DNA from: an uncultured Cellvibrionales bacterium
GTDB lineage: Bacteria; Pseudomonadota; Gammaproteobacteria; Pseudomonadales; Dasaniaceae
NCBI GenBank assembly: GCA_913019905.1
Contig: CAJVZD010000002.1
Location: 62,001 to 126,000 of the forward strand
DNA: 64,000 nucleotides
Reading direction: 5' to 3'
In this document: piece by piece, positions 1-64,000 of the stretch
Numbering within the stretch: position 1 is the stretch's first letter
Layout of the letters: each line of letters opens with the position of its first letter
Translations under genes and position numbers: made by a program
Notes under the pieces: model-generated
Seen by the model: the letters and a program-made list of their open reading frames with translations, nothing else
Told to the model about the DNA's origin: nothing
The model's database searches: none

Positions 1-23
1 ATGCGCATTTTCTCCTTTAGCAT
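1..23 (-). CDS. Start of next gene, probably molybdopterin-binding subunit (partial)
   Basis: Twelve bases after the stop of the Fe-S subunit gene, an ATG on the minus strand at 23 is preceded by GGGGAG at 6 nt spacing and opens a frame that leaves the window after seven codons. An alternative ATG lies at 29. Small 2Fe-2S subunits of this type are normally followed by the large molybdopterin-binding subunit, so that identity is inferred from position only; nothing in the visible residues identifies it. Confidence 0.35.
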
Positions 24-35
24 ACTCATCTCCCC

Positions 36-509
36 TTAAGCCTTCGCTGTAGATTTGTGTTTGATTTCTACCGCAAGGTGAATACCTTCGCGCACTCTCT
101 GAAACGTACCGCAGCGACAGATATTGGTAATCTCGGTATTAATATCCTCGTCGCTCGGGTTCGGTTTTTTATCCAGTAGAGCTGCAGAAGCCATAATCAT
201 ACCGGGCTGACAATAGCCGCATTGCGGGGTATCGAGTTCCGCCCACGCCTGTTGAACCGGATGATCACCCTTTTGCGAAAGACCTTCGATGGTTGTGATT
301 TTTTGACCGGCGGTGACACCACCCACGGGATAAACACAGGACCGCACGGCCTGGCCGTCAATGTGGACCGTACAAGAGCCGCACTGGGCAATCCCGCAAG
401 CATATTTAGTACCGGTGAGCCCGATTTGTTCGCGAATAACCCATAACAAGGGCGTATCATCCTCGACCTCCACTTCGATTACTTTGCCGTTCACATTTAG
501 TTTTGCCAT
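36..509 (-). CDS. iorA: 2Fe-2S subunit of molybdenum hydroxylase (IorA-like)
   Basis: This 157-residue protein has the two-cluster layout of the small subunit of xanthine dehydrogenase-family hydroxylases. A plant-ferredoxin-type cluster is ligated by C38, C43, C46 and C58 (motif CGIAQCGSC), and an all-helical C-terminal domain carries C97, C100, C131 and C133 (CGYC and CRC). Length and motif spacing match the alpha subunit of isoquinoline 1-oxidoreductase, which passes electrons from the molybdenum site in the partner subunit to an acceptor. The substrate cannot be told from this subunit; aldehyde oxidase small subunits look the same. It is the first gene of a minus-strand operon that runs off the left edge, with the next start about 12 nt downstream. 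Family assignment is firm, the Ior name less so. Confidence 0.85.
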
Positions 510-1101
510 TGCTTGTTCGCCCCTCTCGCAGGTTGCCTGCTATTGTATTGCCAAATATCCACCTCACCTCCGGTCGACCGCTCATTACGGATCCTATGTC
601 ACGGATTTATTGCGCTGATCTGGAGCTGAGGGTGTAAGAAAAATGGTCGTTCTTTTTTTATTCACTGTAGCCTAAATATTCAGCCTAAGACAAGGCCTTA
701 AGTAACACATTAACAATACAGAATAGTCTGCAAACGGTGTTATCTCAATACTACCGTATTTTTTGTTGACATTTTTATAGGAAGGGGCGGAGACCGTAAC
801 CAGTACGCGGCGATGTCTCGTTAACCAAATACTATCAACGCGAGTTTATCGATGGCTCAAACATCAAGTGCCCAGCCCTTAGAAACTGAATGTAGCGATT
901 GAGTTAGACGTCGTTTTCGGGTGAATCCATGCTGTAACTTTAGGATTGCTGTATTGCCGGCTGACAGGAAACTGAGTCTTCTGGCTGCTTCCGTCGATGA
1001 GCGGGGAACACCTTGAACAGTTCTTATTCGGAAAATTTGGTGGCAGGTTCTAAAACAAAATGCCGCTGGTCAACGACATTTTGTTCTTCGCTAGACTAAG
1101 A
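510..1101. other. Intergenic region, 592 bp
   Basis: No supported gene. It must hold the promoter of the Fe-S subunit gene (near 510-700 on the minus strand) and the 3' end of the hydrolase transcript. A TTGACA hexamer is present near 767 but I see no -10 at the right distance. A possible terminator hairpin at 1054-1085 is listed separately. A short plus-strand ORF from 1060 runs into the hydrolase gene and looks like a shadow. Confidence 0.6.
1054..1085 (-). terminator. Possible terminator after hydrolase gene
   Basis: Perfect 9-bp inverted repeat AACAAAATG / CATTTTGTT with a 14-nt loop, 16 nt after the stop of the minus-strand hydrolase gene and followed on that strand by TTTTAG. The stem is AT-rich and the loop long, so termination is plausible but not certain. 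Confidence 0.4.
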
Positions 1102-1824
1102 TTAAGACGCTTCACGGATGACTTTAACAAGATCTACCGGAATAGAATTGAGGGGGAAATGGCCCGACTCAAGGGTAAACACTTTATCTACCTTCCAGCT
1201 CTCAAGCATTCTATCTTGCAGCGCGGGCGTCAACACTTTGTCGACACCGGCTCGAATATAAAATTTTCGAACCGAACCAAAGTTATCGTCTGTTAATTTC
1301 GCGGCGGCCATAAAGGGCTCGGTCGATTGCTTAAACAAAAAGTGTGGGACTAAGCGATCGAGGTGAGCCTCATCCTTGATGTCATTCAATAACACCGTTC
1401 TTACTGTCTCTTCAGTGACCGTACCGTAGCTTTGGTCAGCGGAGAAAATAACGTTCGGCAATAGCTGACCTCGATCATCACTTTGCATTAAGCCAAGAGG
1501 AGTTTCACCGCTTGCGGGCAAAATAGCAGCCACAAATATCAAGCGATCGATTTTTTCCGAAATGTCCTCTGCTACCTGTGCTATAACCGCCCCAGCCAAA
1601 GAATGACCGACAAGAATCACCTTTCCTTCTTGCTCATTAACCGCATCGACGACTGTGCTGACATAAGCTGCCATCGACACATCGGCAAGTGCTCTTTTAT
1701 TTTCACCATGTCCGGGTAAATCAAGCGCTGTAACCTTACTTCCGTCGGCTGACAATAAGTTAACAACGTCTGCAAATTCCCAAGCGCCACCCCATGCTCC
1801 GTGAACCAAAATATAATTCTTCAT
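1102..1824 (-). CDS. Alpha/beta hydrolase, esterase-like
   Basis: A 240-residue alpha/beta hydrolase related to the plant methylesterase/hydroxynitrile-lyase-like group found widely in bacteria. Visible are the oxyanion segment HGAWGGAW (8-15), the nucleophile elbow GHSLAG with Ser75, and a C-terminal SGHFP with catalytic His222; the acid is probably an Asp near 195. No signal peptide, so it is cytoplasmic. The start is ATG at 1824 because GGAG lies 6 nt before it; a TTG four codons earlier would place the Shine-Dalgarno inside the gene. It is the last gene of a minus-strand group with the cupin and tautomerase genes (gaps of 96 nt each) opposite a LysR gene. The set suggests breakdown of a small ester, ketone or aromatic compound; the substrate is unknown. 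Confidence 0.8.
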   Translation of the reverse strand: MKNYILVHGAWGGAWEFADVVNLLSADGSKVTALDLPGHGENKRALADVSMAAYVSTVVDAVNEQEGKVILVGHSLAGAVIAQVAEDISEKIDRLIFVAAILPASGETPLGLMQSDDRGQLLPNVIFSADQSYGTVTEETVRTVLLNDIKDEAHLDRLVPHFLFKQSTEPFMAAAKLTDDNFGSVRKFYIRAGVDKVLTPALQDRMLESWKVDKVFTLESGHFPLNSIPVDLVKVIREAS

Positions 1825-1920
1825 TGTGATCTCCAATAGACTAATTTAAGTGTTGTTGCGAACCTGTAGTTACACGCAGGTAGTTACAAATAGGTTGCTT
1901 TAAGCCAAATCTAATCCAAT

Positions 1921-2649
1921 TTAACGAAGGTAAAAGGAAACGACTTTTGCCGGTGAGTCTTGAGAGTCGTTGACCACTGTCGTAATTTCCGTACGCTCAA
2001 TTAACGAGAAGGTCTCTCCGGCATGGTAATCCTGTGTTCCTGTGGCATTTGTCACTACTCTTACAGAACCTTCCGCGACGTAACTCAAGACAGGCACATC
2101 GGCTTCCAGGCGCTTATGTCCTTTGGGCTCGATTTCGCTAACAAAAATGTCTGTCGCCGAGAGCGTTTTTCCCGTTAGCTCAACCGTTGGCAACGCACGT
2201 CGATCAATGTGCTCAGTCAGTTCTTTCTCAAACACAATAAACGGCTCGTCTTTCTGTTCGAGATTGAAGTCGATGAAAATCGCCTCTTCGGTGGCCGATG
2301 CATTATCGAACCGTAAAATACGAGGACCTGCCGGCTCATAAAAGGCATCGCCTTCACGAAGAAGCTGAGGTTTTTGTCCTTCTATTTGATACAGGATCTG
2401 CCCTTTAGAGACGTAGCCGACAGCCGGCGCATCATGGGTGTGTATCGGTGCGACTTGTCCGGGCACAAAATGGAAATCACCCGCTTCTATTTTGACGACT
2501 TTTCGAGCATCAAAACGTACGGAAAGAAGTTTTGCCGTGCTTTCCTGTAGTTTTGTTTCTGCAGCGGAATACGCCGTATTAGAGACAGTTGCAGAAAATA
2601 ATGTGGCCGCGAGCGTAAGAGAAGTTACCCATTTACTGTGAGTGTTCAT
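1921..2649 (-). CDS. Exported bicupin protein
   Basis: A 242-residue protein with a Sec signal peptide (residues 1-29, ending near YSA) followed by two cupin barrels. The first (about 50-150) has the metal-ligand-like HTHDAP and the EGDAFYEPAGPR turn typical of small cupins. The second (about 165-240) keeps the fold pattern but has weaker metal ligands. Exported cupins of this kind lie beside hydrolases and tautomerases in many proteobacteria, with unknown chemistry. It sits between the tautomerase (upstream) and the hydrolase (downstream) on the same strand. The cupin fold and export are well supported; enzymatic activity is not demonstrated by the sequence. Confidence 0.75.
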   Translation of the reverse strand: MNTHSKWVTSLTLAATLFSATVSNTAYSAAETKLQESTAKLLSVRFDARKVVKIEAGDFHFVPGQVAPIHTHDAPAVGYVSKGQILYQIEGQKPQLLREGDAFYEPAGPRILRFDNASATEEAIFIDFNLEQKDEPFIVFEKELTEHIDRRALPTVELTGKTLSATDIFVSEIEPKGHKRLEADVPVLSYVAEGSVRVVTNATGTQDYHAGETFSLIERTEITTVVNDSQDSPAKVVSFYLR

Positions 2650-2745
2650 ATTAATTTTCCTTGTGTAAGTTAAGTTGATTTTTCATTACGGCCGGCTTAA
2701 ACGTAGGCATGTATAGCTCGGTCCGAGTTCCTGATTAAACCAAAT

Positions 2746-3171
2746 TTAGGTGATGTTCATTGCCGACTTAACGTCGTCGATGCTGAACACAACACCGTTA
2801 CTCGCCCAGCCAGTTTTCGGAATATCGTCGATCAATAACCAGTGATTCAATCGTCCTTCAAAAGGCCCAATAAAATCGTTGACGATGTCGTTAACGCTTT
2901 TAGCCAGAACCTTACTCGCGGCCTGATCCAGCGCACCTGCAGGTGTCGTAACGCGGATCAATACAGGCGGCGTATCGATGTTTTGTTTGCCAACATAAAC
3001 GTCCCCTTGCTGCTGTTCGGTGAAATAACCCCAGGCCAAAGATTGTGCAGCAGGGTCTTTAGGGTCAGCACCTTCAGCAGCGAGTACCGCATCGGTGATT
3101 TCTTCCATAAATTTATTTTGAGTCGCTTTGTTAAATGTGCCTTCTTGGGCGGTTATTCGAATAAGTGGCAT
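2746..3171 (-). CDS. Tautomerase family protein
   Basis: A 141-residue protein starting MPLIRITAQ; after Met removal the N-terminal proline would be the catalytic base of the 4-oxalocrotonate tautomerase superfamily. At 141 residues it is a fused two-repeat form like MSAD, CHMI or MIF-type proteins and not the 62-residue 4-OT. The second half contains GRLNHWLLIDDIPKTGW, resembling the WxxxDDIPxxxW segment of bacterial relatives. An AGGAG sequence lies close before the ATG. It is the first gene of the minus-strand operon and is divergent from the LysR regulator across 186 bp, making it the likely regulated promoter. Its substrate is unknown. Confidence 0.8.
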   Translation of the reverse strand: MPLIRITAQEGTFNKATQNKFMEEITDAVLAAEGADPKDPAAQSLAWGYFTEQQQGDVYVGKQNIDTPPVLIRVTTPAGALDQAASKVLAKSVNDIVNDFIGPFEGRLNHWLLIDDIPKTGWASNGVVFSIDDVKSAMNIT

Positions 3172-3259
3172 GGTAAATCTCCTGTCTAAGTTGCTGATTA
3201 ATTTACTGTGTGCAGTTAATCTCCGTGACTTAATTTCTGCTTGTCGCTGAAGATGTGTC

Positions 3260-3326
3260 TATAATATGTGGTGCAAAGAAGGGCGTAAATGAGTTATAAA
3301 TAGCCCTCAATGTGCATAAAAGCACA
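3260..3326. promoter_or_regulatory. Divergent promoter region with LysR-type site
   Basis: A TATAAT hexamer lies at 3260-3265 on the plus strand, without a clear -35 at 17 nt. TGTGC-ATAAAA-GCACA at 3311-3326 is an inverted repeat that fits the T-N11-A rule of LysR-type binding sites and lies 31 nt before the regulator's GTG. Site assignment is inference from position and symmetry. Confidence 0.4.
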
Positions 3327-3357
3327 CACGGAATTAACCCTTAAGAGGAGAGCTGCA

Positions 3358-4230
3358 GTGAATTGGGATGACTTACGTTTTTTTCTGGCTCTTGCCAGAG
3401 AAGGGACCGTCAGTGGTGCGGGCCGGGTGCTTGAAGTCAAACACACAACAGTGGCGCGACGAGTCGCGGGGTTTGAAGAGCAATTGGGAAGCCGGCTGTT
3501 TGATCGGATGCCATCAGGTTATGCAATGACTCAAGCCGGAGAAAACTTAATGCCGCATGCTCTCGGTATAGAGGAACTGGTCAACTCAGCCAACAGAGAA
3601 GTCTTTGGCATGGATTCCCAGCTAAGCGGCCCACTCAAATTAGCTGCGTCATACGATGTTTTTACGCGGTTAATTACGCCTAAATTGCATGAATTTACCG
3701 ATAAATACCCCCTTATCGAAATTGAGCTCGTCTCCTCAACCGGACTTGTTGACCTAAGCAGTCGCCAGGCAGACATTGCACTGCGATTAAGTCCAAAACC
3801 ACCAGAGTACTTAATAGGGCGAGAAGTTGTACCGTTAGCACACGGGGTTTACGCGAGTGAAAAGTACTTAGCACAAGCACGTAGTATCGATCAGCTAATA
3901 CTATGGGCAGATGACAAAAGGTTGCCACCGTGGGCGATCGAACACTTTCCCGACGCAAGAATTTATGTGAGAGCCAGCGAAATAATGACCATGATGGAGG
4001 CGGTAAAGAACCATTTAGGTTGGGCAAGAATGCCTTGTTATGTTGCCGATGCTGAACCTACATTGCGGCGTCTCGATGTTTCGCTCGCCCCATCGGACTG
4101 GGGCGTTTGGGTATTAAGTCATGCTGACTTACGCACCACCGCCAGGGTTCGAGCTTGCAGGGAGTTTTTGATCGACATTATTGAACAGCAAAGAACACTT
4201 ATTGAAGGGCTAAATTCTCGGTATATTTGA
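3358..4230 (+). CDS. LysR-family transcriptional regulator
   Basis: A 290-residue LysR-type regulator. The N-terminal winged helix-turn-helix (about 4-62) has the family pattern LRFFLALAREGTVSGAGRVL followed by a V-x-R-R-V-x-x-x-E-x-x-L-G segment; the rest is a periplasmic-binding-protein-like effector domain. The start is GTG at 3358, preceded by AGGAG at 7 nt; the longer frame from 3310 has no ribosome site and adds 16 non-homologous residues. It is divergent from the tautomerase-cupin-hydrolase genes and is their probable regulator, with a candidate operator at 3311-3326. The effector is not identifiable. The family belongs to the group with an N-terminal WDDLRFF segment common in oxidoreductase-linked regulators. 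Confidence 0.9.
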   Translation: MNWDDLRFFLALAREGTVSGAGRVLEVKHTTVARRVAGFEEQLGSRLFDRMPSGYAMTQAGENLMPHALGIEELVNSANREVFGMDSQLSGPLKLAASYDVFTRLITPKLHEFTDKYPLIEIELVSSTGLVDLSSRQADIALRLSPKPPEYLIGREVVPLAHGVYASEKYLAQARSIDQLILWADDKRLPPWAIEHFPDARIYVRASEIMTMMEAVKNHLGWARMPCYVADAEPTLRRLDVSLAPSDWGVWVLSHADLRTTARVRACREFLIDIIEQQRTLIEGLNSRYI

Positions 4231-4273
4231 TGCCGCCAGCATTTTCCCTCATTACGCCCGCCCTTTTACTTCA

Positions 4274-5179
4274 TTATGCCCGCACTTCCTCAGCCATTAG
4301 TTTTGCGAGAAATGCTATCGCCAATAATGCCAGTAGAGTCATCAACAGGCCATCTTCCGCCACAAAACCTCGAGTGATAAACGGCACCTGATTCGTATAA
4401 GCGAGATTGATAATCGCACCGCCAAGATTTTCTTCCGGGGTCACGTCTAGTCCCAACACACTGAATTGAGTCCAGTTATAAAACCAGTGAAATCCAATTA
4501 AGGTCCATAGACTTTGCTGATACCAGACAATTTGGCAAAAGAGAAAAGACAACAACAATATGTTTAACAAAGCCAAGGGCGTGATGTCATCATTGATTGC
4601 GTGTGGCGCAGCAAATACCAATGACGTCACCGTAGCCGCCACATAATAACCCCATTTGTTGCTCAAAATCTGAAATAGCCACCCTCTGAAAATAAGCTCT
4701 TCGGCACTGGTTTGAATCATGATGCCAAAAAAAACAAACAAAAAACCGAAACCAAATCCGTCAACGGTTGGTCTGGATTCTTCAATAACCACTCCACCCA
4801 ATGTAAATGCAACAAGCCCCCAAAGCGCCATCAAACTAAAACCACTGGCTGCGCCGATCGTCAATTGCCGAACCACTCGCGCAGGGAACAAGCCTAAACT
4901 TGAGAGCTCGCGCCCCTCATAGAAACGCACAATGCACCAAACCGCCAGAATGGCAGGCCCCAGCTCGGAACACTCGCGCAACATCTGAACAAGCCCGGCG
5001 GTAAACTGTGACGCCTGAATTTCGCTAACGGTTCCAAATGATTCAATAATTACCGCCTTAAAAAATAAGTTGCCACTAATAATTGATGCAATGAGAATCA
5101 GGACGCTAGCGGGGATAGCGAGCCACACCGGCGTGAGAGTTCGTCCAGAACGAGCTTGATCTATAAAGGTTACTGGCAT
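4274..5179 (-). CDS. CPBP-family intramembrane glutamic endopeptidase
   Basis: A 301-residue polytopic membrane protein (about eight hydrophobic segments) with all three motifs of the CPBP/Abi (CAAX-protease-like) family: EELIFR (EExxxR, near residue 160), FAAPH (FxxxH) and HWFYN (HxxxN). These residues form the glutamate/histidine active site in the membrane. I chose ATG at 5179 because GGAG lies 8 nt before it; a GTG nine bases upstream has no spacing for a ribosome site. It is divergent from a MarR gene across about 80 bp that contain a strong palindrome, so repression by that MarR protein is likely. Bacterial members act in bacteriocin immunity or protein secretion; the target here is unknown. 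Confidence 0.85.
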   Translation of the reverse strand: MPVTFIDQARSGRTLTPVWLAIPASVLILIASIISGNLFFKAVIIESFGTVSEIQASQFTAGLVQMLRECSELGPAILAVWCIVRFYEGRELSSLGLFPARVVRQLTIGAASGFSLMALWGLVAFTLGGVVIEESRPTVDGFGFGFLFVFFGIMIQTSAEELIFRGWLFQILSNKWGYYVAATVTSLVFAAPHAINDDITPLALLNILLLSFLFCQIVWYQQSLWTLIGFHWFYNWTQFSVLGLDVTPEENLGGAIINLAYTNQVPFITRGFVAEDGLLMTLLALLAIAFLAKLMAEEVRA

Positions 5180-5193
5180 ATCATTCACTCCAT

Positions 5194-5245
5194 CTTGTCA
5201 ACATTATTGACAAGAATCGTATTAGCCTCCCACCACCTTGTCAAG
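5194..5245. promoter_or_regulatory. MarR operator pair between divergent genes
   Basis: CTTGTCAA-CATTA-TTGACAAG at 5194-5214 is a perfect inverted repeat (8-bp arms, 5-bp spacer). A second palindrome CTTG-T-CAAG lies at 5237-5245, centres 37 bp apart. They sit between the protease start (5179) and the MarR start (5262). Length and symmetry fit MarR-family operators; binding is inferred. Confidence 0.65.
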
Positions 5246-5261
5246 CAGATTTACATGAATT

Positions 5262-5702
5262 ATGACTAATAATCCAGATGAACATTTAATCGATTTACTT
5301 CTGCGCCGCTTTTCCTGGATGGAGGCAGCGTTAAGCGAACGGCTGGCAGCCGGAGGCTGGGAAATGCTGACGCGACCCCAAATAATGCTGTTCGCGTATT
5401 TGCAGGGCCCCGGATCCAGCTCGTCGGACATTGCTCGCCATCTTCGAATTTCACGCCAAGCGGTGCATCAAATGGTCAAAGAGCTTGAAAAACGGGGATT
5501 GATTAAACAGATTCCGGACCCTGACCGAGGCAATGCCAAGTTAATCATCAAGTCAGAAAAAGGCTATCAGCTAAATGACATAGCACGAGAATATCTTCGC
5601 GATATTGACCAAAGGGTGGCAGACCGAATTGGTGAGGAAAAACTAGAGCTGTTGCGAACTATCCTGCTCACTGACTGGGACCAAGAAAAGGCGACAGAAT
5701 AG
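5262..5702 (+). CDS. MarR-family transcriptional regulator
   Basis: A 146-residue winged-helix regulator. The recognition region SSSDIARHLRISRQAVHQMVKELEKRGLI (about 50-80) and the wing IPDPDRGNAKLI are classic MarR features, flanked by dimerization helices at both ends. It is divergent from the CPBP protease; the two starts are about 80 bp apart and share the palindromes at 5194-5245, so it probably represses itself and the protease gene. No cysteine redox switch or specific ligand signature is visible. The ribosome site is weak, which may mean low expression. Confidence 0.88.
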   Translation: MTNNPDEHLIDLLLRRFSWMEAALSERLAAGGWEMLTRPQIMLFAYLQGPGSSSSDIARHLRISRQAVHQMVKELEKRGLIKQIPDPDRGNAKLIIKSEKGYQLNDIAREYLRDIDQRVADRIGEEKLELLRTILLTDWDQEKATE

Positions 5703-5777
5703 TCGATAGAATTGTGGGTTTTCTGGGATCTACTGCTGCGTACGATGACTATCGTTAAGCGCGGAAACTGCCCGTCG

Positions 5778-6659
5778 TTACTTATTATTAACCAGATCCG
5801 GGCGCGCCAAGGTTATTGCATCGGCACCCAGACTCTCAGCTTGCGCAATCGCTTCGGGAGTTGACTCGACACCCCAAACATTGACCTTCAGACCGAGATC
5901 ATGGGCGGCCAGGATATCATTGTTCGATACGTCGCGAATAAATGGCCCCCACCAATCAGCTCCCGCCGCGCTCGCCGCCGTTGCTACCGAATTCCCATAC
6001 AGCTCTGGACTGAATGAACCATAGAGCAACGAAGGATCAACAACCCCCTCTTTAGCATGCATGGCCTTTATGTATTTTGGATCAATGCTTAGAAAGTCGG
6101 TTTGAATTGACGGACGCAATTGTTTTGCCAATACCAACAGATCCCACTCAAACGCCAATACAATGGTTTTCTCGATGACCCCGGCGTCCGAAACCGCCTG
6201 TAAAACCGCTTTTAGAAGGTCTTCAGGATTCGAACTAATAGCCCGCTGAAAAGGAGATGATTTAATTTCAATCCATAGCTCCGCGCGCGCGCTAATCGAT
6301 TGATAATATTGCAAGAACTCATCCAATAACGGGATTTTCTCATTATCGATTGCTCGATAATCGGGGTAGTCCGCTTCTTCTTGGCAGCCCGGGACATAAC
6401 GCCCGATATCGTAGGTTTTGAGTTGTGCCTGGGTCAATTGAGCGACGGGCGGACCCGGTTTAGCGAGCCATTTTCCATTGGGATCGCGGGTGATTTGAGC
6501 ATTTAACAAAAAATCATGCTGAACAGCAATGAATCCATCGGACGTGAGATGAACGTCAAACTCAACCCCGTCATACCCGGCATCCAGGCAGTGCTTAAAA
6601 CCACTCAAAGAATTTTTCGGAAATAAACCCGAACAACATTCACTCGCTATCGCTTTCAT
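5778..6659 (-). CDS. Glycerophosphodiester phosphodiesterase-like, degraded active site
   Basis: A 293-residue TIM-barrel protein of the GDPD family, which normally cleaves glycerophosphodiesters to glycerol 3-phosphate and an alcohol. The metal-ligand pair E33/D35 (VEFDV), the second catalytic His48 (QHD), the EIK strand and the NVWGV C-terminal strand are present. The hallmark N-terminal HRG...PENT is changed: the expected His-Arg is Ser6-Glu7, the glycine is Cys8, and the PEN glutamate is Lys15. The first catalytic histidine is therefore missing and the enzyme may be inactive or altered. The frame is intact over full length. No signal peptide. A transporter remnant lies 33 nt upstream on the same strand. 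Confidence 0.75.
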   Translation of the reverse strand: MKAIASECCSGLFPKNSLSGFKHCLDAGYDGVEFDVHLTSDGFIAVQHDFLLNAQITRDPNGKWLAKPGPPVAQLTQAQLKTYDIGRYVPGCQEEADYPDYRAIDNEKIPLLDEFLQYYQSISARAELWIEIKSSPFQRAISSNPEDLLKAVLQAVSDAGVIEKTIVLAFEWDLLVLAKQLRPSIQTDFLSIDPKYIKAMHAKEGVVDPSLLYGSFSPELYGNSVATAASAAGADWWGPFIRDVSNNDILAAHDLGLKVNVWGVESTPEAIAQAESLGADAITLARPDLVNNK

Positions 6660-6692
6660 CTTCCGCTGTCTTCTGTCTGCTGAATTTTGTCT

Positions 6693-6998
6693 TTAATCAG
6701 ATATCTTCCAACTCGATACCCGCTGTTTCGGGGAAAAAATCATGACGACGGCTGCCCCTAGCACTCCACAGGAAAACCAGGAAATATAAACAAGGATATC
6801 TCCCCGCTCTACAGAAAATAAACTCAGCATCAATAACCCCAATCCGGCACCCAATGCTTCCGACATGGTCAGCGCTCCAGTGGCACTACCGCGGTAAGCC
6901 GTTGAAAACAATTCAGAGCTGGGCGCGCGAATAATCACCTGTGCACCCAAGGTAGTAAACACCATCATGATCCATGCGGGTGCCTGCCTCTCTTTTCT
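6693..6998 (-). pseudogene. 3' remnant of an MFS transporter gene
   Basis: The frame encodes about 90-100 residues matching only the C-terminal two or three membrane helices of a major facilitator transporter (IIRAPSSELFSTAYRGSATG, then hydrophobic segments, ending FSPKQR). Family proteins are about 400 residues. Reading upstream of the first ATG at 6968 the frame still looks transporter-like (PAWIM) until about 6985 and meets a stop at 6999-7001. Just beyond lies a heptamer tandem repeat and then the end of the epoxide hydrolase gene. The 5' three quarters are missing, so this is most likely a deletion remnant. Confidence 0.7.
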
Positions 6999-7005
6999 CT
7001 ACTCC

Positions 7006-7040
7006 GTTCTCTGGTCTCTGGTCTCTGGTCTCTGGTCTCT
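7006..7040. repeat. Heptamer tandem repeat, GGTCTCT x4 plus degenerate copy
   Basis: Four exact GGTCTCT copies at 7013-7040, preceded by one GTTCTCT at 7006-7012, with more CTCT-rich sequence before it. It lies exactly between the truncated MFS frame and the stop of the epoxide hydrolase gene. A slippage-prone tract or deletion scar is the simplest reading. Confidence 0.8.
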
Positions 7041-7071
7041 TGCTACTGTATAACCCTGTCGACACAAAAGC

Positions 7072-8208
7072 TCAGCGAACCTTCCGGAAACAGGTTCTCA
7101 GCTCATCCACGAAAATTTCGGGCTGCTCGAATGCGGCGAAATGCCCTCCTTTATTTAAGACATTAAAATGGATTAAATTATTAAAGCGCTTTTTGGCCCA
7201 GCGCTCCGAGGTTTTAAAAATTTCTTTGGGGAAAATACTGCACCCGGTCGGGATTTCAACAGGGCTTTGGTCCATGGCACCGAAGCTTTCCCAATAGATG
7301 CGCGCACTGGAGGCACCGGCATTGCCCAGCCAATACATCATGACGTTATCCAGCAACTCATCTTTAGATACGATGTTTTCCGGGTGTCCCTGACAGTCCA
7401 TCCACTGATAGAATTTTTCGATTATCCAGGCGGCTTGTCCGATGGGCGAATCGGCCAGTCCATAACCGAGCGTTTGCGGCCTCGTGGACTGCTGTTTCGA
7501 GTAACCCGAATCGTGTTCCTGATAAAACTTCATACCCGCCAGGGCAGCTTGTTCCAATTCAGATAGATCACCCATCGTTTCTGGGTCGGGACCTACAATA
7601 GGCATGTTGACATGCATAGCCGCGCAACTACCTTTATTTTGTACGCCGATCATCGTTGTCACGATCGAACCCCAATCCCCACCTTGAGCAAAATACGATT
7701 CATAACCAAGGCGCAACATAAGCTCATCCCAAGCCGCCGCAATTTTGTCGATTCCCCAACCCGTCTCCGTAGGTTTCCCTGAAAAACCAAATCCCGGTAA
7801 TGAAGGACACACTAGATGGAAGGCGTCTTCGGCGTTGCCACCATGGGCTTCCGGATCGGTTAAAGGTCCGATCACTTTTTGAAATTCTATAATTGATCCG
7901 GGCCAGCCATGGGTCAAAATAAGCGGCTTTGCATTTTCATGCTTTGATCTTATATGTAAAAAATGAATATCGAGGTTTTGGATATTGGTCATATAGCCCG
8001 GGTTGTTATTCAACAACGCTTGGCGCGCCGTCCAATCGTAGTCGTTAAGCCAATAATCTCTGATTTCCTGCATATAGGCCAAAGGGATACCCTGCGCCCA
8101 ATCGGTCGGAGTTTCAGCATCCGGGAAGCGAGTCATTTTCAAACGGGTTTTCAGGTCTTCGATTTCTGCTACTGGAATATCTATTTCGAAATTGCTTATT
8201 TCAGTCAT
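7072..8208 (-). CDS. Epoxide hydrolase, EHN type
   Basis: A 378-residue soluble epoxide hydrolase of the microsomal/juvenile-hormone type. The N-terminal EHN domain (about 1-110) is recognisable from FEIDIPVAEIEDLKTRL, RFPD and WLNDYDW. The alpha/beta hydrolase core has HGWPGS (oxyanion), GGDWGS with the nucleophilic Asp, and a C-terminal KGGHFAAFEQPE with the catalytic His. Two ring-opening tyrosines are expected in the lid but cannot be fixed by eye. ATG at 8208 is preceded by GGAG at 8 nt; the longer frame to 8268 adds 20 unrelated residues. It probably hydrolyses an epoxide to a diol. It stands alone, next to a transporter remnant that may once have served the same pathway. Confidence 0.88.
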   Translation of the reverse strand: MTEISNFEIDIPVAEIEDLKTRLKMTRFPDAETPTDWAQGIPLAYMQEIRDYWLNDYDWTARQALLNNNPGYMTNIQNLDIHFLHIRSKHENAKPLILTHGWPGSIIEFQKVIGPLTDPEAHGGNAEDAFHLVCPSLPGFGFSGKPTETGWGIDKIAAAWDELMLRLGYESYFAQGGDWGSIVTTMIGVQNKGSCAAMHVNMPIVGPDPETMGDLSELEQAALAGMKFYQEHDSGYSKQQSTRPQTLGYGLADSPIGQAAWIIEKFYQWMDCQGHPENIVSKDELLDNVMMYWLGNAGASSARIYWESFGAMDQSPVEIPTGCSIFPKEIFKTSERWAKKRFNNLIHFNVLNKGGHFAAFEQPEIFVDELRTCFRKVR

Positions 8209-8561
8209 TTGTACGGCTCCACTAAATTGAATAACATGATTCAAGCCAATATTTATAATTCGGGTCATACCCGTTAAGATTCATTACTGTTGAAGACATG
8301 TCCTACTGGCTCAGGCTAGCTATTATTATCATTATTGACTGTCAGTGTTCAATCAAGCTGAGTAATTCGCTGCATTGCCAGCGCAGCACTCATTAACTGC
8401 GGCATCCATAATACGGCAGAGCTCCATTAAAGCAAAATTACCAAAAAATTAACATGCTCCGGGATAGATACCATGGCAAACACTACAAATCGGCTAACGC
8501 CTCGCTTCTTTATGCCATGTTATCAATACGACAACCGTCCCATTTTTAATGTAAGGTCTCT
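8209..8561. other. Intergenic region between divergent genes, 353 bp
   Basis: It holds the promoters of the epoxide hydrolase (minus) and ChaC (plus). A small palindrome ACTG-T-CAGT lies at 8338-8346 beside an AT-rich tract. I see no gene, strong promoter hexamer pair or RNA structure. Confidence 0.5.
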
Positions 8562-9122
8562 ATGAGTTTCGATACGAGCAAGGAAAACAAGGCACTGGAT
8601 TTTTTTGATCGACACGAATCAGTATGGCTGTTTGCCTACGGATCCATTATTTTCAAAATTGATTTCGATTATATCGAAAAACGTCCAGCTAGCATCACTC
8701 ATTTTAGCCGGCGATTTTGGCAAGGTTCCCACGATCACCGGGGGACTAGCGATTCCCCCGGACGTGTAGTGACCCTCGTTGCAGAGGAAGATGCCGAATG
8801 TTTGGGGATGGCCTACCGAATCACGCCCGCTGTATTTCAGCATTTGGATCATCGTGAGAAAAACGGCTATCTTCGCCAACAGACGTTTCTTCAGTTTAGT
8901 GACGGCAACGAAGAACTGGGTCTGATTTACATTGCCGATGAAAACAACGCAGCGTTTCTTGGACCGGCCAGCGACGCAGAAATCGCCGCACAAATAGCCA
9001 ACAGCAGCGGGCCCAGCGGCAGCAACAAACGTTACCTGTTAGATCTGGCAAACGCCCTGCGGTACTTGGGTATTAATGACCCGCATATTTTTGCTTTAGA
9101 AAAATTAGTTTTGGCCATGTAA
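8562..9122 (+). CDS. ChaC-like gamma-glutamylcyclotransferase
   Basis: A 186-residue ChaC-family protein, which cleaves glutathione to 5-oxoproline and Cys-Gly. The substrate loop FAYGSII near residue 27, the RRFWQGSHDHRG signature, the PGRVVTL strand and the HREKNGY segment carrying the catalytic glutamate are all present. Length is usual for bacterial ChaC. An AAGG sequence lies 5 nt before the ATG. No partner genes; it is convergent with the SDR gene downstream. The old cation-transport annotation of ChaC does not apply. Confidence 0.88.
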   Translation: MSFDTSKENKALDFFDRHESVWLFAYGSIIFKIDFDYIEKRPASITHFSRRFWQGSHDHRGTSDSPGRVVTLVAEEDAECLGMAYRITPAVFQHLDHREKNGYLRQQTFLQFSDGNEELGLIYIADENNAAFLGPASDAEIAAQIANSSGPSGSNKRYLLDLANALRYLGINDPHIFALEKLVLAM

Positions 9123-9208
9123 ACGTTCATGACCGTGGACCTTGTGTAGATTCACCATGAATCGCGAAACAAGACTGCAAAGAAGTTAACGTCTGAAGAA
9201 ATCGAACC

Positions 9209-10009
9209 TTAGCCCTTCGCCATTAAACCTCCGACTAATCTGTCGACGACAAACTGAGGTGCAAGTCGCTTAACAATACTTATGGCTCGCGCTTTATCCA
9301 TCGGCACTCTTAACGGCTTCTTGTCGCTCAAAAGAATCGAGTATATTTTGTCCGCGACCATCTCGGGAGAAAGTTTGCTACTGCGGGTATCTTTGTCCAT
9401 CCGCTTTAACATTCGATGGCTGAGTGAATGATCCTTCACGCCTTGCACTAATTGAAGATGATCTCCGCTAGCAGGACGCGTCATAGACATTGCCACCGGC
9501 TGCATTATCACCACGTCGATATTATCAGGCTTCATCTCTTGATAGAGCGCCTCTGTAAAAGCTTCCAGAGCAAATTTGGCCGAGGTATATGCGCTCATCA
9601 AAGGCACTGCTAACAGTCCACCCAAAGAGCTCATATTAATGATGGTACCGCCAGCTTGTGCTCGCATTACCGGAACGACGGCCTTACAAATTCGCGCCAC
9701 GCCAAAAACGTTCGTTGTATAAAGAGCCTCCAACTCTGCGACTGACGTTTCTTCAACCGAACCAATAACCATGGTATTAATACAATTCACCAGCGCATCG
9801 ATACGCCCTTCTTTTTCGACGATAGTATTGACGCAAGTGTCTACAGATTCATCATTACCAGCCTCCATCGCTAAAATCGGAAACGGGAACTCTGCCTCTC
9901 TACCTACCGGGTTACGCATTGTGCCGTAAACGGTTAAACCTTTTGCCGCCAGTGTAGCGCCCAATACCTTTCCAAATCCGCCGGATGCGCCGGTAATGAG
10001 TACAATCAT
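9209..10009 (-). CDS. Short-chain dehydrogenase/reductase
   Basis: A 266-residue classical SDR. The cofactor motif TGASGGFG is at 6-13, an NxxG-like VNCINT segment replaces the usual NNAG, and the catalytic Ser, Tyr-x-x-x-Lys triad is in MSSLGG and YTSAK. ATG at 10009 has GGAGG at 5 nt; the upstream ATG contains that ribosome site and is unlikely. The C-terminal region is longer than in simple SDRs, as in retinol- or 17-beta-hydroxysteroid-dehydrogenase-like members acting on lipophilic alcohols. It is divergent from a TetR gene across 348 bp with two inverted repeats, which suggests control by that TetR protein. The substrate is unknown. Confidence 0.87.
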   Translation of the reverse strand: MIVLITGASGGFGKVLGATLAAKGLTVYGTMRNPVGREAEFPFPILAMEAGNDESVDTCVNTIVEKEGRIDALVNCINTMVIGSVEETSVAELEALYTTNVFGVARICKAVVPVMRAQAGGTIINMSSLGGLLAVPLMSAYTSAKFALEAFTEALYQEMKPDNIDVVIMQPVAMSMTRPASGDHLQLVQGVKDHSLSHRMLKRMDKDTRSSKLSPEMVADKIYSILLSDKKPLRVPMDKARAISIVKRLAPQFVVDRLVGGLMAKG

Positions 10010-10057
10010 TATTTCCTCCATAAAAGCGGATTGTTATCCGCAAGTCGTTTTTGGTTT

Positions 10058-10073
10058 GACTACAAACGTAGTC
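10058..10073. promoter_or_regulatory. Inverted repeat before SDR gene
   Basis: GACTAC-AAAC-GTAGTC, perfect 6-bp arms, 49 nt upstream of the SDR ATG. It could be a second operator in the divergent region; nothing ties it to a named regulator. Confidence 0.4.
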
Positions 10074-10211
10074 CGTATATCGATTTGGTCGTCCGTCAAG
10101 TTAAACGGGGCGTACATGATCACTAGCTTTATGTCAGCTGTCGTCGCCATTTTGCCGATGACAGTACCTCTGCGTTATTTCCCCATCGACGTGACAAACT
10201 AGCTCCTCAAC

Positions 10212-10245
10212 AGGCTATTTATGCACTATAGTGCATAAATAGCCT
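10212..10245. promoter_or_regulatory. 34-bp perfect palindrome, probable TetR operator
   Basis: A perfect, spacerless palindrome of 34 bp with core TGCACTATAGTGCA lies between the divergent SDR and TetR genes, 113 nt before the TetR GTG. TetR-family dimers bind such symmetric sites. A transcription terminator is less likely because both flanks are promoters and no T-run follows. Confidence 0.6.
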
Positions 10246-10357
10246 TATATGCAAAATTATGTTTTAGAGCAACTCTGCCATCCGGTACTCTTATGCTACA
10301 ATCGCAGCCGATCACCCAATGTAATTCAGGCTGTGAACGCCTAAAGCAGGAGCAAAC

Positions 10358-11017
10358 GTGACCCAAGACGTCAACGAGAAAAAACCAAACAGAATGGATC
10401 GACGAAGGCTCGAAACCCGGCAGAAACTACTGACGGCCACACTTAAATCGGTGATTGAAAGAGGCATTGATAAAACCACGATGGATGCAATCACCGACAC
10501 CGCTGATTTAGGTCGCCGAACGCTGTACTATCACTTTGCTAGTAAAGAAGCGTGTATTGTTGCTGCCGTCGCGCAAGTGTATGAAATCCATACCGCTAGC
10601 ATGAACAGTATTGCCGCTGACACGGAAGACGCCGCACAGTTAATTGCAGCTTCCGTACAAGTGGTGGTCCGCGGGTTATTAAATGAACCCGTGACTCAGC
10701 ATTTAGTAGAACACCCAAAACTGTTGGCCGCCGCACTGGCTCAAGCAACAAATTCCTTCGCAAACAGAGATGTTCAGATAGGCGTTGCACAAAAGCGTTT
10801 TCGACCGACGGTGAGCACCCGTCTCCGGGAAAATATGTTTCTGTGGTCCTTGGTGGGGTTATTGACAGAGCTAATAGAACGTCCGAAAGAGACTAAAGCG
10901 ATGGTGCAGGATTATGCGAAGATGTATTTGATGGCGCTGGGCGTCACAGCGAGCGACGCACAGGAGCTGGTCATTGTCGGAGAAAAAGCAGTGCCTAAGC
11001 GAAAAAAACCTAAGTGA
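10358..11017 (+). CDS. TetR/AcrR-family transcriptional regulator
   Basis: A 219-residue TetR-type regulator. The N-terminal helix-turn-helix (about 18-64) shows the pattern TRQKLLTATLKSVIERGIDKT, then LGRRTLYYHFASKEACIVA. The ligand-binding domain is not assignable to a subgroup, and the C-terminus is a basic tail (KRKKPK). Translation starts at GTG with AGGAG 5 nt before it. It is divergent from the SDR gene and shares the 34-bp palindrome, so autoregulation plus SDR control is the likely role. Confidence 0.88.
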   Translation: MTQDVNEKKPNRMDRRRLETRQKLLTATLKSVIERGIDKTTMDAITDTADLGRRTLYYHFASKEACIVAAVAQVYEIHTASMNSIAADTEDAAQLIAASVQVVVRGLLNEPVTQHLVEHPKLLAAALAQATNSFANRDVQIGVAQKRFRPTVSTRLRENMFLWSLVGLLTELIERPKETKAMVQDYAKMYLMALGVTASDAQELVIVGEKAVPKRKKPK

Positions 11018-11121
11018 TCACAACATCCGACTCAGCTCGTTGTAGACAATGCATTCCATACCGACCAACCTAGCCAACTTCTGTACCCTAAAAGTTATTT
11101 CGCCACTCGCTTGGTGAGGAT

Positions 11122-12315
11122 TTAGCTGTCCTCTCGGGTCACGCCAGGTACTTCAAGAACCAGATCGGGACCATACATCTTGCCGACAGTCTGAAATCCG
11201 GATTGCCAATCGCCATCGAGCACTCTCTTAGCAACAATAAGCGAGCTATGGAATGTCAGTAAATAGGCTTCCGGCGTTGTTAATGTTGCCGATGCGGACT
11301 CACCTGCCGCATTGGTCGCTGTCGACGTTATTTGCGTCTGGCGATTTTCTTGCGCTCCAGGCGGTGGTCCTTCCGGAAGAAACTCGTCAATCATCCACGA
11401 TAACAGGCGACGCCCGAATCGATACTGCGCCAGTTTGGGGAAGATTGAAGGGACTTCACCGTCCGAAACCTGGTAGACCTCGATCGTTGGAATACCCGTG
11501 CTCACGAAACTGGTGACCATATCTGCCCACGGTATTTGAACCAGAGTCTGCATGCGACCTTCTTCCGTCCGGGTTATCACCTTTGGAGAAGACACCATGA
11601 CCATTTCGCCATTTTGACGCATCAGGAGTGGCCGTGACAATATTTCCAAGCCGGACTTGGCAGTGCCACGGCTCAGTCCTGCCCCAGCGACGGCATTGAC
11701 ATTACCATTCATCAATACCGTTAAGTTAATAGGGTCCTTCACTTTCTCAGCGACATATACATTGAGACAATCCGTCGGCACCACATCGTAACCAACCGCA
11801 GGCATTACCATTATGTTTGCCCGTATGAACTCTTCATCCCGATCAAGATCTGCCTGTATGACATGGTTTTCGCCAGTCAAATCCAGATAGTGAGTCCCAG
11901 CCGCGATGGCCGCATCGAGCATGGGCTCCGAGGTATAGGTGTAAGGTCCGGCAATGTGCAACACAAGCTCAAAATGTTCTAATACCGAAACGAGATTATC
12001 GTGATTATTGGGTAATGACAAAACGACGTATTCGTAGCCCAGCGACTCCGCCAGCGGTTTGAGCTTGCTTTCATTTCGACCCGCTAACACAGGCGTGATG
12101 CCATAATCGGCAGCCAACCTGGAAATCCCTGAACCGCTGAATCCGTAAGCACCGTAAATCAGTACTTGCCCCTTGCGCTCTTTGGGTAATTTCGCCAGTT
12201 CTGCGGCGCTTAATGGAGCTGGCTCTGCCGCTTCAGGCTCCGGAAGGCTAAGGTAGCCAATACCAGCGGCAGCACAGACGAACAGAATTAGGACCGAATA
12301 GAGCACGATACGCAT
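11122..12315 (-). CDS. Membrane-anchored saccharopine dehydrogenase-like reductase
   Basis: A 397-residue protein with an N-terminal hydrophobic segment (about 4-23) and a short Ala/Pro/Glu-rich linker before a Rossmann domain opening GQVLIYGAYGFSGSGISRLA near residue 50. The order matches the saccharopine dehydrogenase NADP-binding family and its trans-acting enoyl reductase relatives: ADYGITPVLAGRN, then GPYTYTSEPMLDAAIAAGTHYLDLTGE. These reductases act on acyl or polyketide substrates in mycobacteria; the role here is unknown. The membrane anchor is unusual and suggests a lipid substrate or membrane partner. AGAGGAAG precedes the ATG at 5 nt. The gene is divergent from plsB and an inverted repeat lies in its promoter. 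Confidence 0.78.
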   Translation of the reverse strand: MRIVLYSVLILFVCAAAGIGYLSLPEPEAAEPAPLSAAELAKLPKERKGQVLIYGAYGFSGSGISRLAADYGITPVLAGRNESKLKPLAESLGYEYVVLSLPNNHDNLVSVLEHFELVLHIAGPYTYTSEPMLDAAIAAGTHYLDLTGENHVIQADLDRDEEFIRANIMVMPAVGYDVVPTDCLNVYVAEKVKDPINLTVLMNGNVNAVAGAGLSRGTAKSGLEILSRPLLMRQNGEMVMVSSPKVITRTEEGRMQTLVQIPWADMVTSFVSTGIPTIEVYQVSDGEVPSIFPKLAQYRFGRRLLSWMIDEFLPEGPPPGAQENRQTQITSTATNAAGESASATLTTPEAYLLTFHSSLIVAKRVLDGDWQSGFQTVGKMYGPDLVLEVPGVTREDS

Positions 12316-12341
12316 AGGGACTTCCTCTGAAATACAATGGA

Positions 12342-12373
12342 CGATACATAATTATTATTTTTCGATTGTATCG
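12342..12373. promoter_or_regulatory. Inverted repeat upstream of reductase gene
   Basis: CGATACA (12342-12348) and TGTATCG (12367-12373) are perfect 7-bp arms 18 nt apart, extendable to CGATACATAAT / ATTGTATCG with one bulge. It starts 27 nt before the reductase ATG. Operator or leader hairpin; no regulator is adjacent. Confidence 0.4.
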
Positions 12374-12411
12374 CCCTGATAATTAATCACAATTAAATTT
12401 ACGTTATAAAC

Positions 12412-12423
12412 GAACGTGCGTTC
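12412..12423. promoter_or_regulatory. Short palindrome upstream of plsB
   Basis: GAACG-TG-CGTTC, 105 nt before the plsB ATG. The GAACG/CGTTC symmetry recalls fatty-acid regulators of the TetR type, but it is too short to assign. Confidence 0.25.
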
Positions 12424-12527
12424 AGCGGCTTTACTTAACGCCGTGCTTATCTCACTCGTAAATTCCGTTCATATCGAAAGCGACTAAGCTCACTACACGT
12501 ATCTCCATTGAGAAAAAACTACCTAAA

Positions 12528-15008
12528 ATGGTAGAATACGTCTCTCACAATGCTAGGCAGTCTACTATGTTAGCCCTCCGTTCTATCTTTTATTTTCTAT
12601 TGAAATTCCCTATAAAACTATGGGTACGCTGTAAAATAGTTCCCGACAATTTGCCCGAACCGGGAGCTATGGATGCGACCAAACCCATTTTCTATATCAT
12701 TCGACATCAGTCGGCGAGCGATTTACTGGCTCTACAAATTGCATGTAAAAAACAAAACTTACCCGACCCTCTTGGCTACGTCGAAATAAAAGGTAAGCGC
12801 CTGGCTAGAACTTTATGCCTGGAAAAACCGACGCCGGTATTTTCCTGGAGCACGGCCGGTAAAACAACGGCAATCAGCCAGGGCGTTGAATTACACGATC
12901 TTTATGCGAACGACCCCACTCTCGAAGCACAACTCATACCTGCCAATCTTATCTGGGGCCGAACCCCCACCAAAGAAAAAAACAATGCCAATGTCGGCAC
13001 CTTACTTGCAGATCAAGAATCACCTAGCTGGATACGGAAGTTTTTCATTGTTTTGTTTGTAGGCAGACAAACGCTAGTTCGATTCAGCGCAGCCTTGTCG
13101 TTTCGAATTCTGGTAGACCAGCATCAAAGCGACGATGTAACTGCCCGTAAACTGATTCGAGTTGCCCGCTTTCACTTTCACCGGCAAAAAATCGCTGCCA
13201 CCGGTCCACGCCTAATGGATCGCCAGCAAATGTTTACTTCCATGTTTGCAAGCCCTGCAATTAAACGACTGATTTCAGATGAGATTAAAAAAGAAGGTGT
13301 TGACGAGGCGCAAGTAAAGCGCAAAGCGCTCGCTATTATGAATGAAATTGCGGGCGACTACCGAGAATCTATGATTCTTTTTTGGGAGCGAATGCTGAGA
13401 TGGCTGTGGAATCGCTTATACGATGGCATTGAAGTCAACAACTCACAAGCGCTCAGGAAACTAGCTCAGGATGGCCACGAAATTATCTATTTACCCTGTC
13501 ACCGCAGCCATATGGACTACCTATTGCTGACCTATGTTATTTTCCACGAGGGTTTAGTCACGCCGCGCATCGCAGCGGGCATAAATTTGAGTTTTTGGCC
13601 CGCAGGCCCGCTTTTTCGACGAGCGGGCGCATTTTTCATCCGCCGCAGCTTTGCTGGAAATCGCTTGTATTCAACGGTGTTTCGCGAATATTTGAGCCTA
13701 CTGTTTGAGCGCGGTTACTCAGTCAAATATTACACAGAAGGAGGTCGCAGCCGCACCGGTCGATTGTTGCTGCCAAAAACCGGCATGCTAACGATGACTC
13801 TGCAAAGCTTACTTCGCGGTATCGACCGACCCTTAACGCTGGTACCCGTTTATATCGGCTACGAACATGTGATGGAAGTCGGCACTTATCACAAAGAACT
13901 CAGTGGCAGCGAGAAGAAAAAGGAGTCGATTAGCGGGGTTCTGAAAGCCATTAAAAATTTACGAAACTACGGCAAAGGATACGTGAATTTTGGCGAACCC
14001 ATTAGTGTCAATCAGTTTCTAAACGCGCATGAACCGGACTGGAAATCATTTATCGACCCGGTAAACCCCCAAAAGCCTAAATGGCTTTCGCCCACGGTTA
14101 ATCTCCTTGCCAACGAAGTGATGACATCAATAAACCAGTCGGCCGCATTAAACGGTGTGGCTCTGGTTGCCTTGATTTTATTGTCGACTGAAAATAAAGC
14201 ACTATCTAAAACAGACCTGGAAGAACAGCTAGATTTTTTCCTGATGATTCAACGCAATGCACCCTTTAGTAAACTACTCAGCATACCGACTGAGACAGGA
14301 CGTGACTTGCTAAAACAAGTTATTGCTCTGGGAAAAGTTACTGTTGCTACGGACAGCTTTGGCGATATTATTTCCCTTTCTCCTCTGGCGACATTAGAAA
14401 TGCGTTATTATCGAAACAACATTCTCCACACCTATATTCTGCCGGGATTAGTTTGCCGTATATTGGATCGCTCGGCTAAGGTTGGCCACCAGGACTTAAT
14501 CGATCAGGTTCAGAACCTGACGGCCCTTATCAAAACCGACCTGTTTTTATGGCAGTCAAATGAGACAGTGACCCATCAGGTCGAGGACATTCTCTCTGCG
14601 CTATCATCAAGTAATATAATCAAACAAAGTAAGGCAGAGTTTTGGTCCTTTACTCCTGACACTGAATCGCGCTCTAGCGTGAGAATCATGGGGGAATGCA
14701 TTGATGAAACCATGCAGCGATTTGCGATTATCACCAGCTTAGTTGACCGCCTTGCACCCATAAAGAAAGGTGAGCTGGAATCTAAAGTCGTTGCCATCGC
14801 CAAGCGCCTCTTAGTTCTTAATAACATTAATGCGCCCGAGTTTATCGACAAAAAAGCTCAGGCAAATCTAATCAGCGTAATGAAAGAACAAGGCTATCTT
14901 GATACGAACGACCAAGACTTGATTATAAAAGGCGAAACTTTCTCCGATATTGATGCGATTATCAATAGCCTTGTAGACGTCGAAGTGTTGCAAAGTATTG
15001 TTAGCTAA
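12528..15008 (+). CDS. plsB: Glycerol-3-phosphate acyltransferase PlsB
   Basis: An 826-residue protein with the length and acyltransferase motifs of PlsB, which adds the first acyl chain to the sn-1 position of glycerol 3-phosphate at the inner membrane. Motif I is HRSHMDYLL (near 325), motif II RRAGAFFIRRSF, motif III YTEGGRSRTGR (near 405) and motif IV LVPVYIGYE. The long C-terminal PlsB-specific region is complete. The first ATG (12528) has no clear ribosome site; an ATG at residue 14 (MLALRSIF) is a possible alternative start, and the residues after it align with the PlsB N-terminal amphipathic region. Monocistronic, with a terminator hairpin at 15030-15049. Confidence 0.96.
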   Translation: MVEYVSHNARQSTMLALRSIFYFLLKFPIKLWVRCKIVPDNLPEPGAMDATKPIFYIIRHQSASDLLALQIACKKQNLPDPLGYVEIKGKRLARTLCLEKPTPVFSWSTAGKTTAISQGVELHDLYANDPTLEAQLIPANLIWGRTPTKEKNNANVGTLLADQESPSWIRKFFIVLFVGRQTLVRFSAALSFRILVDQHQSDDVTARKLIRVARFHFHRQKIAATGPRLMDRQQMFTSMFASPAIKRLISDEIKKEGVDEAQVKRKALAIMNEIAGDYRESMILFWERMLRWLWNRLYDGIEVNNSQALRKLAQDGHEIIYLPCHRSHMDYLLLTYVIFHEGLVTPRIAAGINLSFWPAGPLFRRAGAFFIRRSFAGNRLYSTVFREYLSLLFERGYSVKYYTEGGRSRTGRLLLPKTGMLTMTLQSLLRGIDRPLTLVPVYIGYEHVMEVGTYHKELSGSEKKKESISGVLKAIKNLRNYGKGYVNFGEPISVNQFLNAHEPDWKSFIDPVNPQKPKWLSPTVNLLANEVMTSINQSAALNGVALVALILLSTENKALSKTDLEEQLDFFLMIQRNAPFSKLLSIPTETGRDLLKQVIALGKVTVATDSFGDIISLSPLATLEMRYYRNNILHTYILPGLVCRILDRSAKVGHQDLIDQVQNLTALIKTDLFLWQSNETVTHQVEDILSALSSSNIIKQSKAEFWSFTPDTESRSSVRIMGECIDETMQRFAIITSLVDRLAPIKKGELESKVVAIAKRLLVLNNINAPEFIDKKAQANLISVMKEQGYLDTNDQDLIIKGETFSDIDAIINSLVDVEVLQSIVS

Positions 15009-15029
15009 CAATGTGGTGACTCATTGTAG

Positions 15030-15049
15030 GGCGGCCAATGTCGCCTTTT
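15030..15049 (+). terminator. Rho-independent terminator after plsB
   Basis: Stem GGCGGC / GTCGCC (one G-T wobble) with loop CAAT, directly followed by TTTT, 21 nt after the plsB stop. Confidence 0.65.
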
Positions 15050-15134
15050 CATTGTTTGATTTTTGTTGCGCTGACTCGTAAAAAAATAATTAGGACCCGT
15101 CATACATACTTACGTTAACCCACCGCAACAAAAA

Positions 15135-16355
15135 TTATCCAGAACGTGGCAATTCTTTTTCGTGAGAATTCCACGGCCACTTCAAATCAAAACGCATGCC
15201 GTTCAGCAAATCGCTGACCCAGGTTTTTTGAACCCAGTAATGATAACTAAAAAGACTGAACAGCGCGGTCAACATAACAATAGACGGAAACTTGATAAAA
15301 GCCGATAGTTCGAAGGGAAGCATACACCAGGCGAAAAAACTCACCAGGGGCATATGAATTAAATAGACCCAGTAGGACGACTGTGAAATATACAAAATCC
15401 AGGGAGATTCGTAATCCAGGTACCGTAAAAATATCCCCATGAAAGAATAAATTAGTGTCCACGTACAAAGCCCGCCGGAAATGACGGCCATAACGTGAAG
15501 CAAAGCCCCGGGATTAACGGTCGACTCCTCAAGAACACTGAAATACAGTGAAACGGGGAACAGAATCAAGGTAAAAACGGCTAGGCGTGGAAAATGTTGT
15601 TTGAAGGTATCCAATATGCTTCTATGGTGATGAAAAATATAACCTGCAATAAAAAACATCCCGTAATAAGCCAGCGATGGTAAGTGAGGCGTGATAAAAA
15701 TAAAACCTTCAAAAACCTGACCATACTTGAAAGGCCATAGCGTTAAAGACGTTAATAAACCTAGGGCCAGCAGCGAAGAAGGCCTTGCCAGCCATTTATC
15801 TATAGAAGATTGATAAGGCTTGGCCAGTCGCACAATTAAAATACATAATGGAATTGTCAGATAAAAATAGAGCAAATAGTACAAAAACCATAGATGTCCC
15901 AACGAAGGTTCATCGACTGGAAAACCAGCCTCTTGCAACTCGGCGGCAATAATTTCAATCTGCGCCATCTCCGGTATAAACTGGAAAGTATTAAATTTCG
16001 CACTCACCAAAAAAGCACCCATACAAACCATGGTCAGCGGCAAAATAGTAACAACGCCAACTAACAAGGGACCAAGAATTCTTTTTCCTCTGTTGACATA
16101 GGTTCCCTTTACTCCCCTCTTGTCCACTAGCAATGACGTAAAAAACCCAGCGAGAACAAAAAACAAAGGCATACGAAAACTATGTATAAAATAGAGAATG
16201 ATATTAAATAAATATGAATTTGACGGGTCTGCGGGCATGGGTATGCCCCCCATAGGTTCCGACACATAGAACTGTGATCCGTGAAGGACAATTCCCAACA
16301 TCATCATAGAACCGCGCAGTGCATCCAGACTGTAATATCGCCGATTGTCCTGCAT
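15135..16355 (-). CDS. Acyltransferase family 3 membrane protein
   Basis: A 406-residue polytopic protein with about ten membrane segments, starting YYSLDALRGSMMMLGIVLHG, the signature of acyltransferase family 3 with its conserved His. These proteins O-acylate periplasmic or surface glycans, for example OpgC succinylation of glucans, to which this one is similar in layout. ATG at 16355 has GAGG 8 nt upstream; the longer frame begins at a TTG 10 codons earlier without a ribosome site. Single gene, convergent with plsB. The acceptor and acyl donor are unknown. Confidence 0.82.
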   Translation of the reverse strand: MQDNRRYYSLDALRGSMMMLGIVLHGSQFYVSEPMGGIPMPADPSNSYLFNIILYFIHSFRMPLFFVLAGFFTSLLVDKRGVKGTYVNRGKRILGPLLVGVVTILPLTMVCMGAFLVSAKFNTFQFIPEMAQIEIIAAELQEAGFPVDEPSLGHLWFLYYLLYFYLTIPLCILIVRLAKPYQSSIDKWLARPSSLLALGLLTSLTLWPFKYGQVFEGFIFITPHLPSLAYYGMFFIAGYIFHHHRSILDTFKQHFPRLAVFTLILFPVSLYFSVLEESTVNPGALLHVMAVISGGLCTWTLIYSFMGIFLRYLDYESPWILYISQSSYWVYLIHMPLVSFFAWCMLPFELSAFIKFPSIVMLTALFSLFSYHYWVQKTWVSDLLNGMRFDLKWPWNSHEKELPRSG

Positions 16356-16716
16356 GGAGACAGCCTCGTCGTTAACCTCTTTCAAGCGGTTGCCTCGGAG
16401 GATGGAATTGACAAACTACTCAGTCGAACAATGCGAAGTCGGTTTCGTTATTTTCGGTACTAAGCACTCTTTATTCGCGCTTTAGATTAGTACAAAGGTG
16501 GAATTCTAGCAACTCAAAGAGCCCTCTCGGAGACGAAGAGCTATCCAGCAGCTCTCACTAATAAGTCGATTTAGTTATAAGTTTCGTTAAGTTTTCAATA
16601 CATGAAGGAGCCAACAATACGAGCCATCGCGCCGCGTCAAATTTTCCACCGACTCCGGGTTTATTGTAGCGTTACACCCTACTCTTCTCCCGTGCTTAAT
16701 CTACCAACGGCAAAGC
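16356..16716. other. Intergenic region, 361 bp
   Basis: It contains the promoter of the membrane acyltransferase and the 3' end of the TetR operon, both on the minus strand. AGAGCT-N7-AGCTCT at 16537-16555 could fold as a hairpin but lacks a T-run. No credible gene is present. Confidence 0.5.
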
Positions 16717-17409
16717 TTACTCAACATCGAACGCCCGCCAAAGTAATTGTATCTGCGAATGTATACCTCCAGAGATATTCTCTATACCAATCACCTTTGC
16801 CGCCAATGGATATCCGTAAAATAGCGACACAAGTGATTCGAACAAACGTCTTTTATTCTCAGAGTCCAATTTTTTCATTGCAGCGTTTGTTTTTGCGACG
16901 GGTTTAACTTCCCGCTCAAATGCCACCTCAATATTCTCCCGTAATACCTCTCCCAATTCTTTACTCGGTCTATCGGCAATACCGATTAGGTTTGGCCAGG
17001 CGAGCTGCAAGTCGACAGCTGAAACCTGCGGACCGGAGGGCCTGGAATCTGCCCGCGCGATGAAAGCAATAATTTCAAGCATCAGACGTGGATGTTCGGC
17101 AATGTCATCTGCCAGCAAACTGAACATGGCTTCGATCAACAGCGTCCCCTTCACGCCACCGGTTTTTTCCAATGCTTCAAATTCGAGCCGCGCGGTCCAT
17201 AGCTCAATGAAATAGATCAAGATGTCCGTCTTTTGCGGAAAATGGTTAAAAAAGGTCGCCGTTGCAATTCCCAACTCCTTGCACATTGGTTTAATAACAA
17301 TGTTGTCGAGGGTTGTTTCGCGGAGTCTGTCCTTAACCATATCAACCACAGCTAAACGAAGATTAACTGCGTTGCGTTGCCTTAGGGGGATGGGTTTGTC
17401 TGTGCTCAC
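16717..17409 (-). CDS. TetR-family regulator of Lnt-like operon
   Basis: A 230-residue TetR-type regulator with helix-turn-helix at about 30-60 (MCKELGIATATFFNHFPQKTDIL). It follows the Lnt-like gene directly: the stop at 17429 is one base before a TTG in frame, and a GTG at 17409 has GAGAG about 9 nt before it; I prefer the GTG, but both are possible. Being the second gene of the operon, it would be produced with the protein it probably regulates. Two near-identical 12-bp sites upstream of the operon are the likely operators, giving negative autoregulation. The C-terminal ligand domain is not recognisable. Confidence 0.85.
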   Translation of the reverse strand: MSTDKPIPLRQRNAVNLRLAVVDMVKDRLRETTLDNIVIKPMCKELGIATATFFNHFPQKTDILIYFIELWTARLEFEALEKTGGVKGTLLIEAMFSLLADDIAEHPRLMLEIIAFIARADSRPSGPQVSAVDLQLAWPNLIGIADRPSKELGEVLRENIEVAFEREVKPVAKTNAAMKKLDSENKRRLFESLVSLFYGYPLAAKVIGIENISGGIHSQIQLLWRAFDVE

Positions 17410-17428
17410 ACTTTTCAGCTCTCTCAAT

Positions 17429-18919
17429 TCAATGTTGTTTTGCGGAATTCGGTCGACGCAGAATACACAACAACATCATCCCCATACAAAGGTAAACCAA
17501 TAGATCGCCAATTTGACTATAAATAGTATTCACTCCTTCGGTTGGCAGCCTTACCAACATAATACCATCGGAATGATCATAATGGTCCATCCGCGCCACC
17601 ATTTGACCGTAGGGATTGATACCTGCGGTTAATCCCAAATTAGTCGTTCGCAAAGTAGAAAATCCGCCCTCGATTGACCGAAAAGCAGCCATTTGAGTAT
17701 GAATAGGGTCGATACCTTTCCAGTCCGATGAAGGCAGTGCCACAAAATCGACCCCTTGGCGCGCGCGTGAAAGCGCTTCTTCCGGAAAATCAAAATCGAA
17801 GCATATTGCGCCGGAAGCCAAACCTAGTGGCGTAGCAACAGGTGTCGGTAAGCTCGTACCTTTTATCGCGGGCTCTCCGGGTACAGGATGACGCTTCAAA
17901 TATTCATTCTGACCATCACCGGTCGGCGTGAGCCATTGATACTTATTCGCGTATTGGTTGTTTTCCAATAATACCGCGTAACCAGCGACCAGATGGATTT
18001 TGTTGGCAGTCGCCAGTTCATCAAGTTTTCTCAATAACTCAGCCTCACCTTCCGGCCGAACCATTGTTGCGACTTCTGCCCATACGACTATTTGCGCCCC
18101 ACTTTGCGCTGCTTTCACCGTCTTTTCAGCAAGAGAGTTAAAAAGTAATTGTTGGCCTTCCTCATCCAGCAGCCCCATTGATACATGCCAATCCGTCTTA
18201 ATTCCAGCAGCAACGGCCTGTTCGACCTCAAAGGGCTGATCAAGACGCCAGTTGCCCCACGCATTGAGGAACAAGTAAACAAAAACGAGTGCGGTGAGCT
18301 GGGAAAATCGCGACCGGTTCCAACCTTCGGACAGTATCGCCTCCGCACATGCCGCAAACCACAGGAACAGCAGATTTAGACCCGCCATACCAACTAGAGA
18401 CAAGGACTGCGCGAGCGGTAAATTGTCGATAAACAGGTAGGCAGAAACACCCCAGGTACTGGCAGGCGTCAGCCCAATCAACCATTGGCAGACCACTCCC
18501 GCTACGGGAAATGCCAGAAGGGCTAATCCGTAACCACGATGAGCCTTCACCCAATGAAAAAAGACATATCCACCAAAATGCATAATGGCTATCGGTAGGC
18601 CAAACATTGGGCTCATGAGTATAGGAATGTGGCCTGTGGCAATTTTCGCGACCGCTACGGTATAAGCCAGGAAAAGCGCTCCAAACAACCACAAAAGTGG
18701 TCGGCCTGTGGGCGTAATTCGCAGGTACCGCAACAGCAAGATGGGAGCCAACAATGCCACACCACTGACTCCCCATCGAAATTCCGAAACAATAATAACA
18801 AACGAGGCTATCGATAGCAGCCAGCGCGGGCTGTTCCAGGCCTGCGCTAACATTTCTCCGATAGCGTCCTTGGCGAGCACCTGACTGCCAGAATAATTAT
18901 GACCCTTGGTATAATTCAT
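17429..18919 (-). CDS. Apolipoprotein N-acyltransferase-like CN-hydrolase
   Basis: A 496-residue protein with six to eight N-terminal membrane segments (about 30-225) followed by a nitrilase-fold domain, the architecture of Lnt, which N-acylates lipoproteins in the periplasm. The Glu-Lys-Cys triad is retained: Glu282 (VVWAEVATM), Lys near 343 (KRHPVPGEP) and Cys near 372 (GAICFDFDFPE). The Lnt-typical KxHLVPFGEYVP is replaced by KRHPVPGEP, so this looks like a divergent paralogue with another acceptor rather than housekeeping Lnt. It heads an operon with a TetR regulator, which housekeeping lnt does not have. GGAG lies 8 nt before the ATG and is covered by a putative operator. Confidence 0.82.
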   Translation of the reverse strand: MNYTKGHNYSGSQVLAKDAIGEMLAQAWNSPRWLLSIASFVIIVSEFRWGVSGVALLAPILLLRYLRITPTGRPLLWLFGALFLAYTVAVAKIATGHIPILMSPMFGLPIAIMHFGGYVFFHWVKAHRGYGLALLAFPVAGVVCQWLIGLTPASTWGVSAYLFIDNLPLAQSLSLVGMAGLNLLFLWFAACAEAILSEGWNRSRFSQLTALVFVYLFLNAWGNWRLDQPFEVEQAVAAGIKTDWHVSMGLLDEEGQQLLFNSLAEKTVKAAQSGAQIVVWAEVATMVRPEGEAELLRKLDELATANKIHLVAGYAVLLENNQYANKYQWLTPTGDGQNEYLKRHPVPGEPAIKGTSLPTPVATPLGLASGAICFDFDFPEEALSRARQGVDFVALPSSDWKGIDPIHTQMAAFRSIEGGFSTLRTTNLGLTAGINPYGQMVARMDHYDHSDGIMLVRLPTEGVNTIYSQIGDLLVYLCMGMMLLCILRRPNSAKQH

Positions 18920-18981
18920 GGACTAAACTCCAATTATTTATGTATGGAATGGATAATAGTACAAATTATGGAGTGAAGTCC
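18920..18981. promoter_or_regulatory. Paired operator of the Lnt-like/TetR operon
   Basis: GGACTAAACTCC at 18920-18931 and GGAGTGAAGTCC at 18970-18981. The second, read on the other strand, is GGACTTCACTCC and matches the first at 10 of 12 positions; each is an imperfect palindrome. Centres are 50 bp apart, about five helical turns. The first overlaps the Shine-Dalgarno region and abuts the ATG. Likely bound by the TetR protein of the operon. Confidence 0.65.
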
Positions 18982-19137
18982 AATATTTTTAAGTGTTTTT
19001 TAAACCGCCTCAATTTGAACAGAAAAATTGAATGTGAAATGCAATGTGATTCGATCTTTATTCGGGTACTACCGCAGTTATCCACTATAATTCTTGGCAC
19101 CGATCAATTCTGTAGTTAGCGAGCGGAGAAATGACAC

Positions 19138-19929
19138 TTGCGCGCTCTAAAGATGGCCACCCTAATCCTGTTGACTTATTGCACGTTGCAATCAAATGGC
19201 GATACGCTTGCGGACGGCACAGCAACTAAACACGCCAATAACGTCAATCAAAACGAATTAATTTTCTCAGGTTTGTCAGACAGCGCTTTTAATGTCCTCT
19301 GTAAAGCCATAATCGAAGAAGCGTATGCGCGGATTGGCCGCAGAGCGAATGTTGTGCTTTTACCCGGTAAGCGAAGACTATCCATGACCGCCAATGGCGA
19401 ATTGGACGGCGATATAAATCTTACAAAAAGAGCAACGAAGATCTATCCAGAGCTAATACGAGTGGATGTACCGTATATGTCTCTAAACTGGCATTTGTAC
19501 GTGCGCAGCGAATTTAAGGAAAAAGCCTCGGGCCTGCCTCTGGAACGATTACGCCTGGGTGTCCTTCGAGGTCTATTGTTCACCAATGAATTAACTAAAG
19601 GGATGCAACCTGTGGAAGCTAACGGGGTTTCACAGCTGTTTAAGCTACTGACCGCAGATAGGGTCGATGCCGTTATTTTCACAGCGTTTACCGGTGACAC
19701 TGTCCTGACCAGTCATTTTTCCAATCATCAGATCGCAAGACTTAATCCAGCGATTTCGACTGAACCCGTCTTCCACTACTTACAACGTGCACACGCTAAT
19801 CTGGTTCCAGAAATCACCCAATCCTTGCAAGGCATGATCGATTCCGGCCGCATCAGGGAGATAAAAGACCAGGTTCGCGCTAAGCTTGCAAACCGCAATC
19901 GTGAAAGCTATGATGAGCTGGCTTACTAA
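19138..19929 (+). CDS. Periplasmic solute-binding protein, family 3-like
   Basis: A 263-residue protein with a signal peptide (about 6-25) and a fold pattern of small extracellular solute-binding proteins: a first lobe with LPGKRRLSMTANGELDGDIN, a middle LRLGVLRG strand, and a second lobe with LLTADRVDAVIF. No membrane permease or ATPase gene is adjacent, so it could be a sensor ligand-binder rather than a transport protein. Translation probably starts at TTG 19138, with GGAG 9 nt upstream; ATG at 19153 is the alternative. The next genes, 446 bp downstream, form a signalling operon, which makes a sensory role attractive but unproven. Ligand unknown. Confidence 0.72.
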   Translation: MRALKMATLILLTYCTLQSNGDTLADGTATKHANNVNQNELIFSGLSDSAFNVLCKAIIEEAYARIGRRANVVLLPGKRRLSMTANGELDGDINLTKRATKIYPELIRVDVPYMSLNWHLYVRSEFKEKASGLPLERLRLGVLRGLLFTNELTKGMQPVEANGVSQLFKLLTADRVDAVIFTAFTGDTVLTSHFSNHQIARLNPAISTEPVFHYLQRAHANLVPEITQSLQGMIDSGRIREIKDQVRAKLANRNRESYDELAY

Positions 19930-20375
19930 CACTATTACACTAACTTCACGAATGACATAAATTGCGCCAACGTGAATAAACACAAATAATTGCAAGCAGA
20001 GGAACGCCAATCCTCACAGAAAGAGCAAGCTGTTCCTACCAGAAGTGGCATTTACACTTTTCTCTAAACCTCTATGAAATAGTTCTAACAATTGTATTCA
20101 TGCGAACCCCTGTCTATCGAAGATTCTGGACACAAAATTCGCTGTATAATGCTAACAAAACAACTGTCTAAATCACTTACTTTTCAAGTACACGCATTTT
20201 TTAAGTGGCATTTCTTTCGCAATTCCCAAATCCCCTAATCTATTATAATCACTTTCATACAATTTAGGCGCTTACGCAGGATAAACTGAAGCTGTTTTCT
20301 CAAGTTTTCTGATAAAATACCGAGAACTCATCTACACTCATAATGTTACGTTTCAAAAAGATAGAGAAGGTAAAA
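19930..20375. other. Intergenic region before signalling operon, 446 bp
   Basis: Leader and promoter region of the receiver-CheC-GGDEF/EAL operon. A TATAAT lies at 20244-20249 without a matching -35. I found no flagellar sigma-28-type promoter, no clear terminator for the solute-binding gene, and no small gene with a ribosome site. Confidence 0.5.
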
Positions 20376-20744
20376 ATGGGAAAAATTATATTGATTGTCG
20401 ACGACAGTCGACTATCTAGAATGATGATTAGCGCGATAATCAAAGAGTATGATACTGGATGGACGATTTTGGAGGCCCCGTCCGCCGATGATGCCGTCAA
20501 ACAATGTGAACAACACAATGTTAGGGCCATTACACTCGACATGAATATGCCGGGCAAGAGCGGCCTCGAAATAGCCCCAAAACTAAAAGAACTACTGCCA
20601 AATACAAACATTGCCTTGTTAACAGCCAATGTTCAAAAGTCAGTTAAGGCGGAAGCAGAGAGTTTAGGACTATCGTTTATATCGAAGCCGGTCACTGAGG
20701 AAAAAATCCTCGATTATCTCAAGACAGTGGAAGAGTCACTATGA
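20376..20744 (+). CDS. Stand-alone receiver (CheY-like) protein
   Basis: A 122-residue single-domain response regulator. Phosphoacceptor Asp55 (TLDMNMPG), acidic pair Asp9/Asp10 (VDDS), Thr83 (LLTAN) and Lys104 (SKPVT) are all in place; there is no output domain. The start is ATG 20376 with AAGG about 6 nt upstream; the longer frame from 20343 has a basic extension not seen in the family. It overlaps the CheC-type gene by 4 nt (ATGA), so the two are translationally coupled, and this receiver is the natural substrate of that phosphatase. No histidine kinase lies in the operon. Confidence 0.9.
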   Translation: MGKIILIVDDSRLSRMMISAIIKEYDTGWTILEAPSADDAVKQCEQHNVRAITLDMNMPGKSGLEIAPKLKELLPNTNIALLTANVQKSVKAEAESLGLSFISKPVTEEKILDYLKTVEESL

Positions 20745-21364
20745 GCAGCGAGGTTCTCTCTGAGGTCCAACTTGATGTGCTCAGCGAACTTTTCAATATA
20801 GGCATCGGTCAAGCGGCAGCTTCCTTAAGCGATATGATAGCGGACAATGTAGATTTGTCTGTACCGATCGTGAGCTGCCTACCACTCGACAAAGCGTCTA
20901 TAGAACTCGCCAAAATGACGTCGTCAGATATTAGCGCCGTTAAACAGAGCTTTTCCGGTGAGTTTTCAGGGAATGCACTCCTTATATTTCCTCAACGTGA
21001 CAGCCTTGAGTTAGTAAAAGCCATATTGGGAACCGATGTTTCCCTGGAACATCTGTCTGAACTTGAAGAAGATGCACTGTTGGAAGTGGGGAATGTAATT
21101 CTGAACGCTTGTATTTGCACCATCTCAGATATTCTGGGCTGTGAAATTATCGGCGAGATTCCAACGCGGCAACAGGGTAGCTGTAAGCAGATTCTATCAA
21201 TGAGTAGTGAGAATGAAGAAAGCTATGTGTTGCTACTGTCGATGCTTTTTTCTATCCCCAACCACGATATCAAAGGGACTATTAGTTTCATTATGAATAT
21301 GGGCGCCCTGCAACAATTCATATCCCTAGTTGACCAGTACGTCGACAAACTGATGCCACAGTAA
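20741..21364 (+). CDS. CheC-type CheY-P phosphatase
   Basis: A 207-residue protein with both phosphatase helices of the CheC family: E16-L-F-N19 in LSELFNIGIGQAAASL, and a second E-x-x-N in ALLEVGNVILNAC near 115. CheC proteins dephosphorylate CheY-like receivers, using the conserved Glu and Asn of each helix. It overlaps the receiver gene by 4 nt at its start, and its TAA overlaps the ATG of the next gene by one base (TAATG). No CheA, CheW, CheR or MCP gene is nearby, so it acts in a small signalling unit and not in a classical chemotaxis cluster. Confidence 0.85.
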   Translation: MSSEVLSEVQLDVLSELFNIGIGQAAASLSDMIADNVDLSVPIVSCLPLDKASIELAKMTSSDISAVKQSFSGEFSGNALLIFPQRDSLELVKAILGTDVSLEHLSELEEDALLEVGNVILNACICTISDILGCEIIGEIPTRQQGSCKQILSMSSENEESYVLLLSMLFSIPNHDIKGTISFIMNMGALQQFISLVDQYVDKLMPQ

Positions 21365-23577
21365 TGGTGCGCGCGATAAACGTTACAGACCCAAGAAACC
21401 ACACTCAACTCGAATCATTTTCTCTGCTTGCGCTGGGACTGTTGGACAGCGGCGTTATTTTAATAGACCGAGAAAAGAAAATCGTTTTGTGGAACCAGTG
21501 GATGGAAGATGTTTCAGGCATTTCTCAACAGCACGCGGTGGGAAATAGAATTGAAGAGCTGTTTAAGGAAAAAAAGACTGGCAGGTTATTGCAAGCTATT
21601 GATTACGCTTTGGAAAGACGACTATCATCGCTACTCTCAAGTTCTCTCAATCGCTATGTCTTACCCCTCTTAATGAACTCGTCATCGGGCCTCGAAACGC
21701 AGCCTGTAGCACAGTCAATTACGGTAAAACCTCTCATCGACCAACAGGAAAACAGGCTTTGTTTGGTTCACATTTCAAATGTAACCGATGTCGTAAAACG
21801 GGAATCGATGCTAAAACAGCAAGGAAAAGACCTTAAGCAGCTCGCCCATGAAAACGCGGTCTCTGAACAACGGGTACGAAGTATCATCGAGAGTACCTTA
21901 GACGGTATTATCACTTTTAACAGACAAGGATCAATTCAAAGTTATAACCCTGCAGCGGCGCTCCTGTTCTCACTTCCCCTGCCGATGAAGAATGACTGCT
22001 TTCTGCAAAGTCTCATTGTCGACCTTAATAAATACTCACAGCTACCTATTGACGGAGCTGTAAAATCCCTTGGTTATACACGTATTCTTGCCGGTGAAAA
22101 ATGGCCTGAAGCTGTAGGCATAAATTCAAGCGGTGATTCTTTTCCCGTCGAAATTTCCGTCACCCCAATGAACGTCGACGAAGAGATTCTATTTACCGCT
22201 GTAATAAGAGACATTTCGGAACGACAGGAATCAGAAAAAAAGTTAACTCAACTCGCTCGATATGATTTTCTTACCGGCTTGGCCAATCGATCTTTCCTTT
22301 ACGAACGATTGGAGCTTTCGATTATGCGAGTAAAACGAGATGGCCACTTGTCCGCGCTAGTTTTTATCGATCTAGACCGATTTAAAAACATCAATGATAC
22401 ACTCGGACACAGCGCGGGTGATGAATTACTCAAACACTTCGCAAATTGTCTTAATGATGCCATCAGAGACGTTGATCTAGCAGCGCGTTTAGGAGGTGAC
22501 GAGTTCGCAGTCATTCTTGAAAACTCCGGTGACAAAACCCACATTACCCATGCAATAGAGCGAATATGCAAGTCACTCGCGACACCTCTGACAATAGAAG
22601 GCAGCCAGATGAGCGTGTCCTGCAGCTTGGGTATTTCAATTATTGACAGCTCAATCAGTGACTGCGATGAGTTGGTAAAAAGTGCCGACGTCGCGATGTA
22701 TCACGCCAAAGCTAAAGGTCGAGATAATTATCAATTTTTTACCTCGGACCTCCGTAGCAAAACCGACGTGAAGCTCAGCCTCGAATCCGCACTCCAAAAA
22801 GCAATTAACGACGAAACATTGGATCTAAACTATCAACCGATCTTTGACATAAAAGAAAAAAAATTGGCCGGTATTGAAACCTTGATGCGGTGGAACCACC
22901 CGGAACTCGGTAATGTATCACCGGCGACTTTTATCCCGCTTATGGAAGAGACTGGCCTTATCGGTCAGGCGGGAGAATGGGTTTTGAAAACCGCCTGTCA
23001 CCAACTCAAATTATGGCATGATCAAGGTTTGGTTGATGAGGATTGCAGCATTGCGGTAAATTTCTCAGCAAGACAGTTTAAAGATTTTGAAACGGTAAAA
23101 ATGATACAAAAGATCCTAACAGAATCTCAACTTCCCAGCCATTTACTCGATATAGAACTGACAGAAAGTACATTAATGGCCAGTCACAGAAACCCCCAGG
23201 AAATATTGGAAGAACTGAAAAATGTCGGTTTAAAACTATCAATTGACGATTTCGGCACCGGTTACTCTTCACTGAGCTATCTCAAGCAGTTTCCAATCAA
23301 CAATCTAAAAATTGACCGGTCATTTATTGAAGATCTTAACGAAGACAGCAATTCAGAAGCCATTGTAAAAACAATTATCGATTTAGCCCACAACCTTGGA
23401 TTAACGGTAATAGCCGAAGGTATTGAAGACGTCACCTCACTGCGTTTTCTAGAGAATCACGATTGCCGTATGGTTCAAGGGTTTTTGCTCGCAAAACCTA
23501 TGAGCAAAGCACAATTTGAAGATTGTTGTCGTAGGAAAATATGGGAACAGGAAACTTTTTTCCTGTTCGAGGAATAA
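21364..23577 (+). CDS. PAS-PAS-GGDEF-EAL cyclic-di-GMP protein
   Basis: A 737-residue cytoplasmic protein: PAS at about 15-135, a second PAS at 175-290, GGDEF at 295-460 and EAL at 480-725. The cyclase active site is intact (RLGGDEF, near 377) with an inhibitory I-site RDVD five residues before it. In the phosphodiesterase domain the first signature reads ETLMRW (the glutamate is kept) and DDFGTGYSSL and KIDRSFI are present, so hydrolysis is possible. It is the third gene of an overlapping operon and begins within the stop of cheC. PAS domains without membrane spans suggest an internal redox, gas or small-molecule signal; the net direction of c-di-GMP change cannot be read from sequence. Confidence 0.93.
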   Translation: MVRAINVTDPRNHTQLESFSLLALGLLDSGVILIDREKKIVLWNQWMEDVSGISQQHAVGNRIEELFKEKKTGRLLQAIDYALERRLSSLLSSSLNRYVLPLLMNSSSGLETQPVAQSITVKPLIDQQENRLCLVHISNVTDVVKRESMLKQQGKDLKQLAHENAVSEQRVRSIIESTLDGIITFNRQGSIQSYNPAAALLFSLPLPMKNDCFLQSLIVDLNKYSQLPIDGAVKSLGYTRILAGEKWPEAVGINSSGDSFPVEISVTPMNVDEEILFTAVIRDISERQESEKKLTQLARYDFLTGLANRSFLYERLELSIMRVKRDGHLSALVFIDLDRFKNINDTLGHSAGDELLKHFANCLNDAIRDVDLAARLGGDEFAVILENSGDKTHITHAIERICKSLATPLTIEGSQMSVSCSLGISIIDSSISDCDELVKSADVAMYHAKAKGRDNYQFFTSDLRSKTDVKLSLESALQKAINDETLDLNYQPIFDIKEKKLAGIETLMRWNHPELGNVSPATFIPLMEETGLIGQAGEWVLKTACHQLKLWHDQGLVDEDCSIAVNFSARQFKDFETVKMIQKILTESQLPSHLLDIELTESTLMASHRNPQEILEELKNVGLKLSIDDFGTGYSSLSYLKQFPINNLKIDRSFIEDLNEDSNSEAIVKTIIDLAHNLGLTVIAEGIEDVTSLRFLENHDCRMVQGFLLAKPMSKAQFEDCCRRKIWEQETFFLFEE

Positions 23578-23614
23578 TTCAAGCAGGATACGAATAAAAA
23601 GCAAGGAAGATCGC

Positions 23615-26032
23615 ATGCGCCAATACAAAGCTGAAGAAATATATCAGCTACTCGAAAAAACAGGGGCATTTTCAGTCCGCAGTTATGATTCAGAACGACA
23701 AATAAAGTACTGGAGTAACGCCAGTGAAGAACTCTATGGATATAGTTCGTCGGAGATGCAAGGTGGGAAAATAGAAGATATTGTAGCCCCTGAAGGAATT
23801 AGAGATAGCATTGTTGAGGCGCAGAACGACTGGGTAGATGACGGCACTAATATTCCATTTCGACTGCAAACTTTTTGCCGGTCAGATGGCTCGTTTATCG
23901 ACGTATACTCCTGCCAAATCATGTTGGAGAATGGAGATCGTGAGTCGGAGATGGTTTGTATTGACATTGATCTGTCAAAAATATTTCCCGATCAAGCCAG
24001 GTCAAATCGAAACGAGCAATTTTTGAATTCTATTTTACAAGCATCACCCGATCTATTTTTCCTGATGGATCAAAATTGTCGAATTCTCGACTATCGCGCA
24101 AAAAAAGAGGACCACTTGTACGCACCCAAAGAGGAATTCCTTGGGGAGTCTATGCAAAACGTCGTACCGCCATCAATCGGACAATTATTTGTAAACGGTG
24201 CGCGAACCGTCAATCAAACAGGCGATACAGCCATCTTTGAATACACCATGGAGGTATCTTCCGGTAACAGACAGTTCTCAGCACTAATAAGCCAGCAAGC
24301 AGGAAATTCCAATCTGGTTGCTGCCATCCGAGATGTAACCGAACAAAAGAGAGCCGAAGAAGCACACAAGAATAGTGAAAATATGTACCGGCAAATGTTC
24401 GAAAAAAACCGCGCGATAAAATTGATTATCAACCCACATGATGGGTCGGTTCACGAAGCAAACGCCGCCGCTGTAGAATTTTATGGCTATACAAAAGATG
24501 AGCTATGTTCACTAAAAATTAGTGACATTAATACCTTGAACGAATTGGCCGTCATGCACGAAATGGAACTCGCAGAAAAGGAAGAACGACTCTTTTTCAA
24601 TTTCAGACATCGCCTAAAAAATGGGGAAATACGCGATGTTGAAGTGTATTCTGGTCCCGTGAACTATGGTGGAGAAGTTCTGCTGTACTCGATTATTAAC
24701 GATGTAACGGCGAAGAAAAAAGCCGAGAAGTTAATCGTTCATCAAGCCCACTACGACTCTCTAACAAATCTGCCAAACCGGTTTCTGTCCCTGGATAGGT
24801 TATCGCAACTGTTAACTGAAGCTAAACGCGAGCACGAGAAGGTTGCGGTGCTTTTTTTAGACTTAGACGACTTCAAAAAGATTAACGATTCCCTGGGACA
24901 CGAGGCAGGCGACTCACTATTGATTGAAGCATCTCAGCGGCTCGTTGACGTCTTGCGTTCGGGGGATACAATCGGACGATTAGGAGGAGATGAGTTTATC
25001 GTATTATTGCGCGGCCTAAAGCAAGGCACTGACGCTACTCATACGGTAGAAAATTTACTTGAACAGTTCAGGAAACCATTCTCAATTGATAACCACGACC
25101 TCATGTTGACTGCCAGCATGGGTATTGCAATTTACCCCGATGACGGAGAAGGCTCGTCGACACTATTAAAACACTCCGATATAGCTATGTATAAAGCTAA
25201 AGAGCTTGGACGCAATACCTATTCATTCTACACCGAATCTATGAATAAAGCCGTCTCCAGAAGGCTGAGCCTGGAAGCACAAATGCACGGCGCCTTAGAA
25301 CGCAACGAGTTCACTGTCAACTATCAGCCGCAAATAGACGTCTCATCAGGAAAAGTTATCGGAGCCGAGGCCTTGTTGAGATGGTCCAACGCTAAATTGG
25401 GACAGGTATCGCCCGTCGACTTTATACCGGTTGCCGAACAGACCGGCTTAATAGTTCCCATCGGAGAGTTTGTAATAGCGAAAGCGTTAGAGACCTTATC
25501 CAATATACACAGAAAAGGTTATGCTGATTTTCGTATGGCGGTCAACTTGTCTCCACGACAGTTTAGAGACCCGAAACTGGTATCGTTTATCGTAACCTCA
25601 ATGGAAAACGCCAATATAAAAACCCAATTTCTCGAACTGGAAATAACTGAGGGCCTTCTGTTAACCGGACACACTTTTGTCGACAAAGCATTGAGAGAGC
25701 TACACGAAATTGGCCTGACGCTGTCGATGGACGATTTTGGCACAGGATACTCTTCACTGAGTTATTTACGCCAATATCCCTTCGACATTCTTAAAATAGA
25801 CCGAAGCTTTATTGCGGGAATAGCGGAAAACTCACCTGATTTAGAACTCGTCATTGCCACTGTCGCAATGGCTCAAGCGCTTGGCCTAAAGATAGTGGCA
25901 GAAGGGGTGGAAAACGAGTCGCAACTACAAGTACTTAGCCAATTGAATTGCGACTTTGCCCAGGGCTACCTTTTCGGTAAAGCTCTACCGGAAGCAGACT
26001 TTTTTTCCTTTTTGGAATCCTATGAATATTAG
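23615..26032 (+). CDS. Multi-PAS-GGDEF-EAL cyclic-di-GMP protein
   Basis: An 805-residue paralogue of the preceding gene product, with three PAS domains (about 1-120, 130-250 and 255-370), GGDEF (375-540) and EAL (555-800). GGDEF is canonical (RLGGDEF, near 457) with I-site RSGD; the EAL signature is canonical (EALLRW, near 584), with DDFGTGYSSL and KIDRSFI. Both activities could be present. ATG 23615 has AAGGA 7 nt upstream; the frame open from 23516 overlaps the previous gene and has no ribosome site. Only 37 nt separate it from its neighbour, so it is the last gene of the operon. No membrane segments. Confidence 0.93.
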   Translation: MRQYKAEEIYQLLEKTGAFSVRSYDSERQIKYWSNASEELYGYSSSEMQGGKIEDIVAPEGIRDSIVEAQNDWVDDGTNIPFRLQTFCRSDGSFIDVYSCQIMLENGDRESEMVCIDIDLSKIFPDQARSNRNEQFLNSILQASPDLFFLMDQNCRILDYRAKKEDHLYAPKEEFLGESMQNVVPPSIGQLFVNGARTVNQTGDTAIFEYTMEVSSGNRQFSALISQQAGNSNLVAAIRDVTEQKRAEEAHKNSENMYRQMFEKNRAIKLIINPHDGSVHEANAAAVEFYGYTKDELCSLKISDINTLNELAVMHEMELAEKEERLFFNFRHRLKNGEIRDVEVYSGPVNYGGEVLLYSIINDVTAKKKAEKLIVHQAHYDSLTNLPNRFLSLDRLSQLLTEAKREHEKVAVLFLDLDDFKKINDSLGHEAGDSLLIEASQRLVDVLRSGDTIGRLGGDEFIVLLRGLKQGTDATHTVENLLEQFRKPFSIDNHDLMLTASMGIAIYPDDGEGSSTLLKHSDIAMYKAKELGRNTYSFYTESMNKAVSRRLSLEAQMHGALERNEFTVNYQPQIDVSSGKVIGAEALLRWSNAKLGQVSPVDFIPVAEQTGLIVPIGEFVIAKALETLSNIHRKGYADFRMAVNLSPRQFRDPKLVSFIVTSMENANIKTQFLELEITEGLLLTGHTFVDKALRELHEIGLTLSMDDFGTGYSSLSYLRQYPFDILKIDRSFIAGIAENSPDLELVIATVAMAQALGLKIVAEGVENESQLQVLSQLNCDFAQGYLFGKALPEADFFSFLESYEY

Positions 26033-26255
26033 CTATTTCTTTTCTTACTCTATGGTTCGGCTAGTTAAAGACATCAAATTACAATACTCCATTTCGTCAA
26101 GAAAATGGCTGTTACGAACTCAATCATCGAACTATTCCAGCCACGCTATTTTGAACTCGAAGTTACATTGATTGAATGCCAGCCTACGACAAGCCCCTTC
26201 AAATACGACGGTTAGGCGCCAACTTTTATAGAACGAATTTATTTTTAATTAGAAA

Positions 26256-26978
26256 TCAGAAGTCACAAGAGAAATCAGTTTCATCTTCGCAACTATCATA
26301 TTCATCACTGATATCACCATCGAAAACGCGATGGGCTCGGCTTTGCAAATAGGCGTCGCGAATAAAAATGTATTCATCTAAGGACCCATTTAACATGTCA
26401 TCATATCGGGTAAACTCAGCACGAGTTTCCACGAGTTCCAGACCCTTTAGCATTTGCCTTGTCGGCGTGTGCTTGATAATGCCCAACAAGTCGTAATCTG
26501 GATAGTCGGCATAGTTCACAAGACCTCTTAGCGTGGATGGACCAAGTAGAGGTAACATGACATAGGGACCAGAAGGCATACCCCACACTCCCAGAGTCTG
26601 GCCGAAATCTTCCTGATTTTTTTCCAGCCCCATAAGCGATGCTGGGTCCCAAAGACCCACAATTCCGACGGTGGAATTGACCAAAAACCTTCCTAGATCT
26701 GACGCCGAATCTTTCACTTTCCCCTGAAGAAGATTGTTTATCATTGTCGGAACCTCATCAAGATTTGTAAAGAAATTGCGTACCCCCTGTTGAACGACAC
26801 GAGGAGTAATAGAAAGGTAGGCAGCGGCCGCCGGTGAAGCAATTTTTGCGTCGATGGTTCGATTAAATGTGTATATCTTACGATTCCATTGCTCCCAAGG
26901 GTCATCGCTATTTTCAATAGCGGCTGCAAACGTCGGGAAAATAAACAGAAGTAGGGTGGTGACGATAACTTTTTCCAT
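26256..26978 (-). CDS. mlaA: MlaA/VacJ-family protein without lipobox
   Basis: A 240-residue MlaA homologue. The family core is clear: DPWEQWNRKIYTFN (near 27-40), LGRFLVNSTVGIVGLWDPAS, and DFGQTLGVWGMPSGPYVMLP. MlaA sits in the outer membrane and removes phospholipids from its outer leaflet to the MlaC/MlaFEDB system. The N-terminus is a cleavable signal (MEKVIVTTLLLFIF...AAA) with no cysteine, so the usual lipid anchor is absent. The C-terminus is acidic with two cysteines. No other mla gene is adjacent. It faces the c-di-GMP operon convergently. Family is certain, anchoring unusual. Confidence 0.88.
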   Translation of the reverse strand: MEKVIVTTLLLFIFPTFAAAIENSDDPWEQWNRKIYTFNRTIDAKIASPAAAAYLSITPRVVQQGVRNFFTNLDEVPTMINNLLQGKVKDSASDLGRFLVNSTVGIVGLWDPASLMGLEKNQEDFGQTLGVWGMPSGPYVMLPLLGPSTLRGLVNYADYPDYDLLGIIKHTPTRQMLKGLELVETRAEFTRYDDMLNGSLDEYIFIRDAYLQSRAHRVFDGDISDEYDSCEDETDFSCDF

Positions 26979-27279
26979 TTGTATGGATATCCTATGTTTA
27001 ACCGCACGCCTTTAATTGTCCGCCATATGCCAGACAGGCAATTCGAAGATCGGCTAATAAGCTATAAAATTGAATTCGAAAGGGGCTCTTTCTACTCTGG
27101 ATCGGAAGTAGCTGACAGTACTCTGACAGAGCCCTCCCTATGTTTTATCGGAATTCTTGGAATAGATTCTCTTCTATACTTCGAACTAAGCTAGGTGTTT
27201 GAAAAAATAATTAGGAATTGGCGGTACCTTGAACCCTTCGCACAAATACTTGTACCGCACCATCGAACACTTAAGCTTT
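26979..27279. other. Intergenic region mlaA/mipA, 301 bp
   Basis: It contains the mlaA promoter and the 3' end of mipA. GCGGTAC (27221-27227) and GTACCGC (27252-27258) can pair with a 24-nt loop just downstream of mipA, without a T-run. No gene seen. Confidence 0.5.
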
Positions 27280-28059
27280 CTAGAACGAATAACTAACTCC
27301 AACACTGGCATGATAGGCCAGGTCGTCATCGACAATTGTGCTATCTCGGGTTCCTGAACCCAAAGCTACAACACCGCTGGCCAAATTGACGTCCCATTGT
27401 TTGCTTAGTTCATAGCGGGCTCGAACACCGGCAAATACGTTCAGTGAAGAGTCGGCATCGTAGGCATCTCTGTACTCATTGGCTTCCGATTCACTCACTC
27501 CAAAAAGGTGGTTAACCTTACTGGAACTTATCCATTGCGCCCCAACGACCGGATTCACAAACCAGTCACCCGCCCGTAGATCAAAAGTATAGCTGATATG
27601 AGCTGTTTCCCCGTTATGCTCATTTCCAAGATCAGTGACCAAGGCAAAACTCATCCGACCCAGATCCGTGCTGTGATTTATGTACACCCCTCCTTCCACG
27701 GTGTAGTCCCTCTCCAGCAAACCCGCCAACTTCGAGTTCTTCTTATATTCATGATCATCACTCAAAAATGATCCGCTCGGAGAAACTGTTAGGCCATAAG
27801 AAAATCCGCCATTTCGTCCTATGTTTAAGTTGAAGCTACCATTTTTCACAAAAAACCGTTCACCATTATATTGGATCTTTGGAGTAATAGTACTGATGTC
27901 TTTTTCGCCTACGTAAATATTATTACTCACTGTCACGGCTCCACCGACAACCCAGCGGCTATCTTTTTCTCCTGGACCAATGGCATCCCGAGCGAATGCG
28001 GTAGCTGTAAGAAAGCTGACAGCAAGGCATACACCTAATTGTTTCATTGAAATTTTCAT
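27280..28059 (-). CDS. mipA: MipA/OmpV-family outer membrane protein
   Basis: A 259-residue outer-membrane beta-barrel of the MipA/OmpV type. After a signal peptide (1-23) come RWVVGGAVTVSNNIYVGEKD, RFFVKNG, the family-typical LFGVSESEANEYRDAY loop, and a C-terminal beta strand ending in SYSF, as outer membrane proteins do. Members are scaffolds for peptidoglycan machinery or osmolarity/antimicrobial-responsive porin-like proteins. The ribosome site AAGGAAAGG immediately precedes the ATG. A PhoP/PhoQ-like operon ends about 300 bp upstream on the same strand, and a four-repeat regulator site plus -10 lies between, so this is probably a direct target of that system. Confidence 0.85.
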   Translation of the reverse strand: MKISMKQLGVCLAVSFLTATAFARDAIGPGEKDSRWVVGGAVTVSNNIYVGEKDISTITPKIQYNGERFFVKNGSFNLNIGRNGGFSYGLTVSPSGSFLSDDHEYKKNSKLAGLLERDYTVEGGVYINHSTDLGRMSFALVTDLGNEHNGETAHISYTFDLRAGDWFVNPVVGAQWISSSKVNHLFGVSESEANEYRDAYDADSSLNVFAGVRARYELSKQWDVNLASGVVALGSGTRDSTIVDDDLAYHASVGVSYSF

Positions 28060-28283
28060 ATCCTTTCCTTAAGTAGTCTGTTTTTAGAATGGACTAACAG
28101 CCCAACGTTCTATCGCTGATTTCTGCTCGGCTGAAGTTCCATTCGGAATAGTTGTTATTCAAAACGACTGACACGGGGATACTGAAAATACTAACACTCT
28201 GATCTAAGCGTTAGTTTTTCAATACGATGAATTTCGAAATCTCAGTAGCCCCGTAAATCTGCGATGAATCAAATTACGAAGCT

Positions 28284-28338
28284 ACTATATCTAAGAGGAC
28301 TGAACGAAAACTGAACTTAAAATTAACTGAAAATTAAC
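28284..28338 (-). promoter_or_regulatory. PhoP-type box and -10 upstream of mipA
   Basis: Read on the minus strand, four hexamers GTTAAT, GTTAAT, GTTCAG, GTTCAG start exactly 11 bp apart (plus-strand positions 28333-28338, 28322-28327, 28311-28316, 28300-28305). Ten nt after the last is TATAGT (28289-28284), a good -10. Spacing and GTTnA-like repeats match PhoP/OmpR-family activated promoters, where the box replaces the -35. The predicted transcript start, near 28277, leaves a leader of about 215 nt before mipA. Confidence 0.6.
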
Positions 28339-28354
28339 AAAGTGATTTTTGAAG

Positions 28355-28687
28355 TTATGATCCTGGAGATTCGTGACATTGCACCTGATTTGTCCATGCA
28401 CTATACAATAGTAAGTTTGGTAGACCGGGAACAATGACCTCGGCCAACCAATTGTATGCCGTGTGCTCAGTGGTTATTTTTGTCCAGGCTTTATTATGAC
28501 ACACTGTTCTAATATCCAACGGCTTACTGACTTCGACCATACCGTTCAAGGTAGCATGATGCCAACGGCTATGGTTTTTTTGCTCGCCGCTCTGTTCAAC
28601 CTGTACAAAAGTGATAGAGCTACAGCTAATTAATAATAGGCATAAAAGGCACGCGGCTAACATCCGAACTTTGGCAATAATTTTCAT
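28355..28687 (-). CDS. Bor-like lipoprotein (second copy)
   Basis: A 110-residue lipoprotein: the signal ends in LLLISC, a lipobox with the acylated cysteine near residue 22. The rest shares with its upstream neighbour and with Bor the pattern of a hydrophobic stretch, a VC near the middle, and a C-terminal W/Y-x-x-x-V-x-C. Similarity is lower than for the first copy. ATG at 28687 overlaps the neighbour's stop as ATGA; an ATG four codons earlier is possible. It ends the PepSY-PhoP-PhoQ-Bor operon. Bor confers serum resistance in lambda lysogens; a role here is not implied. Confidence 0.65.
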   Translation of the reverse strand: MKIIAKVRMLAACLLCLLLISCSSITFVQVEQSGEQKNHSRWHHATLNGMVEVSKPLDIRTVCHNKAWTKITTEHTAYNWLAEVIVPGLPNLLLYSAWTNQVQCHESPGS

Positions 28688-29001
28688 TCTCCGCACCATA
28701 CTTTCGCTGTTCTAGGCGTATAGATAAGCAATGTAAACATACTTAATATATAGTCAGATGAAGTCATAACAGTTTGCATCTGTGTGACTTCGGCGCCGTC
28801 ACACACCTCATTAACATCCACCTCATGCTCTCCGAGAATCCCGACAAAATAAAAGGGTTTGCTGTCAATATAATTAGGCTTAGAATGATCTTTTTCACCG
28901 CCATTAGGCCGCATGGTGACGCTGGAACAAGCCGACAGCCCCGCCACCAGCAACAGCAATACCAGAGCCCTGGAAATGATCATCGGCATCTTAAACTTCA
29001 T
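28684..29001 (-). CDS. Bor-family lipoprotein
   Basis: A 105-residue lipoprotein with signal peptide and lipobox GLSAC. The mature part matches the Bor family throughout: F-Y-F-V-G-I-L-G, then EVDVNEVCDGAEVTQMQT, and a C-terminal hydrophobic IYTPRTAKVWC. It starts 17 nt after the histidine kinase stop, with AAGGAG upstream, so it belongs to the two-component operon. An outer-membrane lipoprotein co-expressed with a PhoP/PhoQ-like system suggests envelope maintenance under stress. Confidence 0.78.
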   Translation of the reverse strand: MKFKMPMIISRALVLLLLVAGLSACSSVTMRPNGGEKDHSKPNYIDSKPFYFVGILGEHEVDVNEVCDGAEVTQMQTVMTSSDYILSMFTLLIYTPRTAKVWCGE

Positions 29002-29018
29002 GTCACAATTACTCCTTA

Positions 29019-30392
29019 TTAACGTGTTGGAAAATCAATGGTAAAAAGTGCTCCGCCCATAGATGACTCAGAAATAGTTATCGCACCGTTATAGCTGGTA
29101 ATAATGTTGGCTACTATCGACAAGCCGAAGCCCTGCCCCGCACCCGCAGAATCTAATCGTACACCTCTCTCTAAAATAGCGTCTCGTTTGTTTTCTGGAA
29201 TACCCAGGCCATCGTCTTCAATGGTGATGCGAATACCAGGACGGCCATCCTCTAGAACAATGCTCTCCGCTGCCGTCATCACTTTTTTCTGGCAATGCTT
29301 ATAGGCATTATCAAGTATATTCCCCAGAACTTCTGCAAGATCTCCTTCGTCGGCAAAAACAGACACCGATGATTCAATTTGCAACTCTGCAACCACTTGC
29401 TTATCCGCATAGACTTTATCCAAAGCCGCTAGTACGCTCTCTACTTCGGGAGCTAAATTGATAGCAACAAAACTGATATTTTGAGAAGATGATACGGCGC
29501 GTCGAAGCTGATATTCGATAATGTTACTCATCTTGTCTGTTTGCTCGCTGATACTCCCTACCAAGCTGCGGCTACTAGCTTGAACATCGTTCCTGACAAT
29601 TTCTGCTTCGACTCCCTTTAGTACCGAAAGAGGCGTTTTCAAACTATGTGAAAGATCGGCCATACGTTCTCGATATTTCTCCCGTTGCCGACGCTCATTA
29701 TCGATCAACAAATTGAGGTTGGCGATCAATGGCTGTAGTTCTCGAGGATAGTCATTTCGAAATGCTACTTGTTCTCCGCGTCCCATTGCATCAACTTCCA
29801 TTGCCAAGTTACGCACTGGCTTTAGTCCCCACCGAAGGATGATCGCCTGCAAGCCAAATAGCACAAGTCCAACAACTATGAGGGAGGTAAATACTGCGAG
29901 CCTTTGATTCTTAAGACCTGTCTGATAATAGTCTACCGCTTCCATGACCGTAAATACGAAGGTTGATTTTCGGCCTTGGTCATCGGGCCAGATAGTACTG
30001 TAACTGGAAACAAAATACGCTTTGCCTGAATCATCTTGAGCTTGCCCAAATAACCAGTCACCGGCATCGGGTGACGGCAGCGAATAACGTTGGTTTACAG
30101 CTGAAATACTCCGCCAATACTCATTTCCATCGCGATTAGTAACAATGCCAATAAGGGAATCTTTTTGCGAATTAAATCGTTGTTCGGCCATCAGCTTCGG
30201 AAGAATAATCATGCCTTCCTCATTGTCGGCCGCGGCCAAAAGAGAGTATGTATGTAATTTAAGTTTCTCACGAACAATACTTTCCAAACTAATTGAGAAA
30301 GCCTGATCTAACAAGAACGCGGTGACACCCAAAAAAAGGAAAATCACGGTACCTGCAGAAACAAATAGACGATGGGCCAGCGACTGATTCAT
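29019..30392 (-). CDS. PhoQ-like sensor histidine kinase
   Basis: A 457-residue inner-membrane kinase: membrane segment about 9-30, periplasmic sensor 31-165, second membrane segment 167-190, HAMP, HisKA with DLSHSLKTPLSVL (phosphoacceptor His near 249), and an ATPase domain with NILDNAYKHC, EDDGLGIP and GQGFGLSIV. The H-box SHSLKTPL and N-box DNAxKxC are characteristic of PhoQ-type kinases, which respond to Mg2+ limitation, acid pH or cationic peptides. The sensor domain lacks an obvious acidic patch, so the signal may differ. It lies 5 nt after the regulator gene. Confidence 0.88.
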   Translation of the reverse strand: MNQSLAHRLFVSAGTVIFLFLGVTAFLLDQAFSISLESIVREKLKLHTYSLLAAADNEEGMIILPKLMAEQRFNSQKDSLIGIVTNRDGNEYWRSISAVNQRYSLPSPDAGDWLFGQAQDDSGKAYFVSSYSTIWPDDQGRKSTFVFTVMEAVDYYQTGLKNQRLAVFTSLIVVGLVLFGLQAIILRWGLKPVRNLAMEVDAMGRGEQVAFRNDYPRELQPLIANLNLLIDNERRQREKYRERMADLSHSLKTPLSVLKGVEAEIVRNDVQASSRSLVGSISEQTDKMSNIIEYQLRRAVSSSQNISFVAINLAPEVESVLAALDKVYADKQVVAELQIESSVSVFADEGDLAEVLGNILDNAYKHCQKKVMTAAESIVLEDGRPGIRITIEDDGLGIPENKRDAILERGVRLDSAGAGQGFGLSIVANIITSYNGAITISESSMGGALFTIDFPTR

Positions 30393-30397
30393 TAGAT

Positions 30398-31075
30398 TCA
30401 GTTTTTCCCGCTCATGAATCGATAGCCACGCCCTCTTAATGTCTCGATAGGTCGATAACGTCCCTCGGCATCTAACTTTTTGCGAAGTCTCGCGATGATC
30501 ACTTCCACAACATTACTATCCTTGTCATCTTGTTGATCATATAGTCGGTCGATCAACATTGATCGGGATAGAATTTTTCCTGGATGCGTAATAAATTGTT
30601 CCAATAATCGATACTCAAAATCCGTCAGGTCAATTTCCTGCTCGTTAACATAGACTGCATTAGTCGTTGTATCTAAGGAAACGGGCCCTACTTCCAATCT
30701 CGTGCGTGTTTGTCCTGTCGACCTTCTTATTAATGCGTTAACTCGAGCAGTTAATTCTTCAGGTTGAAACGGCTTTGTCAGGTAGTCGTCCGCGCCTGCA
30801 TCCAACCCCTGAACCTTGGCTTTCCAGCCACTACGTGCCGTCAATATCAGTATAGGAAACTGTCGATCACCCTCTCTCAACCGACGAATCAACTCAAGAC
30901 CGTCCATCTTTGGGAGCCCCAAGTCAACTATCGCAAGATCGATTTGATATTCCCCTACATGGTAGAGCGCTTCGATTCCGTCTTCGGCAATATTCAACTG
31001 ATAATCTCGACGCTCCAGCATACGTTGTAACTGAAGCTGTAATTCCTTATCGTCTTCCACCAACAATATTCGCAT
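30398..31075 (-). CDS. PhoP-like OmpR-family response regulator
   Basis: A 225-residue regulator. The receiver has acidic pair Asp8/Asp9 (EDD), phosphoacceptor Asp51 (VDLGLP), Thr79 and Lys101 (TKPF). The C-terminal winged helix (about 130-222) has LTDFEYRLLEQFITHPGKIL and RGRGYRF. The LTARSGWKAKVQGLDAGADDYLTKPF stretch resembles PhoP. It lies between the PepSY protein gene (2 nt gap) and its kinase (5 nt gap). The four 11-bp-phased hexamers upstream of mipA are its probable binding site. I could not find the same array before its own operon. Confidence 0.9.
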   Translation of the reverse strand: MRILLVEDDKELQLQLQRMLERRDYQLNIAEDGIEALYHVGEYQIDLAIVDLGLPKMDGLELIRRLREGDRQFPILILTARSGWKAKVQGLDAGADDYLTKPFQPEELTARVNALIRRSTGQTRTRLEVGPVSLDTTTNAVYVNEQEIDLTDFEYRLLEQFITHPGKILSRSMLIDRLYDQQDDKDSNVVEVIIARLRKKLDAEGRYRPIETLRGRGYRFMSGKN

Positions 31076-31077
31076 AA

Positions 31078-31749
31078 TTATTCCCTTGCTGATTCAGATG
31101 AGGGGAGAATAAAATCTCCGGTATGAGCATTGATATAAAGGACATGAATTTCGCCAATACGTGAAATCAGTTTCACGCGATACTGAAGAGGCACTCGATT
31201 GAGAAGTTTGATCCGCAGAACTTGCCCTGGAACACGTTCTTTAGCTATTAGGGCGATAGCCTCTGAATCAATAACACTGTCGTCAGGACTTGAGAATGGC
31301 CGTTCAATGCCTGTTTTTGGAGGCGCCGCGGGCCTACCTTTTTCCTCCCGGTCCAATGTTTCCTTTTGTATTTTCCGCTCGATCCAGGTGGTCATCGGTT
31401 TGACTAGGTTTTCTAACCATCGAGTAGAGGGCGAAAGCTTTTTCTCAATCCAAATGGTTTTGCCTTCTCTTTGTCGTTTCGAGTATTCAATAACCGATGA
31501 TAACGATCCTTTCTTTTTAGATTCTTTATCCGTTGGCAGTTTTTTTGCATTCTCGCCAAGCGTCGGCTGAATAGAATCGTCGGGCTGAGTTTCACCCGCG
31601 AGCGCAGTTCCAACTGGCCATAGGAGGAGAAATGTGACGATAAAGAGATTGGCGTTAAAAAACAAGATCTTGCCTATCAGATAGAAGAGCTGCCAATAAT
31701 AGCGTAATTGGATGAATTGAACATTAACAAAGGCAGAGGTACGGCTCAA
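31078..31749 (-). CDS. Exported PepSY-domain protein
   Basis: Up to 223 residues with a hydrophobic segment ending near ALAGETQ, a charged Lys/Glu-rich middle, and a C-terminal PepSY-type domain (about 165-215: AIALIAKERVPGQVL, then an RIGEIHVLYINAHTGDFI strand pair). PepSY proteins often inhibit proteases or modulate sensors in the periplasm. It is the first gene of the operon and ends 2 nt before the PhoP-like regulator, so it may feed back on the kinase. The start is uncertain: TTG 31749, or a TTG near residue 29 giving a cleaner signal peptide. No ATG fits. Confidence 0.65.
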   Translation of the reverse strand: MSRTSAFVNVQFIQLRYYWQLFYLIGKILFFNANLFIVTFLLLWPVGTALAGETQPDDSIQPTLGENAKKLPTDKESKKKGSLSSVIEYSKRQREGKTIWIEKKLSPSTRWLENLVKPMTTWIERKIQKETLDREEKGRPAAPPKTGIERPFSSPDDSVIDSEAIALIAKERVPGQVLRIKLLNRVPLQYRVKLISRIGEIHVLYINAHTGDFILPSSESARE

Positions 31750-31994
31750 TGCGGGCTTTGATATTCAAAGTCTGCAGTGAGCTATGTTGCCGAGGATAAG
31801 GTACGCTGGCAATTTGAATTCAAAACATCTAAGACTGGCAATTATCGGTGCTCTTCCTAACCAGAAACTAACTCTAATAGACGATATTTGAAGGCTTTCT
31901 GTGGCAGAACCTAAAACACAAACCATTCACACTGGCGTCGCGACAATTCAAGCCTATACTGAGAAAACCCCTTATAAAACGTCGGAGAACAATA

Positions 31995-32225
31995 ATGGAT
32001 ACCTCCAGTCATGATATTGAAGGTCTTTTTTTGCAGCTAGGTTTGTCCAACAGCCCGGAATCCATAGAGATTTTTATCACGAATCATCATCTTCCCAATG
32101 ACATCCCCTTGGAACGTGCAGCTTTTTGGTCTTCAGGCCAGGCACAATTTATCCACGAAGCCATAGAACAGGACGCTGAATGGGCAGAGGCAGTGGATCA
32201 ATTAGACGCACAACTGCGCCATTGA
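31995..32225 (+). CDS. DUF2789 family protein
   Basis: A complete 76-residue protein matching the DUF2789 family along its length: MDTSSHDIEGLFLQLGL at the start, then HHLPNDIPLERAAFW and a C-terminal DAEWAEAVDQLDAQL. It is soluble and acidic, of unknown function, and widespread in marine and soil gammaproteobacteria. GGAG lies 7 nt before the ATG. Single gene, convergent with phoH. Confidence 0.88.
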   Translation: MDTSSHDIEGLFLQLGLSNSPESIEIFITNHHLPNDIPLERAAFWSSGQAQFIHEAIEQDAEWAEAVDQLDAQLRH

Positions 32226-32324
32226 TAAGGAAATCGCTAAAAACCAAAGATGCAGAGGACGACACATAGAAAAAACCGGTCTGCAATGCTCACACCTTAC
32301 TGGCATTACTGCAATCTGTGAGCA

Positions 32325-33707
32325 CTACAGATTTTCTTCAGCAAAAGATGCCAATCGGCTTCGAACGACGCCGCTAAGGTTTATGGTAGTGCTGCCCTCG
32401 AAATCCTTAAATCGTTCCACGATATACGTCAAACCCGAAGTGACCGCAGTAAGATAATTACTATCTATCTGCGCTAGATTTCCGGAACAGATGAGTTTCG
32501 TGCCTTCGCCGCAACGGGTAATAATGGTTTTCAGCTGCGACGCTGTTAAATTTTGACATTCGTCCAGCAGTACAATCGCATTTTGGATACTACGACCGCG
32601 CATAAAGTTCACAGACTTAAATTGAATGTTAGCCTTCTCCATAATGTAACTCAGGCTACCCGTCATATTTTCATCTTGCTTGTGCAGCACCTCTAAAGAA
32701 TCTGTAATAGCCGCTAACCACGGTGCCATTTTTTCTTCTTCGGTACCTGGCAAAAAGCCGATCGATTCAGCGATTTCCGGCGTGCTGCGGGTAACAATTA
32801 CCTTATCGTACATTCCTTTTTCAATAACTTGCTCAAGAGAAGCCGCCAACGCCAACAGGGTTTTACCACAACCCGCGGCGCCCGTAAGAATAACCAAATC
32901 GATATTGGGGTCGAGAAGCGCATCAAATGCCATGCCTTGATAGATGTTTTTTGGGAATATGCCCCAGGCGTGTTTCCCCATTAGTCGATCATAACCCACA
33001 TCCAGCACGTCCATTGTCTCGGCGGCAACCTCAACCACTCTGCCCGCAAATTCACTTTCATCGTCTATTAGGTATTCATTAATAAAGGCACTGGGTACCA
33101 TCGACTTATCCAGGGTATGAACCGTGTCCCGCCCAATAATATTGGTGTCACATTGAGTGACGCCACCCCAAAACCCACCATCAAATCGATGGAATCCTTT
33201 AGTTAGAAACTTGATGTCATCAATTAACTGGTCTGTACGATAATCTTCAACATGGTTGAGCCCAGCGCCCTTGGCCTTAAGCCGCATATTGATATCTTTA
33301 GTCACGAGTACTACTTTTTGAGAAGCTCTCAATCCTTGAATAAACAGTGCAGTATTGATAATGCGATTGTCATTCTCGTTGGAAGACAATTTACCTATGG
33401 TCTGATCGAGAGTGTAATCGTTAAAAATTGAAAGGCAGCCTGAAGTTGTCGATTCGATATTGCTATTAGAAAGGGGCACGCCGGCCATCACTTCCTCCGG
33501 CGTCGAGTCGCGTAATACATCCTCCAAAGCACGGATGGCTACTCGTGCGTCACGACTGACGTCTTTGCTTCGATCTTTTATGCTATCCAGCTCTTCCAAT
33601 ACCGTCATTGGCACAATGACATCATGCTCTTGGAAGGACAAAAAAGCGAAGGGCTCATGGAGCAGAATATTGGTATCTAATATGTAGGTTATTTTTTCAT
33701 CAATCAT
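32325..33707 (-). CDS. PIN-PhoH ATPase/ribonuclease
   Basis: A 460-residue fusion. The N-terminal PIN nuclease domain (about 6-150) has the acidic residues of YILDTNILLHEP and VLEELD and a downstream Asp (VTKDINMRLKA). The C-terminal PhoH P-loop ATPase (about 245-460) has Walker A GAAGCGKT near 276 and Walker B-like VLLDECQN. This is the PhoH2/YlaK-type long form, seen as an RNA helicase/nuclease in other bacteria. It starts at ATG 33707 and lies alone between convergent DUF2789 and the kinase gene. Its role in phosphate response is historical and not shown by the sequence. Confidence 0.92.
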   Translation of the reverse strand: MIDEKITYILDTNILLHEPFAFLSFQEHDVIVPMTVLEELDSIKDRSKDVSRDARVAIRALEDVLRDSTPEEVMAGVPLSNSNIESTTSGCLSIFNDYTLDQTIGKLSSNENDNRIINTALFIQGLRASQKVVLVTKDINMRLKAKGAGLNHVEDYRTDQLIDDIKFLTKGFHRFDGGFWGGVTQCDTNIIGRDTVHTLDKSMVPSAFINEYLIDDESEFAGRVVEVAAETMDVLDVGYDRLMGKHAWGIFPKNIYQGMAFDALLDPNIDLVILTGAAGCGKTLLALAASLEQVIEKGMYDKVIVTRSTPEIAESIGFLPGTEEEKMAPWLAAITDSLEVLHKQDENMTGSLSYIMEKANIQFKSVNFMRGRSIQNAIVLLDECQNLTASQLKTIITRCGEGTKLICSGNLAQIDSNYLTAVTSGLTYIVERFKDFEGSTTINLSGVVRSRLASFAEENL

Positions 33708-34070
33708 AACGGTCTCTCAGCTATTGGACTATTACCAAAAAAGCTGAACAATTGAGTTCAAAATTTTGCCACCGCTTCAATAAACACAAATCGTCGCAGA
33801 TTAAAGGTTCTCTGTGTTTAATAAAGCTAACTCGCATGTCAGCCACAGACCTTTCACTTACTAACAAACCTCCCTTTTCGTTACGTTGTTATTGATTAAT
33901 TACACTGTGCCAGCTTATAAGTGTGCAGGCAAGTGTTAGCCCTTAATTTTCATAGCGGAAGCCGATTCGCAAAAAAAATGTTACTTCCCCATACGTCAGA
34001 TGGCTGAATCAAAATTCGAGAAAGTTCTACCTGACAATAATTTCTTTATTAGCTATTGCTAGGAGAAAAT
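33708..34070. other. Intergenic region, 363 bp
   Basis: It lies between the PhoH start and the 3' end of the kinase-receptor gene, both on the minus strand, and must hold the phoH promoter. AT-rich, with no credible ORF, hairpin with T-run or repeat. Confidence 0.5.
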
Positions 34071-36704
34071 TCACGGCTGCGATTTAGTCTGCAACTTTGT
34101 CGAAGAAAAACTGCCGTCTGCATTTAGAATCGTACCCCAAACTTTATGACTGGCCTGATGATTAGATAAGCTAAACGATATTTTGGTACCGATACCAAGA
34201 TCAAGGTCATCGATGGATTCTAAAGCCGTCACTAAATCTTCGTTATTGAAGTTTCGACCCACCCGCTGTATCGCAGTCACAAATATGTTAGCGACGATAT
34301 AGCCCTCTAGAGAAATAAAATCGGGCTTTTCATTAGGGTAATATTGGGCGAGCGCCTCGCGATAGTTTAAAACACCGCTGGCATATGAATCATACATCGG
34401 CACAACTTGCGTTATTAAAATGCCCTGCCCTAATTCCGGGTCAAGCTCCTGAAATAACTCCGCCAGGGCCCGTGAACCGACAAAAGAAATATTGGCAATT
34501 TCACCGGTGTAACCAACCTCCCGCATTCCTTTAGTAAACGCCGCACTTGCGGCATAGGTACCGACCACAATCACCGCTTCTACCCGATCAAGTTGGTCAG
34601 ACATTTTTGTCACAGCTGCATCGACTCGAACGGTATTGCGTTCATAATTACTGGTCATTACCGATGACTGGGAAACGTCATACTCGTAAAGAGTTTCCTT
34701 GATGCTCTCTAAAGTATCCAGCCCGAAACTGTCATTTTGATAAAATACCGCAATATTTTGCGCCGCAATCTTTTTTTCGTGAACATAGTGATGAATGATT
34801 GCGGACGTTTCTTCTTCGTAACTGGCCCTGTAGTTAAAGACATATCGGTCTGGCGGATCATTACGCAATAGTGAAGCACCCGAAAAAGTGCCCAATAGTA
34901 ATAATTTGTGTTCACGCGCCTGCGGCAGAATGACTTTCGCTGTCGGTGTTCCAACATTACCAATCATCGCCATAACGGGCTTTTCACCGCTGACAAACTC
35001 TTCAATATTCTTTATCGCTTTTTGGGGTTCGTAGCCATCATTCAGGGCCGATAACAGTATCTTCCGTCCATGGATTCCCCCCTTATCATTAACTTGCCGG
35101 AAGTAACTTTCGATGCCCACACGCATCGAACGACCCAATTCTTTCGCGCCGCCACTGAAAGCTGCACTCATACCGACGGTTAGAGTCTCTGAGGTGACTC
35201 CTCTAATATCCGGCTCTCCATTTGTTAAGCTATATAAGCTGTCGACTAAGAAATAACGTGCGGGTAAATGAAACCACGCACCGGCAGACAGGATGGTGAT
35301 AAAAGCCAAACCGACCAAACTCATTTTTAAGCCCCGCCCGGCCCGCTCGTCGCTGGAGCTTGCCTGCCCCCCAGCTTCACCGCCTGCCTTTTGAGACAAG
35401 TTTTGATTGAAGCTATACTGGCTCGACGTTTGGAAACCGGAAGGTTGCGACGGGGCATTAGCCAGCCCAGCCATTGAAGTCGTTAAAAGTATGGGCTCAG
35501 CATTACCCGCTTTGGGAAGCGTTCGCGGAGAACTGGTAGCCGGCTCGACAAACTCAGAAGGGAGATTATTCTGCTCCATAAGCTCGACAATACCAAGAGC
35601 TCCGCTGGCCTCAAACTTTTGGGCGAGATTGTTTGCTTGTGTTTCGGTGAGTTGCTTGCGAATAACCACCCTTTTGCCACTCAACAGAATAGGAATCTGA
35701 GTATCCGTGATCCCAAAACTTTGTTTCAAGGAATGAGCGACGCTGGTTTTATCGGTACCGGGCTTTATCTCCCCCTGGAAGACAAATTGGTACTCATCAC
35801 CCTTCTTAGCCAGTGGTTTGATAATCGTCGAATCATCAATATTACCAGTAAAGACCAGAATATCGTGCCAAAAATCTTTCACGGTGGGGTAGCGTTTGTC
35901 GATATCAACCGCCATTGACTTGGCAATAACGGCTTGTAACTGTAAAGTTTTGGGATCTGACACATCGCTTTCATTTATCGGTTCAGGTGGCCCCTGCAGC
36001 TGCTTGTTCATAATGGCTTGAGCACTTGAACCAGAATAGGGCTTTTTCCCAGTGACCATGTAATACAGTAATGCGCCTAAGGCATAAACGTCGGTCGCAG
36101 GGCCAATTGATTGTTGGCCATTAATTTGTTCCGGAGCCAAATAACCCGGCGTTCCCATTACCATACCCAACTGCGTGTGCTTTAAATCTTCTTCCCCCAG
36201 AGGCTTACTAATCCCAAAATCCAGTACCTTGGCAATGGTCTCATCGCCTGAAAGCTGCGAAACCATTATATTTTGTGGTTTTAGATCGCGGTGAACGAAG
36301 TTCAGTTGATGGGCGGCGTGAACGCCCGCTATGACTTGCTCCATCAGCCATATGACATTCGCCAGGGAAAAGCTACCATCACTAACCACGAGTTCCTCAA
36401 TATTTTTGCCGCCGAGAAACTCCATGGCTAAAAAAACGACACCCTCTTCACTGCGACCAAAATCAATTACACTAACAACGTTGGGGTGATTGATTTGACT
36501 GTTAATTCGCGCTTCGCGAAGAAACAACTGAATAAAATCTTCGTCATTAAACTCAGGTTGCAAGACCTTCAGCACAATCGGCCGGGCCAAACTTAACTGT
36601 TCGGCGACATAGACCTGGCCCATGCCGCCATCGGCCAATAACCGATCGATTCGATAGGTATTGTTAAAAACATGCCCAATTAGAGAATTTTCTTCGCCGT
36701 CCAT
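34071..36704 (-). CDS. Transmembrane Ser/Thr kinase fused to LivK-like receptor
   Basis: An 877-residue single-span receptor kinase. Residues 17-275 are a complete Hanks-type kinase: G-loop ADGGMG, Lys46, Glu64, HRDLKPQN (138-145), DFG (162-164) and APEQ. About 305-375 is a small module (FQGEIKPG, LLSGKRVVIRK) that I recognise from other bacterial membrane proteins but cannot name. A low-complexity Ser/Gly/Gln linker precedes one membrane helix at about 457-475. From about 505 to the end is a type I periplasmic ligand-binding domain like branched-chain amino acid receptors (VGMSAAFSGGAKELGRSM, then GKILL-like and NIAVFYQNDSFG strands). The orientation places the kinase inside and the receptor in the periplasm. 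No transporter is adjacent. Monocistronic; the ribosome site is weak. Confidence 0.9.
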   Translation of the reverse strand: MDGEENSLIGHVFNNTYRIDRLLADGGMGQVYVAEQLSLARPIVLKVLQPEFNDEDFIQLFLREARINSQINHPNVVSVIDFGRSEEGVVFLAMEFLGGKNIEELVVSDGSFSLANVIWLMEQVIAGVHAAHQLNFVHRDLKPQNIMVSQLSGDETIAKVLDFGISKPLGEEDLKHTQLGMVMGTPGYLAPEQINGQQSIGPATDVYALGALLYYMVTGKKPYSGSSAQAIMNKQLQGPPEPINESDVSDPKTLQLQAVIAKSMAVDIDKRYPTVKDFWHDILVFTGNIDDSTIIKPLAKKGDEYQFVFQGEIKPGTDKTSVAHSLKQSFGITDTQIPILLSGKRVVIRKQLTETQANNLAQKFEASGALGIVELMEQNNLPSEFVEPATSSPRTLPKAGNAEPILLTTSMAGLANAPSQPSGFQTSSQYSFNQNLSQKAGGEAGGQASSSDERAGRGLKMSLVGLAFITILSAGAWFHLPARYFLVDSLYSLTNGEPDIRGVTSETLTVGMSAAFSGGAKELGRSMRVGIESYFRQVNDKGGIHGRKILLSALNDGYEPQKAIKNIEEFVSGEKPVMAMIGNVGTPTAKVILPQAREHKLLLLGTFSGASLLRNDPPDRYVFNYRASYEEETSAIIHHYVHEKKIAAQNIAVFYQNDSFGLDTLESIKETLYEYDVSQSSVMTSNYERNTVRVDAAVTKMSDQLDRVEAVIVVGTYAASAAFTKGMREVGYTGEIANISFVGSRALAELFQELDPELGQGILITQVVPMYDSYASGVLNYREALAQYYPNEKPDFISLEGYIVANIFVTAIQRVGRNFNNEDLVTALESIDDLDLGIGTKISFSLSNHQASHKVWGTILNADGSFSSTKLQTKSQP

Positions 36705-36930
36705 TGTTATATTTTGTTCCCATTTTACGTCTATTTTTATGGCAGAATTTTCGCTTACAGTATGGCAGAAAGCAAAGAAGCTGTATCAGTATAAATCCAT
36801 TGAAAATCCAAACCGGTAATGGGTCATATTAATCATCAATCTTAAAGTAATAATATCCAATGTCTTTTATGGCCTGCAAACACTAAACTGCAATGGCTAA
36901 ATCAATAACATCCGTGCAAAGGAACCCACA

Positions 36931-37464
36931 GTGGCTCTAAAACCAACCATTTTTAAATTCACAATAAATCTCTCCGACCTGAATAAGGATCTGTATACGA
37001 CACTTAACCTCACGGTCGCACAGCACCCCTCGGAAAAAACCGAACGCATGATGACGAGGATTCTGTGCTACTGCCTTAACGCCCAGGAAGGCTTAAGCTT
37101 TACCAAGGGTTTGTCTGCGATCGATGAGCCGGATATTTGGTCAAAATCACTCGATGATCAGTTGGAACTATGGATCGATACTGGCGAGCCAGCATTCGAT
37201 CGCATCAAGAAGGCGTCACGCCTCACAAAAAACGTCTTCGTCTATAGCTTCAATAGTAAATCGGACGTCTGGTGGAGCCAGGAAAAAGACAAGTTTGCAA
37301 AACTACCCGTATCTGTTTTTCAATTTCCTTGGGACGAAATACAAAAATTGGCAACGCTGGTCACTCGAACCATGGACCTCAGTGTCACGATTTCCGGCAA
37401 TACGCTCTATATCGCTGTTCAACAAGAGGCATTGGAAGTTAACTGGACTGTCTTACAAGAGTGA
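36931..37464 (+). CDS. yaeQ: YaeQ family protein
   Basis: A 177-residue YaeQ homologue, of the PD-(D/E)xK nuclease fold. Family features are the N-terminal KPTIFKFTINLSDL, HPSEKTERMMTRILCY, and the central EPDIWSKSLDDQLELWIDTGEP. Family members relate to RfaH suppression by overexpression in E. coli; a molecular activity is not established. It starts at GTG, with AAGGA 7 nt upstream. It is divergent from the kinase-receptor gene. Confidence 0.9.
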   Translation: MALKPTIFKFTINLSDLNKDLYTTLNLTVAQHPSEKTERMMTRILCYCLNAQEGLSFTKGLSAIDEPDIWSKSLDDQLELWIDTGEPAFDRIKKASRLTKNVFVYSFNSKSDVWWSQEKDKFAKLPVSVFQFPWDEIQKLATLVTRTMDLSVTISGNTLYIAVQQEALEVNWTVLQE

Positions 37465-37612
37465 AACGGACATAAGAACGGCACCGAGGCCGCAAACTGC
37501 TATAATTCGTATCCGTATTAAAACCGTAGTTAGAGTGCTTTTCACCGCGGTGTTACCGGAAAACTTTATAATCTACAAAACAATAATAAGAGCAAGAAGG
37601 TAACCATCGAGA

Positions 37613-38605
37613 ATGCCTGAATTAATTCCAGTATACCGAATATGGATGTTGCGACTCATTTTACCCGGTCGCTTCGGCAAGCCAATGACCGGTTTGCTGA
37701 TCTTCGCTGTATTGTGGCCGTTTCTCACTTTTATCAGTGGTGACATCAGCCTATATCTGAAACTGTTTCTAGTCGCAACCTGCTCATATATTGTTCCGGT
37801 ATTTGGCCATATTATTGATCGCACGCTGTCAGCATTTGACGAAATCACACCGATGCTTGACGGCACTGAGGCGGAAATAGCGACCTGGCGTCGCCAATTC
37901 ACTCACCGCGATGCGCGCTGGTTGCTCCTCGTCTCAACTGCCGCCATCGTGCTGTGGTTTTGCCATATTAGCTTGTTAGAATGGTCCTACGGGAGAAGCA
38001 TACGGGACATATTTCATACTCAGCAATACACCGGAACCTTCGCTGCACTTCTGGTCTGGACCGCGATGATAACTGCAAATTCCACACTTATAGCCAACGC
38101 CATTCTACTAGCGGATCTCGGCAGAAATCTAAAACTCGACTTATTGCGCGGATCAACTCAGGTGACGCTAGCCAAAGTCGCCGTCATGTCGACATTCTCT
38201 ATCGTCGGCACGCAAGCGCTTTATGTATTACTTGTATTAGATTCCGACTCCAACTGGGTAACGTTTGCACCGGGTTTCGCGATTACAGTTATTCCAATGT
38301 TTGCACTATTTCTTATTCCAGTTTGGCCGATGCACCAACGCTTAAAAGAGGCGAAACAGAACGAATTAAGCGCTATTGATAAACAATTAGCACTGTTAAG
38401 GCCGGATCCCATAATAGATTTAGGCGCTGAGAATAAACTCGACCAATTGAATCGTTTACTCACCTACAGACGGGAAATTCGCCAGACGTCCGAGTGGCCT
38501 TTCGACGTTCCCGCGCTCGCCAGACTGGGACTTTATTTGATATTGCCACCGCTCACCTGGGTGGGAGCAGCTCTGATAGAAAATGTTGTAGACAGTCTGG
38601 TTTGA
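37613..38605 (+). CDS. Membrane protein of unknown function
   Basis: A 330-residue protein I do not recognise. It has about six hydrophobic segments (near 25-45, 48-68, 100-120, 142-165, 188-208 and 215-240), a soluble charged stretch at about 240-300 that is likely coiled-coil (KEAKQNELSAIDKQLALL), and a last hydrophobic segment at 305-325. The pattern suggests an inner-membrane protein with a cytoplasmic helical arm. GAAGG lies upstream. It follows yaeQ by 148 nt on the same strand, without overlap. No motif suggests transport or enzyme function. Confidence 0.7.
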   Translation: MPELIPVYRIWMLRLILPGRFGKPMTGLLIFAVLWPFLTFISGDISLYLKLFLVATCSYIVPVFGHIIDRTLSAFDEITPMLDGTEAEIATWRRQFTHRDARWLLLVSTAAIVLWFCHISLLEWSYGRSIRDIFHTQQYTGTFAALLVWTAMITANSTLIANAILLADLGRNLKLDLLRGSTQVTLAKVAVMSTFSIVGTQALYVLLVLDSDSNWVTFAPGFAITVIPMFALFLIPVWPMHQRLKEAKQNELSAIDKQLALLRPDPIIDLGAENKLDQLNRLLTYRREIRQTSEWPFDVPALARLGLYLILPPLTWVGAALIENVVDSLV

Positions 38606-38731
38606 AGCCGCTGCGCGAATCTGAGAGATCATCAGCTTCTAAAATTAATCTCTCAACATTAGTTTCTCAAAATTGATCTTCGGAAAAAACAGCCGGGGTT
38701 ATTTTCTGTGGAATACTTACTAATCTTAAGT

Positions 38732-39829
38732 TCATGCGATTTCATACTGCTGATTGTTATTCAAGCCATTTTTTCCATGTTCAAGTTCCGAACATTGGTA
38801 TGCCTTAAATCCTGCTTGTCTCAATAGATACGTAGCGAGTTCAGACCGGCTGTCGTTGGCTGGAGTCACAACATAAAGCATAGACTGTTTCATGTTGGTT
38901 AACCGATTTCTTAAAGCACTTATCGGTATATTATTACTACCTTCTTTGTGGTCGGCGCGAAACTCAATGGGTAACCGTACATCAATTATTTGCAGTTCAT
39001 CGGAAGAAACATAAATGTCAGGCGTCAAATGGGTAACCAAATGACGCTTAATGAGGGAATTAAATGCGTTTCTATCTAATCTGCACAATACACCGTCAGT
39101 TTGCATCGTTACGGACGCATTACGGATTGTATCGGCAACTAAGGCTTCATCACCGAAATAGTTTCCGGCCAGCAGTTCGAATACCTCGCCTTTGTACGGT
39201 CCGCGCGGCTCTGTTTCGACCTGCGCAACGCCTTGTTTTATAACGTAGAAGTAATCGCCGACACTGTGATTTTTTACAATCATCTCTCCGCTTCGTACTT
39301 CTATTTCCTCGAGTTGAGAGAGTAGCTGATGGATAACGGAACTCGGTAAGTTAGCGGCTAATGGTGACTTAACAAACGCACTGTCCCAATCTTCCTGATA
39401 ACTGTCGTCAATTTTTTCCTCAGACTCAAAGGACAGCTCATTGCCGCTCAAACGATAAATATTATCGTCCTGGCTCGAGGCAAGGTATTGATCTAGTTTT
39501 TCGTTATTAACGACAAGAACAATGCAATTTTCTACAGCTTTTATGCTGCCACGATCTTCCAGTAAACTCTCGAGCGAATGTCGACATTGAATGCAGTTGT
39601 GATCTAAATTTAAACGATGTTCGAAAGACTGCCTCACCTCGATTTCGCCCTCGACTAGAAAATGGATATTGTTCGATCCTTTTAACTTCCGAACGATCGA
39701 CTCACCCCGATCTATTGACACGAGCTCCAGCGTAGACATGAATTGCTGCCGATGCATATCAGAGACCTGATTGAGCGGACTAAATTGCGCAACATATTTT
39801 ATGAGCGCGCTGTTCGAATGTCTTGGCAT
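38732..39829 (-). CDS. Tandem cyclic-nucleotide-binding protein with inactive rhodanese
   Basis: A 365-residue protein: first cNMP-binding-like domain about 17-125, second about 140-265, rhodanese domain about 275-345. The first barrel is degenerate, with a CxxC (CIQC) in it. The second retains LLAGNYFGDEALVADTIRNASV, the phosphate-binding cassette region with an Arg. The rhodanese domain has DVRLPIEF, but at the active-site loop the cysteine is replaced by threonine (VVTPANDSRS), so sulfur transfer is unlikely. AGAGG precedes the ATG at 6 nt. It has no DNA-binding domain, so it is not a CRP-type regulator. A scaffold or sensor role is inferred. Single gene. Confidence 0.85.
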   Translation of the reverse strand: MPRHSNSALIKYVAQFSPLNQVSDMHRQQFMSTLELVSIDRGESIVRKLKGSNNIHFLVEGEIEVRQSFEHRLNLDHNCIQCRHSLESLLEDRGSIKAVENCIVLVVNNEKLDQYLASSQDDNIYRLSGNELSFESEEKIDDSYQEDWDSAFVKSPLAANLPSSVIHQLLSQLEEIEVRSGEMIVKNHSVGDYFYVIKQGVAQVETEPRGPYKGEVFELLAGNYFGDEALVADTIRNASVTMQTDGVLCRLDRNAFNSLIKRHLVTHLTPDIYVSSDELQIIDVRLPIEFRADHKEGSNNIPISALRNRLTNMKQSMLYVVTPANDSRSELATYLLRQAGFKAYQCSELEHGKNGLNNNQQYEIA

Positions 39830-40530
39830 GATAAACCTCTGGGTTAAGCCAACTTTATAGCAGAAAGTTATAGGGTTGATGCAGTGATTTTACTCCGACT
39901 AAACATAATTGACCGTGCATACTCCACAAAAAGACTGTCGACTCAATCTCATTTGTTGAACTGGCGATATTCTTCGCAGAGAAATATTAGAAACATGCCA
40001 TCCAAATATGTCGACAAAAGTTAGTAATGCCTGATCGCATTCAATTCCGGAGCCCTTTGAGATAGATAGATCACGAACGGTTGTGAAGCCAATGTCCTTC
40101 AAAATTAAGATTGCAGTAGTAAAAATTCATTCCTTCTAACCCAACCCAGATTCCATTAGTTGCGGGCCTAAAGTCGGTGCATTCTTCGTTCGTCCCATGG
40201 ATAATTCACTCCCGCAGCACCACCAGTAAACAGGCGCTCTTAGCGGGGAATCGGACGATATTGTGATTACGTCAATGTTAAAATATGTTAATGCAATGTC
40301 GTAACGTTGAGGTTTGCTAGAGAGCAAATGAGTGGTAGATTGTGTCATCGCGGTGACAGAAATCGCCGACTTTTCAAAAATTGCATGAACAGTAATATCA
40401 TCATAATAATAATATTTTAGGTCCGCTGATTCGACCTCTGAATGGCTAGGAAAAACTGAGCTCCACCAATCAGTTCTGAGTTCAATCAACCAGCTTCGAG
40501 TTCAATCAAATAGCGGCTACCGGAGAAACC
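39830..40530. other. Gene-poor region, 701 bp
   Basis: Two open minus-strand frames exist (39899-40102, 67 codons; 40136-40489, 117 codons). Neither has a recognisable domain, and their composition (rich in Ser, Tyr and Trp without pattern) argues against strong coding. A 12-bp direct repeat at 40478-40509 sits close to the next gene. The region could be a decayed gene or a long regulatory leader for the operon that starts at 40531. Confidence 0.45.
40478..40509 (+). repeat. Direct repeat GAGTTCAATCAA x2 upstream of operon
   Basis: Exact 12-bp copies at 40478-40489 and 40498-40509, period 20 bp (about two helical turns), ending 21 nt before the ATG of the LysM-like gene. An operator for a tandem-binding activator or repressor is possible; no regulator gene is adjacent. 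Confidence 0.55.
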
Positions 40531-40761
40531 ATGACTTTGTCTACGACTCGAAAATCTTTGTTTCCAAATGACGGCGATGACTGGCAATCAATCGCAGCGC
40601 GAGAGCTTTCAGAATTAGGGCACGACGATGCTGTAAGTCAACTACAAAGCTGGAACCTGCATGTATTTATGCGTCCTTCGGTGGCGCCAGGATCCGCTCA
40701 TGAACACAATCCTATTATGCCCAGCGACGTCATTTTTCTTGAACCCCCGTTAAAAACATAA
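40531..40761 (+). CDS. LysM-like mini-protein, operon leader gene
   Basis: A 76-residue protein without signal peptide. Its pattern GDDWQSIAARE, then L-x-S-W-N-L, then IMPSDVIFLEPP, matches a single LysM fold (GD-x-W-x-I-A ... L-x-x-W-N ... I-x-P-x-D-x-I). GGAG lies 5 nt before the ATG, so translation is likely. Only 5 nt separate it from the next small gene, and the downstream genes are metabolic. LysM domains bind N-acetylglucosamine polymers or act as protein modules; a cytoplasmic stand-alone copy is unusual. Function not known. Confidence 0.65.
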   Translation: MTLSTTRKSLFPNDGDDWQSIAARELSELGHDDAVSQLQSWNLHVFMRPSVAPGSAHEHNPIMPSDVIFLEPPLKT

Positions 40762-40766
40762 AGAAC

Positions 40767-40997
40767 GTGGCTACTATCACCAGCGCACGAGTTGCAGCCG
40801 CGCACGAGGGTTCAGCGGAACTCATTGTTGCCATCCTATATAGCAATGGTGGGATCAGCGAAATTGCACTCGACGACCTAGCGACTGAAAAGTTAATGCA
40901 AAGTTGCAATGCCACTTCACTTGATGGCCTCAACGGTCACAGCTGGAAGAAAGTACAGGCCGCCCTGAGTGCATCATATAACCGATACAATAAATGA
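40767..40997 (+). CDS. Small protein of unknown function, 76 aa
   Basis: A compact, acidic, soluble 76-residue protein that I do not recognise: AHEGSAELIVAILYSNGG, then ALDDLATEKLMQ and a C-terminal HSWKKVQAALSASYNRY. The alternating pattern suggests a small alpha/beta fold. It starts with GTG 5 nt after the previous stop and its TGA overlaps the ATG of the amidohydrolase by 4 nt, so it is translated as part of the operon. It could be an accessory subunit or stability factor for the next enzyme. Confidence 0.6.
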   Translation: MATITSARVAAAHEGSAELIVAILYSNGGISEIALDDLATEKLMQSCNATSLDGLNGHSWKKVQAALSASYNRYNK

Positions 40998-42688
40998 GTA
41001 GTGCATCTATGTTTGATTTACTAATTAAAAACGGTCGAATCGTCGACGGCTCGGGATTACCGGCATTCAACAGCGACATTGCCATTAAAGATGGGCGCAT
41101 TTCCCGCATAGGCAAAATAGATGCGGACGCCACACAAATTGTTGATGCAAACGGCAAGATAGTCACGCCGGGGTTTATTGATCCGCACACACATTTCGAC
41201 GCGCAGTTGTTATGGGACGGGTATGCAAAACCTAGTATCGAACATGGTATAACCACAATAGTACCCGGCAATTGTTCACTATCACTCGCACCGCTAAAGG
41301 CCGAACATCGTGAAAAACTCGTCGGCATGTTTAATCAAATAGAAGAAATGCCTATTGCCGCATTTGAGCAAGGGGTTGAGTGGAACTGGGAGTCTTTCGA
41401 CGAATTCGTAAAACGCATTAAATCTGAGCTCAGCATTAATGTCGCGCCCTTGGTCGGACACAGCGCATTACGTTTATGGGTAATGGGCGACGCGGCAAAT
41501 CAACGTATTGCAACTGGCTCCGAGATTGAAGAAATGCAAACGCTTTTACGGGAGTGCTTACAAGCGGGTGCTGTCGGTATGTCGACAAGCTTCGTCGATT
41601 TCGATGAAAAAATGCAACCGGTACCGTGTCGCTATGCAAACACGGCAGAGTTAAATGCATTATGTACAGTACTAGGAGAATTTGGCCGTATATTGCAGAT
41701 TGTTAACGAATTTTTTGATGCGGATTTGACGGTTGCTCGCATAGACCAATTGGCTGAGATTTCTCTGGCACATAATATCACCACGACATTCTCACCGCTT
41801 TTCGTTAATAGTGATAATTTTGACGACGTCGATAAAGTGATCGCACGGGTAGAAGAACAGTTTGGCCGCGGTGCTAGAGTGTGGCCGCAAGTTCAGACCC
41901 GCCCCATCGACATCAGTTTTTGCTTCGAATCCCCCAGTTTGTTATTTATTCGGCTACCAAGCTGGTACGGCATCATTCGCTTCGGCAGTCGAGAGGATAT
42001 TATCGCTGCGTTTAGCGATAAAGAGATGCGCAAAAAACTCACGGCGGAAGCAGCAGGTATGTCGAGCGTGTGGGAAAACCTAATATTACGACAAGTTAAG
42101 CACGAAAAGAATAAGGGCCTGGTAGGGAAGAATTTAATCGAAATCGCTCAACTGCGAAATAGTACCGCTATCGACGTAATGATTGATATCTCACTGGAGG
42201 AAGATTTACAGGCACATTTTCTATCTGCCAATATGGGACACAATGACGTAAAGAAAGTGGGCGAACTCTTGGCACACCCCAATGTTCTTATTGGCGCTAG
42301 TGATGGCGGCGCACACATTTTGTCATTTGCTACTTTCGGCGATACCGGTCATCTATTCAGCCAGTTTGTCCGCGAAACAGGGCTGTTAAGTCTGGAGCAA
42401 GCCGTTAAAAAGATCACACTGGATACGGCCACTATTTGGGGCATTCCAGAAAGAGGTTTATTGAAAACTAACTATATTGCGGACATCACCATTTTTGATG
42501 AAGCCACTATAGACAGAGGACCGGAATATTTCGTTCAAGATGTACCCGGCGATGGACACCGTTATGTTCGCGACGCTGAAGGTGTTGACACGGTCATCAT
42601 CGGCGGAGCGATAAGCTACCAACAAGCTAGCGGTTATACGGATGCGCAACGTGGCGAAGTCTTGCCGGGGTCACAACCCCTCCAATAA
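40994..42688 (+). CDS. N-acyl-D-amino-acid deacylase-like amidohydrolase
   Basis: A 564-residue metal-dependent amidohydrolase of the D-aminoacylase branch. It has the small N-terminal beta domain (DLLIKNGRIVDGSG), the metal motif H65-x-H67-x-D69 (DPHTHFD), GNCS with Cys94 (the bridging Zn ligand in D-aminoacylases), GHSALR, and SDGGAH with the catalytic Asp. Members hydrolyse N-acyl-D-amino acids, but many relatives in catabolic clusters act on other amide or ring substrates. It overlaps the 76-residue gene by 4 nt and is followed at 31 nt by an epoxide-hydrolase-like gene. Substrate unknown. Confidence 0.85.
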   Translation: MSSASMFDLLIKNGRIVDGSGLPAFNSDIAIKDGRISRIGKIDADATQIVDANGKIVTPGFIDPHTHFDAQLLWDGYAKPSIEHGITTIVPGNCSLSLAPLKAEHREKLVGMFNQIEEMPIAAFEQGVEWNWESFDEFVKRIKSELSINVAPLVGHSALRLWVMGDAANQRIATGSEIEEMQTLLRECLQAGAVGMSTSFVDFDEKMQPVPCRYANTAELNALCTVLGEFGRILQIVNEFFDADLTVARIDQLAEISLAHNITTTFSPLFVNSDNFDDVDKVIARVEEQFGRGARVWPQVQTRPIDISFCFESPSLLFIRLPSWYGIIRFGSREDIIAAFSDKEMRKKLTAEAAGMSSVWENLILRQVKHEKNKGLVGKNLIEIAQLRNSTAIDVMIDISLEEDLQAHFLSANMGHNDVKKVGELLAHPNVLIGASDGGAHILSFATFGDTGHLFSQFVRETGLLSLEQAVKKITLDTATIWGIPERGLLKTNYIADITIFDEATIDRGPEYFVQDVPGDGHRYVRDAEGVDTVIIGGAISYQQASGYTDAQRGEVLPGSQPLQ

Positions 42689-42719
42689 GTCGCCCGACAA
42701 AAAAAGGAAAGATTGTCTC

Positions 42720-43670
42720 ATGAATATAAGCCAACGACGTGTTGCGACTAACGGTATCGAACTGAATATTGCCGAACAGGGAAACGGGCCACTAGTACTG
42801 TTAATCCACGGTTTCCCCGAGTCCTGGTATTCCTGGCGCCATCAATTTGCAGCCATTGCCGAACAGGGTTTTCACGCCGTTGCTCCGGACATGCGTGGTT
42901 ACGGAAAAAGCGATAAACCTCATGAAATATCAGCCTACAATCAAAGTGAAATTGTAAAAGATATCATCGGTTTAATTCCAGCACTGGGCTACGAGACCGC
43001 CATAATAATAGGCCATGACTGGGGAGCGCCAACAGCCTGGAGTTGTGCTGCCCACTATCCTGTACAAGTGAGCGCGGTGGGAGCTTTGTCCGTTCCTTAC
43101 TCGCCAAGAACTGACTATCCGCCACTTGATATGTTGAAAGAAGTTTTCAAAAATCAGTTTTTCTATCAATTATACTTTCAAGAACCAGGAGTGGCCGAAG
43201 CGGAATTCGAAGGAGACGTTAGTACTGCCCTTCGCAAATTTCTACATATGGCCTCCGGCGAATTTGACCTAAGTCAATATCCCGACAAGGGGCCCGATGA
43301 CGACATGTTCACTGGTTTTCCAAACCCAGACAAGCTCGGCGCATGGATAAACCAACAAGACTTCGACTTTTATGTGAATGAATTTACCCGCAGCGGTTTT
43401 CGCGGCCCATTAAACTATTATCGCAACCACAATTTAAGCTGGGAGCTTAGCAAAGATTTGCCAACCCAGATAAAGCAGCCCGCCATGTTTGCGGCGGGAC
43501 AGAACGATGGAGTCATATTAATGGCTGCCGAAGCTTTGAAGAATATGCCGAAATACGTCACTGACTTGCGAATAAATGAACTTATTCCCGACATAGGGCA
43601 TTGGACACAACAAGAAAATCCAAAGGCAGTGAATGACATCATCATCCGTTTCCTAAAACTCGTGAGCTAA
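42720..43670 (+). CDS. Alpha/beta hydrolase, epoxide hydrolase-like
   Basis: A 316-residue alpha/beta hydrolase of the soluble epoxide hydrolase/haloalkane dehalogenase type. It has the HGFPESWYSWR oxyanion segment, DMRGYGKSDKP, the nucleophile elbow GHDWGAP with Asp, and a C-terminal DIGHWTQQENP with His. The HGxP and DWG features favour epoxide hydrolase. ATG at 42720 has AAGGAAAG upstream; the frame open from 42642 overlaps the previous gene and lacks homology. It lies in the operon between the amidohydrolase and the FAD oxidoreductase (13 nt gap). Confidence 0.87.
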   Translation: MNISQRRVATNGIELNIAEQGNGPLVLLIHGFPESWYSWRHQFAAIAEQGFHAVAPDMRGYGKSDKPHEISAYNQSEIVKDIIGLIPALGYETAIIIGHDWGAPTAWSCAAHYPVQVSAVGALSVPYSPRTDYPPLDMLKEVFKNQFFYQLYFQEPGVAEAEFEGDVSTALRKFLHMASGEFDLSQYPDKGPDDDMFTGFPNPDKLGAWINQQDFDFYVNEFTRSGFRGPLNYYRNHNLSWELSKDLPTQIKQPAMFAAGQNDGVILMAAEALKNMPKYVTDLRINELIPDIGHWTQQENPKAVNDIIIRFLKLVS

Positions 43671-43683
43671 AAAAGGATTGAGC

Positions 43684-45177
43684 ATGACTGAAAAAATAGC
43701 CATCGTCGGCTCCGGAATTTGTGGCATGTGTACAAGCCTAGCGCTTGCAAAACACGGCCACCAAATAACTCTGTTCGAACGCGACGTGCCACCACCTGCG
43801 GGCGGGGCCGATCAAGCATTTTTTGAATGGGACCGAAAAGGCGCAGCCCAATTTCGTCATCCACATGCTTTTTTGGGTTTGATGTGTAACCTGTTGCAAG
43901 ATAACTATCCCGAATTATTAGAAGACTTTTACCGAGCTGGCGCCAGAAGAATCGACTTTGCTGATATGTTAGCGCCAGAACTGCTTTCGAAATATAGCCC
44001 CAGCGAGGGTGACGATAAACTCTGGATATTAATGTGCAGACGCGCCACGATAGAAACAGTGTTACGACGCTATGTCGAGCGCATTGACAATATTGAAATC
44101 ATAAACAATTGCAATATAACAGGGTTTATTAGCGAAGAAGGTAATACCTCATCCATTAAATTGAAAGGTCTTAATTACAGCAAAGACGGTCAAAACCACG
44201 AATTTTTTTCTAATTTAGTTATTGACGCAAGTGGTCGAACAACAAAATTTCCCAACTGGTTTCGGCTTCAAGGGGCGACTATTACCGAAGAAAAAGATAA
44301 TGCCGAAATCGTCTATTTCACCCGCCACTACAAACTCAACGATGGGGTAGAGGAACCCCCTCGCCACAGTAAAGAACGTTCTTCCGGCGATTTAGGTTAT
44401 CTAAAGTATGGCGTATTTCCAGGGGACAACGGAAATTTCGCTGTCATTTTATGTTTACCTATCGACGAAAAGATATTGAGACAAGCAGTACTTAGCCCTG
44501 AAGGCTTTGACGCCATTGGGCGCAGCATTCCTGGCTTAGCCCCATGGTTAGAAAAAGATAAAATAACCGCAACAACCAACTCTTTTGGCATGGGTGATAT
44601 ACAAGCCGTGTGGCGGCATTATGTGACGGAGCAGCAACCCATTGCTCACAATTTCTTTGCTGTAGGCGATGCGGCAGTCAGAACAAACCCACTATATGGC
44701 AGGGGTTGTAGCCTGGGTATTCTTCACGCACATATACTCGCCGATGTCATTAGCCAGAGCGAAGATGCCAATCAACGCGCCCTGAGTTTCGAGCGTCGAA
44801 CCGAGGAAGAAATTCGACCGGTATTCAACTCCAGCTTAAACGAAGACAAAAGTGGCATAAAACGCGCTTTGGCGGTGGCGCAAGGGCGGCTTGTGGAAAA
44901 ACCTGACTCATTTAAGAAGTGGTTTGGCATGGCATTTGGCGATGCATTAGGCGCCGCAGCGAAATACGAACTACATGTGATTCGCGGATTTATGCGGACT
45001 TTCAATTTGCTCGAAAAACCAGGCGAATTTTTGAAGAGCAAGCGAATCCAACTAACTGTATTTCGTTATATGCTGCGAGGCAGGAAGAAAAATGCCGCCG
45101 AGCGAATTGTAAGCGGACCGAACAGGGATCAAATGCATCACATCATTGCCGACATGAGTAGCAGCGAAGCCCTGTAG
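43684..45177 (+). CDS. FAD-dependent oxidoreductase, monooxygenase-like
   Basis: A 497-residue flavoprotein. The N-terminal dinucleotide fold has IVGSGICGMC (near 8-17) and an acidic end in LFERD; a later NFFAVGDAAVRTNPLYGRGCSLG is the GD motif of group A flavin monooxygenases and of geranylgeranyl-reductase- or halogenase-like relatives. The inserted FRHPHAFLGLM segment after the first fold is characteristic of a bacterial subgroup with unknown substrate. ATG at 43684 has AAGGA 6-7 nt upstream; TTG 43678 is the longer option. Last gene of the operon. With the epoxide hydrolase-like enzyme before it, epoxidation followed by hydrolysis of an unsaturated substrate is a reasonable inference. Confidence 0.8.
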   Translation: MTEKIAIVGSGICGMCTSLALAKHGHQITLFERDVPPPAGGADQAFFEWDRKGAAQFRHPHAFLGLMCNLLQDNYPELLEDFYRAGARRIDFADMLAPELLSKYSPSEGDDKLWILMCRRATIETVLRRYVERIDNIEIINNCNITGFISEEGNTSSIKLKGLNYSKDGQNHEFFSNLVIDASGRTTKFPNWFRLQGATITEEKDNAEIVYFTRHYKLNDGVEEPPRHSKERSSGDLGYLKYGVFPGDNGNFAVILCLPIDEKILRQAVLSPEGFDAIGRSIPGLAPWLEKDKITATTNSFGMGDIQAVWRHYVTEQQPIAHNFFAVGDAAVRTNPLYGRGCSLGILHAHILADVISQSEDANQRALSFERRTEEEIRPVFNSSLNEDKSGIKRALAVAQGRLVEKPDSFKKWFGMAFGDALGAAAKYELHVIRGFMRTFNLLEKPGEFLKSKRIQLTVFRYMLRGRKKNAAERIVSGPNRDQMHHIIADMSSSEAL

Positions 45178-45493
45178 AAAATTCAACCATACGAAGCGAT
45201 TTATATCGATTTTTAGTCCACTTAATGCAAATCTCCAAGTCGTGAGCCTTTAGCCCTTTCATCGGTATGAGGCCAATCGGTTTGTTCAGATAAATCATTT
45301 CTCTGCGCCCCTTGCGAATCACCGTCATCTGCATTACCGTCCTACCGCAACGAAAATCCAAAATTCAATAGACCTTACCGCTAGGGTGTTAAGCCCCTGT
45401 GTCCGATACATCTATACAGTCTCGCAAACAAAGAGCGACCTGTTGTATCTTCCTGCAATTTTGGGTATCTACAACGGTTAACAGGAATTAAGT
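45178..45493. other. Intergenic region, 316 bp
   Basis: Between the FAD oxidoreductase stop and the RNase H start. A weak CGAT-TTAT-ATCG hairpin followed by ATTTTT near 45200 may help end the upstream transcript. No supported gene or RNA; a 72-codon minus-strand frame here has no ribosome site and no recognisable domain. Confidence 0.45.
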
Positions 45494-46258
45494 ATGGCAG
45501 CGAAAAAATATTACGTAATATGGATCGGCAGACAGCCCGGAATATATACAACTTGGAGTGAGGCGGAGCGACAGGTAAAAGGATTCCCCAATGCAAAATA
45601 TAAATCATTTCCCTCACAAGAAACGGCAACGCAAGCTTATGCAGGAGGCAGTACAAAAGCAACAACAGTAGTCAGAAAACCTTCGACATCAAGTCAGAAA
45701 AAAGGCACAGTAAAAACTGCGAGTAGCGCGAATATTTTTGATGCCGACGTTGTTATTTTCTGCGACGGTGCCTGTGATCCAAACCCGGGTAAGAGCGGGA
45801 CGGGAATCGCGGTTTACCACGACAAGGAACTACAACAGCTGTGGTATGGACTCTATAATCCAGCGGGGACAAACAATACGGCCGAATTACTGGGCCTTTT
45901 TCATTCGCTCCTGATTGCCAAAGAAGAAGTGCTTAAAGACAAGAGTGTAACAATACATTGCGACTCAAAATACTCAATCGACTGCGTAACCAAGTGGGCA
46001 TTTTCATGGAAGACCAAAGGTTGGACAAAAAAAGGAGGTGAGATTAAGAATCTCGAAATCATCCAGTCAGCACATTCTCTCTTTTTGGAGATTGCCGAAA
46101 AAATTCAAGTAAAACATATAAAAGCTCATATCGGGATAGAGGGCAACGAGCTGGCCGATCGTATGTCGGTCGTCGCCATCGACCGACGAGAAGAAGACTT
46201 GTCTCTGTATACCGAAATGGAATCAATTCCGGCGTTACTAGCCTTAGACCGGGGTTAA
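45494..46258 (+). CDS. Ribonuclease H with hybrid-binding domain
   Basis: A 254-residue RNase H1 of the eukaryote-like two-domain form. The N-terminal hybrid-binding (viroplasmin) domain (about 5-50) has VIWIGRQPGIYTTW and GFPNAKYKSF. A Ser/Thr/Lys-rich linker (52-80) leads to the catalytic domain with Asp91 (CDGACDPNPG), Glu in NNTAELLGL, Asp in HCDSKYS, and Asp in GNELADR. It degrades RNA in RNA-DNA hybrids. Standard E. coli RnhA lacks the N-terminal domain, so this may be a second RNase HI. Isolated gene. Confidence 0.9.
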   Translation: MAAKKYYVIWIGRQPGIYTTWSEAERQVKGFPNAKYKSFPSQETATQAYAGGSTKATTVVRKPSTSSQKKGTVKTASSANIFDADVVIFCDGACDPNPGKSGTGIAVYHDKELQQLWYGLYNPAGTNNTAELLGLFHSLLIAKEEVLKDKSVTIHCDSKYSIDCVTKWAFSWKTKGWTKKGGEIKNLEIIQSAHSLFLEIAEKIQVKHIKAHIGIEGNELADRMSVVAIDRREEDLSLYTEMESIPALLALDRG

Positions 46259-46546
46259 GAAAGTCGCAACCATTTCGGCAGTGTTCGAGGGCAGGAACGT
46301 AAAGAGCCGCGAGCTCCGTGCCGGTAACAAGAAGGGCGACCAGGTAATCAGATAGTTTCGTTTGGAACACTTATCCACGGGATTGATTGCCGACGTTTGA
46401 TTTTTTGAATTCGATATCGATTCGGTAGCATTCGCCAATGAGGCTTTGTTTTATTATTCCCAGCGTGTTACTTTTTCACCATTCAAAACAACATCCAACA
46501 TGCTCGACAACAAAAATATTAATAATTGAATCTTGGGAGAAACTAA

Positions 46547-47725
46547 ATGACTTACGCACCAGACTCTCGCGCTTTTTACGACGCCGACAGCCACATTATG
46601 GAAAAACCGGATTTTCTAAAGGCTTATGCCGATCCAAAAATTCGCGATGAAGTACCGGAGGTTAGTTACAGCGCCTCTCTGGTCAGTGACGAAGAAGTTG
46701 CGGTTATAATGAATCAGGGCGGTCAACACAGCGCGGAACACAAAGAAAAAATGATCGCATTGGGCGATGATCTCATTGCCGAGTCAAAGGAAATTCAAGC
46801 ACTGGGTGCCTTCGATAAAGACGACCGCAAGACCGCTCTAGACATGTTGGGTTTTAAAAAACAACTCGTATTCGCGACCCATAGTGTCGCATTTCCTTTT
46901 CATCCCAGCTCAAAAAAATCACTGGAATTACGCTACGGTGCAACCCGTGCTCACAATCGTCACATGAGCGATTTTTGTGGTGACGACGACCGACTGATGG
47001 GTGTTGGCATCGTACCGTTGGATGATCCTTCGCGCGCAATGACTGAATTGGAGTTTGCGCTCGACGCGGGGTTGGAATCAATATGGGTACCTCATCGTGC
47101 ACCGTTCGACATTTCCCCGGGACATGTCGATCTGGAACCGTTCTGGAATTTACTCGCACAGACCGGTACTCCGTTTTTACTACACGTCGGCGGTTCACCA
47201 TTGCAGGCCTTAAAAGCGTGGAGCAATAACGGTCGAGCCGCGGTCAAGGATTGGATGGGTGGCGGTGAAAACGTGCGGACGAAAGACGCTACCGTCATGC
47301 ACCAGACACCGGAAACGTTTATCAGCATGTTATTAATGGACGGCGTTTTCGATCGCAATCCCAAATTACGCGGCGCAGCGGTCGAACTGGGAGCCGGCTG
47401 GGTACCCGAGCTGTTAAAGCGTCTGGATTGGGTCGCGAAAATTTACGGACGGGTTGATGAATCGGTACGCTTTGAACGAACCCCCTCCCAGCAATTGACC
47501 GAGCAGATGGGGTTCACTCCTTTTCCACATGAAGATGTGGCCAACTTAATTAGTCAGTCAAATGAAGATTTGTACCTTTTTTCCAGTGACTACCCTCACG
47601 TGGAAGGCGGTCGGGATCCCATTGGTAAATTTACCAAAACACTGGAAAGAGAAAGTAAACAGGTTAATGAAAATTTCTTTAGTGAAAATTTTCTACGCCT
47701 ATTTCCGGAGTCCAGAGTAGCCTGA
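46547..47725 (+). CDS. Amidohydrolase family 2 protein
   Basis: A 392-residue TIM-barrel amidohydrolase of the PF04909 type (decarboxylases and hydrolases of aromatic acids and related compounds). It begins with the metal motif DADSHIME, followed by MGVGIVPLDDPSRA, FLLHVGG with a metal His, and a C-terminal FSSDYPHVEGG with the catalytic Asp. A GGGAG sequence lies 7 nt upstream. Residues GAGWVPELLKRLDW are typical of the subgroup near steroid or aromatic catabolic genes. No direct operon partner; it ends before a hairpin at 47778-47805. Substrate unknown. Confidence 0.83.
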   Translation: MTYAPDSRAFYDADSHIMEKPDFLKAYADPKIRDEVPEVSYSASLVSDEEVAVIMNQGGQHSAEHKEKMIALGDDLIAESKEIQALGAFDKDDRKTALDMLGFKKQLVFATHSVAFPFHPSSKKSLELRYGATRAHNRHMSDFCGDDDRLMGVGIVPLDDPSRAMTELEFALDAGLESIWVPHRAPFDISPGHVDLEPFWNLLAQTGTPFLLHVGGSPLQALKAWSNNGRAAVKDWMGGGENVRTKDATVMHQTPETFISMLLMDGVFDRNPKLRGAAVELGAGWVPELLKRLDWVAKIYGRVDESVRFERTPSQQLTEQMGFTPFPHEDVANLISQSNEDLYLFSSDYPHVEGGRDPIGKFTKTLERESKQVNENFFSENFLRLFPESRVA

Positions 47726-47777
47726 GCTGGCTGTTACGAGTAAGCCGTTGCTCAGAATTTCGATGCTTTTCTTTTTA

Positions 47778-47805
47778 GATGCCCCTCTCTAGTCGGAGGG
47801 ACATC
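47778..47805. terminator. Stem-loop between convergent genes
   Basis: GATGCCCCTC / GAGGGACATC, 10-bp stem with one mismatch and an 8-nt loop, between the convergent amidohydrolase and MBL-fold genes. No T-run follows on either strand, so intrinsic termination is uncertain; it may be a transcript-end structure. Confidence 0.4.
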
Positions 47806-47873
47806 GTAGCCAAACATAAGATTTACAAAGCGTTTGGGTAATGTTCCTTAAAGCAGAAAGTATAAACACTTCA

Positions 47874-48986
47874 CTATTTTATCGCTTCCCACCATTTAGT
47901 CGAATCGAAGGGTTGGCCCACTGTAACGACCTCTCCAATTCGAGGCGTGACAATATCTACACCTTCCGCATTAGCCGCATCGAGTGCTCTTTTTATAGGC
48001 TCATCCCAATCGTGCAAGCCTAAATTAAAAGTCGCCCAATGAACGGGCAACAGTCGTTTCCCCTTAAGATCCAGGTGCACCTTCACGGCGTCTTCTGGCG
48101 TCATATGTATGTCAATCCAACTTTGCGTAGGTCCATAGGACCCAATTTTGAGAATGTCCAAATCAAAAGGCCCAAACTTCTCGCCAATATGACTGAATAA
48201 TTTGGAGTAACCAGTATCGCCACTGTAAAAAACGCGATGCTGCGGACCTAGAATCGACCATGATGACCACAGAGTCGCCTTGTAGTCAGATAGCCCACGC
48301 CCTGAATAGTGACGGTTAGGTGTGCTGACAATCGTCAAATTCCTGAACGACTTTTCTTGCCACCACTCAAGTTCATTGATTTGCGCGGCGGGTATATGCC
48401 ACCGCTGCAAATGCGCACCAATTCCCAAAGGTACAAAAAACTGGGTACCTTGACTGGCTAAATGCACAACCGTATCCATATCCAAATGGTCGTAGTGATC
48501 GTGAGAAATCACAACGGCATGAATGCCCTGCAGATCCTGTAATGCAATAGGAGCTGCATGGAATCGCTTGGGGCCAATAAATTGAAAGGGTGAAGCATAA
48601 TCTGAAAAAACCGGGTCGATAAGAAGACGAACCCCATCGATTTCTATCAGTGTCCCTGCGTGACCGATCCAGATAACCCGCAACCCGCTTTCTGGCTGAT
48701 TCGCCAGCATATCTACCCCGATGGGTATCACAGGTAATGGTGCCGGCGGCACTCGTATTTGCTCACCAAAAAACTGTTCATGAACAAAGTCCCAAGTCAT
48801 TTTTTGTGAGCTTTGCCGTTCTTCGTTAAAAAAGGCACCGTCAAAATAATGCTCGGAACTGACAATTCTATCCAGGCGTTCCCCCAGCATTTCCCCACCG
48901 AAAGACGGAACAAGTTTTAGCGTTGCTATTACCGCGATAAAGCAAGCAAGAAAAACAGACAAACTGATCACTGCGATTTTTTTCAA
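47874..48986 (-). CDS. MBL-fold metallo-hydrolase, NAPE-PLD-like
   Basis: A 370-residue metallo-beta-lactamase-fold protein with an N-terminal hydrophobic segment (about 4-25), probably a membrane anchor or signal. Core motifs are WIGHAGTLIEIDG, DPVFSDYASP, the metal motif SHDHYDHLD, YSGDTGYSKLF, and a late PVHWATFNLGLHDW. This arrangement matches the UlaG/NAPE-phospholipase D branch, which may act on phospholipid-type or lactone substrates. Translation starts at TTG with GAGG 5 nt before it. Single gene, convergent with the amidohydrolase. Confidence 0.85.
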   Translation of the reverse strand: MKKIAVISLSVFLACFIAVIATLKLVPSFGGEMLGERLDRIVSSEHYFDGAFFNEERQSSQKMTWDFVHEQFFGEQIRVPPAPLPVIPIGVDMLANQPESGLRVIWIGHAGTLIEIDGVRLLIDPVFSDYASPFQFIGPKRFHAAPIALQDLQGIHAVVISHDHYDHLDMDTVVHLASQGTQFFVPLGIGAHLQRWHIPAAQINELEWWQEKSFRNLTIVSTPNRHYSGRGLSDYKATLWSSWSILGPQHRVFYSGDTGYSKLFSHIGEKFGPFDLDILKIGSYGPTQSWIDIHMTPEDAVKVHLDLKGKRLLPVHWATFNLGLHDWDEPIKRALDAANAEGVDIVTPRIGEVVTVGQPFDSTKWWEAIK

Positions 48987-49588
48987 TTTTTCCTCAACTT
49001 TGTTTTTTATTAGCCGTAATTAGTCCCTGTTCTCATTCATTTGAACAGGGCAATGAAAAAATTTGTCGATACAAAAAATCTACATTAACTGAACGACAAC
49101 CTTCGAATTTGAACCATGGAATTAAAACCGTGGAAGTTAGAACAAAGTAACTATATAGCAAGTGAACGCCCTAAAGAAACTGTTCTGAAATTAACGGATC
49201 TCAGCGAAAACTCCGGATACTACCCAGTTTATTTGAACTCAGGCTCAAAGGAAGGCGACCGCGGCTTTTCATTGCAGCCAATAATAACCGCAGCAGTATT
49301 TAATTATCCGCAACTGCCTAACAACCCAGTTCGGCTCGACACTCGTCGCACTTTCAGTGTAGTTCCGTCACAAAATATTCCGCCGACGCTAACAAGTGCC
49401 ACGAGAACGTTACGCGCCATAAATCAGCGTGACACATGAAATCTACTCCCTTGCCTAAAATGCATGACAAAGTTGTAACTTGAAAAGTTGTGGAACATAG
49501 ATTTCACTGCCGAGCTGGCTGACAAACAGCAGCGATAATTCATTCAATAGTATACTCAATCAACAATCGACTCATTCGGATAATAGAC
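48987..49588. other. Intergenic region, 602 bp
   Basis: It holds the divergent promoters of the MBL-fold gene and the SDR gene. A 107-codon plus-strand frame (49116-49439) has no ribosome site, no domain and irregular composition; I do not call it. A palindromic AGTATACT lies about 40 nt before the SDR ATG. Confidence 0.45.
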
Positions 49589-50416
49589 ATGAAATCATTT
49601 AGTCAACAAGTTGCGGTAATCACTGGCGCTGGCTCTGGCATGGGCCGCGCGCTAGCAATAGAACTGGCGAAACAAAATTGTGCTGTTGCCATATCAGACG
49701 TTGTCGAGAAAACGCTTTTGGAAACCGCCGCGATACTAGGGGAATATAATGTCAAAGTGAGTGCTGAATGCCTCGATATTGCCGACCGATCGGCCGTAGA
49801 ACGATATGCAAAAGATACTTTTGAGACTTTCGGCCAAATCAATCTAGTCTTCAATAACGCTGGCGTATCGGTGACAGATTCAGCGGAACATATGAGTTAC
49901 GAGGATTTCGAGTGGCTTATGAATATCAATTTTTGGGGGGTGATCCATGGCACGAAGGCCTTCTTACCTTATCTTCAACAAGCTGACCAAGCCCATATTA
50001 TCAATACGTCCAGCATTTTTGGCATTCTGTCGTTCCCCTCCCAATCGGCTTATAACGCGTCAAAATTTGCTGTCAGAGGTTACACCGAATCGCTGCGCCA
50101 GGAACTCAACGATACTCATATTGGCGTTAGCTGTGTCCATCCTGGGGGAGTGAAGACCAATATCGTCAGTACCTCCAGATACACGACCAAAGATAACGAG
50201 AGCCCAACCAAAGAGGAATTGATGGAAACGTTTCAGGAAATGGCGGGTTTAACATCCGAGGAAGCCGCACTGCTCATTCTCAATGGCGTAAAGAAGAATA
50301 AAGCCAGAATTTTAGTTGGCAAGGACGCCCACTTTCTTGCTCTGGTCGGAAGATTAGCGCCGGTCAACTACCCCAAAATTTTAGGGTTGCTTTCGAGCCC
50401 TTTTTCTAAATCCTGA
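49589..50416 (+). CDS. Short-chain dehydrogenase/reductase
   Basis: A 275-residue classical SDR with cofactor motif TGAGSGMG (11-18), acidic ISDVV for the adenosine ribose (favours NAD), NNAG, catalytic Ser in NTSSIFG, and YNASK with Tyr and Lys. The post-catalytic PGGVKTNI is canonical. The long C-terminal region resembles members found in catabolic clusters. It stands alone, 286 bp before the AttE-like gene. Substrate unknown. Confidence 0.87.
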   Translation: MKSFSQQVAVITGAGSGMGRALAIELAKQNCAVAISDVVEKTLLETAAILGEYNVKVSAECLDIADRSAVERYAKDTFETFGQINLVFNNAGVSVTDSAEHMSYEDFEWLMNINFWGVIHGTKAFLPYLQQADQAHIINTSSIFGILSFPSQSAYNASKFAVRGYTESLRQELNDTHIGVSCVHPGGVKTNIVSTSRYTTKDNESPTKEELMETFQEMAGLTSEEAALLILNGVKKNKARILVGKDAHFLALVGRLAPVNYPKILGLLSSPFSKS

Positions 50417-50702
50417 TAGATAATCGGGGTAGAGAGGAGAGGGCGAAGTCTACGGTTCATCGGACTATTGTCCTACGTGTAACACAAGAGAAACCCATCG
50501 TGGTGATACACAATAGCAATACCGATCGATACTAGATCGGCTAATATTGAGCCAGCCAATATCCCGTCAATCAACAGATCTCGACCTTTTTTTCGCATTG
50601 CCACTTAATCCGCCTATACTGATCGAGCTTAGTCGGATTAAACGCAATTTTAATTGCGTTATTCCAATTCATAGTCAAGTTGACGGGAACGGGAAACAAT
50701 TT

Positions 50703-51401
50703 GTGGAAAATGAATTTGTGCAGGTTTCAAACCTGCATCGAAATTTCGGGGAAGGTGACGCCAGCCAATCAGTTTTACTCGGAGTTTCCCTTAGTATAAA
50801 TAAAGGCGAGACAATTGCCTTACTCGGTCGTAGTGGTTCAGGCAAGTCCACACTACTGAACGTAATAAGCGGTATTGATCAAGCCGATACGGGTGTCGTC
50901 GTTGTCGATGGCATCGATCTCACTGCCTTATCTGAACACGAGCGCACTCTATTCAGACGCCGACACATCGGTTTTATTTATCAGTTTTTCAATTTGATTC
51001 CGACCCTAACAGCATCCGAAAACGTTGCCCTTGTTTTGGAATTAAACGGTTATACCCCGACGCAAACAAGAGAGAAAACTGATCACCTTATCCGTGCGGT
51101 CGGGCTCGAGAATCAAAAAAACAAGCTTCCCGATCAAATGTCCGGGGGTGAGCAGCAACGTGTCGCCATTGCTCGAGCGCTGGTCCACTCACCAAAGCTC
51201 GTATTGGCGGATGAGCTGACGGGCAATCTGGACGCCGAATCCGGACAAAAGATTCTAACGTTACTTCAGCAGCTGATGGTAGAAAGTGGCGGAACTTTAT
51301 TCCTTGTCACCCACAGTCTGGCCGTCGCGAAAACCGCCGACCGCATATTAACACTCGAAGATGGGTTGCTAATTGAGCGGGAGGGTCACTTTGCCTGGTA
51401 A
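50703..51401 (+). CDS. ABC transporter ATPase (AttE/LolD-like)
   Basis: A 232-residue ABC ATPase of the MacB/LolD group: Walker [10 protein letters not shown], signature [14 protein letters not shown], Walker B LVLADEL, and the H-loop VTHS. I start at GTG 50703 ([11 protein letters not shown]) because this gives the normal family length and has GGGAA upstream; the frame open from 50547 adds 52 unrelated residues. It overlaps the fused permease by 11 nt. With the permease and the lipocalin-like lipoprotein it forms an AttEFGH-type export or lipoprotein-processing system. Confidence 0.9.
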
Positions 51402-53910
51402 TCTGTTCACGGTAAACAAGTTGCTAACGCTCAGTAGTTTGCGCTTTATGAATCGTCATCGGTGGCAAAGTTGGTTGACCGTTATTGGGGTGATGCTGGG
51501 CGTTACGATGGTGGTCGGTGTTGACCTTGCCAACAGTAGCGCTCGGCGCGCCTTTTCCCTGTCACTCGAATCTATTGCAGGCCCGACAACTCACCAAATT
51601 ATCGGTGGACCTACAGGTATTCCGGAAAAAATATATACGAAATTAAGAACGGATTTAGCGATCAGATCGAGCCTACCGATGGTAACTGGGCAGGTCATTA
51701 TTCGCGGAGAACCATTTTCCTTATTGGGTGTTGATCCCATCAGCGAAGCAAACGTCGGCAGACATACCGCTGGACTGCAATACCAGGGCCTTGGTAGTGC
51801 CTTTTCAAGCGGCGATTCTGTCATGTTGTCAGAGCGTGCTGCGGCGCGTCTAAATTTAAAAAGGTCGGATGTCTTCAATTTGAAAAGAGGCGGCGAAGTA
51901 ATTCCGGTTAAACTCGCGGCAACTTTCCCCTCCGACAACCCCGCCGCAACCGACGGTTTATTGTTTGCCGACATCGCCGTCGCCCAACGTTTGCTAAATC
52001 GTTTCGGGTATCTGGACCGAATCGATCTTATATTGGATCAAACGACTAGTGCATCTATTCGCACATGGTTACCGCCAGGGCTTAGCCTGGTTGAGAGCGA
52101 ATCGCGCAACGATAATTTGCGCCAGATGAGTGAAGCTTTTCATATCAATTTAACCGCAATGAGCCTGCTGGCTCTTCTGGTCGCGACCTTGCTCATCTAC
52201 AACACCGTGACCCTGTCCGTTTTACAGAGACGTAATACTCTCGGCATCTACCGAGCGCTTGGTGTCACTCGCAAAGAAGTGTTTTTTTTAGTTATCAGAG
52301 AATCACTCGTCCTGGCGACCATCGCAAGCTTAGCTGGATTGTTATTGGGCTTGCTACTAGGGCAAGTACTGGTACAGCTGGTCACCCGCACAGTGAATGA
52401 CTTGTTTTTCAACTTACACGTGACAGCTTTTATTATTGACCCCATTTCACTGATAAAGGGTTTTGTCGTTGGCTTGGGCATGTCTTTGGCAGCTTGTTCG
52501 TTACCGGCATGGGAAGCCAGCCGCAATCAGCCAATCAGTGTTATGCAGAGATCTGTTCTCGAGCGCCGTTGGCAACATCGATTACCTAAGCTTACGGTCT
52601 GTGCCATCATTATGCTCACTATTGGTTTTCTTATCCTATCACCAACCCACGGGACGCTGATTGAGGGTTTTGTGGCTCTAACATTTATCGTATTGGGCTT
52701 TTGCTTGCTGGTCCCGGTATTTCTCATATTAGCAACGCGATCTTTATTGCAACTATTTTCTCCCTGGCTAAATAGTACCGCACGTATTGCGATACGCGAC
52801 ATTTCAGCGGGAATGAGTCGCACCGGTATGGCCGTAGCAGCACTGACTGTGGCAGTATCTGTCACGGTGGGTGTGGGTGTGATGGTCAGTAGTTTCCGAG
52901 AAACCGTTAACGTCTGGCTCGGCCAATACCTGAGCGCCGATATTTATATTTCAACGGCCGATAGAAGCGGTACCGGGTTAACGCAGCCCCTTGTTGTTCG
53001 ACTTGAGGCGATACCCGGAGTCTCTGCGGTATCTTCCAGCCGAGTCACTACGATAGAAACCGAGTTTGGACCCATTCGAACCATTGCTACCACGCCAATT
53101 AAGGGCACAGCATCCCTACCCCTCAAGCATAGTATTGACGACGCTTTAGCACTATTTGATCAGGGTAAAGGTATCATGATTTCTGAACCTCTGGCCTATC
53201 ACCAGCAACTCGCCCCCGGCGATAACATAAGCGTTGTGACGAATGAGGGAACAAAGTCTCTTGCTATTCTGGGTGTCTATTATGATTTCACGAGCAGCAC
53301 CGGTATGATCGCCCTGCATAGGAGCGCCTACCAACAATGGTGGAATGACGACCGGATTTCAACCCTGTCGATATACCGTGCTGCTAACACAAATCAGGCG
53401 GAGCTCCTTAAAACGGTTAAGATGGTGCTACAAGATGAAGGCGAACAGATTCGAGTTATCTCAAACCGAGAAATACGAGAAGTGGCAATCGCTGTTTTTG
53501 ATCGAACCTTTGAAATAACCCGCGTATTGAGAATACTGGCTATCGTCGTCGCATTTGTAGGTGTATTAAGCGCGTTAATGGCACTCCAGTTGGAAAGAAC
53601 ACGGGAGTTCGCTATTTTGCGCGCCACCGGGATGACCCCAAAACAAATCAGTCTAATGATTTTCGGACAAACCAGCTTGATGGGCGTGTTAGCCGGGCTG
53701 ATGTCGATTCCACTGGGGTTGGTAATGGCAAATATTCTCATCGAAGTCATTAACCGACGATCATTCGGGTGGAGCATGCTGCACCAGGTACCCAACACTG
53801 TCTTGATTGAAGCCTTATTGTTGGCGATATTTGCAGCTGCGCTAGCGGGTGTTTACCCCGCTCTAAAAGCTTCGACTATTTCTCCCGCTCAAGCCTTACG
53901 AGAGGAATGA
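51391..53910 (+). CDS. ABC permease, fused AttF-AttG type (FtsX-like)
   Basis: An 839-residue permease with two FtsX-type permease modules and two MacB-like periplasmic domains: a membrane segment near 30, periplasmic region to about 250, three segments to about 390, two more near 400-450, a central segment near 480, a second periplasmic region, and three C-terminal segments ending in the FtsX-typical TISPAQALREE. AttF and AttG are separate in some bacteria; here they are one chain. TTG 51391 has GGAGG 6 nt upstream and is preferred to an earlier TTG. It overlaps the next gene by 4 nt (ATGA). The exported cargo is unknown; MacB/Lol relatives move lipoproteins or lipidic molecules. Confidence 0.88.
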   Translation: MPGNLFTVNKLLTLSSLRFMNRHRWQSWLTVIGVMLGVTMVVGVDLANSSARRAFSLSLESIAGPTTHQIIGGPTGIPEKIYTKLRTDLAIRSSLPMVTGQVIIRGEPFSLLGVDPISEANVGRHTAGLQYQGLGSAFSSGDSVMLSERAAARLNLKRSDVFNLKRGGEVIPVKLAATFPSDNPAATDGLLFADIAVAQRLLNRFGYLDRIDLILDQTTSASIRTWLPPGLSLVESESRNDNLRQMSEAFHINLTAMSLLALLVATLLIYNTVTLSVLQRRNTLGIYRALGVTRKEVFFLVIRESLVLATIASLAGLLLGLLLGQVLVQLVTRTVNDLFFNLHVTAFIIDPISLIKGFVVGLGMSLAACSLPAWEASRNQPISVMQRSVLERRWQHRLPKLTVCAIIMLTIGFLILSPTHGTLIEGFVALTFIVLGFCLLVPVFLILATRSLLQLFSPWLNSTARIAIRDISAGMSRTGMAVAALTVAVSVTVGVGVMVSSFRETVNVWLGQYLSADIYISTADRSGTGLTQPLVVRLEAIPGVSAVSSSRVTTIETEFGPIRTIATTPIKGTASLPLKHSIDDALALFDQGKGIMISEPLAYHQQLAPGDNISVVTNEGTKSLAILGVYYDFTSSTGMIALHRSAYQQWWNDDRISTLSIYRAANTNQAELLKTVKMVLQDEGEQIRVISNREIREVAIAVFDRTFEITRVLRILAIVVAFVGVLSALMALQLERTREFAILRATGMTPKQISLMIFGQTSLMGVLAGLMSIPLGLVMANILIEVINRRSFGWSMLHQVPNTVLIEALLLAIFAAALAGVYPALKASTISPAQALREE

Positions 53911-55094
53911 TAGTGATTTGTCACTTTCCTGTATTATCAAGCACCGTCAGGGTAAACAGTAAGATTACAGCCGTTTTTTGGCTTCTGCTCAGCCTGATGG
54001 CGCTAGCTGGATGTCAAAAGAAGCCTGCGACTGCGATAGGTCTCGATCTTAGCGATATTCTCGGTGGACAAAATACCCATGGTTTTGAAAGGGCATTGAA
54101 AGAGAGAGAATTCCATTTCCCGCAAGACCATGCTGCTCATGAAACCTTTCGAAATGAATGGTGGTATTTAACGGGCAATGTGTCCGATGGAGAGGACAGA
54201 GTCTTCGGTTATCAGGTAACGTTCTTCCGCACGGCTATTGTTCCAGTATTAGCTCTGCAAACTCAAATCACGGAACGGCAGTCAAACTGGGCAGTGAACG
54301 ACATTTGGATGGCTCATGCTGCTGTCACCGACATAAACGGACAAGTTCACTACCACAAGCAACGTTTTTCTAGAGCTAATCCGGGCCTTGCTGGTGCTAA
54401 AACTAATCCCATAAAGATATGGCTGGAAGACTGGACACTAGGAAGTGTTTCAAACGATTTTCCCTGGCAACTCCAGGTAAAAACAAAGGACTTCGATTTG
54501 GCCTTAGAACTTAAACCGACCAAAGGCCACGTTCTACAAGGAGATCAGGGCCTTAGTCAAAAAAGCGCAGTTCCAGGCAACGCCTCCTATTACTATTCAT
54601 ATACCCGCATGGCCACAAAGGGAATTATACGACTTAATGGCAACACGATAGACGTCAATGGTTCCAGTTGGTTTGACCGCGAATGGAGTACCAGTGCACT
54701 CGATAAAAACCAGAGTGGCTGGAACTGGTTTTCTCTGCAGCTCGACAGTGGTGAAGACTTAATGTACTACCAATTGCTCGACCTCAAAGGGCGGGCCGAT
54801 ATCAATAGCCAGGGAAAGTGGGTTGACGATATCGGCAACAGCCTCGCCATCAAGCCAACAGACATCAAACTAAACATTCTCGAAGAATGGCAAAGTCAGG
54901 ATGGCAAACGTTACCCAACTCGCTGGCAAATAGACTACGCCGCGCAAAACAAAAGTTGGGTTGTTGAAGCGGTTATGGATGATCAATATATGGACCTCGC
55001 CGTGAAGTATTGGGAGGGTGCGGTTGCTATTTTCGACGCCGAGTCACAGAAGTTAGTCGGCCGTGGTTATCTGGAAATGACGAGAAGCCGGTAA
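53907..55094 (+). CDS. AttH-like lipocalin lipoprotein
   Basis: A 395-residue lipoprotein with signal and lipobox LMALAGC (Cys near 36). The mature protein is the CrtC/AttH lipocalin-like fold: FPQDHAAHETFRNEWWYLTG near 70, GYQVTFFR, and later SSWFDREWST and the QLDSGEDLMYYQL strand. In AttEFGH systems this lipoprotein is the extracytoplasmic partner of the permease. Its start overlaps the permease stop (ATGA). It closes the three-gene operon. The carotenoid hydratase name used for some family members is not supported here. Confidence 0.85.
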   Translation: MIVICHFPVLSSTVRVNSKITAVFWLLLSLMALAGCQKKPATAIGLDLSDILGGQNTHGFERALKEREFHFPQDHAAHETFRNEWWYLTGNVSDGEDRVFGYQVTFFRTAIVPVLALQTQITERQSNWAVNDIWMAHAAVTDINGQVHYHKQRFSRANPGLAGAKTNPIKIWLEDWTLGSVSNDFPWQLQVKTKDFDLALELKPTKGHVLQGDQGLSQKSAVPGNASYYYSYTRMATKGIIRLNGNTIDVNGSSWFDREWSTSALDKNQSGWNWFSLQLDSGEDLMYYQLLDLKGRADINSQGKWVDDIGNSLAIKPTDIKLNILEEWQSQDGKRYPTRWQIDYAAQNKSWVVEAVMDDQYMDLAVKYWEGAVAIFDAESQKLVGRGYLEMTRSR

Positions 55095-55163
55095 AATAGG
55101 TCAGCATAGCGTCTATTAGACAAGCCGCTATCAGCTAATGCTTTCCTGTTCCTGCGCTTTGTC

Positions 55164-55859
55164 TCAACTACGTTTCTCGCCTGTATCATGTTCCATATTG
55201 GGCACAATACTCGATTTATTTTCCTGGACATTATCTAAGGACAATGACCATTTCCAGAACCCATCGGCAATCACCATTTGCACGACGATGACAAACATTG
55301 CTATAAACGACGCGATTCCCGTTACCCAAGGATTACTGCCTGTCATCCAGACCAAAAAGCTCATCAAGCAAAGACTCGTGACAATCAGCATGACCGGGAG
55401 AACGTCTTTAAGGGTGGCTCTTCCGCGTTTTTCGAAAAATTCAGAATTTTCAACCTCAAGGCGCGCTCGTACCATATCATTCTGGCTAACCCAATTCATC
55501 ACCGCAAAAAGAACTGCCAGCAAAAATAGCCACTGCGATACATATTCGGGGCCCAATCTATCGATCATGCTAAATTGCACAATGCCCACGCAAAATGGGA
55601 ATAAGGTATCGACCATTGAAGGTACCCAACGAAAGCGCATTGAGTTGCTGGCATAACTATGCCAAATCACAACAATCCCGAGAAATACAGTGATGACTCG
55701 CATCCAACCGGACACCGCCTCCCAACTCCATTGATAGAGATCAGGACGTTGGTGTATTTCATCCCATAGAAGCTCAAAGGCCAAGGCCTGAACAATACTT
55801 AACAGGGTAAGAAGCACCATCGGGAAATTATTTTTAACTCTGTCTCGAATGACACTCAT
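55164..55859 (-). CDS. Membrane protein of unknown function
   Basis: A 231-residue protein with about six membrane segments (near 10-30, 55-75, 90-110, 118-138, 168-190 and 195-215), short polar loops, and a charged C-terminal tail. I do not recognise a family. ATG 55859 (MSVIRDRV) begins the membrane-protein-like part; the frame runs open to 56000 but the extra 47 residues look non-coding. The ribosome site is weak. It is convergent with the AttH gene and divergent from the flavin monooxygenase. Confidence 0.6.
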   Translation of the reverse strand: MSVIRDRVKNNFPMVLLTLLSIVQALAFELLWDEIHQRPDLYQWSWEAVSGWMRVITVFLGIVVIWHSYASNSMRFRWVPSMVDTLFPFCVGIVQFSMIDRLGPEYVSQWLFLLAVLFAVMNWVSQNDMVRARLEVENSEFFEKRGRATLKDVLPVMLIVTSLCLMSFLVWMTGSNPWVTGIASFIAMFVIVVQMVIADGFWKWSLSLDNVQENKSSIVPNMEHDTGEKRS

Positions 55860-56161
55860 TGATGAACCCGCTGTTTGATATGCACAATCATGAATAGTAT
55901 AACCGATCCCGACAACCTTAAATATATAGTGCATCTCGGTCTTCTTGGGAAATAAGGTTGGCCAATACCTTATCAGCGATAAATTCCAACCCATAATCAA
56001 TTACCAAATTTCTATCACGGCACAAAATTTTGCGCTATCGACCTTAACATTAACAAAAAGCAAGAAAGAAGTTAGACCTTGTAATAGTCATAAAATCTAC
56101 TTATTCTGCGTTGCACAAATTCTGAACAACAGTAGCAATTGATAACGATATTGAGGAAAAA
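55860..56161. other. Intergenic region, 302 bp
   Basis: Divergent promoter region of the membrane protein (minus) and flavin monooxygenase (plus). AT-rich, with no obvious palindrome or -35/-10 pair. The 5' part of the long minus-strand frame crosses it but is not supported as coding. Confidence 0.45.
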
Positions 56162-57670
56162 ATGACTCATTTTGATGTGATAATTGTCGGTGCGGGCCTC
56201 TCCGGTATTGGCGCCGCTTACCACTTACAGGACAAATGTCCCGAGAAAACGTATGCCATCCTGGAAGGTCGCGATGCGATCGGTGGCACCTGGGATTTAT
56301 TTCGCTATCCGGGAATTCGGTCCGATAGCGACATGCATACTTTGGGCTACAGCTTTAAGCCCTGGCTTGCCGCCAAAGCCATTGCCGATGGGCCCTCCAT
56401 CCGCGATTATGTGATTGAGACCGCCGATGAAAACGCGATTACCGAACATATTCATTTTAAACATTTCGTCAAAGACGCTTCTTGGTCGACAGAAGAGGCA
56501 CGCTGGACTGTTACCGCCGCTGCCGGAACTGATGGTGAAACTATCCAATTCACCTGTAATTTACTCTACATGAACAGTGGTTATTATAATTATGACGAAG
56601 GTTTTACACCTGATTTTAAAGGTTTTGATGATTTTAAAGGCACGACTGTTCATCCACAGTTCTGGCCCGAGGACTTAGATTATACCGGTAAAAAAGTTGT
56701 GGTTATTGGCAGTGGTGCGACCGCAATGACTCTTGTCCCCGCGATGGCCGATAAGGCTGCCAGTATTACGATGTTACAGCGCTCACCAACCTATGTGGTG
56801 TCGCGACCAGCGCAGGACAAATTGGCCAATGCGCTCAGGAAAATATTACCGGAAAAAATTGCCTATGCGTTAACGCGGTTCAAGAATGTACAGATGACCC
56901 GGATAATGTACGAACGCACACGTAAACAACCGGAGAAGGTTAAGAAATTCATACTCGATTTGGTCCGTGAACAACTAGGTCCAGACTATGACGTCGACAC
57001 TCACTTTACACCTCGCTACAACCCATGGGATCAACGCCTCTGCCTCGTGCCCGATTCGGATCTGTTTAACGCAATTAACTCAGGCAAGGCCAAAGTCGTT
57101 ACCGAGATCATCGATTGTTTCACCGAGAGCGGTATTAAGCTGGCTAGTGGTGAATTGTTAGAGGCCGACATAATCGTTACCGCAACCGGCCTGAACATGA
57201 AAGTTCTGGGCGGCGCAAGCTTTAGCATCGACGGCAAGCCTATCGATTTTCCCGATACTTTGTCTTATAAGGGAATGATGTATTCCGATGTACCTAATCT
57301 CATCCAAACCTTTGGTTATATCAATGCCTCCTGGACACTGAGGGCCGACATCAATGCCGAATTCGTTTGTCGGATGATAAAACGCATGGATGAAACAGGT
57401 ATGAGGCAGTGTACGCCTCGTCTGCGCGATGAAGACAAAAATATGAAAACAAAGCCTTGGGTCGATGATTTTACCGCCGGGTACATGCAAAGAATGATGC
57501 ATTTGTTCCCCAAACAAGGTGATATCGACCCTTGGCGAAACACTCAAAATTACACACTAGATAAAAAGACCATCAGAAAAGCGCCTATCGAAGACGGGAC
57601 TCTTATATTCGATAACCCAGCGGGCCAGGCAGCTAAACCTGCCGCCGAAGAGCAAAGATCCGCAGCGTAA
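56162..57670 (+). CDS. Baeyer-Villiger-type flavin monooxygenase
   Basis: A 502-residue class B flavin monooxygenase. The FAD fold has GAGLSG near 10-15, followed by GGTWDLFRYPGIRSDSDMHT; a second dinucleotide fold for NADPH has VIGSGATA near 182. The fingerprint FKGTTVHPQFW (about 158-168) fits the Baeyer-Villiger pattern FxGxxxHxxxW. Sequence and length resemble the EthA/acetone-cyclohexanone monooxygenase relatives that insert oxygen next to a ketone. The natural ketone is unknown; the scattered SDRs and epoxide hydrolases could supply or use its substrates. GAGG is 5 nt upstream, and a strong terminator follows at 57683. Confidence 0.92.
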   Translation: MTHFDVIIVGAGLSGIGAAYHLQDKCPEKTYAILEGRDAIGGTWDLFRYPGIRSDSDMHTLGYSFKPWLAAKAIADGPSIRDYVIETADENAITEHIHFKHFVKDASWSTEEARWTVTAAAGTDGETIQFTCNLLYMNSGYYNYDEGFTPDFKGFDDFKGTTVHPQFWPEDLDYTGKKVVVIGSGATAMTLVPAMADKAASITMLQRSPTYVVSRPAQDKLANALRKILPEKIAYALTRFKNVQMTRIMYERTRKQPEKVKKFILDLVREQLGPDYDVDTHFTPRYNPWDQRLCLVPDSDLFNAINSGKAKVVTEIIDCFTESGIKLASGELLEADIIVTATGLNMKVLGGASFSIDGKPIDFPDTLSYKGMMYSDVPNLIQTFGYINASWTLRADINAEFVCRMIKRMDETGMRQCTPRLRDEDKNMKTKPWVDDFTAGYMQRMMHLFPKQGDIDPWRNTQNYTLDKKTIRKAPIEDGTLIFDNPAGQAAKPAAEEQRSAA

Positions 57671-57682
57671 CGACTCATCATT

Positions 57683-57724
57683 AATGGAGAACGATAACGT
57701 CTTCGGGGGTTATCGCTCTCCATT
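57683..57724 (+). terminator. Rho-independent terminator after flavin monooxygenase
   Basis: Left arm AATGGAGA-A-CGATAAC (57683-57698) pairs with GTTATCG-C-TCTCCATT (57709-57724): 15 base pairs with one internal mismatch and a 10-nt loop, starting 12 nt after the stop and ending in a short T tract. Confidence 0.85.
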
Positions 57725-57888
57725 TTGCTAAGCCCATCATTTCTAAATCACCGATCTAAATTCGACTCATCTGCCATTGAAGTACAGGATCAGCTCGCTA
57801 TTGCAGTAAACTGCGTTCATAGTAAAATGATCGAGTCCTTTAATTCTCAGGCCTGACTTGTCGGCCACTAGCTAGTAGACGCCGCGAA

Positions 57889-59388
57889 ATGAATTCATTA
57901 GACCCTATAACTTTTGACAATAGTTACGCACAGTTGTCAGGCGTATTTTACAGCCATCAACTCCCTACACCGGTTTCAAGTCCCAAGTTGATTCGGGTCA
58001 ACCACCAGCTTGCGCAACAGCTGGGAATCGATCCCGAGTGGCTTGAATCGAATGAAGGCGTAGCGGTTGTTGCCGGTAATCAAATCCCCAACGGTGCTAT
58101 TCCTCTGGCGGCAGTTTATGCCGGCTACCAGTTTGGCCAGTGGAACCCCCAGCTCGGCGATGGTCGAGCCGTGCTGCTCGGTGAAACGCTCGCGGGCAAT
58201 GGAGACCGGTATGACATCCAGTTAAAAGGCTCAGGTCCAACGCCTTACTCGCGCGGTGGGGACGGCCGTGCACCGCTCGGCCCCGTTCTACGAGAATATA
58301 TAGTGAGCGACGCGATGGCGAATCTGGGCATCGCTAGCACACGAGTTTTGGCGGCAGTGACTAGTGGCGAAGACGTTTTCCGAGACAGCGCTTTACCCGG
58401 AGCGGTATTAATGCGGGTCGGTAAAAGCCATATTCGATTTGGTACTTTCCAATATTTCACCGCCCAGGGAGATATAGAAGCAACCCGGCAACTGGCCGAC
58501 CATGTTATCCAACGACACTATCCCCAGTCTCTAGCAGCAGAAAACCCTTACAAAGATTTACTCGATCGCGTCATTAAGGCACAAGTTGATCTTATCGCCA
58601 GCTGGCAGTCGGTCGGATTTATCCATGGCGTGATGAACACCGACAACATGTTGTTAAGCGGGGAAACAATCGATTATGGTCCCTGTGCTTTTATGGATGA
58701 CTTTGATCCTGATAAAGTATTTAGTTCTATAGATCGGGCCGGACGTTACGCCTACAAAAATCAACCCGGAATTGCCCATTGGAATTTAGTCGGCTTGGCT
58801 CAATCGCTTATTCCGCTTCTCAATAACGATGAAACCACGGCTATAGCTCTTGCTCAGGAATCAATCGATGCGTTCCCAACACTCTTCAACAATGCCTATC
58901 ACCGAATTATGCGGGAGAAATTGGGGCTGACCAAAATTCTCGATGGCGACGAAGCCTTGATCAAAAATCTGTTAGAACTCATGACTGAGGAAAGAACCGA
59001 TTTTACGCTCACCTTTCGACGACTATCTGAGTTGGCCAGTTCCCACGATGACCAATCCCTACGGCCGCAACAAAGCATCCGTGAGATTTTCGAACTACCT
59101 ACGGCATTTTCAACCTGGATAAGTCAATGGCATGAACGAATTGACGAAGAAGAGGCGACAACACAAGAAATATCAAAAGCGATGCTAGCAGTCAATCCTG
59201 TTTTTATAGCGAGAAACCATCTTGTTGAACAAGTCATCAGTTCTGCTACTCAGCAGTCTGACCTAAAACCATTTCACACCTTGGTCGACATATTAGAGCA
59301 CCCCTATCACTATGACTCACGGTGTAGCGAATACGCCAAACCCCCGCAAACAGATCAAGTCGTAAAACAAACATTCTGTGGAACCTAA
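57889..59388 (+). CDS. selO: Protein adenylyltransferase SelO
   Basis: A 499-residue SelO (YdiU) pseudokinase-fold protein that transfers AMP to Ser, Thr or Tyr of target proteins in redox stress. Diagnostic stretches are YAGYQFGQWNPQLGDGRA, KGSGPTPYSRGGDGRAPLGP, GHVMNTDNM-like IHGVMNTDNML with the catalytic and metal residues, and DYGPCAFMD. Length fits bacterial SelO. It has no upstream ribosome site of note. Single gene, in no operon. The C-terminus CSEYAKPPQTDQ is of the usual type, ending in Cys-Gly-Thr. Confidence 0.95.
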   Translation: MNSLDPITFDNSYAQLSGVFYSHQLPTPVSSPKLIRVNHQLAQQLGIDPEWLESNEGVAVVAGNQIPNGAIPLAAVYAGYQFGQWNPQLGDGRAVLLGETLAGNGDRYDIQLKGSGPTPYSRGGDGRAPLGPVLREYIVSDAMANLGIASTRVLAAVTSGEDVFRDSALPGAVLMRVGKSHIRFGTFQYFTAQGDIEATRQLADHVIQRHYPQSLAAENPYKDLLDRVIKAQVDLIASWQSVGFIHGVMNTDNMLLSGETIDYGPCAFMDDFDPDKVFSSIDRAGRYAYKNQPGIAHWNLVGLAQSLIPLLNNDETTAIALAQESIDAFPTLFNNAYHRIMREKLGLTKILDGDEALIKNLLELMTEERTDFTLTFRRLSELASSHDDQSLRPQQSIREIFELPTAFSTWISQWHERIDEEEATTQEISKAMLAVNPVFIARNHLVEQVISSATQQSDLKPFHTLVDILEHPYHYDSRCSEYAKPPQTDQVVKQTFCGT

Positions 59389-59595
59389 ATATTTCTCGGT
59401 AGACGTGATCTAGCTTAATAAGCGTTGCTGTGCTTACGTAAATTACGTAGTCATTTTAACCCTCGGGCTTTCGACAATTTGTTTTCGGGAAAACAGTGTT
59501 TCGTGAAAGCATTTTTTGAAAGAGCCGTTCCGAAAAGGATTGTTCCGAAAGCAGATGATTCTAAAAAGGAACGGGTTCCGCAAACCAATTCTGAG

Positions 59596-60915
59596 TCATT
59601 CACTATCCTGAGGAATACTTACAATGACATCGACGCCCGATGTTAAGCCATTTCTAATCGACAATCGACCGTTGTGCGCTTCGACTATTTCTCGACACAG
59701 AGCTAAACCTAAACCTGAGCCACCTTGCTTCGTTGAGTAGAAAGGCAATAGGGCTTGCTGCATTATCTCATCAGACATACCCGGGCCATCGTCAGAAATC
59801 ACGATGACAAGACAATCATTTCGACGCTCTACCGACAATCCAACAGTGCCATCATCCCCCGCAGCCTCTCTGGCATTTTTGACTAGATTAATTAACACCT
59901 GTTCTATTTGGGATTGGTCTAACTGAACATCAAAATTTTCCTTTCTTCCCTCTAGGGTGAACTTGTGCTGCTGCGATAAGTTGGTCATCATATCCATCAT
60001 ATCGAATGTCTTAATGCGCGGACTCGGAAGTCTGGCAAAGGTTCCATAGCCTTCAATAAACTCAGCTAAATGGTTAGCCCTCTCGCCAATCGAAGTCAAT
60101 ATATGCACAAGCGGGGTCCAACTCTCGTCACTGGCTGAGTTTGCCTTCATTTTTTCCATCGCTATTTTCCCCGAGTGTGCCAATGAAGAAATAGGTGCCA
60201 GGGAATTATTTAGTTCGTGAGAAATGACTCTGATTACACGTTTCCAGGTATGTGCCTCCTGGCGGCTAATTTCTCTTGTCATTCTTCGCACAAGATACAA
60301 ACGGTGCTGGCGTCCGTTAAGGGTAAAGAATCGTGATGATGTGTAGAAGGTTTCTACTTCAGCAGACGTTTCAATAGAAACTAATCCATCTTGCCTTACC
60401 CGTATCGCTTCGGCAAGGTCAGCATTCAATGATCCTGACAATTCCGTCATATTGAGGCCAGTGATACCTTTTCCACTGGCAAGCAAGCTGCGCGCTTCAA
60501 TATTTGAGTAGACAATTCGCTCTCTGTGATCACACAGCCACATGGCAACCGGCGTACTTTGCAGAACAGTGTCCAACAACAATTCCCGTTGATTTATACT
60601 GTGACGCTGAGCTCGCAGTAGCTGACCGACCTCATTATGACGAGCAACAAGTTCTCCAAGTTCATCCTGTCTGGAGGACGATATTGTAATCGAAAAATCC
60701 TCATCCTTAATATTACTGGTAGAATCACTTAAGGCTTGAATAAGATTAACAATGGGTGATGAAAAAACAGAAGAGCAATAGAAAGTGAACGGCACCATGA
60801 TTAACAGGACCGAGACATAAGCCCACCAAAAAGGAAAATAGTACAACGCAAGCAAAGCCATTAGCGAGCTTGCCACGACTAACGCCAAGTTAAAGAAAAA
60901 TATTTTTCCTTGCAA
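59596..60915 (-). CDS. NtrY-like sensor histidine kinase
   Basis: A 439-residue membrane kinase: two membrane segments near 5-22 and 25-45, a HAMP-like linker, a PAS domain about 105-215, HisKA with ISHELNNSLAPIS (His near 231), and an ATPase domain with NLVKNAREA, SDDGPGM and GGSGLGLALC. ELNNSL is characteristic of NtrY-type kinases. It starts at TTG, as no ATG fits. It follows the sigma-54 response regulator gene by 72 nt on the same strand and is its partner. The signal is likely internal, as the periplasmic loop is very short. Confidence 0.87.
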   Translation of the reverse strand: MQGKIFFFNLALVVASSLMALLALYYFPFWWAYVSVLLIMVPFTFYCSSVFSSPIVNLIQALSDSTSNIKDEDFSITISSSRQDELGELVARHNEVGQLLRAQRHSINQRELLLDTVLQSTPVAMWLCDHRERIVYSNIEARSLLASGKGITGLNMTELSGSLNADLAEAIRVRQDGLVSIETSAEVETFYTSSRFFTLNGRQHRLYLVRRMTREISRQEAHTWKRVIRVISHELNNSLAPISSLAHSGKIAMEKMKANSASDESWTPLVHILTSIGERANHLAEFIEGYGTFARLPSPRIKTFDMMDMMTNLSQQHKFTLEGRKENFDVQLDQSQIEQVLINLVKNAREAAGDDGTVGLSVERRNDCLVIVISDDGPGMSDEIMQQALLPFYSTKQGGSGLGLALCREIVEAHNGRLSIRNGLTSGVDVIVSIPQDSE

Positions 60916-60987
60916 TGAGAAAATTTTCTTATTCCTTTTCTACCGTTCTCATTCGAACATTTTGAGCAATGGGTTTCTTTAAAGCTG

Positions 60988-62340
60988 TCACTTTTTTAGA
61001 CCGTAGATTTCCATTCGACGATAAAAAGATTGCCGAGACAGACCCAGGCTTTTTGCCGCCCGGCTGATAACGCCATTGTAATTTTGCAGTGCGACCAGCA
61101 TGTCATTTTTGTTAATGTCTCTGCCAATGTTTCCGGCAGCCCCTACTTCTTTCCCGAAGCCTTCACCTACCAAGCCTAGGTCAGCTATAGAAACAACACC
61201 ATCGCGATTTAGCAGTTTAGCGCGCTGAATACAATTCTCCAGCTCCCTAACGTTTCCCGGCCAATGATAGTCAACTAGTGCACACTCAGCTTGTTCAGAT
61301 AAAGTTAACGCTCCTTTTAAAAAGTGTCGCACCAAAGGCATAATGTCAGCGGGCCGCTGGTTTAGTGGTGGCACCTTTATTTCAATCACATTAATTCTAT
61401 AATATAAGTCTTCTCGAAACCTATGAGCAATAATTTCCTCTGGCAAATTGCTATTAGTGGCACAGATAAGCCGCACATCTACCGAACTGGTTTCACTAGA
61501 ACCCAATTTCTCAAACTCGCCTGTTTGCAAAACTCGCAACAATTTCACTTGGCCTTGTAGAGGCAAATTTCCGATCTCATCCAAAAAAAGAGACCCTTTA
61601 TGCGCTTTTGAAAACCGACCCTCTCGATCTTTCGCGCCAGTAAAAGCACCAGACACCGATCCAAACAATTCACTTTCTAGAAGGTCCGCCGGCATTGCAC
61701 CGGCATTTGTACTAACCATTGCTCCTTTGCGATGGCAGTTTCGATGTATTATTTCAGCAATTTTTTCTTTCCCGGATCCGTTTGGCCCGGTGATCAGTAC
61801 CGGTAAATCAGAATCGGCGACCTGCGTGGCGAGTAACAAAACTTGCAACATAGCACTACTTTCAAAAACCGTACCACAGAGATCGTAAGAATCCAATGTT
61901 GCCCGCTGCAATTGTTGCTCTTCGTTCCTCGATTCCAGTTCAGATTTTGCATTACTTAGTTCAAGAAGGTTTCTAATAGTAGTAATGAGTTTGTCGTCGT
62001 CCCACGGTTTCGCTAGATAATCCGAGGCACCCTGTTTAACCAATTCGACAGCGGACTCGAGATGGGTCCAGGCCGTTAACAAAATAATCGGTAAGTCCGG
62101 GAATGATCGACGAATTTCTCCGAACAGAGCCACGCCTTCTCTCCCCGATGTCGTGTCTTCACTAAAGTTCATATCCTGAATGACAAGAGACACGTTTTTC
62201 GTATCTAGTACTGCCAAACCATCATCGGGAGTATGCGCAGATACCGCCTTCAAATCGTAGAGAGAGAACAATATTTCTAAAGCGGAGCAAACGCCTTTGT
62301 TATCGTCAATAATAAGAATTAAACTCAATTTGCCTCCCAT
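60988..62340 (-). CDS. Sigma-54-dependent NtrC-family response regulator
   Basis: A 450-residue activator. Receiver (about 7-120) with acidic pair IDD and Asp in IQDMNF; AAA+ domain with Walker A TGPNGSGKEK near 185, the sigma-54 contact loop GAFTGA near 228, and Walker B LFLDEIGNL; C-terminal Fis-type helix-turn-helix GVISRAAKSLGLSRQSFYRRM. It activates sigma-54 promoters when phosphorylated. ATG 62340 is taken as the start; TTG 62328 with GGGAGG 4 nt upstream is an alternative. It sits between FtsX/MacB-type permease genes and the cognate kinase gene on the same strand, a common arrangement in which the regulator controls the transporter. Confidence 0.92.
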   Translation of the reverse strand: MGGKLSLILIIDDNKGVCSALEILFSLYDLKAVSAHTPDDGLAVLDTKNVSLVIQDMNFSEDTTSGREGVALFGEIRRSFPDLPIILLTAWTHLESAVELVKQGASDYLAKPWDDDKLITTIRNLLELSNAKSELESRNEEQQLQRATLDSYDLCGTVFESSAMLQVLLLATQVADSDLPVLITGPNGSGKEKIAEIIHRNCHRKGAMVSTNAGAMPADLLESELFGSVSGAFTGAKDREGRFSKAHKGSLFLDEIGNLPLQGQVKLLRVLQTGEFEKLGSSETSSVDVRLICATNSNLPEEIIAHRFREDLYYRINVIEIKVPPLNQRPADIMPLVRHFLKGALTLSEQAECALVDYHWPGNVRELENCIQRAKLLNRDGVVSIADLGLVGEGFGKEVGAAGNIGRDINKNDMLVALQNYNGVISRAAKSLGLSRQSFYRRMEIYGLKK

Positions 62341-62368
62341 CCTATCAATATTGCCAGTTTTTTATTCA

Positions 62369-63610
62369 TCAAACCGTTCGAGTCGCAATGGCAGGTGGAA
62401 TAGCCGATGCTTTTTTTGCTGGCCCTAAAACAGCAATCAATCCAAGAAAATAGACAACGACGATCCCGCTGAGTAAATATTGAGAGTCCAGCCTTTCACC
62501 AGCAAATGCCGTCGACAACACGTAGTTTAACAGGTATGTAAAGATCGCACCGAGCACAACACCCATTGTCGTTAGCAATAGGTTTTCGACAAAAAAATAA
62601 CGAAGAATATCTTTTCTCCTCGCGCCTAACGCCCGCCGCGTTCCAATTTGGCGCGTGCGTTGTTTTACCGAGAATGAAGCGAGACCAACGATACCCAAAC
62701 CTGTTATTAAGACCATTAAAAACATAACTGTTGTCAAAACGATCACCGTTGCATAGTCTTTGGAAAAGGAATTGTTTACGACATCAGCTTGAGTTTGTAT
62801 TAGTCGTATAAGCCGATTAGCATCAGATTTTAGCAGTATTTCCTCCACTTGGGGAATGGTAGAAGCCAGTTGTCCATCCTGCGTCCGAATCAGATAATTC
62901 ACCGCATCATTGTACATAACATACGGATGCAGCATGAAGTTATATTTGGTGTCCGCCAGCTGTGCGGTGTCTCGAGCCATCCACGCTGCTGCAACATCGG
63001 ATATAACGCCAATCACCTCGATCGAAATACCGGCCTCATCGTAATAGATAGTACGTCCGGCCATGTTACCTTCAGAGAAGAATTTTCGACCTAACGATTC
63101 CGTGATGACGACTTTCGACGGTACGCCGTTGAAATCAATAGAAATATGTTCGATTTCGTCTGCGCGAAAAAAGCGGCCTTCCAGCAGTTCTACACCGAGA
63201 GCCTGCAACCCGTGTTCGTCGGTATAATTGATATTGGCTAGAATTTCTGCATCATGATTGCCCTGCGGTGTAGCACGGTACGTTTCGGCACGAGCGCTAC
63301 CTGACTGCAGGTATCTCAATATTGGGATTGCGTCTCGAACGCTGTCAATATTTCGAATCTGTCTTAAATCTTCCTGAATAAAGTTCTTCCTATTGACGGC
63401 TTCTGACAAGGCAACTGTCTGAATCGAAAATATATTTTCTACATCTATGCCCATTGGTCGGGACATTTTTTCGATCCTGCCGTTGATAATAAACAGCGCA
63501 TTGACAACCACCGCCAGCGTTACTGCTATTTGCAATGTAATCAAACTTGCACCGATTTTGTTACGCCACATGGCACTGAGAATTGGCCTGGTATCCTGAA
63601 AGAATTTCAT
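62369..63610 (-). CDS. ABC transporter permease, MacB/FtsX-type
   Basis: A 413-residue permease with one N-terminal membrane segment (about 15-40), a large periplasmic MacB-like domain (45-275), and three C-terminal segments (about 280-400) with the FtsX-typical QIGTRRALGARRKDILRYF. ATG at 63610 has GGAG 6 nt upstream. It follows another permease gene by 16 nt and precedes the NtrC-type regulator by 28 nt, all on the same strand, giving a transporter/two-component operon. The ATPase and periplasmic adaptor are expected to the right of the window. Cargo unknown. Confidence 0.85.
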   Translation of the reverse strand: MKFFQDTRPILSAMWRNKIGASLITLQIAVTLAVVVNALFIINGRIEKMSRPMGIDVENIFSIQTVALSEAVNRKNFIQEDLRQIRNIDSVRDAIPILRYLQSGSARAETYRATPQGNHDAEILANINYTDEHGLQALGVELLEGRFFRADEIEHISIDFNGVPSKVVITESLGRKFFSEGNMAGRTIYYDEAGISIEVIGVISDVAAAWMARDTAQLADTKYNFMLHPYVMYNDAVNYLIRTQDGQLASTIPQVEEILLKSDANRLIRLIQTQADVVNNSFSKDYATVIVLTTVMFLMVLITGLGIVGLASFSVKQRTRQIGTRRALGARRKDILRYFFVENLLLTTMGVVLGAIFTYLLNYVLSTAFAGERLDSQYLLSGIVVVYFLGLIAVLGPAKKASAIPPAIATRTV

Positions 63611-63626
63611 ATTTTTCTCCGCCAAT

Positions 63627-64000
63627 CTATTGTGATTTAAGATATTGTGAAACAGGAAGACGACACACTCGCCAGGCTGGAAGTAGTCCCGCCAACACCG
63701 TTGCGCCTACGGCTAAAACGAGCGTAAGGAGTGTCAACTCCCAGCTAATATGTGCTAACTGCTCATAGTTTCGATAGAGAGATTTAATACCAAAGAGTCC
63801 GATTAGCGAAACCAGTAATCCGACGAAACCGCCGAGTAAACCAATAAAAGCGATCTCGACTATATGCTGTCTAAATATCATTTTTTTCGACCCTCCAACC
63901 GCTCGCCGTAAACTCATCTCTCCTGATTTTCCAAGAAATTTCGCGAGCATCAATCCGATGCAATTAAGCAAACAAACGATCAAAAACAGAAAGGCGATGC
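63627..64000 (-). CDS. ABC transporter permease, FtsX-type (partial, 3' end)
   Basis: The frame is open to the right edge (the codons before the first internal ATG read as hydrophobic residues), so this is the last 124 or so codons of a permease that continues outside. Visible are the tail of one membrane segment, the SGEMSLRRAVGGSKKMIFRQ cytoplasmic loop typical of FtsX permeases, and two more membrane segments ending LPAWRVCRLPVSQYLK. Sixteen nt separate it from the next permease gene. Probably the paired half of the same transporter. Confidence 0.82.
   Translation of the reverse strand, partial: IAFLFLIVCLLNCIGLMLAKFLGKSGEMSLRRAVGGSKKMIFRQHIVEIAFIGLLGGFVGLLVSLIGLFGIKSLYRNYEQLAHISWELTLLTLVLAVGATVLAGLLPAWRVCRLPVSQYLKSQ

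Follow-up and report, generated by a model that had tools for sequence, protein, structure and literature searches.

The signals that switch bacterial receptor Ser/Thr kinases, and the kinases of type VI secretion systems (T6SS) in particular, are largely an open matter, and a gene that encodes a kinase and a binding-protein-like domain as one protein raises the question of what such a receptor would sense and which pathway it would serve. The family to which this gene belongs would make the signal question directly testable, because domains of the binding-protein type tend to be soluble and lend themselves to ligand screening. We analysed a stretch of 64,000 nucleotides from an uncultured Cellvibrionales bacterium, hereafter the window, in which positions 34071-36704 of the minus strand were found to form a single open reading frame (ORF) of 877 residues, with an ATG at 36704, a stop codon ending at 34071 and no internal stops. 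The receptor-kinase anatomy of the predicted protein, as read from its sequence, is near certain and comprises the following parts.

34071..36704, minus strand: whole gene for a receptor-type Hanks kinase with a periplasmic binding-protein sensor (ORF of 877 residues; 11 full-length relatives)
35892..36656, minus strand: Hanks-type Ser/Thr kinase domain, residues 17-271 (Pfam Pkinase, catalytic residues, nearest solved kinases)
35574..35801, minus strand: module with a ClpS / ribosomal L7/L12 C-terminal-domain (CTD) fold, residues 302-377 (AlphaFold2, fold matches, profile search)
35334..35573, minus strand: low-complexity cytoplasmic linker, about residues 378-457 (pLDDT below 50 at 378-458)
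35265..35336, minus strand: single predicted membrane helix, about residues 457-480 (hydropathy, predicted helix)
34116..35186, minus strand: periplasmic type I binding-protein-like sensor, residues 507-863 (Pfam Peripla_BP_6, phmmer and Foldseek matches to 4kv7)

The sequence-only reading had described a complete Hanks-type kinase, a single membrane helix and a full type I binding domain in one protein, together with an extra module at about residues 305-375, and all of these parts were recovered here. The Pfam Pkinase profile covered residues 17-271 with an E-value of 1.6e-43 and a score far above the cut-off, and the catalytic residues K46, E64, HRD (138-140), N145, DFG (162-164) and E192 of the APE motif, which include the VAIK Lys, HRD Asp and DFG Asp that mark Hanks kinases, were invariant in all 36 aligned fusion kinases (the 34 loci described below, the window and genome G075; 22 gammaproteobacterial rows and 14 others). 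The exception is the first glycine of the G-loop, which is replaced by A24; this position is Ala in 20 of the 22 gammaproteobacterial rows and Gly in all 14 others. Kinase activity is expected from this pattern of residues. PknA, PknB and StkP were among the solved kinases nearest to the kinase domain, and the best NCBIfam kinase model was PknB_PASTA_kin, which matched the kinase part with an E-value of 5e-75. In contrast to the PASTA kinases PknB and StkP, the window protein had no Pfam match to PASTA, and its score against the NCBIfam model (253.6) fell below the cut-off of 450, which places it outside the PASTA kinases.

Modelled alone with AlphaFold2 from 34 sequences, the module between kinase and linker reached a pLDDT of 92 and showed the beta-alpha-alpha-beta-alpha-beta order of the ClpS / L7/L12-CTD fold. 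Its best fold match was ClpS (Z 9.1, rmsd 2.6, 73 aligned residues), and superposition on the L7/L12 CTD structure 1ctf gave a Z of 8.4 and an rmsd of 2.5 over 68 residues; the next, unrelated matches were near Z 6, and, according to the tool, a Z of 7 to 8 can be a common arrangement. The best Foldseek E-value was only 1.4e-3. In a profile search of the PDB the best matches were to L7/L12, weakly (E 0.035) and in the same direction as the fold comparison, Pfam Ribosomal_L12 gave weak matches to the module for 8 of the 34 rows, the best at E 9e-4, and no Pfam model named residues 302-377. With a threshold of E 0.001, the module was found again in proteins encoded by 134 of the 390 genomes sampled from the order, where it mostly opens small proteins with low-complexity tails (14 of 24 loci were used for this context); DUF805 was present in one of four such proteins scanned. 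BLAST matches to the module came from 14 of the 20 named gammaproteobacterial fusion loci and from none of the 14 others; in g93-type members the region aligns in diverged form, and locus L124, with its kinase ending at residue 316 and its sensor starting at 413, has little space for it. ClpS and L12 bind protein partners, and we therefore guess that the module may have a docking role.

One hydrophobic segment of modest strength (mean hydropathy 1.64 at residues 458-476 and 1.69 at 462-480) was found between kinase and sensor, within a predicted helix at 457-478; the best segment at the same place in other fusions scored 1.74 to 3.17. We infer that the kinase lies inside the cell and the sensor in the periplasm. 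For the sensor, Pfam Peripla_BP_6 covered residues 507-863 (profile positions 1-341 of 343, E 1.6e-50, with a score likewise far above the cut-off), phmmer matched residues 504-867 to 4kv7 of Rhodopirellula baltica (E 3.6e-65), and Foldseek with the modelled sensor half identified 4kv7 and 3lop with a TM-score of 0.85 on the target. The structure prediction that had been proposed as a check of the C-terminal part thus revealed a type I periplasmic-binding-protein fold over the full domain, a call that rests on the sequence profiles as well as on the whole-protein AlphaFold2 model (12 sequences; mean pLDDT 68, with several kinase stretches low). Among solved structures, 4kv7 is nearest to the sensor in both sequence and fold; its chain consists of the binding domain only, unlike the fusion in the window.

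The layout, which the earlier reading had presented as uncommon among bacterial receptor kinases, is already known in kind. According to Krupa and Srinivasan (2005, PMC1262709), Nostoc sp. PCC 7120 has a kinase which, like the window protein, joins a Hanks kinase to an ANF-receptor-like domain, the latter said to be involved in branched-chain amino-acid binding; the two proteins are compared here by description only, and neither a ClpS/L7-L12-like module nor a T6SS link forms part of the description given there. The same paper lists an S. coelicolor kinase that also has a binding domain on a Ser/Thr kinase, described as Glu/Gln-binding. Separate binding proteins are likewise reported to act on Ser/Thr kinases (PMC9602780), and GlnH-GlnX-PknG brings binding-protein input to such a kinase, as we propose for the window protein (PMC9602780, PMC9769921); PknG takes this input from separate proteins, whereas the window protein has its sensor in the same chain. 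A literature search that covered few subscription journals found this architecture named in no paper other than PMC1262709, and no T6SS kinase with a binding-protein sensor. What the present analysis adds is the fold of the module, the presence of the sensor in DUF4388 proteins as well as in other kinases, and a T6SS association in Gammaproteobacteria.

Genomes were surveyed for the same architecture, as the earlier reading had suggested; in the order, a genome was counted as a carrier when a frame of 869-909 residues matched the sensor with an E-value no higher than 1e-45. Among the 390 genomes of the order, in which G000 is the window's own and G001-G009 are its family mates, 12 carried the fusion kinase: G000, the sole carrier among the ten genomes of its family, and 11 genomes that all belong to family f29, whose proteins align end to end with the window kinase at 45-51% identity. 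A scan of named genomes revealed kinase and sensor in one ORF at 34 of the best 78 loci, 10 of which are the same genes as 10 of the 11 relatives in the order. Twenty of the 34 are gammaproteobacterial (Teredinibacter, Aliikangiella, Ketobacter, Hahella, Marinifaba and MAGs), and the remaining 14 come from MAGs labelled Lentisphaerota, Planctomycetota, Acidobacteriota, Myxococcota, Chloroflexota or unplaced; two of these, L125 and L126, are identical, which leaves 13 distinct loci outside Gammaproteobacteria. The window protein is a real, well-conserved receptor kinase.

Of the 22 gammaproteobacterial members, 8 had T6SS genes (VgrG, ClpV, a VipA-VipB fusion or Hcp) in the flanks that were fetched, namely G133, G075, G178, G236, G255 and the Hahella loci L113, L118 and L120, and Pfam confirmed VgrG, PAAR, ClpV, the VipA-VipB fusion and Hcp in example flanks. 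These linked members span two separate clades of the kinase tree, one Ketobacter-like and one of Hahella, each near a VipA-VipB fusion. The fetched flanks of the other 14 members, some of them short, contained no T6SS marker. At locus L101, one strand carries first VgrG, then PAAR, then a sigma-54 activator gene and finally the kinase gene; with the listed start, the activator and kinase genes share 8 bases. The Pfam scan of sigma-54 activators revealed no forkhead-associated (FHA) domain. In G075 the kinase gene lies on the opposite strand, 31 bases past the end of the VipA-VipB fusion gene. The kinase gene of the window is not adjacent to T6SS genes, and the T6SS cluster of its genome is on another contig, C3, where 14 consecutive genes match the G075 cluster in order with 35-81% identity. 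Past the fusion gene, C3 carries a PAAR-like gene, VgrG (by Pfam) and an Hcp-like gene, the first and last recognised by eye, and no kinase; the search of the own genome likewise detected no Hanks kinase on C3. By eye, the start of a gene upstream of this cluster resembles an FHA protein.

Across the order, a VipA-VipB fusion (E 1e-60) was present in 24 of the 390 genomes, that is, in all 12 kinase carriers versus 12 of the 378 others, which have it without the fusion kinase (Fisher 1.2e-16, regardless of relatedness); because 11 of the 12 co-occurring genomes belong to one family, the independent co-gains number about two. VipB at E 1e-80 was found in 122 of the 390 genomes and, at a looser threshold than for that count, in all 21 tested gammaproteobacterial kinase genomes. 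Nine gammaproteobacterial kinase genomes were reached by way of named loci, and three of them (Marinifaba and those of L115 and L117) had no third, fusion-type VipB match. Among the Hanks kinases listed as matches in 13 genomes, partly picked after the link had been seen and with related rows, 6 of 14 fusion kinases versus 9 of 136 others lay within 15 kb of VipB (Fisher 6.7e-4). Several of those nine are likely to be T6SS kinases themselves. In G075, G178, G236 and G133, a different Hanks kinase is encoded less than 15 kb from the VipB gene of the second T6SS.

The known T6SS kinase PpkA offers a model for this association. Its layout of kinase, transmembrane segment and C-terminal periplasmic domain (PMC6082577, PMC12607579) is the same as that inferred for the window protein, and its periplasmic parts are reported to differ between species (PMC6082577, PMC12607579). 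PpkA is T6SS-linked, as are the 8 gammaproteobacterial relatives, whereas the window gene lies outside any T6SS cluster. Judged from these relatives, a T6SS role of gammaproteobacterial fusion kinases is about equally likely to be right or wrong, and we likewise give an even chance to the reading that the window protein is a receptor kinase for T6SS that resembles PpkA and may be gated by a ligand. On this reading a small ligand in the periplasm, held in a manner that probably differs from amino-acid binding by LivJ, would close the two lobes of the sensor; the closed sensor would change the pairing of two receptors, and the changed pairing would start autophosphorylation and then phosphorylation of a target. 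In Gammaproteobacteria the kinase would serve a T6SS of the VipA-VipB-fusion type and hold the place of PpkA in the threonine-phosphorylation pathway, and the phosphate might be read by an FHA-like protein of the T6SS cluster. Since some genes of the family adjoin those of the T6SS, a bacterial weapon, the receptor may place this weapon under the control of a chemical signal. More broadly, and only tentatively, small-molecule-gated receptor kinases may switch T6SS on and off with a sensor of their own and a ClpS-like adaptor in the PpkA slot, arrived at through repeated re-pairing of a mobile sensor.

With a probability that is considerable and somewhat short of even, the protein could instead be a receptor kinase that senses nutrients or metabolites in general and is not specially tied to T6SS, the linkage in some lineages being hitch-hiking. 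None of the 14 members outside Gammaproteobacteria had T6SS genes in their flanks, and VipB was found in 3 of 8 tested kinase genomes there and was missing from 5, as a general role would lead one to expect. The window copy itself is unlinked, and so are five g93 copies, whose neighbours resemble, by eye, cytochrome bc1 and sspA/B genes. However, general sensing accounts poorly for the retention of the link in both gammaproteobacterial clades, each beside a VipA-VipB fusion, and for the window's own family, where kinase, VipB and VipA-VipB fusion each occur in the same single genome of ten.

The PpkA-like reading also leaves the input to be considered. The periplasmic part of PpkA docks RtkS or, probably, TagR, and thus acts through protein partners, in contrast to the type I binding fold of the window protein; the signal detected by RtkS, an activator of PpkA, is said to be unknown (PMC6082577). 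By analogy, the periplasmic domain of the window protein might bind no small molecule and now be a docking surface for another periplasmic protein, which we regard as improbable, at roughly one chance in five. The conservation of the sensor points the other way: segments such as GNVGTPT, SGA..LR, NYRASY, SFVG and QVVP vary little or not at all among 12 aligned fusion proteins and cover LivJ contact positions (T586, F607, G609 and S740 fall within conserved segments and align with such positions). This pattern fits a ligand site that may have been kept in altered form.

The sequence-only reading had likened the sensor to LivK and suggested a receptor for branched-chain amino acids; the fold part of that proposal stands, whereas the site part does not. 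We take the ligand contacts of LivJ to be S79, A100, T102, Y202 and E226. In an alignment of low identity with E. coli LivJ, these correspond to T586, F607, G609, T716 and S740, so that four of the five contacts are replaced, single positions being uncertain; the E226 position is Ser in 104 of the 106 aligned rows, the exceptions being LivJ and LivK (window duplicates and two long-branch rows were left out of this low-identity alignment). Because the contact positions carry T, F, G, T and S, we keep the fold and consider a branched-chain amino-acid receptor kinase quite unlikely. Three observations lean towards it: S79 aligns with T586, the L-Leu-bound structure 4n0q is among the Foldseek matches, and Peripla_BP_6 members are predicted mostly to bind such ligands (PMC9602780). 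As had been noted from the sequence, no transporter genes were found nearby, that is, among 8 neighbouring ORFs in a Pfam scan (two without any Pfam match). The adjacent ABC transporter genes of LivJ and LivK therefore have no counterpart at this gene, and the four matches to PF02653 (LivH/M-type permease) in the genome are on contigs C4 and C21 and none on the window's own contig, C2.

As for descent, sensor relatives of ordinary length exist in the order, in frames of 385-478 residues. Loci of the named-genome scan that had no kinase mostly showed about 40 to 350 extra N-terminal residues before the sensor, some starts being uncertain; in a Pfam scan of 10 such proteins, 6 matched DUF4388 (5 over the cut-off and L129 just under it), and 4 Bradyrhizobium rows had no other named domain. 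One sensor module occurs with kinases, and also with DUF4388 proteins, across several phyla. Quick trees were built, with groups named after the trees were seen, long branches flagged and window-locus duplicates dropped. The sensor tree was also built without rows shorter than 280 residues and without 23 name prefixes, mostly Bradyrhizobium near-copies, and later versions additionally left out the E. coli sequences and the two long-branch rows that were omitted from the LivJ alignment; 3 of its 9 DUF4388-labelled rows (L167, L177 and L178) were labelled without a Pfam scan. AU tests did not reject a single origin of all fusions (kinases, p 0.137; sensors, p 0.329). The sensor tree grouped the gammaproteobacterial set with the Lentisphaerota/Phycisphaerales set (support 100) and rejected its grouping with the Acidobacteria-type set (p 6.5e-57); the kinase tree grouped it with the Acidobacteria-type set (support 89) and rejected the Lentisphaerota/Phycisphaerales grouping (p 0.030). 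This conflict suggests that the sensor module may have been re-paired with different kinases. For the window copy, gain by transfer is likeliest and loss elsewhere is possible; a comparison of the window with the gene surroundings in the 11 relatives showed no common gene order, and none of 1078 matching plasmid records and none of 56 matching phage records had one place covering 80% of the query.

An assembly join of two genes, which nothing in the frame suggests and which has a negligible probability, was ruled out because 11 other genomes of the 390 have the same full-length protein, as do Aliikangiella marina, Marinifaba aquimaris and Hahella ganghwensis among named isolates. Promoter and terminator scans near the kinase gene gave results close to chance. 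The assembly that contains the window has 5.1% contamination. A contaminant contig was considered and rejected, though not decisively: the PhoH-like neighbour of the gene was matched best, at 52-54% identity, by sequences from the same genus and family, so that C2 looks native. The GC content around the kinase gene is unremarkable, at 0.43-0.46 within a range of 0.43-0.47.

The sensor subfamily that follows the kinase and membrane helix in the window protein was also found on proteins of other architectures. In six of the fetched loci (L129, L137, L158, L161, L162 and L171), which belong to Myxococcota, Acidobacteriota and 'Deltaproteobacteria', the same subfamily was preceded by DUF4388 domains and a hydrophobic segment; the DUF4388 match of L129 was just under the Pfam cut-off. 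The Bradyrhizobium sensors (L140, L152, L179 and others) were preceded by an apparent signal peptide and then by approximately 110 residues, and their genes formed adjoining tandem copies in some cases.

Among the kinase-sensor fusions, the Hahella members (L113, L116, L120 and L124) contained an added cysteine-rich, zinc-ribbon-like N-terminal stretch ahead of the kinase, whereas the window protein had no counterpart of this stretch, both as judged by eye. The fusion proteins of L125 and L126 were identical; their metagenome-assembled genomes are labeled Chloroflexi and Planctomycetota, and both carry groundwater names, which suggests that one of the two was misbinned.

The ClpS/L7-L12-CTD-fold domain of approximately 75 residues, which has no Pfam model of its own, begins many small gammaproteobacterial proteins (loci L067-L090), and module matches were present in 134 of the 390 sampled genomes of the order. 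By eye, the start of a gene adjoining the kinase-sensor gene in two loci also resembled this module:

L096:10932-12119 and L097:11814-12992, gene of 392-395 aa

A Pfam scan at 0.001 gave no match for the L096 gene (the same as L105:6644-7828), nor for a neighboring window ORF that appeared hydrophobic by eye:

37613-38605, + strand, 330-aa ORF with YaeQ and cNMP-binding/rhodanese genes on either side

Another contig of the window's genome carries a T6SS cluster:

G000:C3:84000-110000, T6SS cluster (loci L187 and L188)

The nine sampled family mates were without such a cluster, as a search with the sheath protein VipB revealed none at E 1e-80. The window's genome is 6.4 Mb, compared with 2.3-4.8 Mb in congeners.
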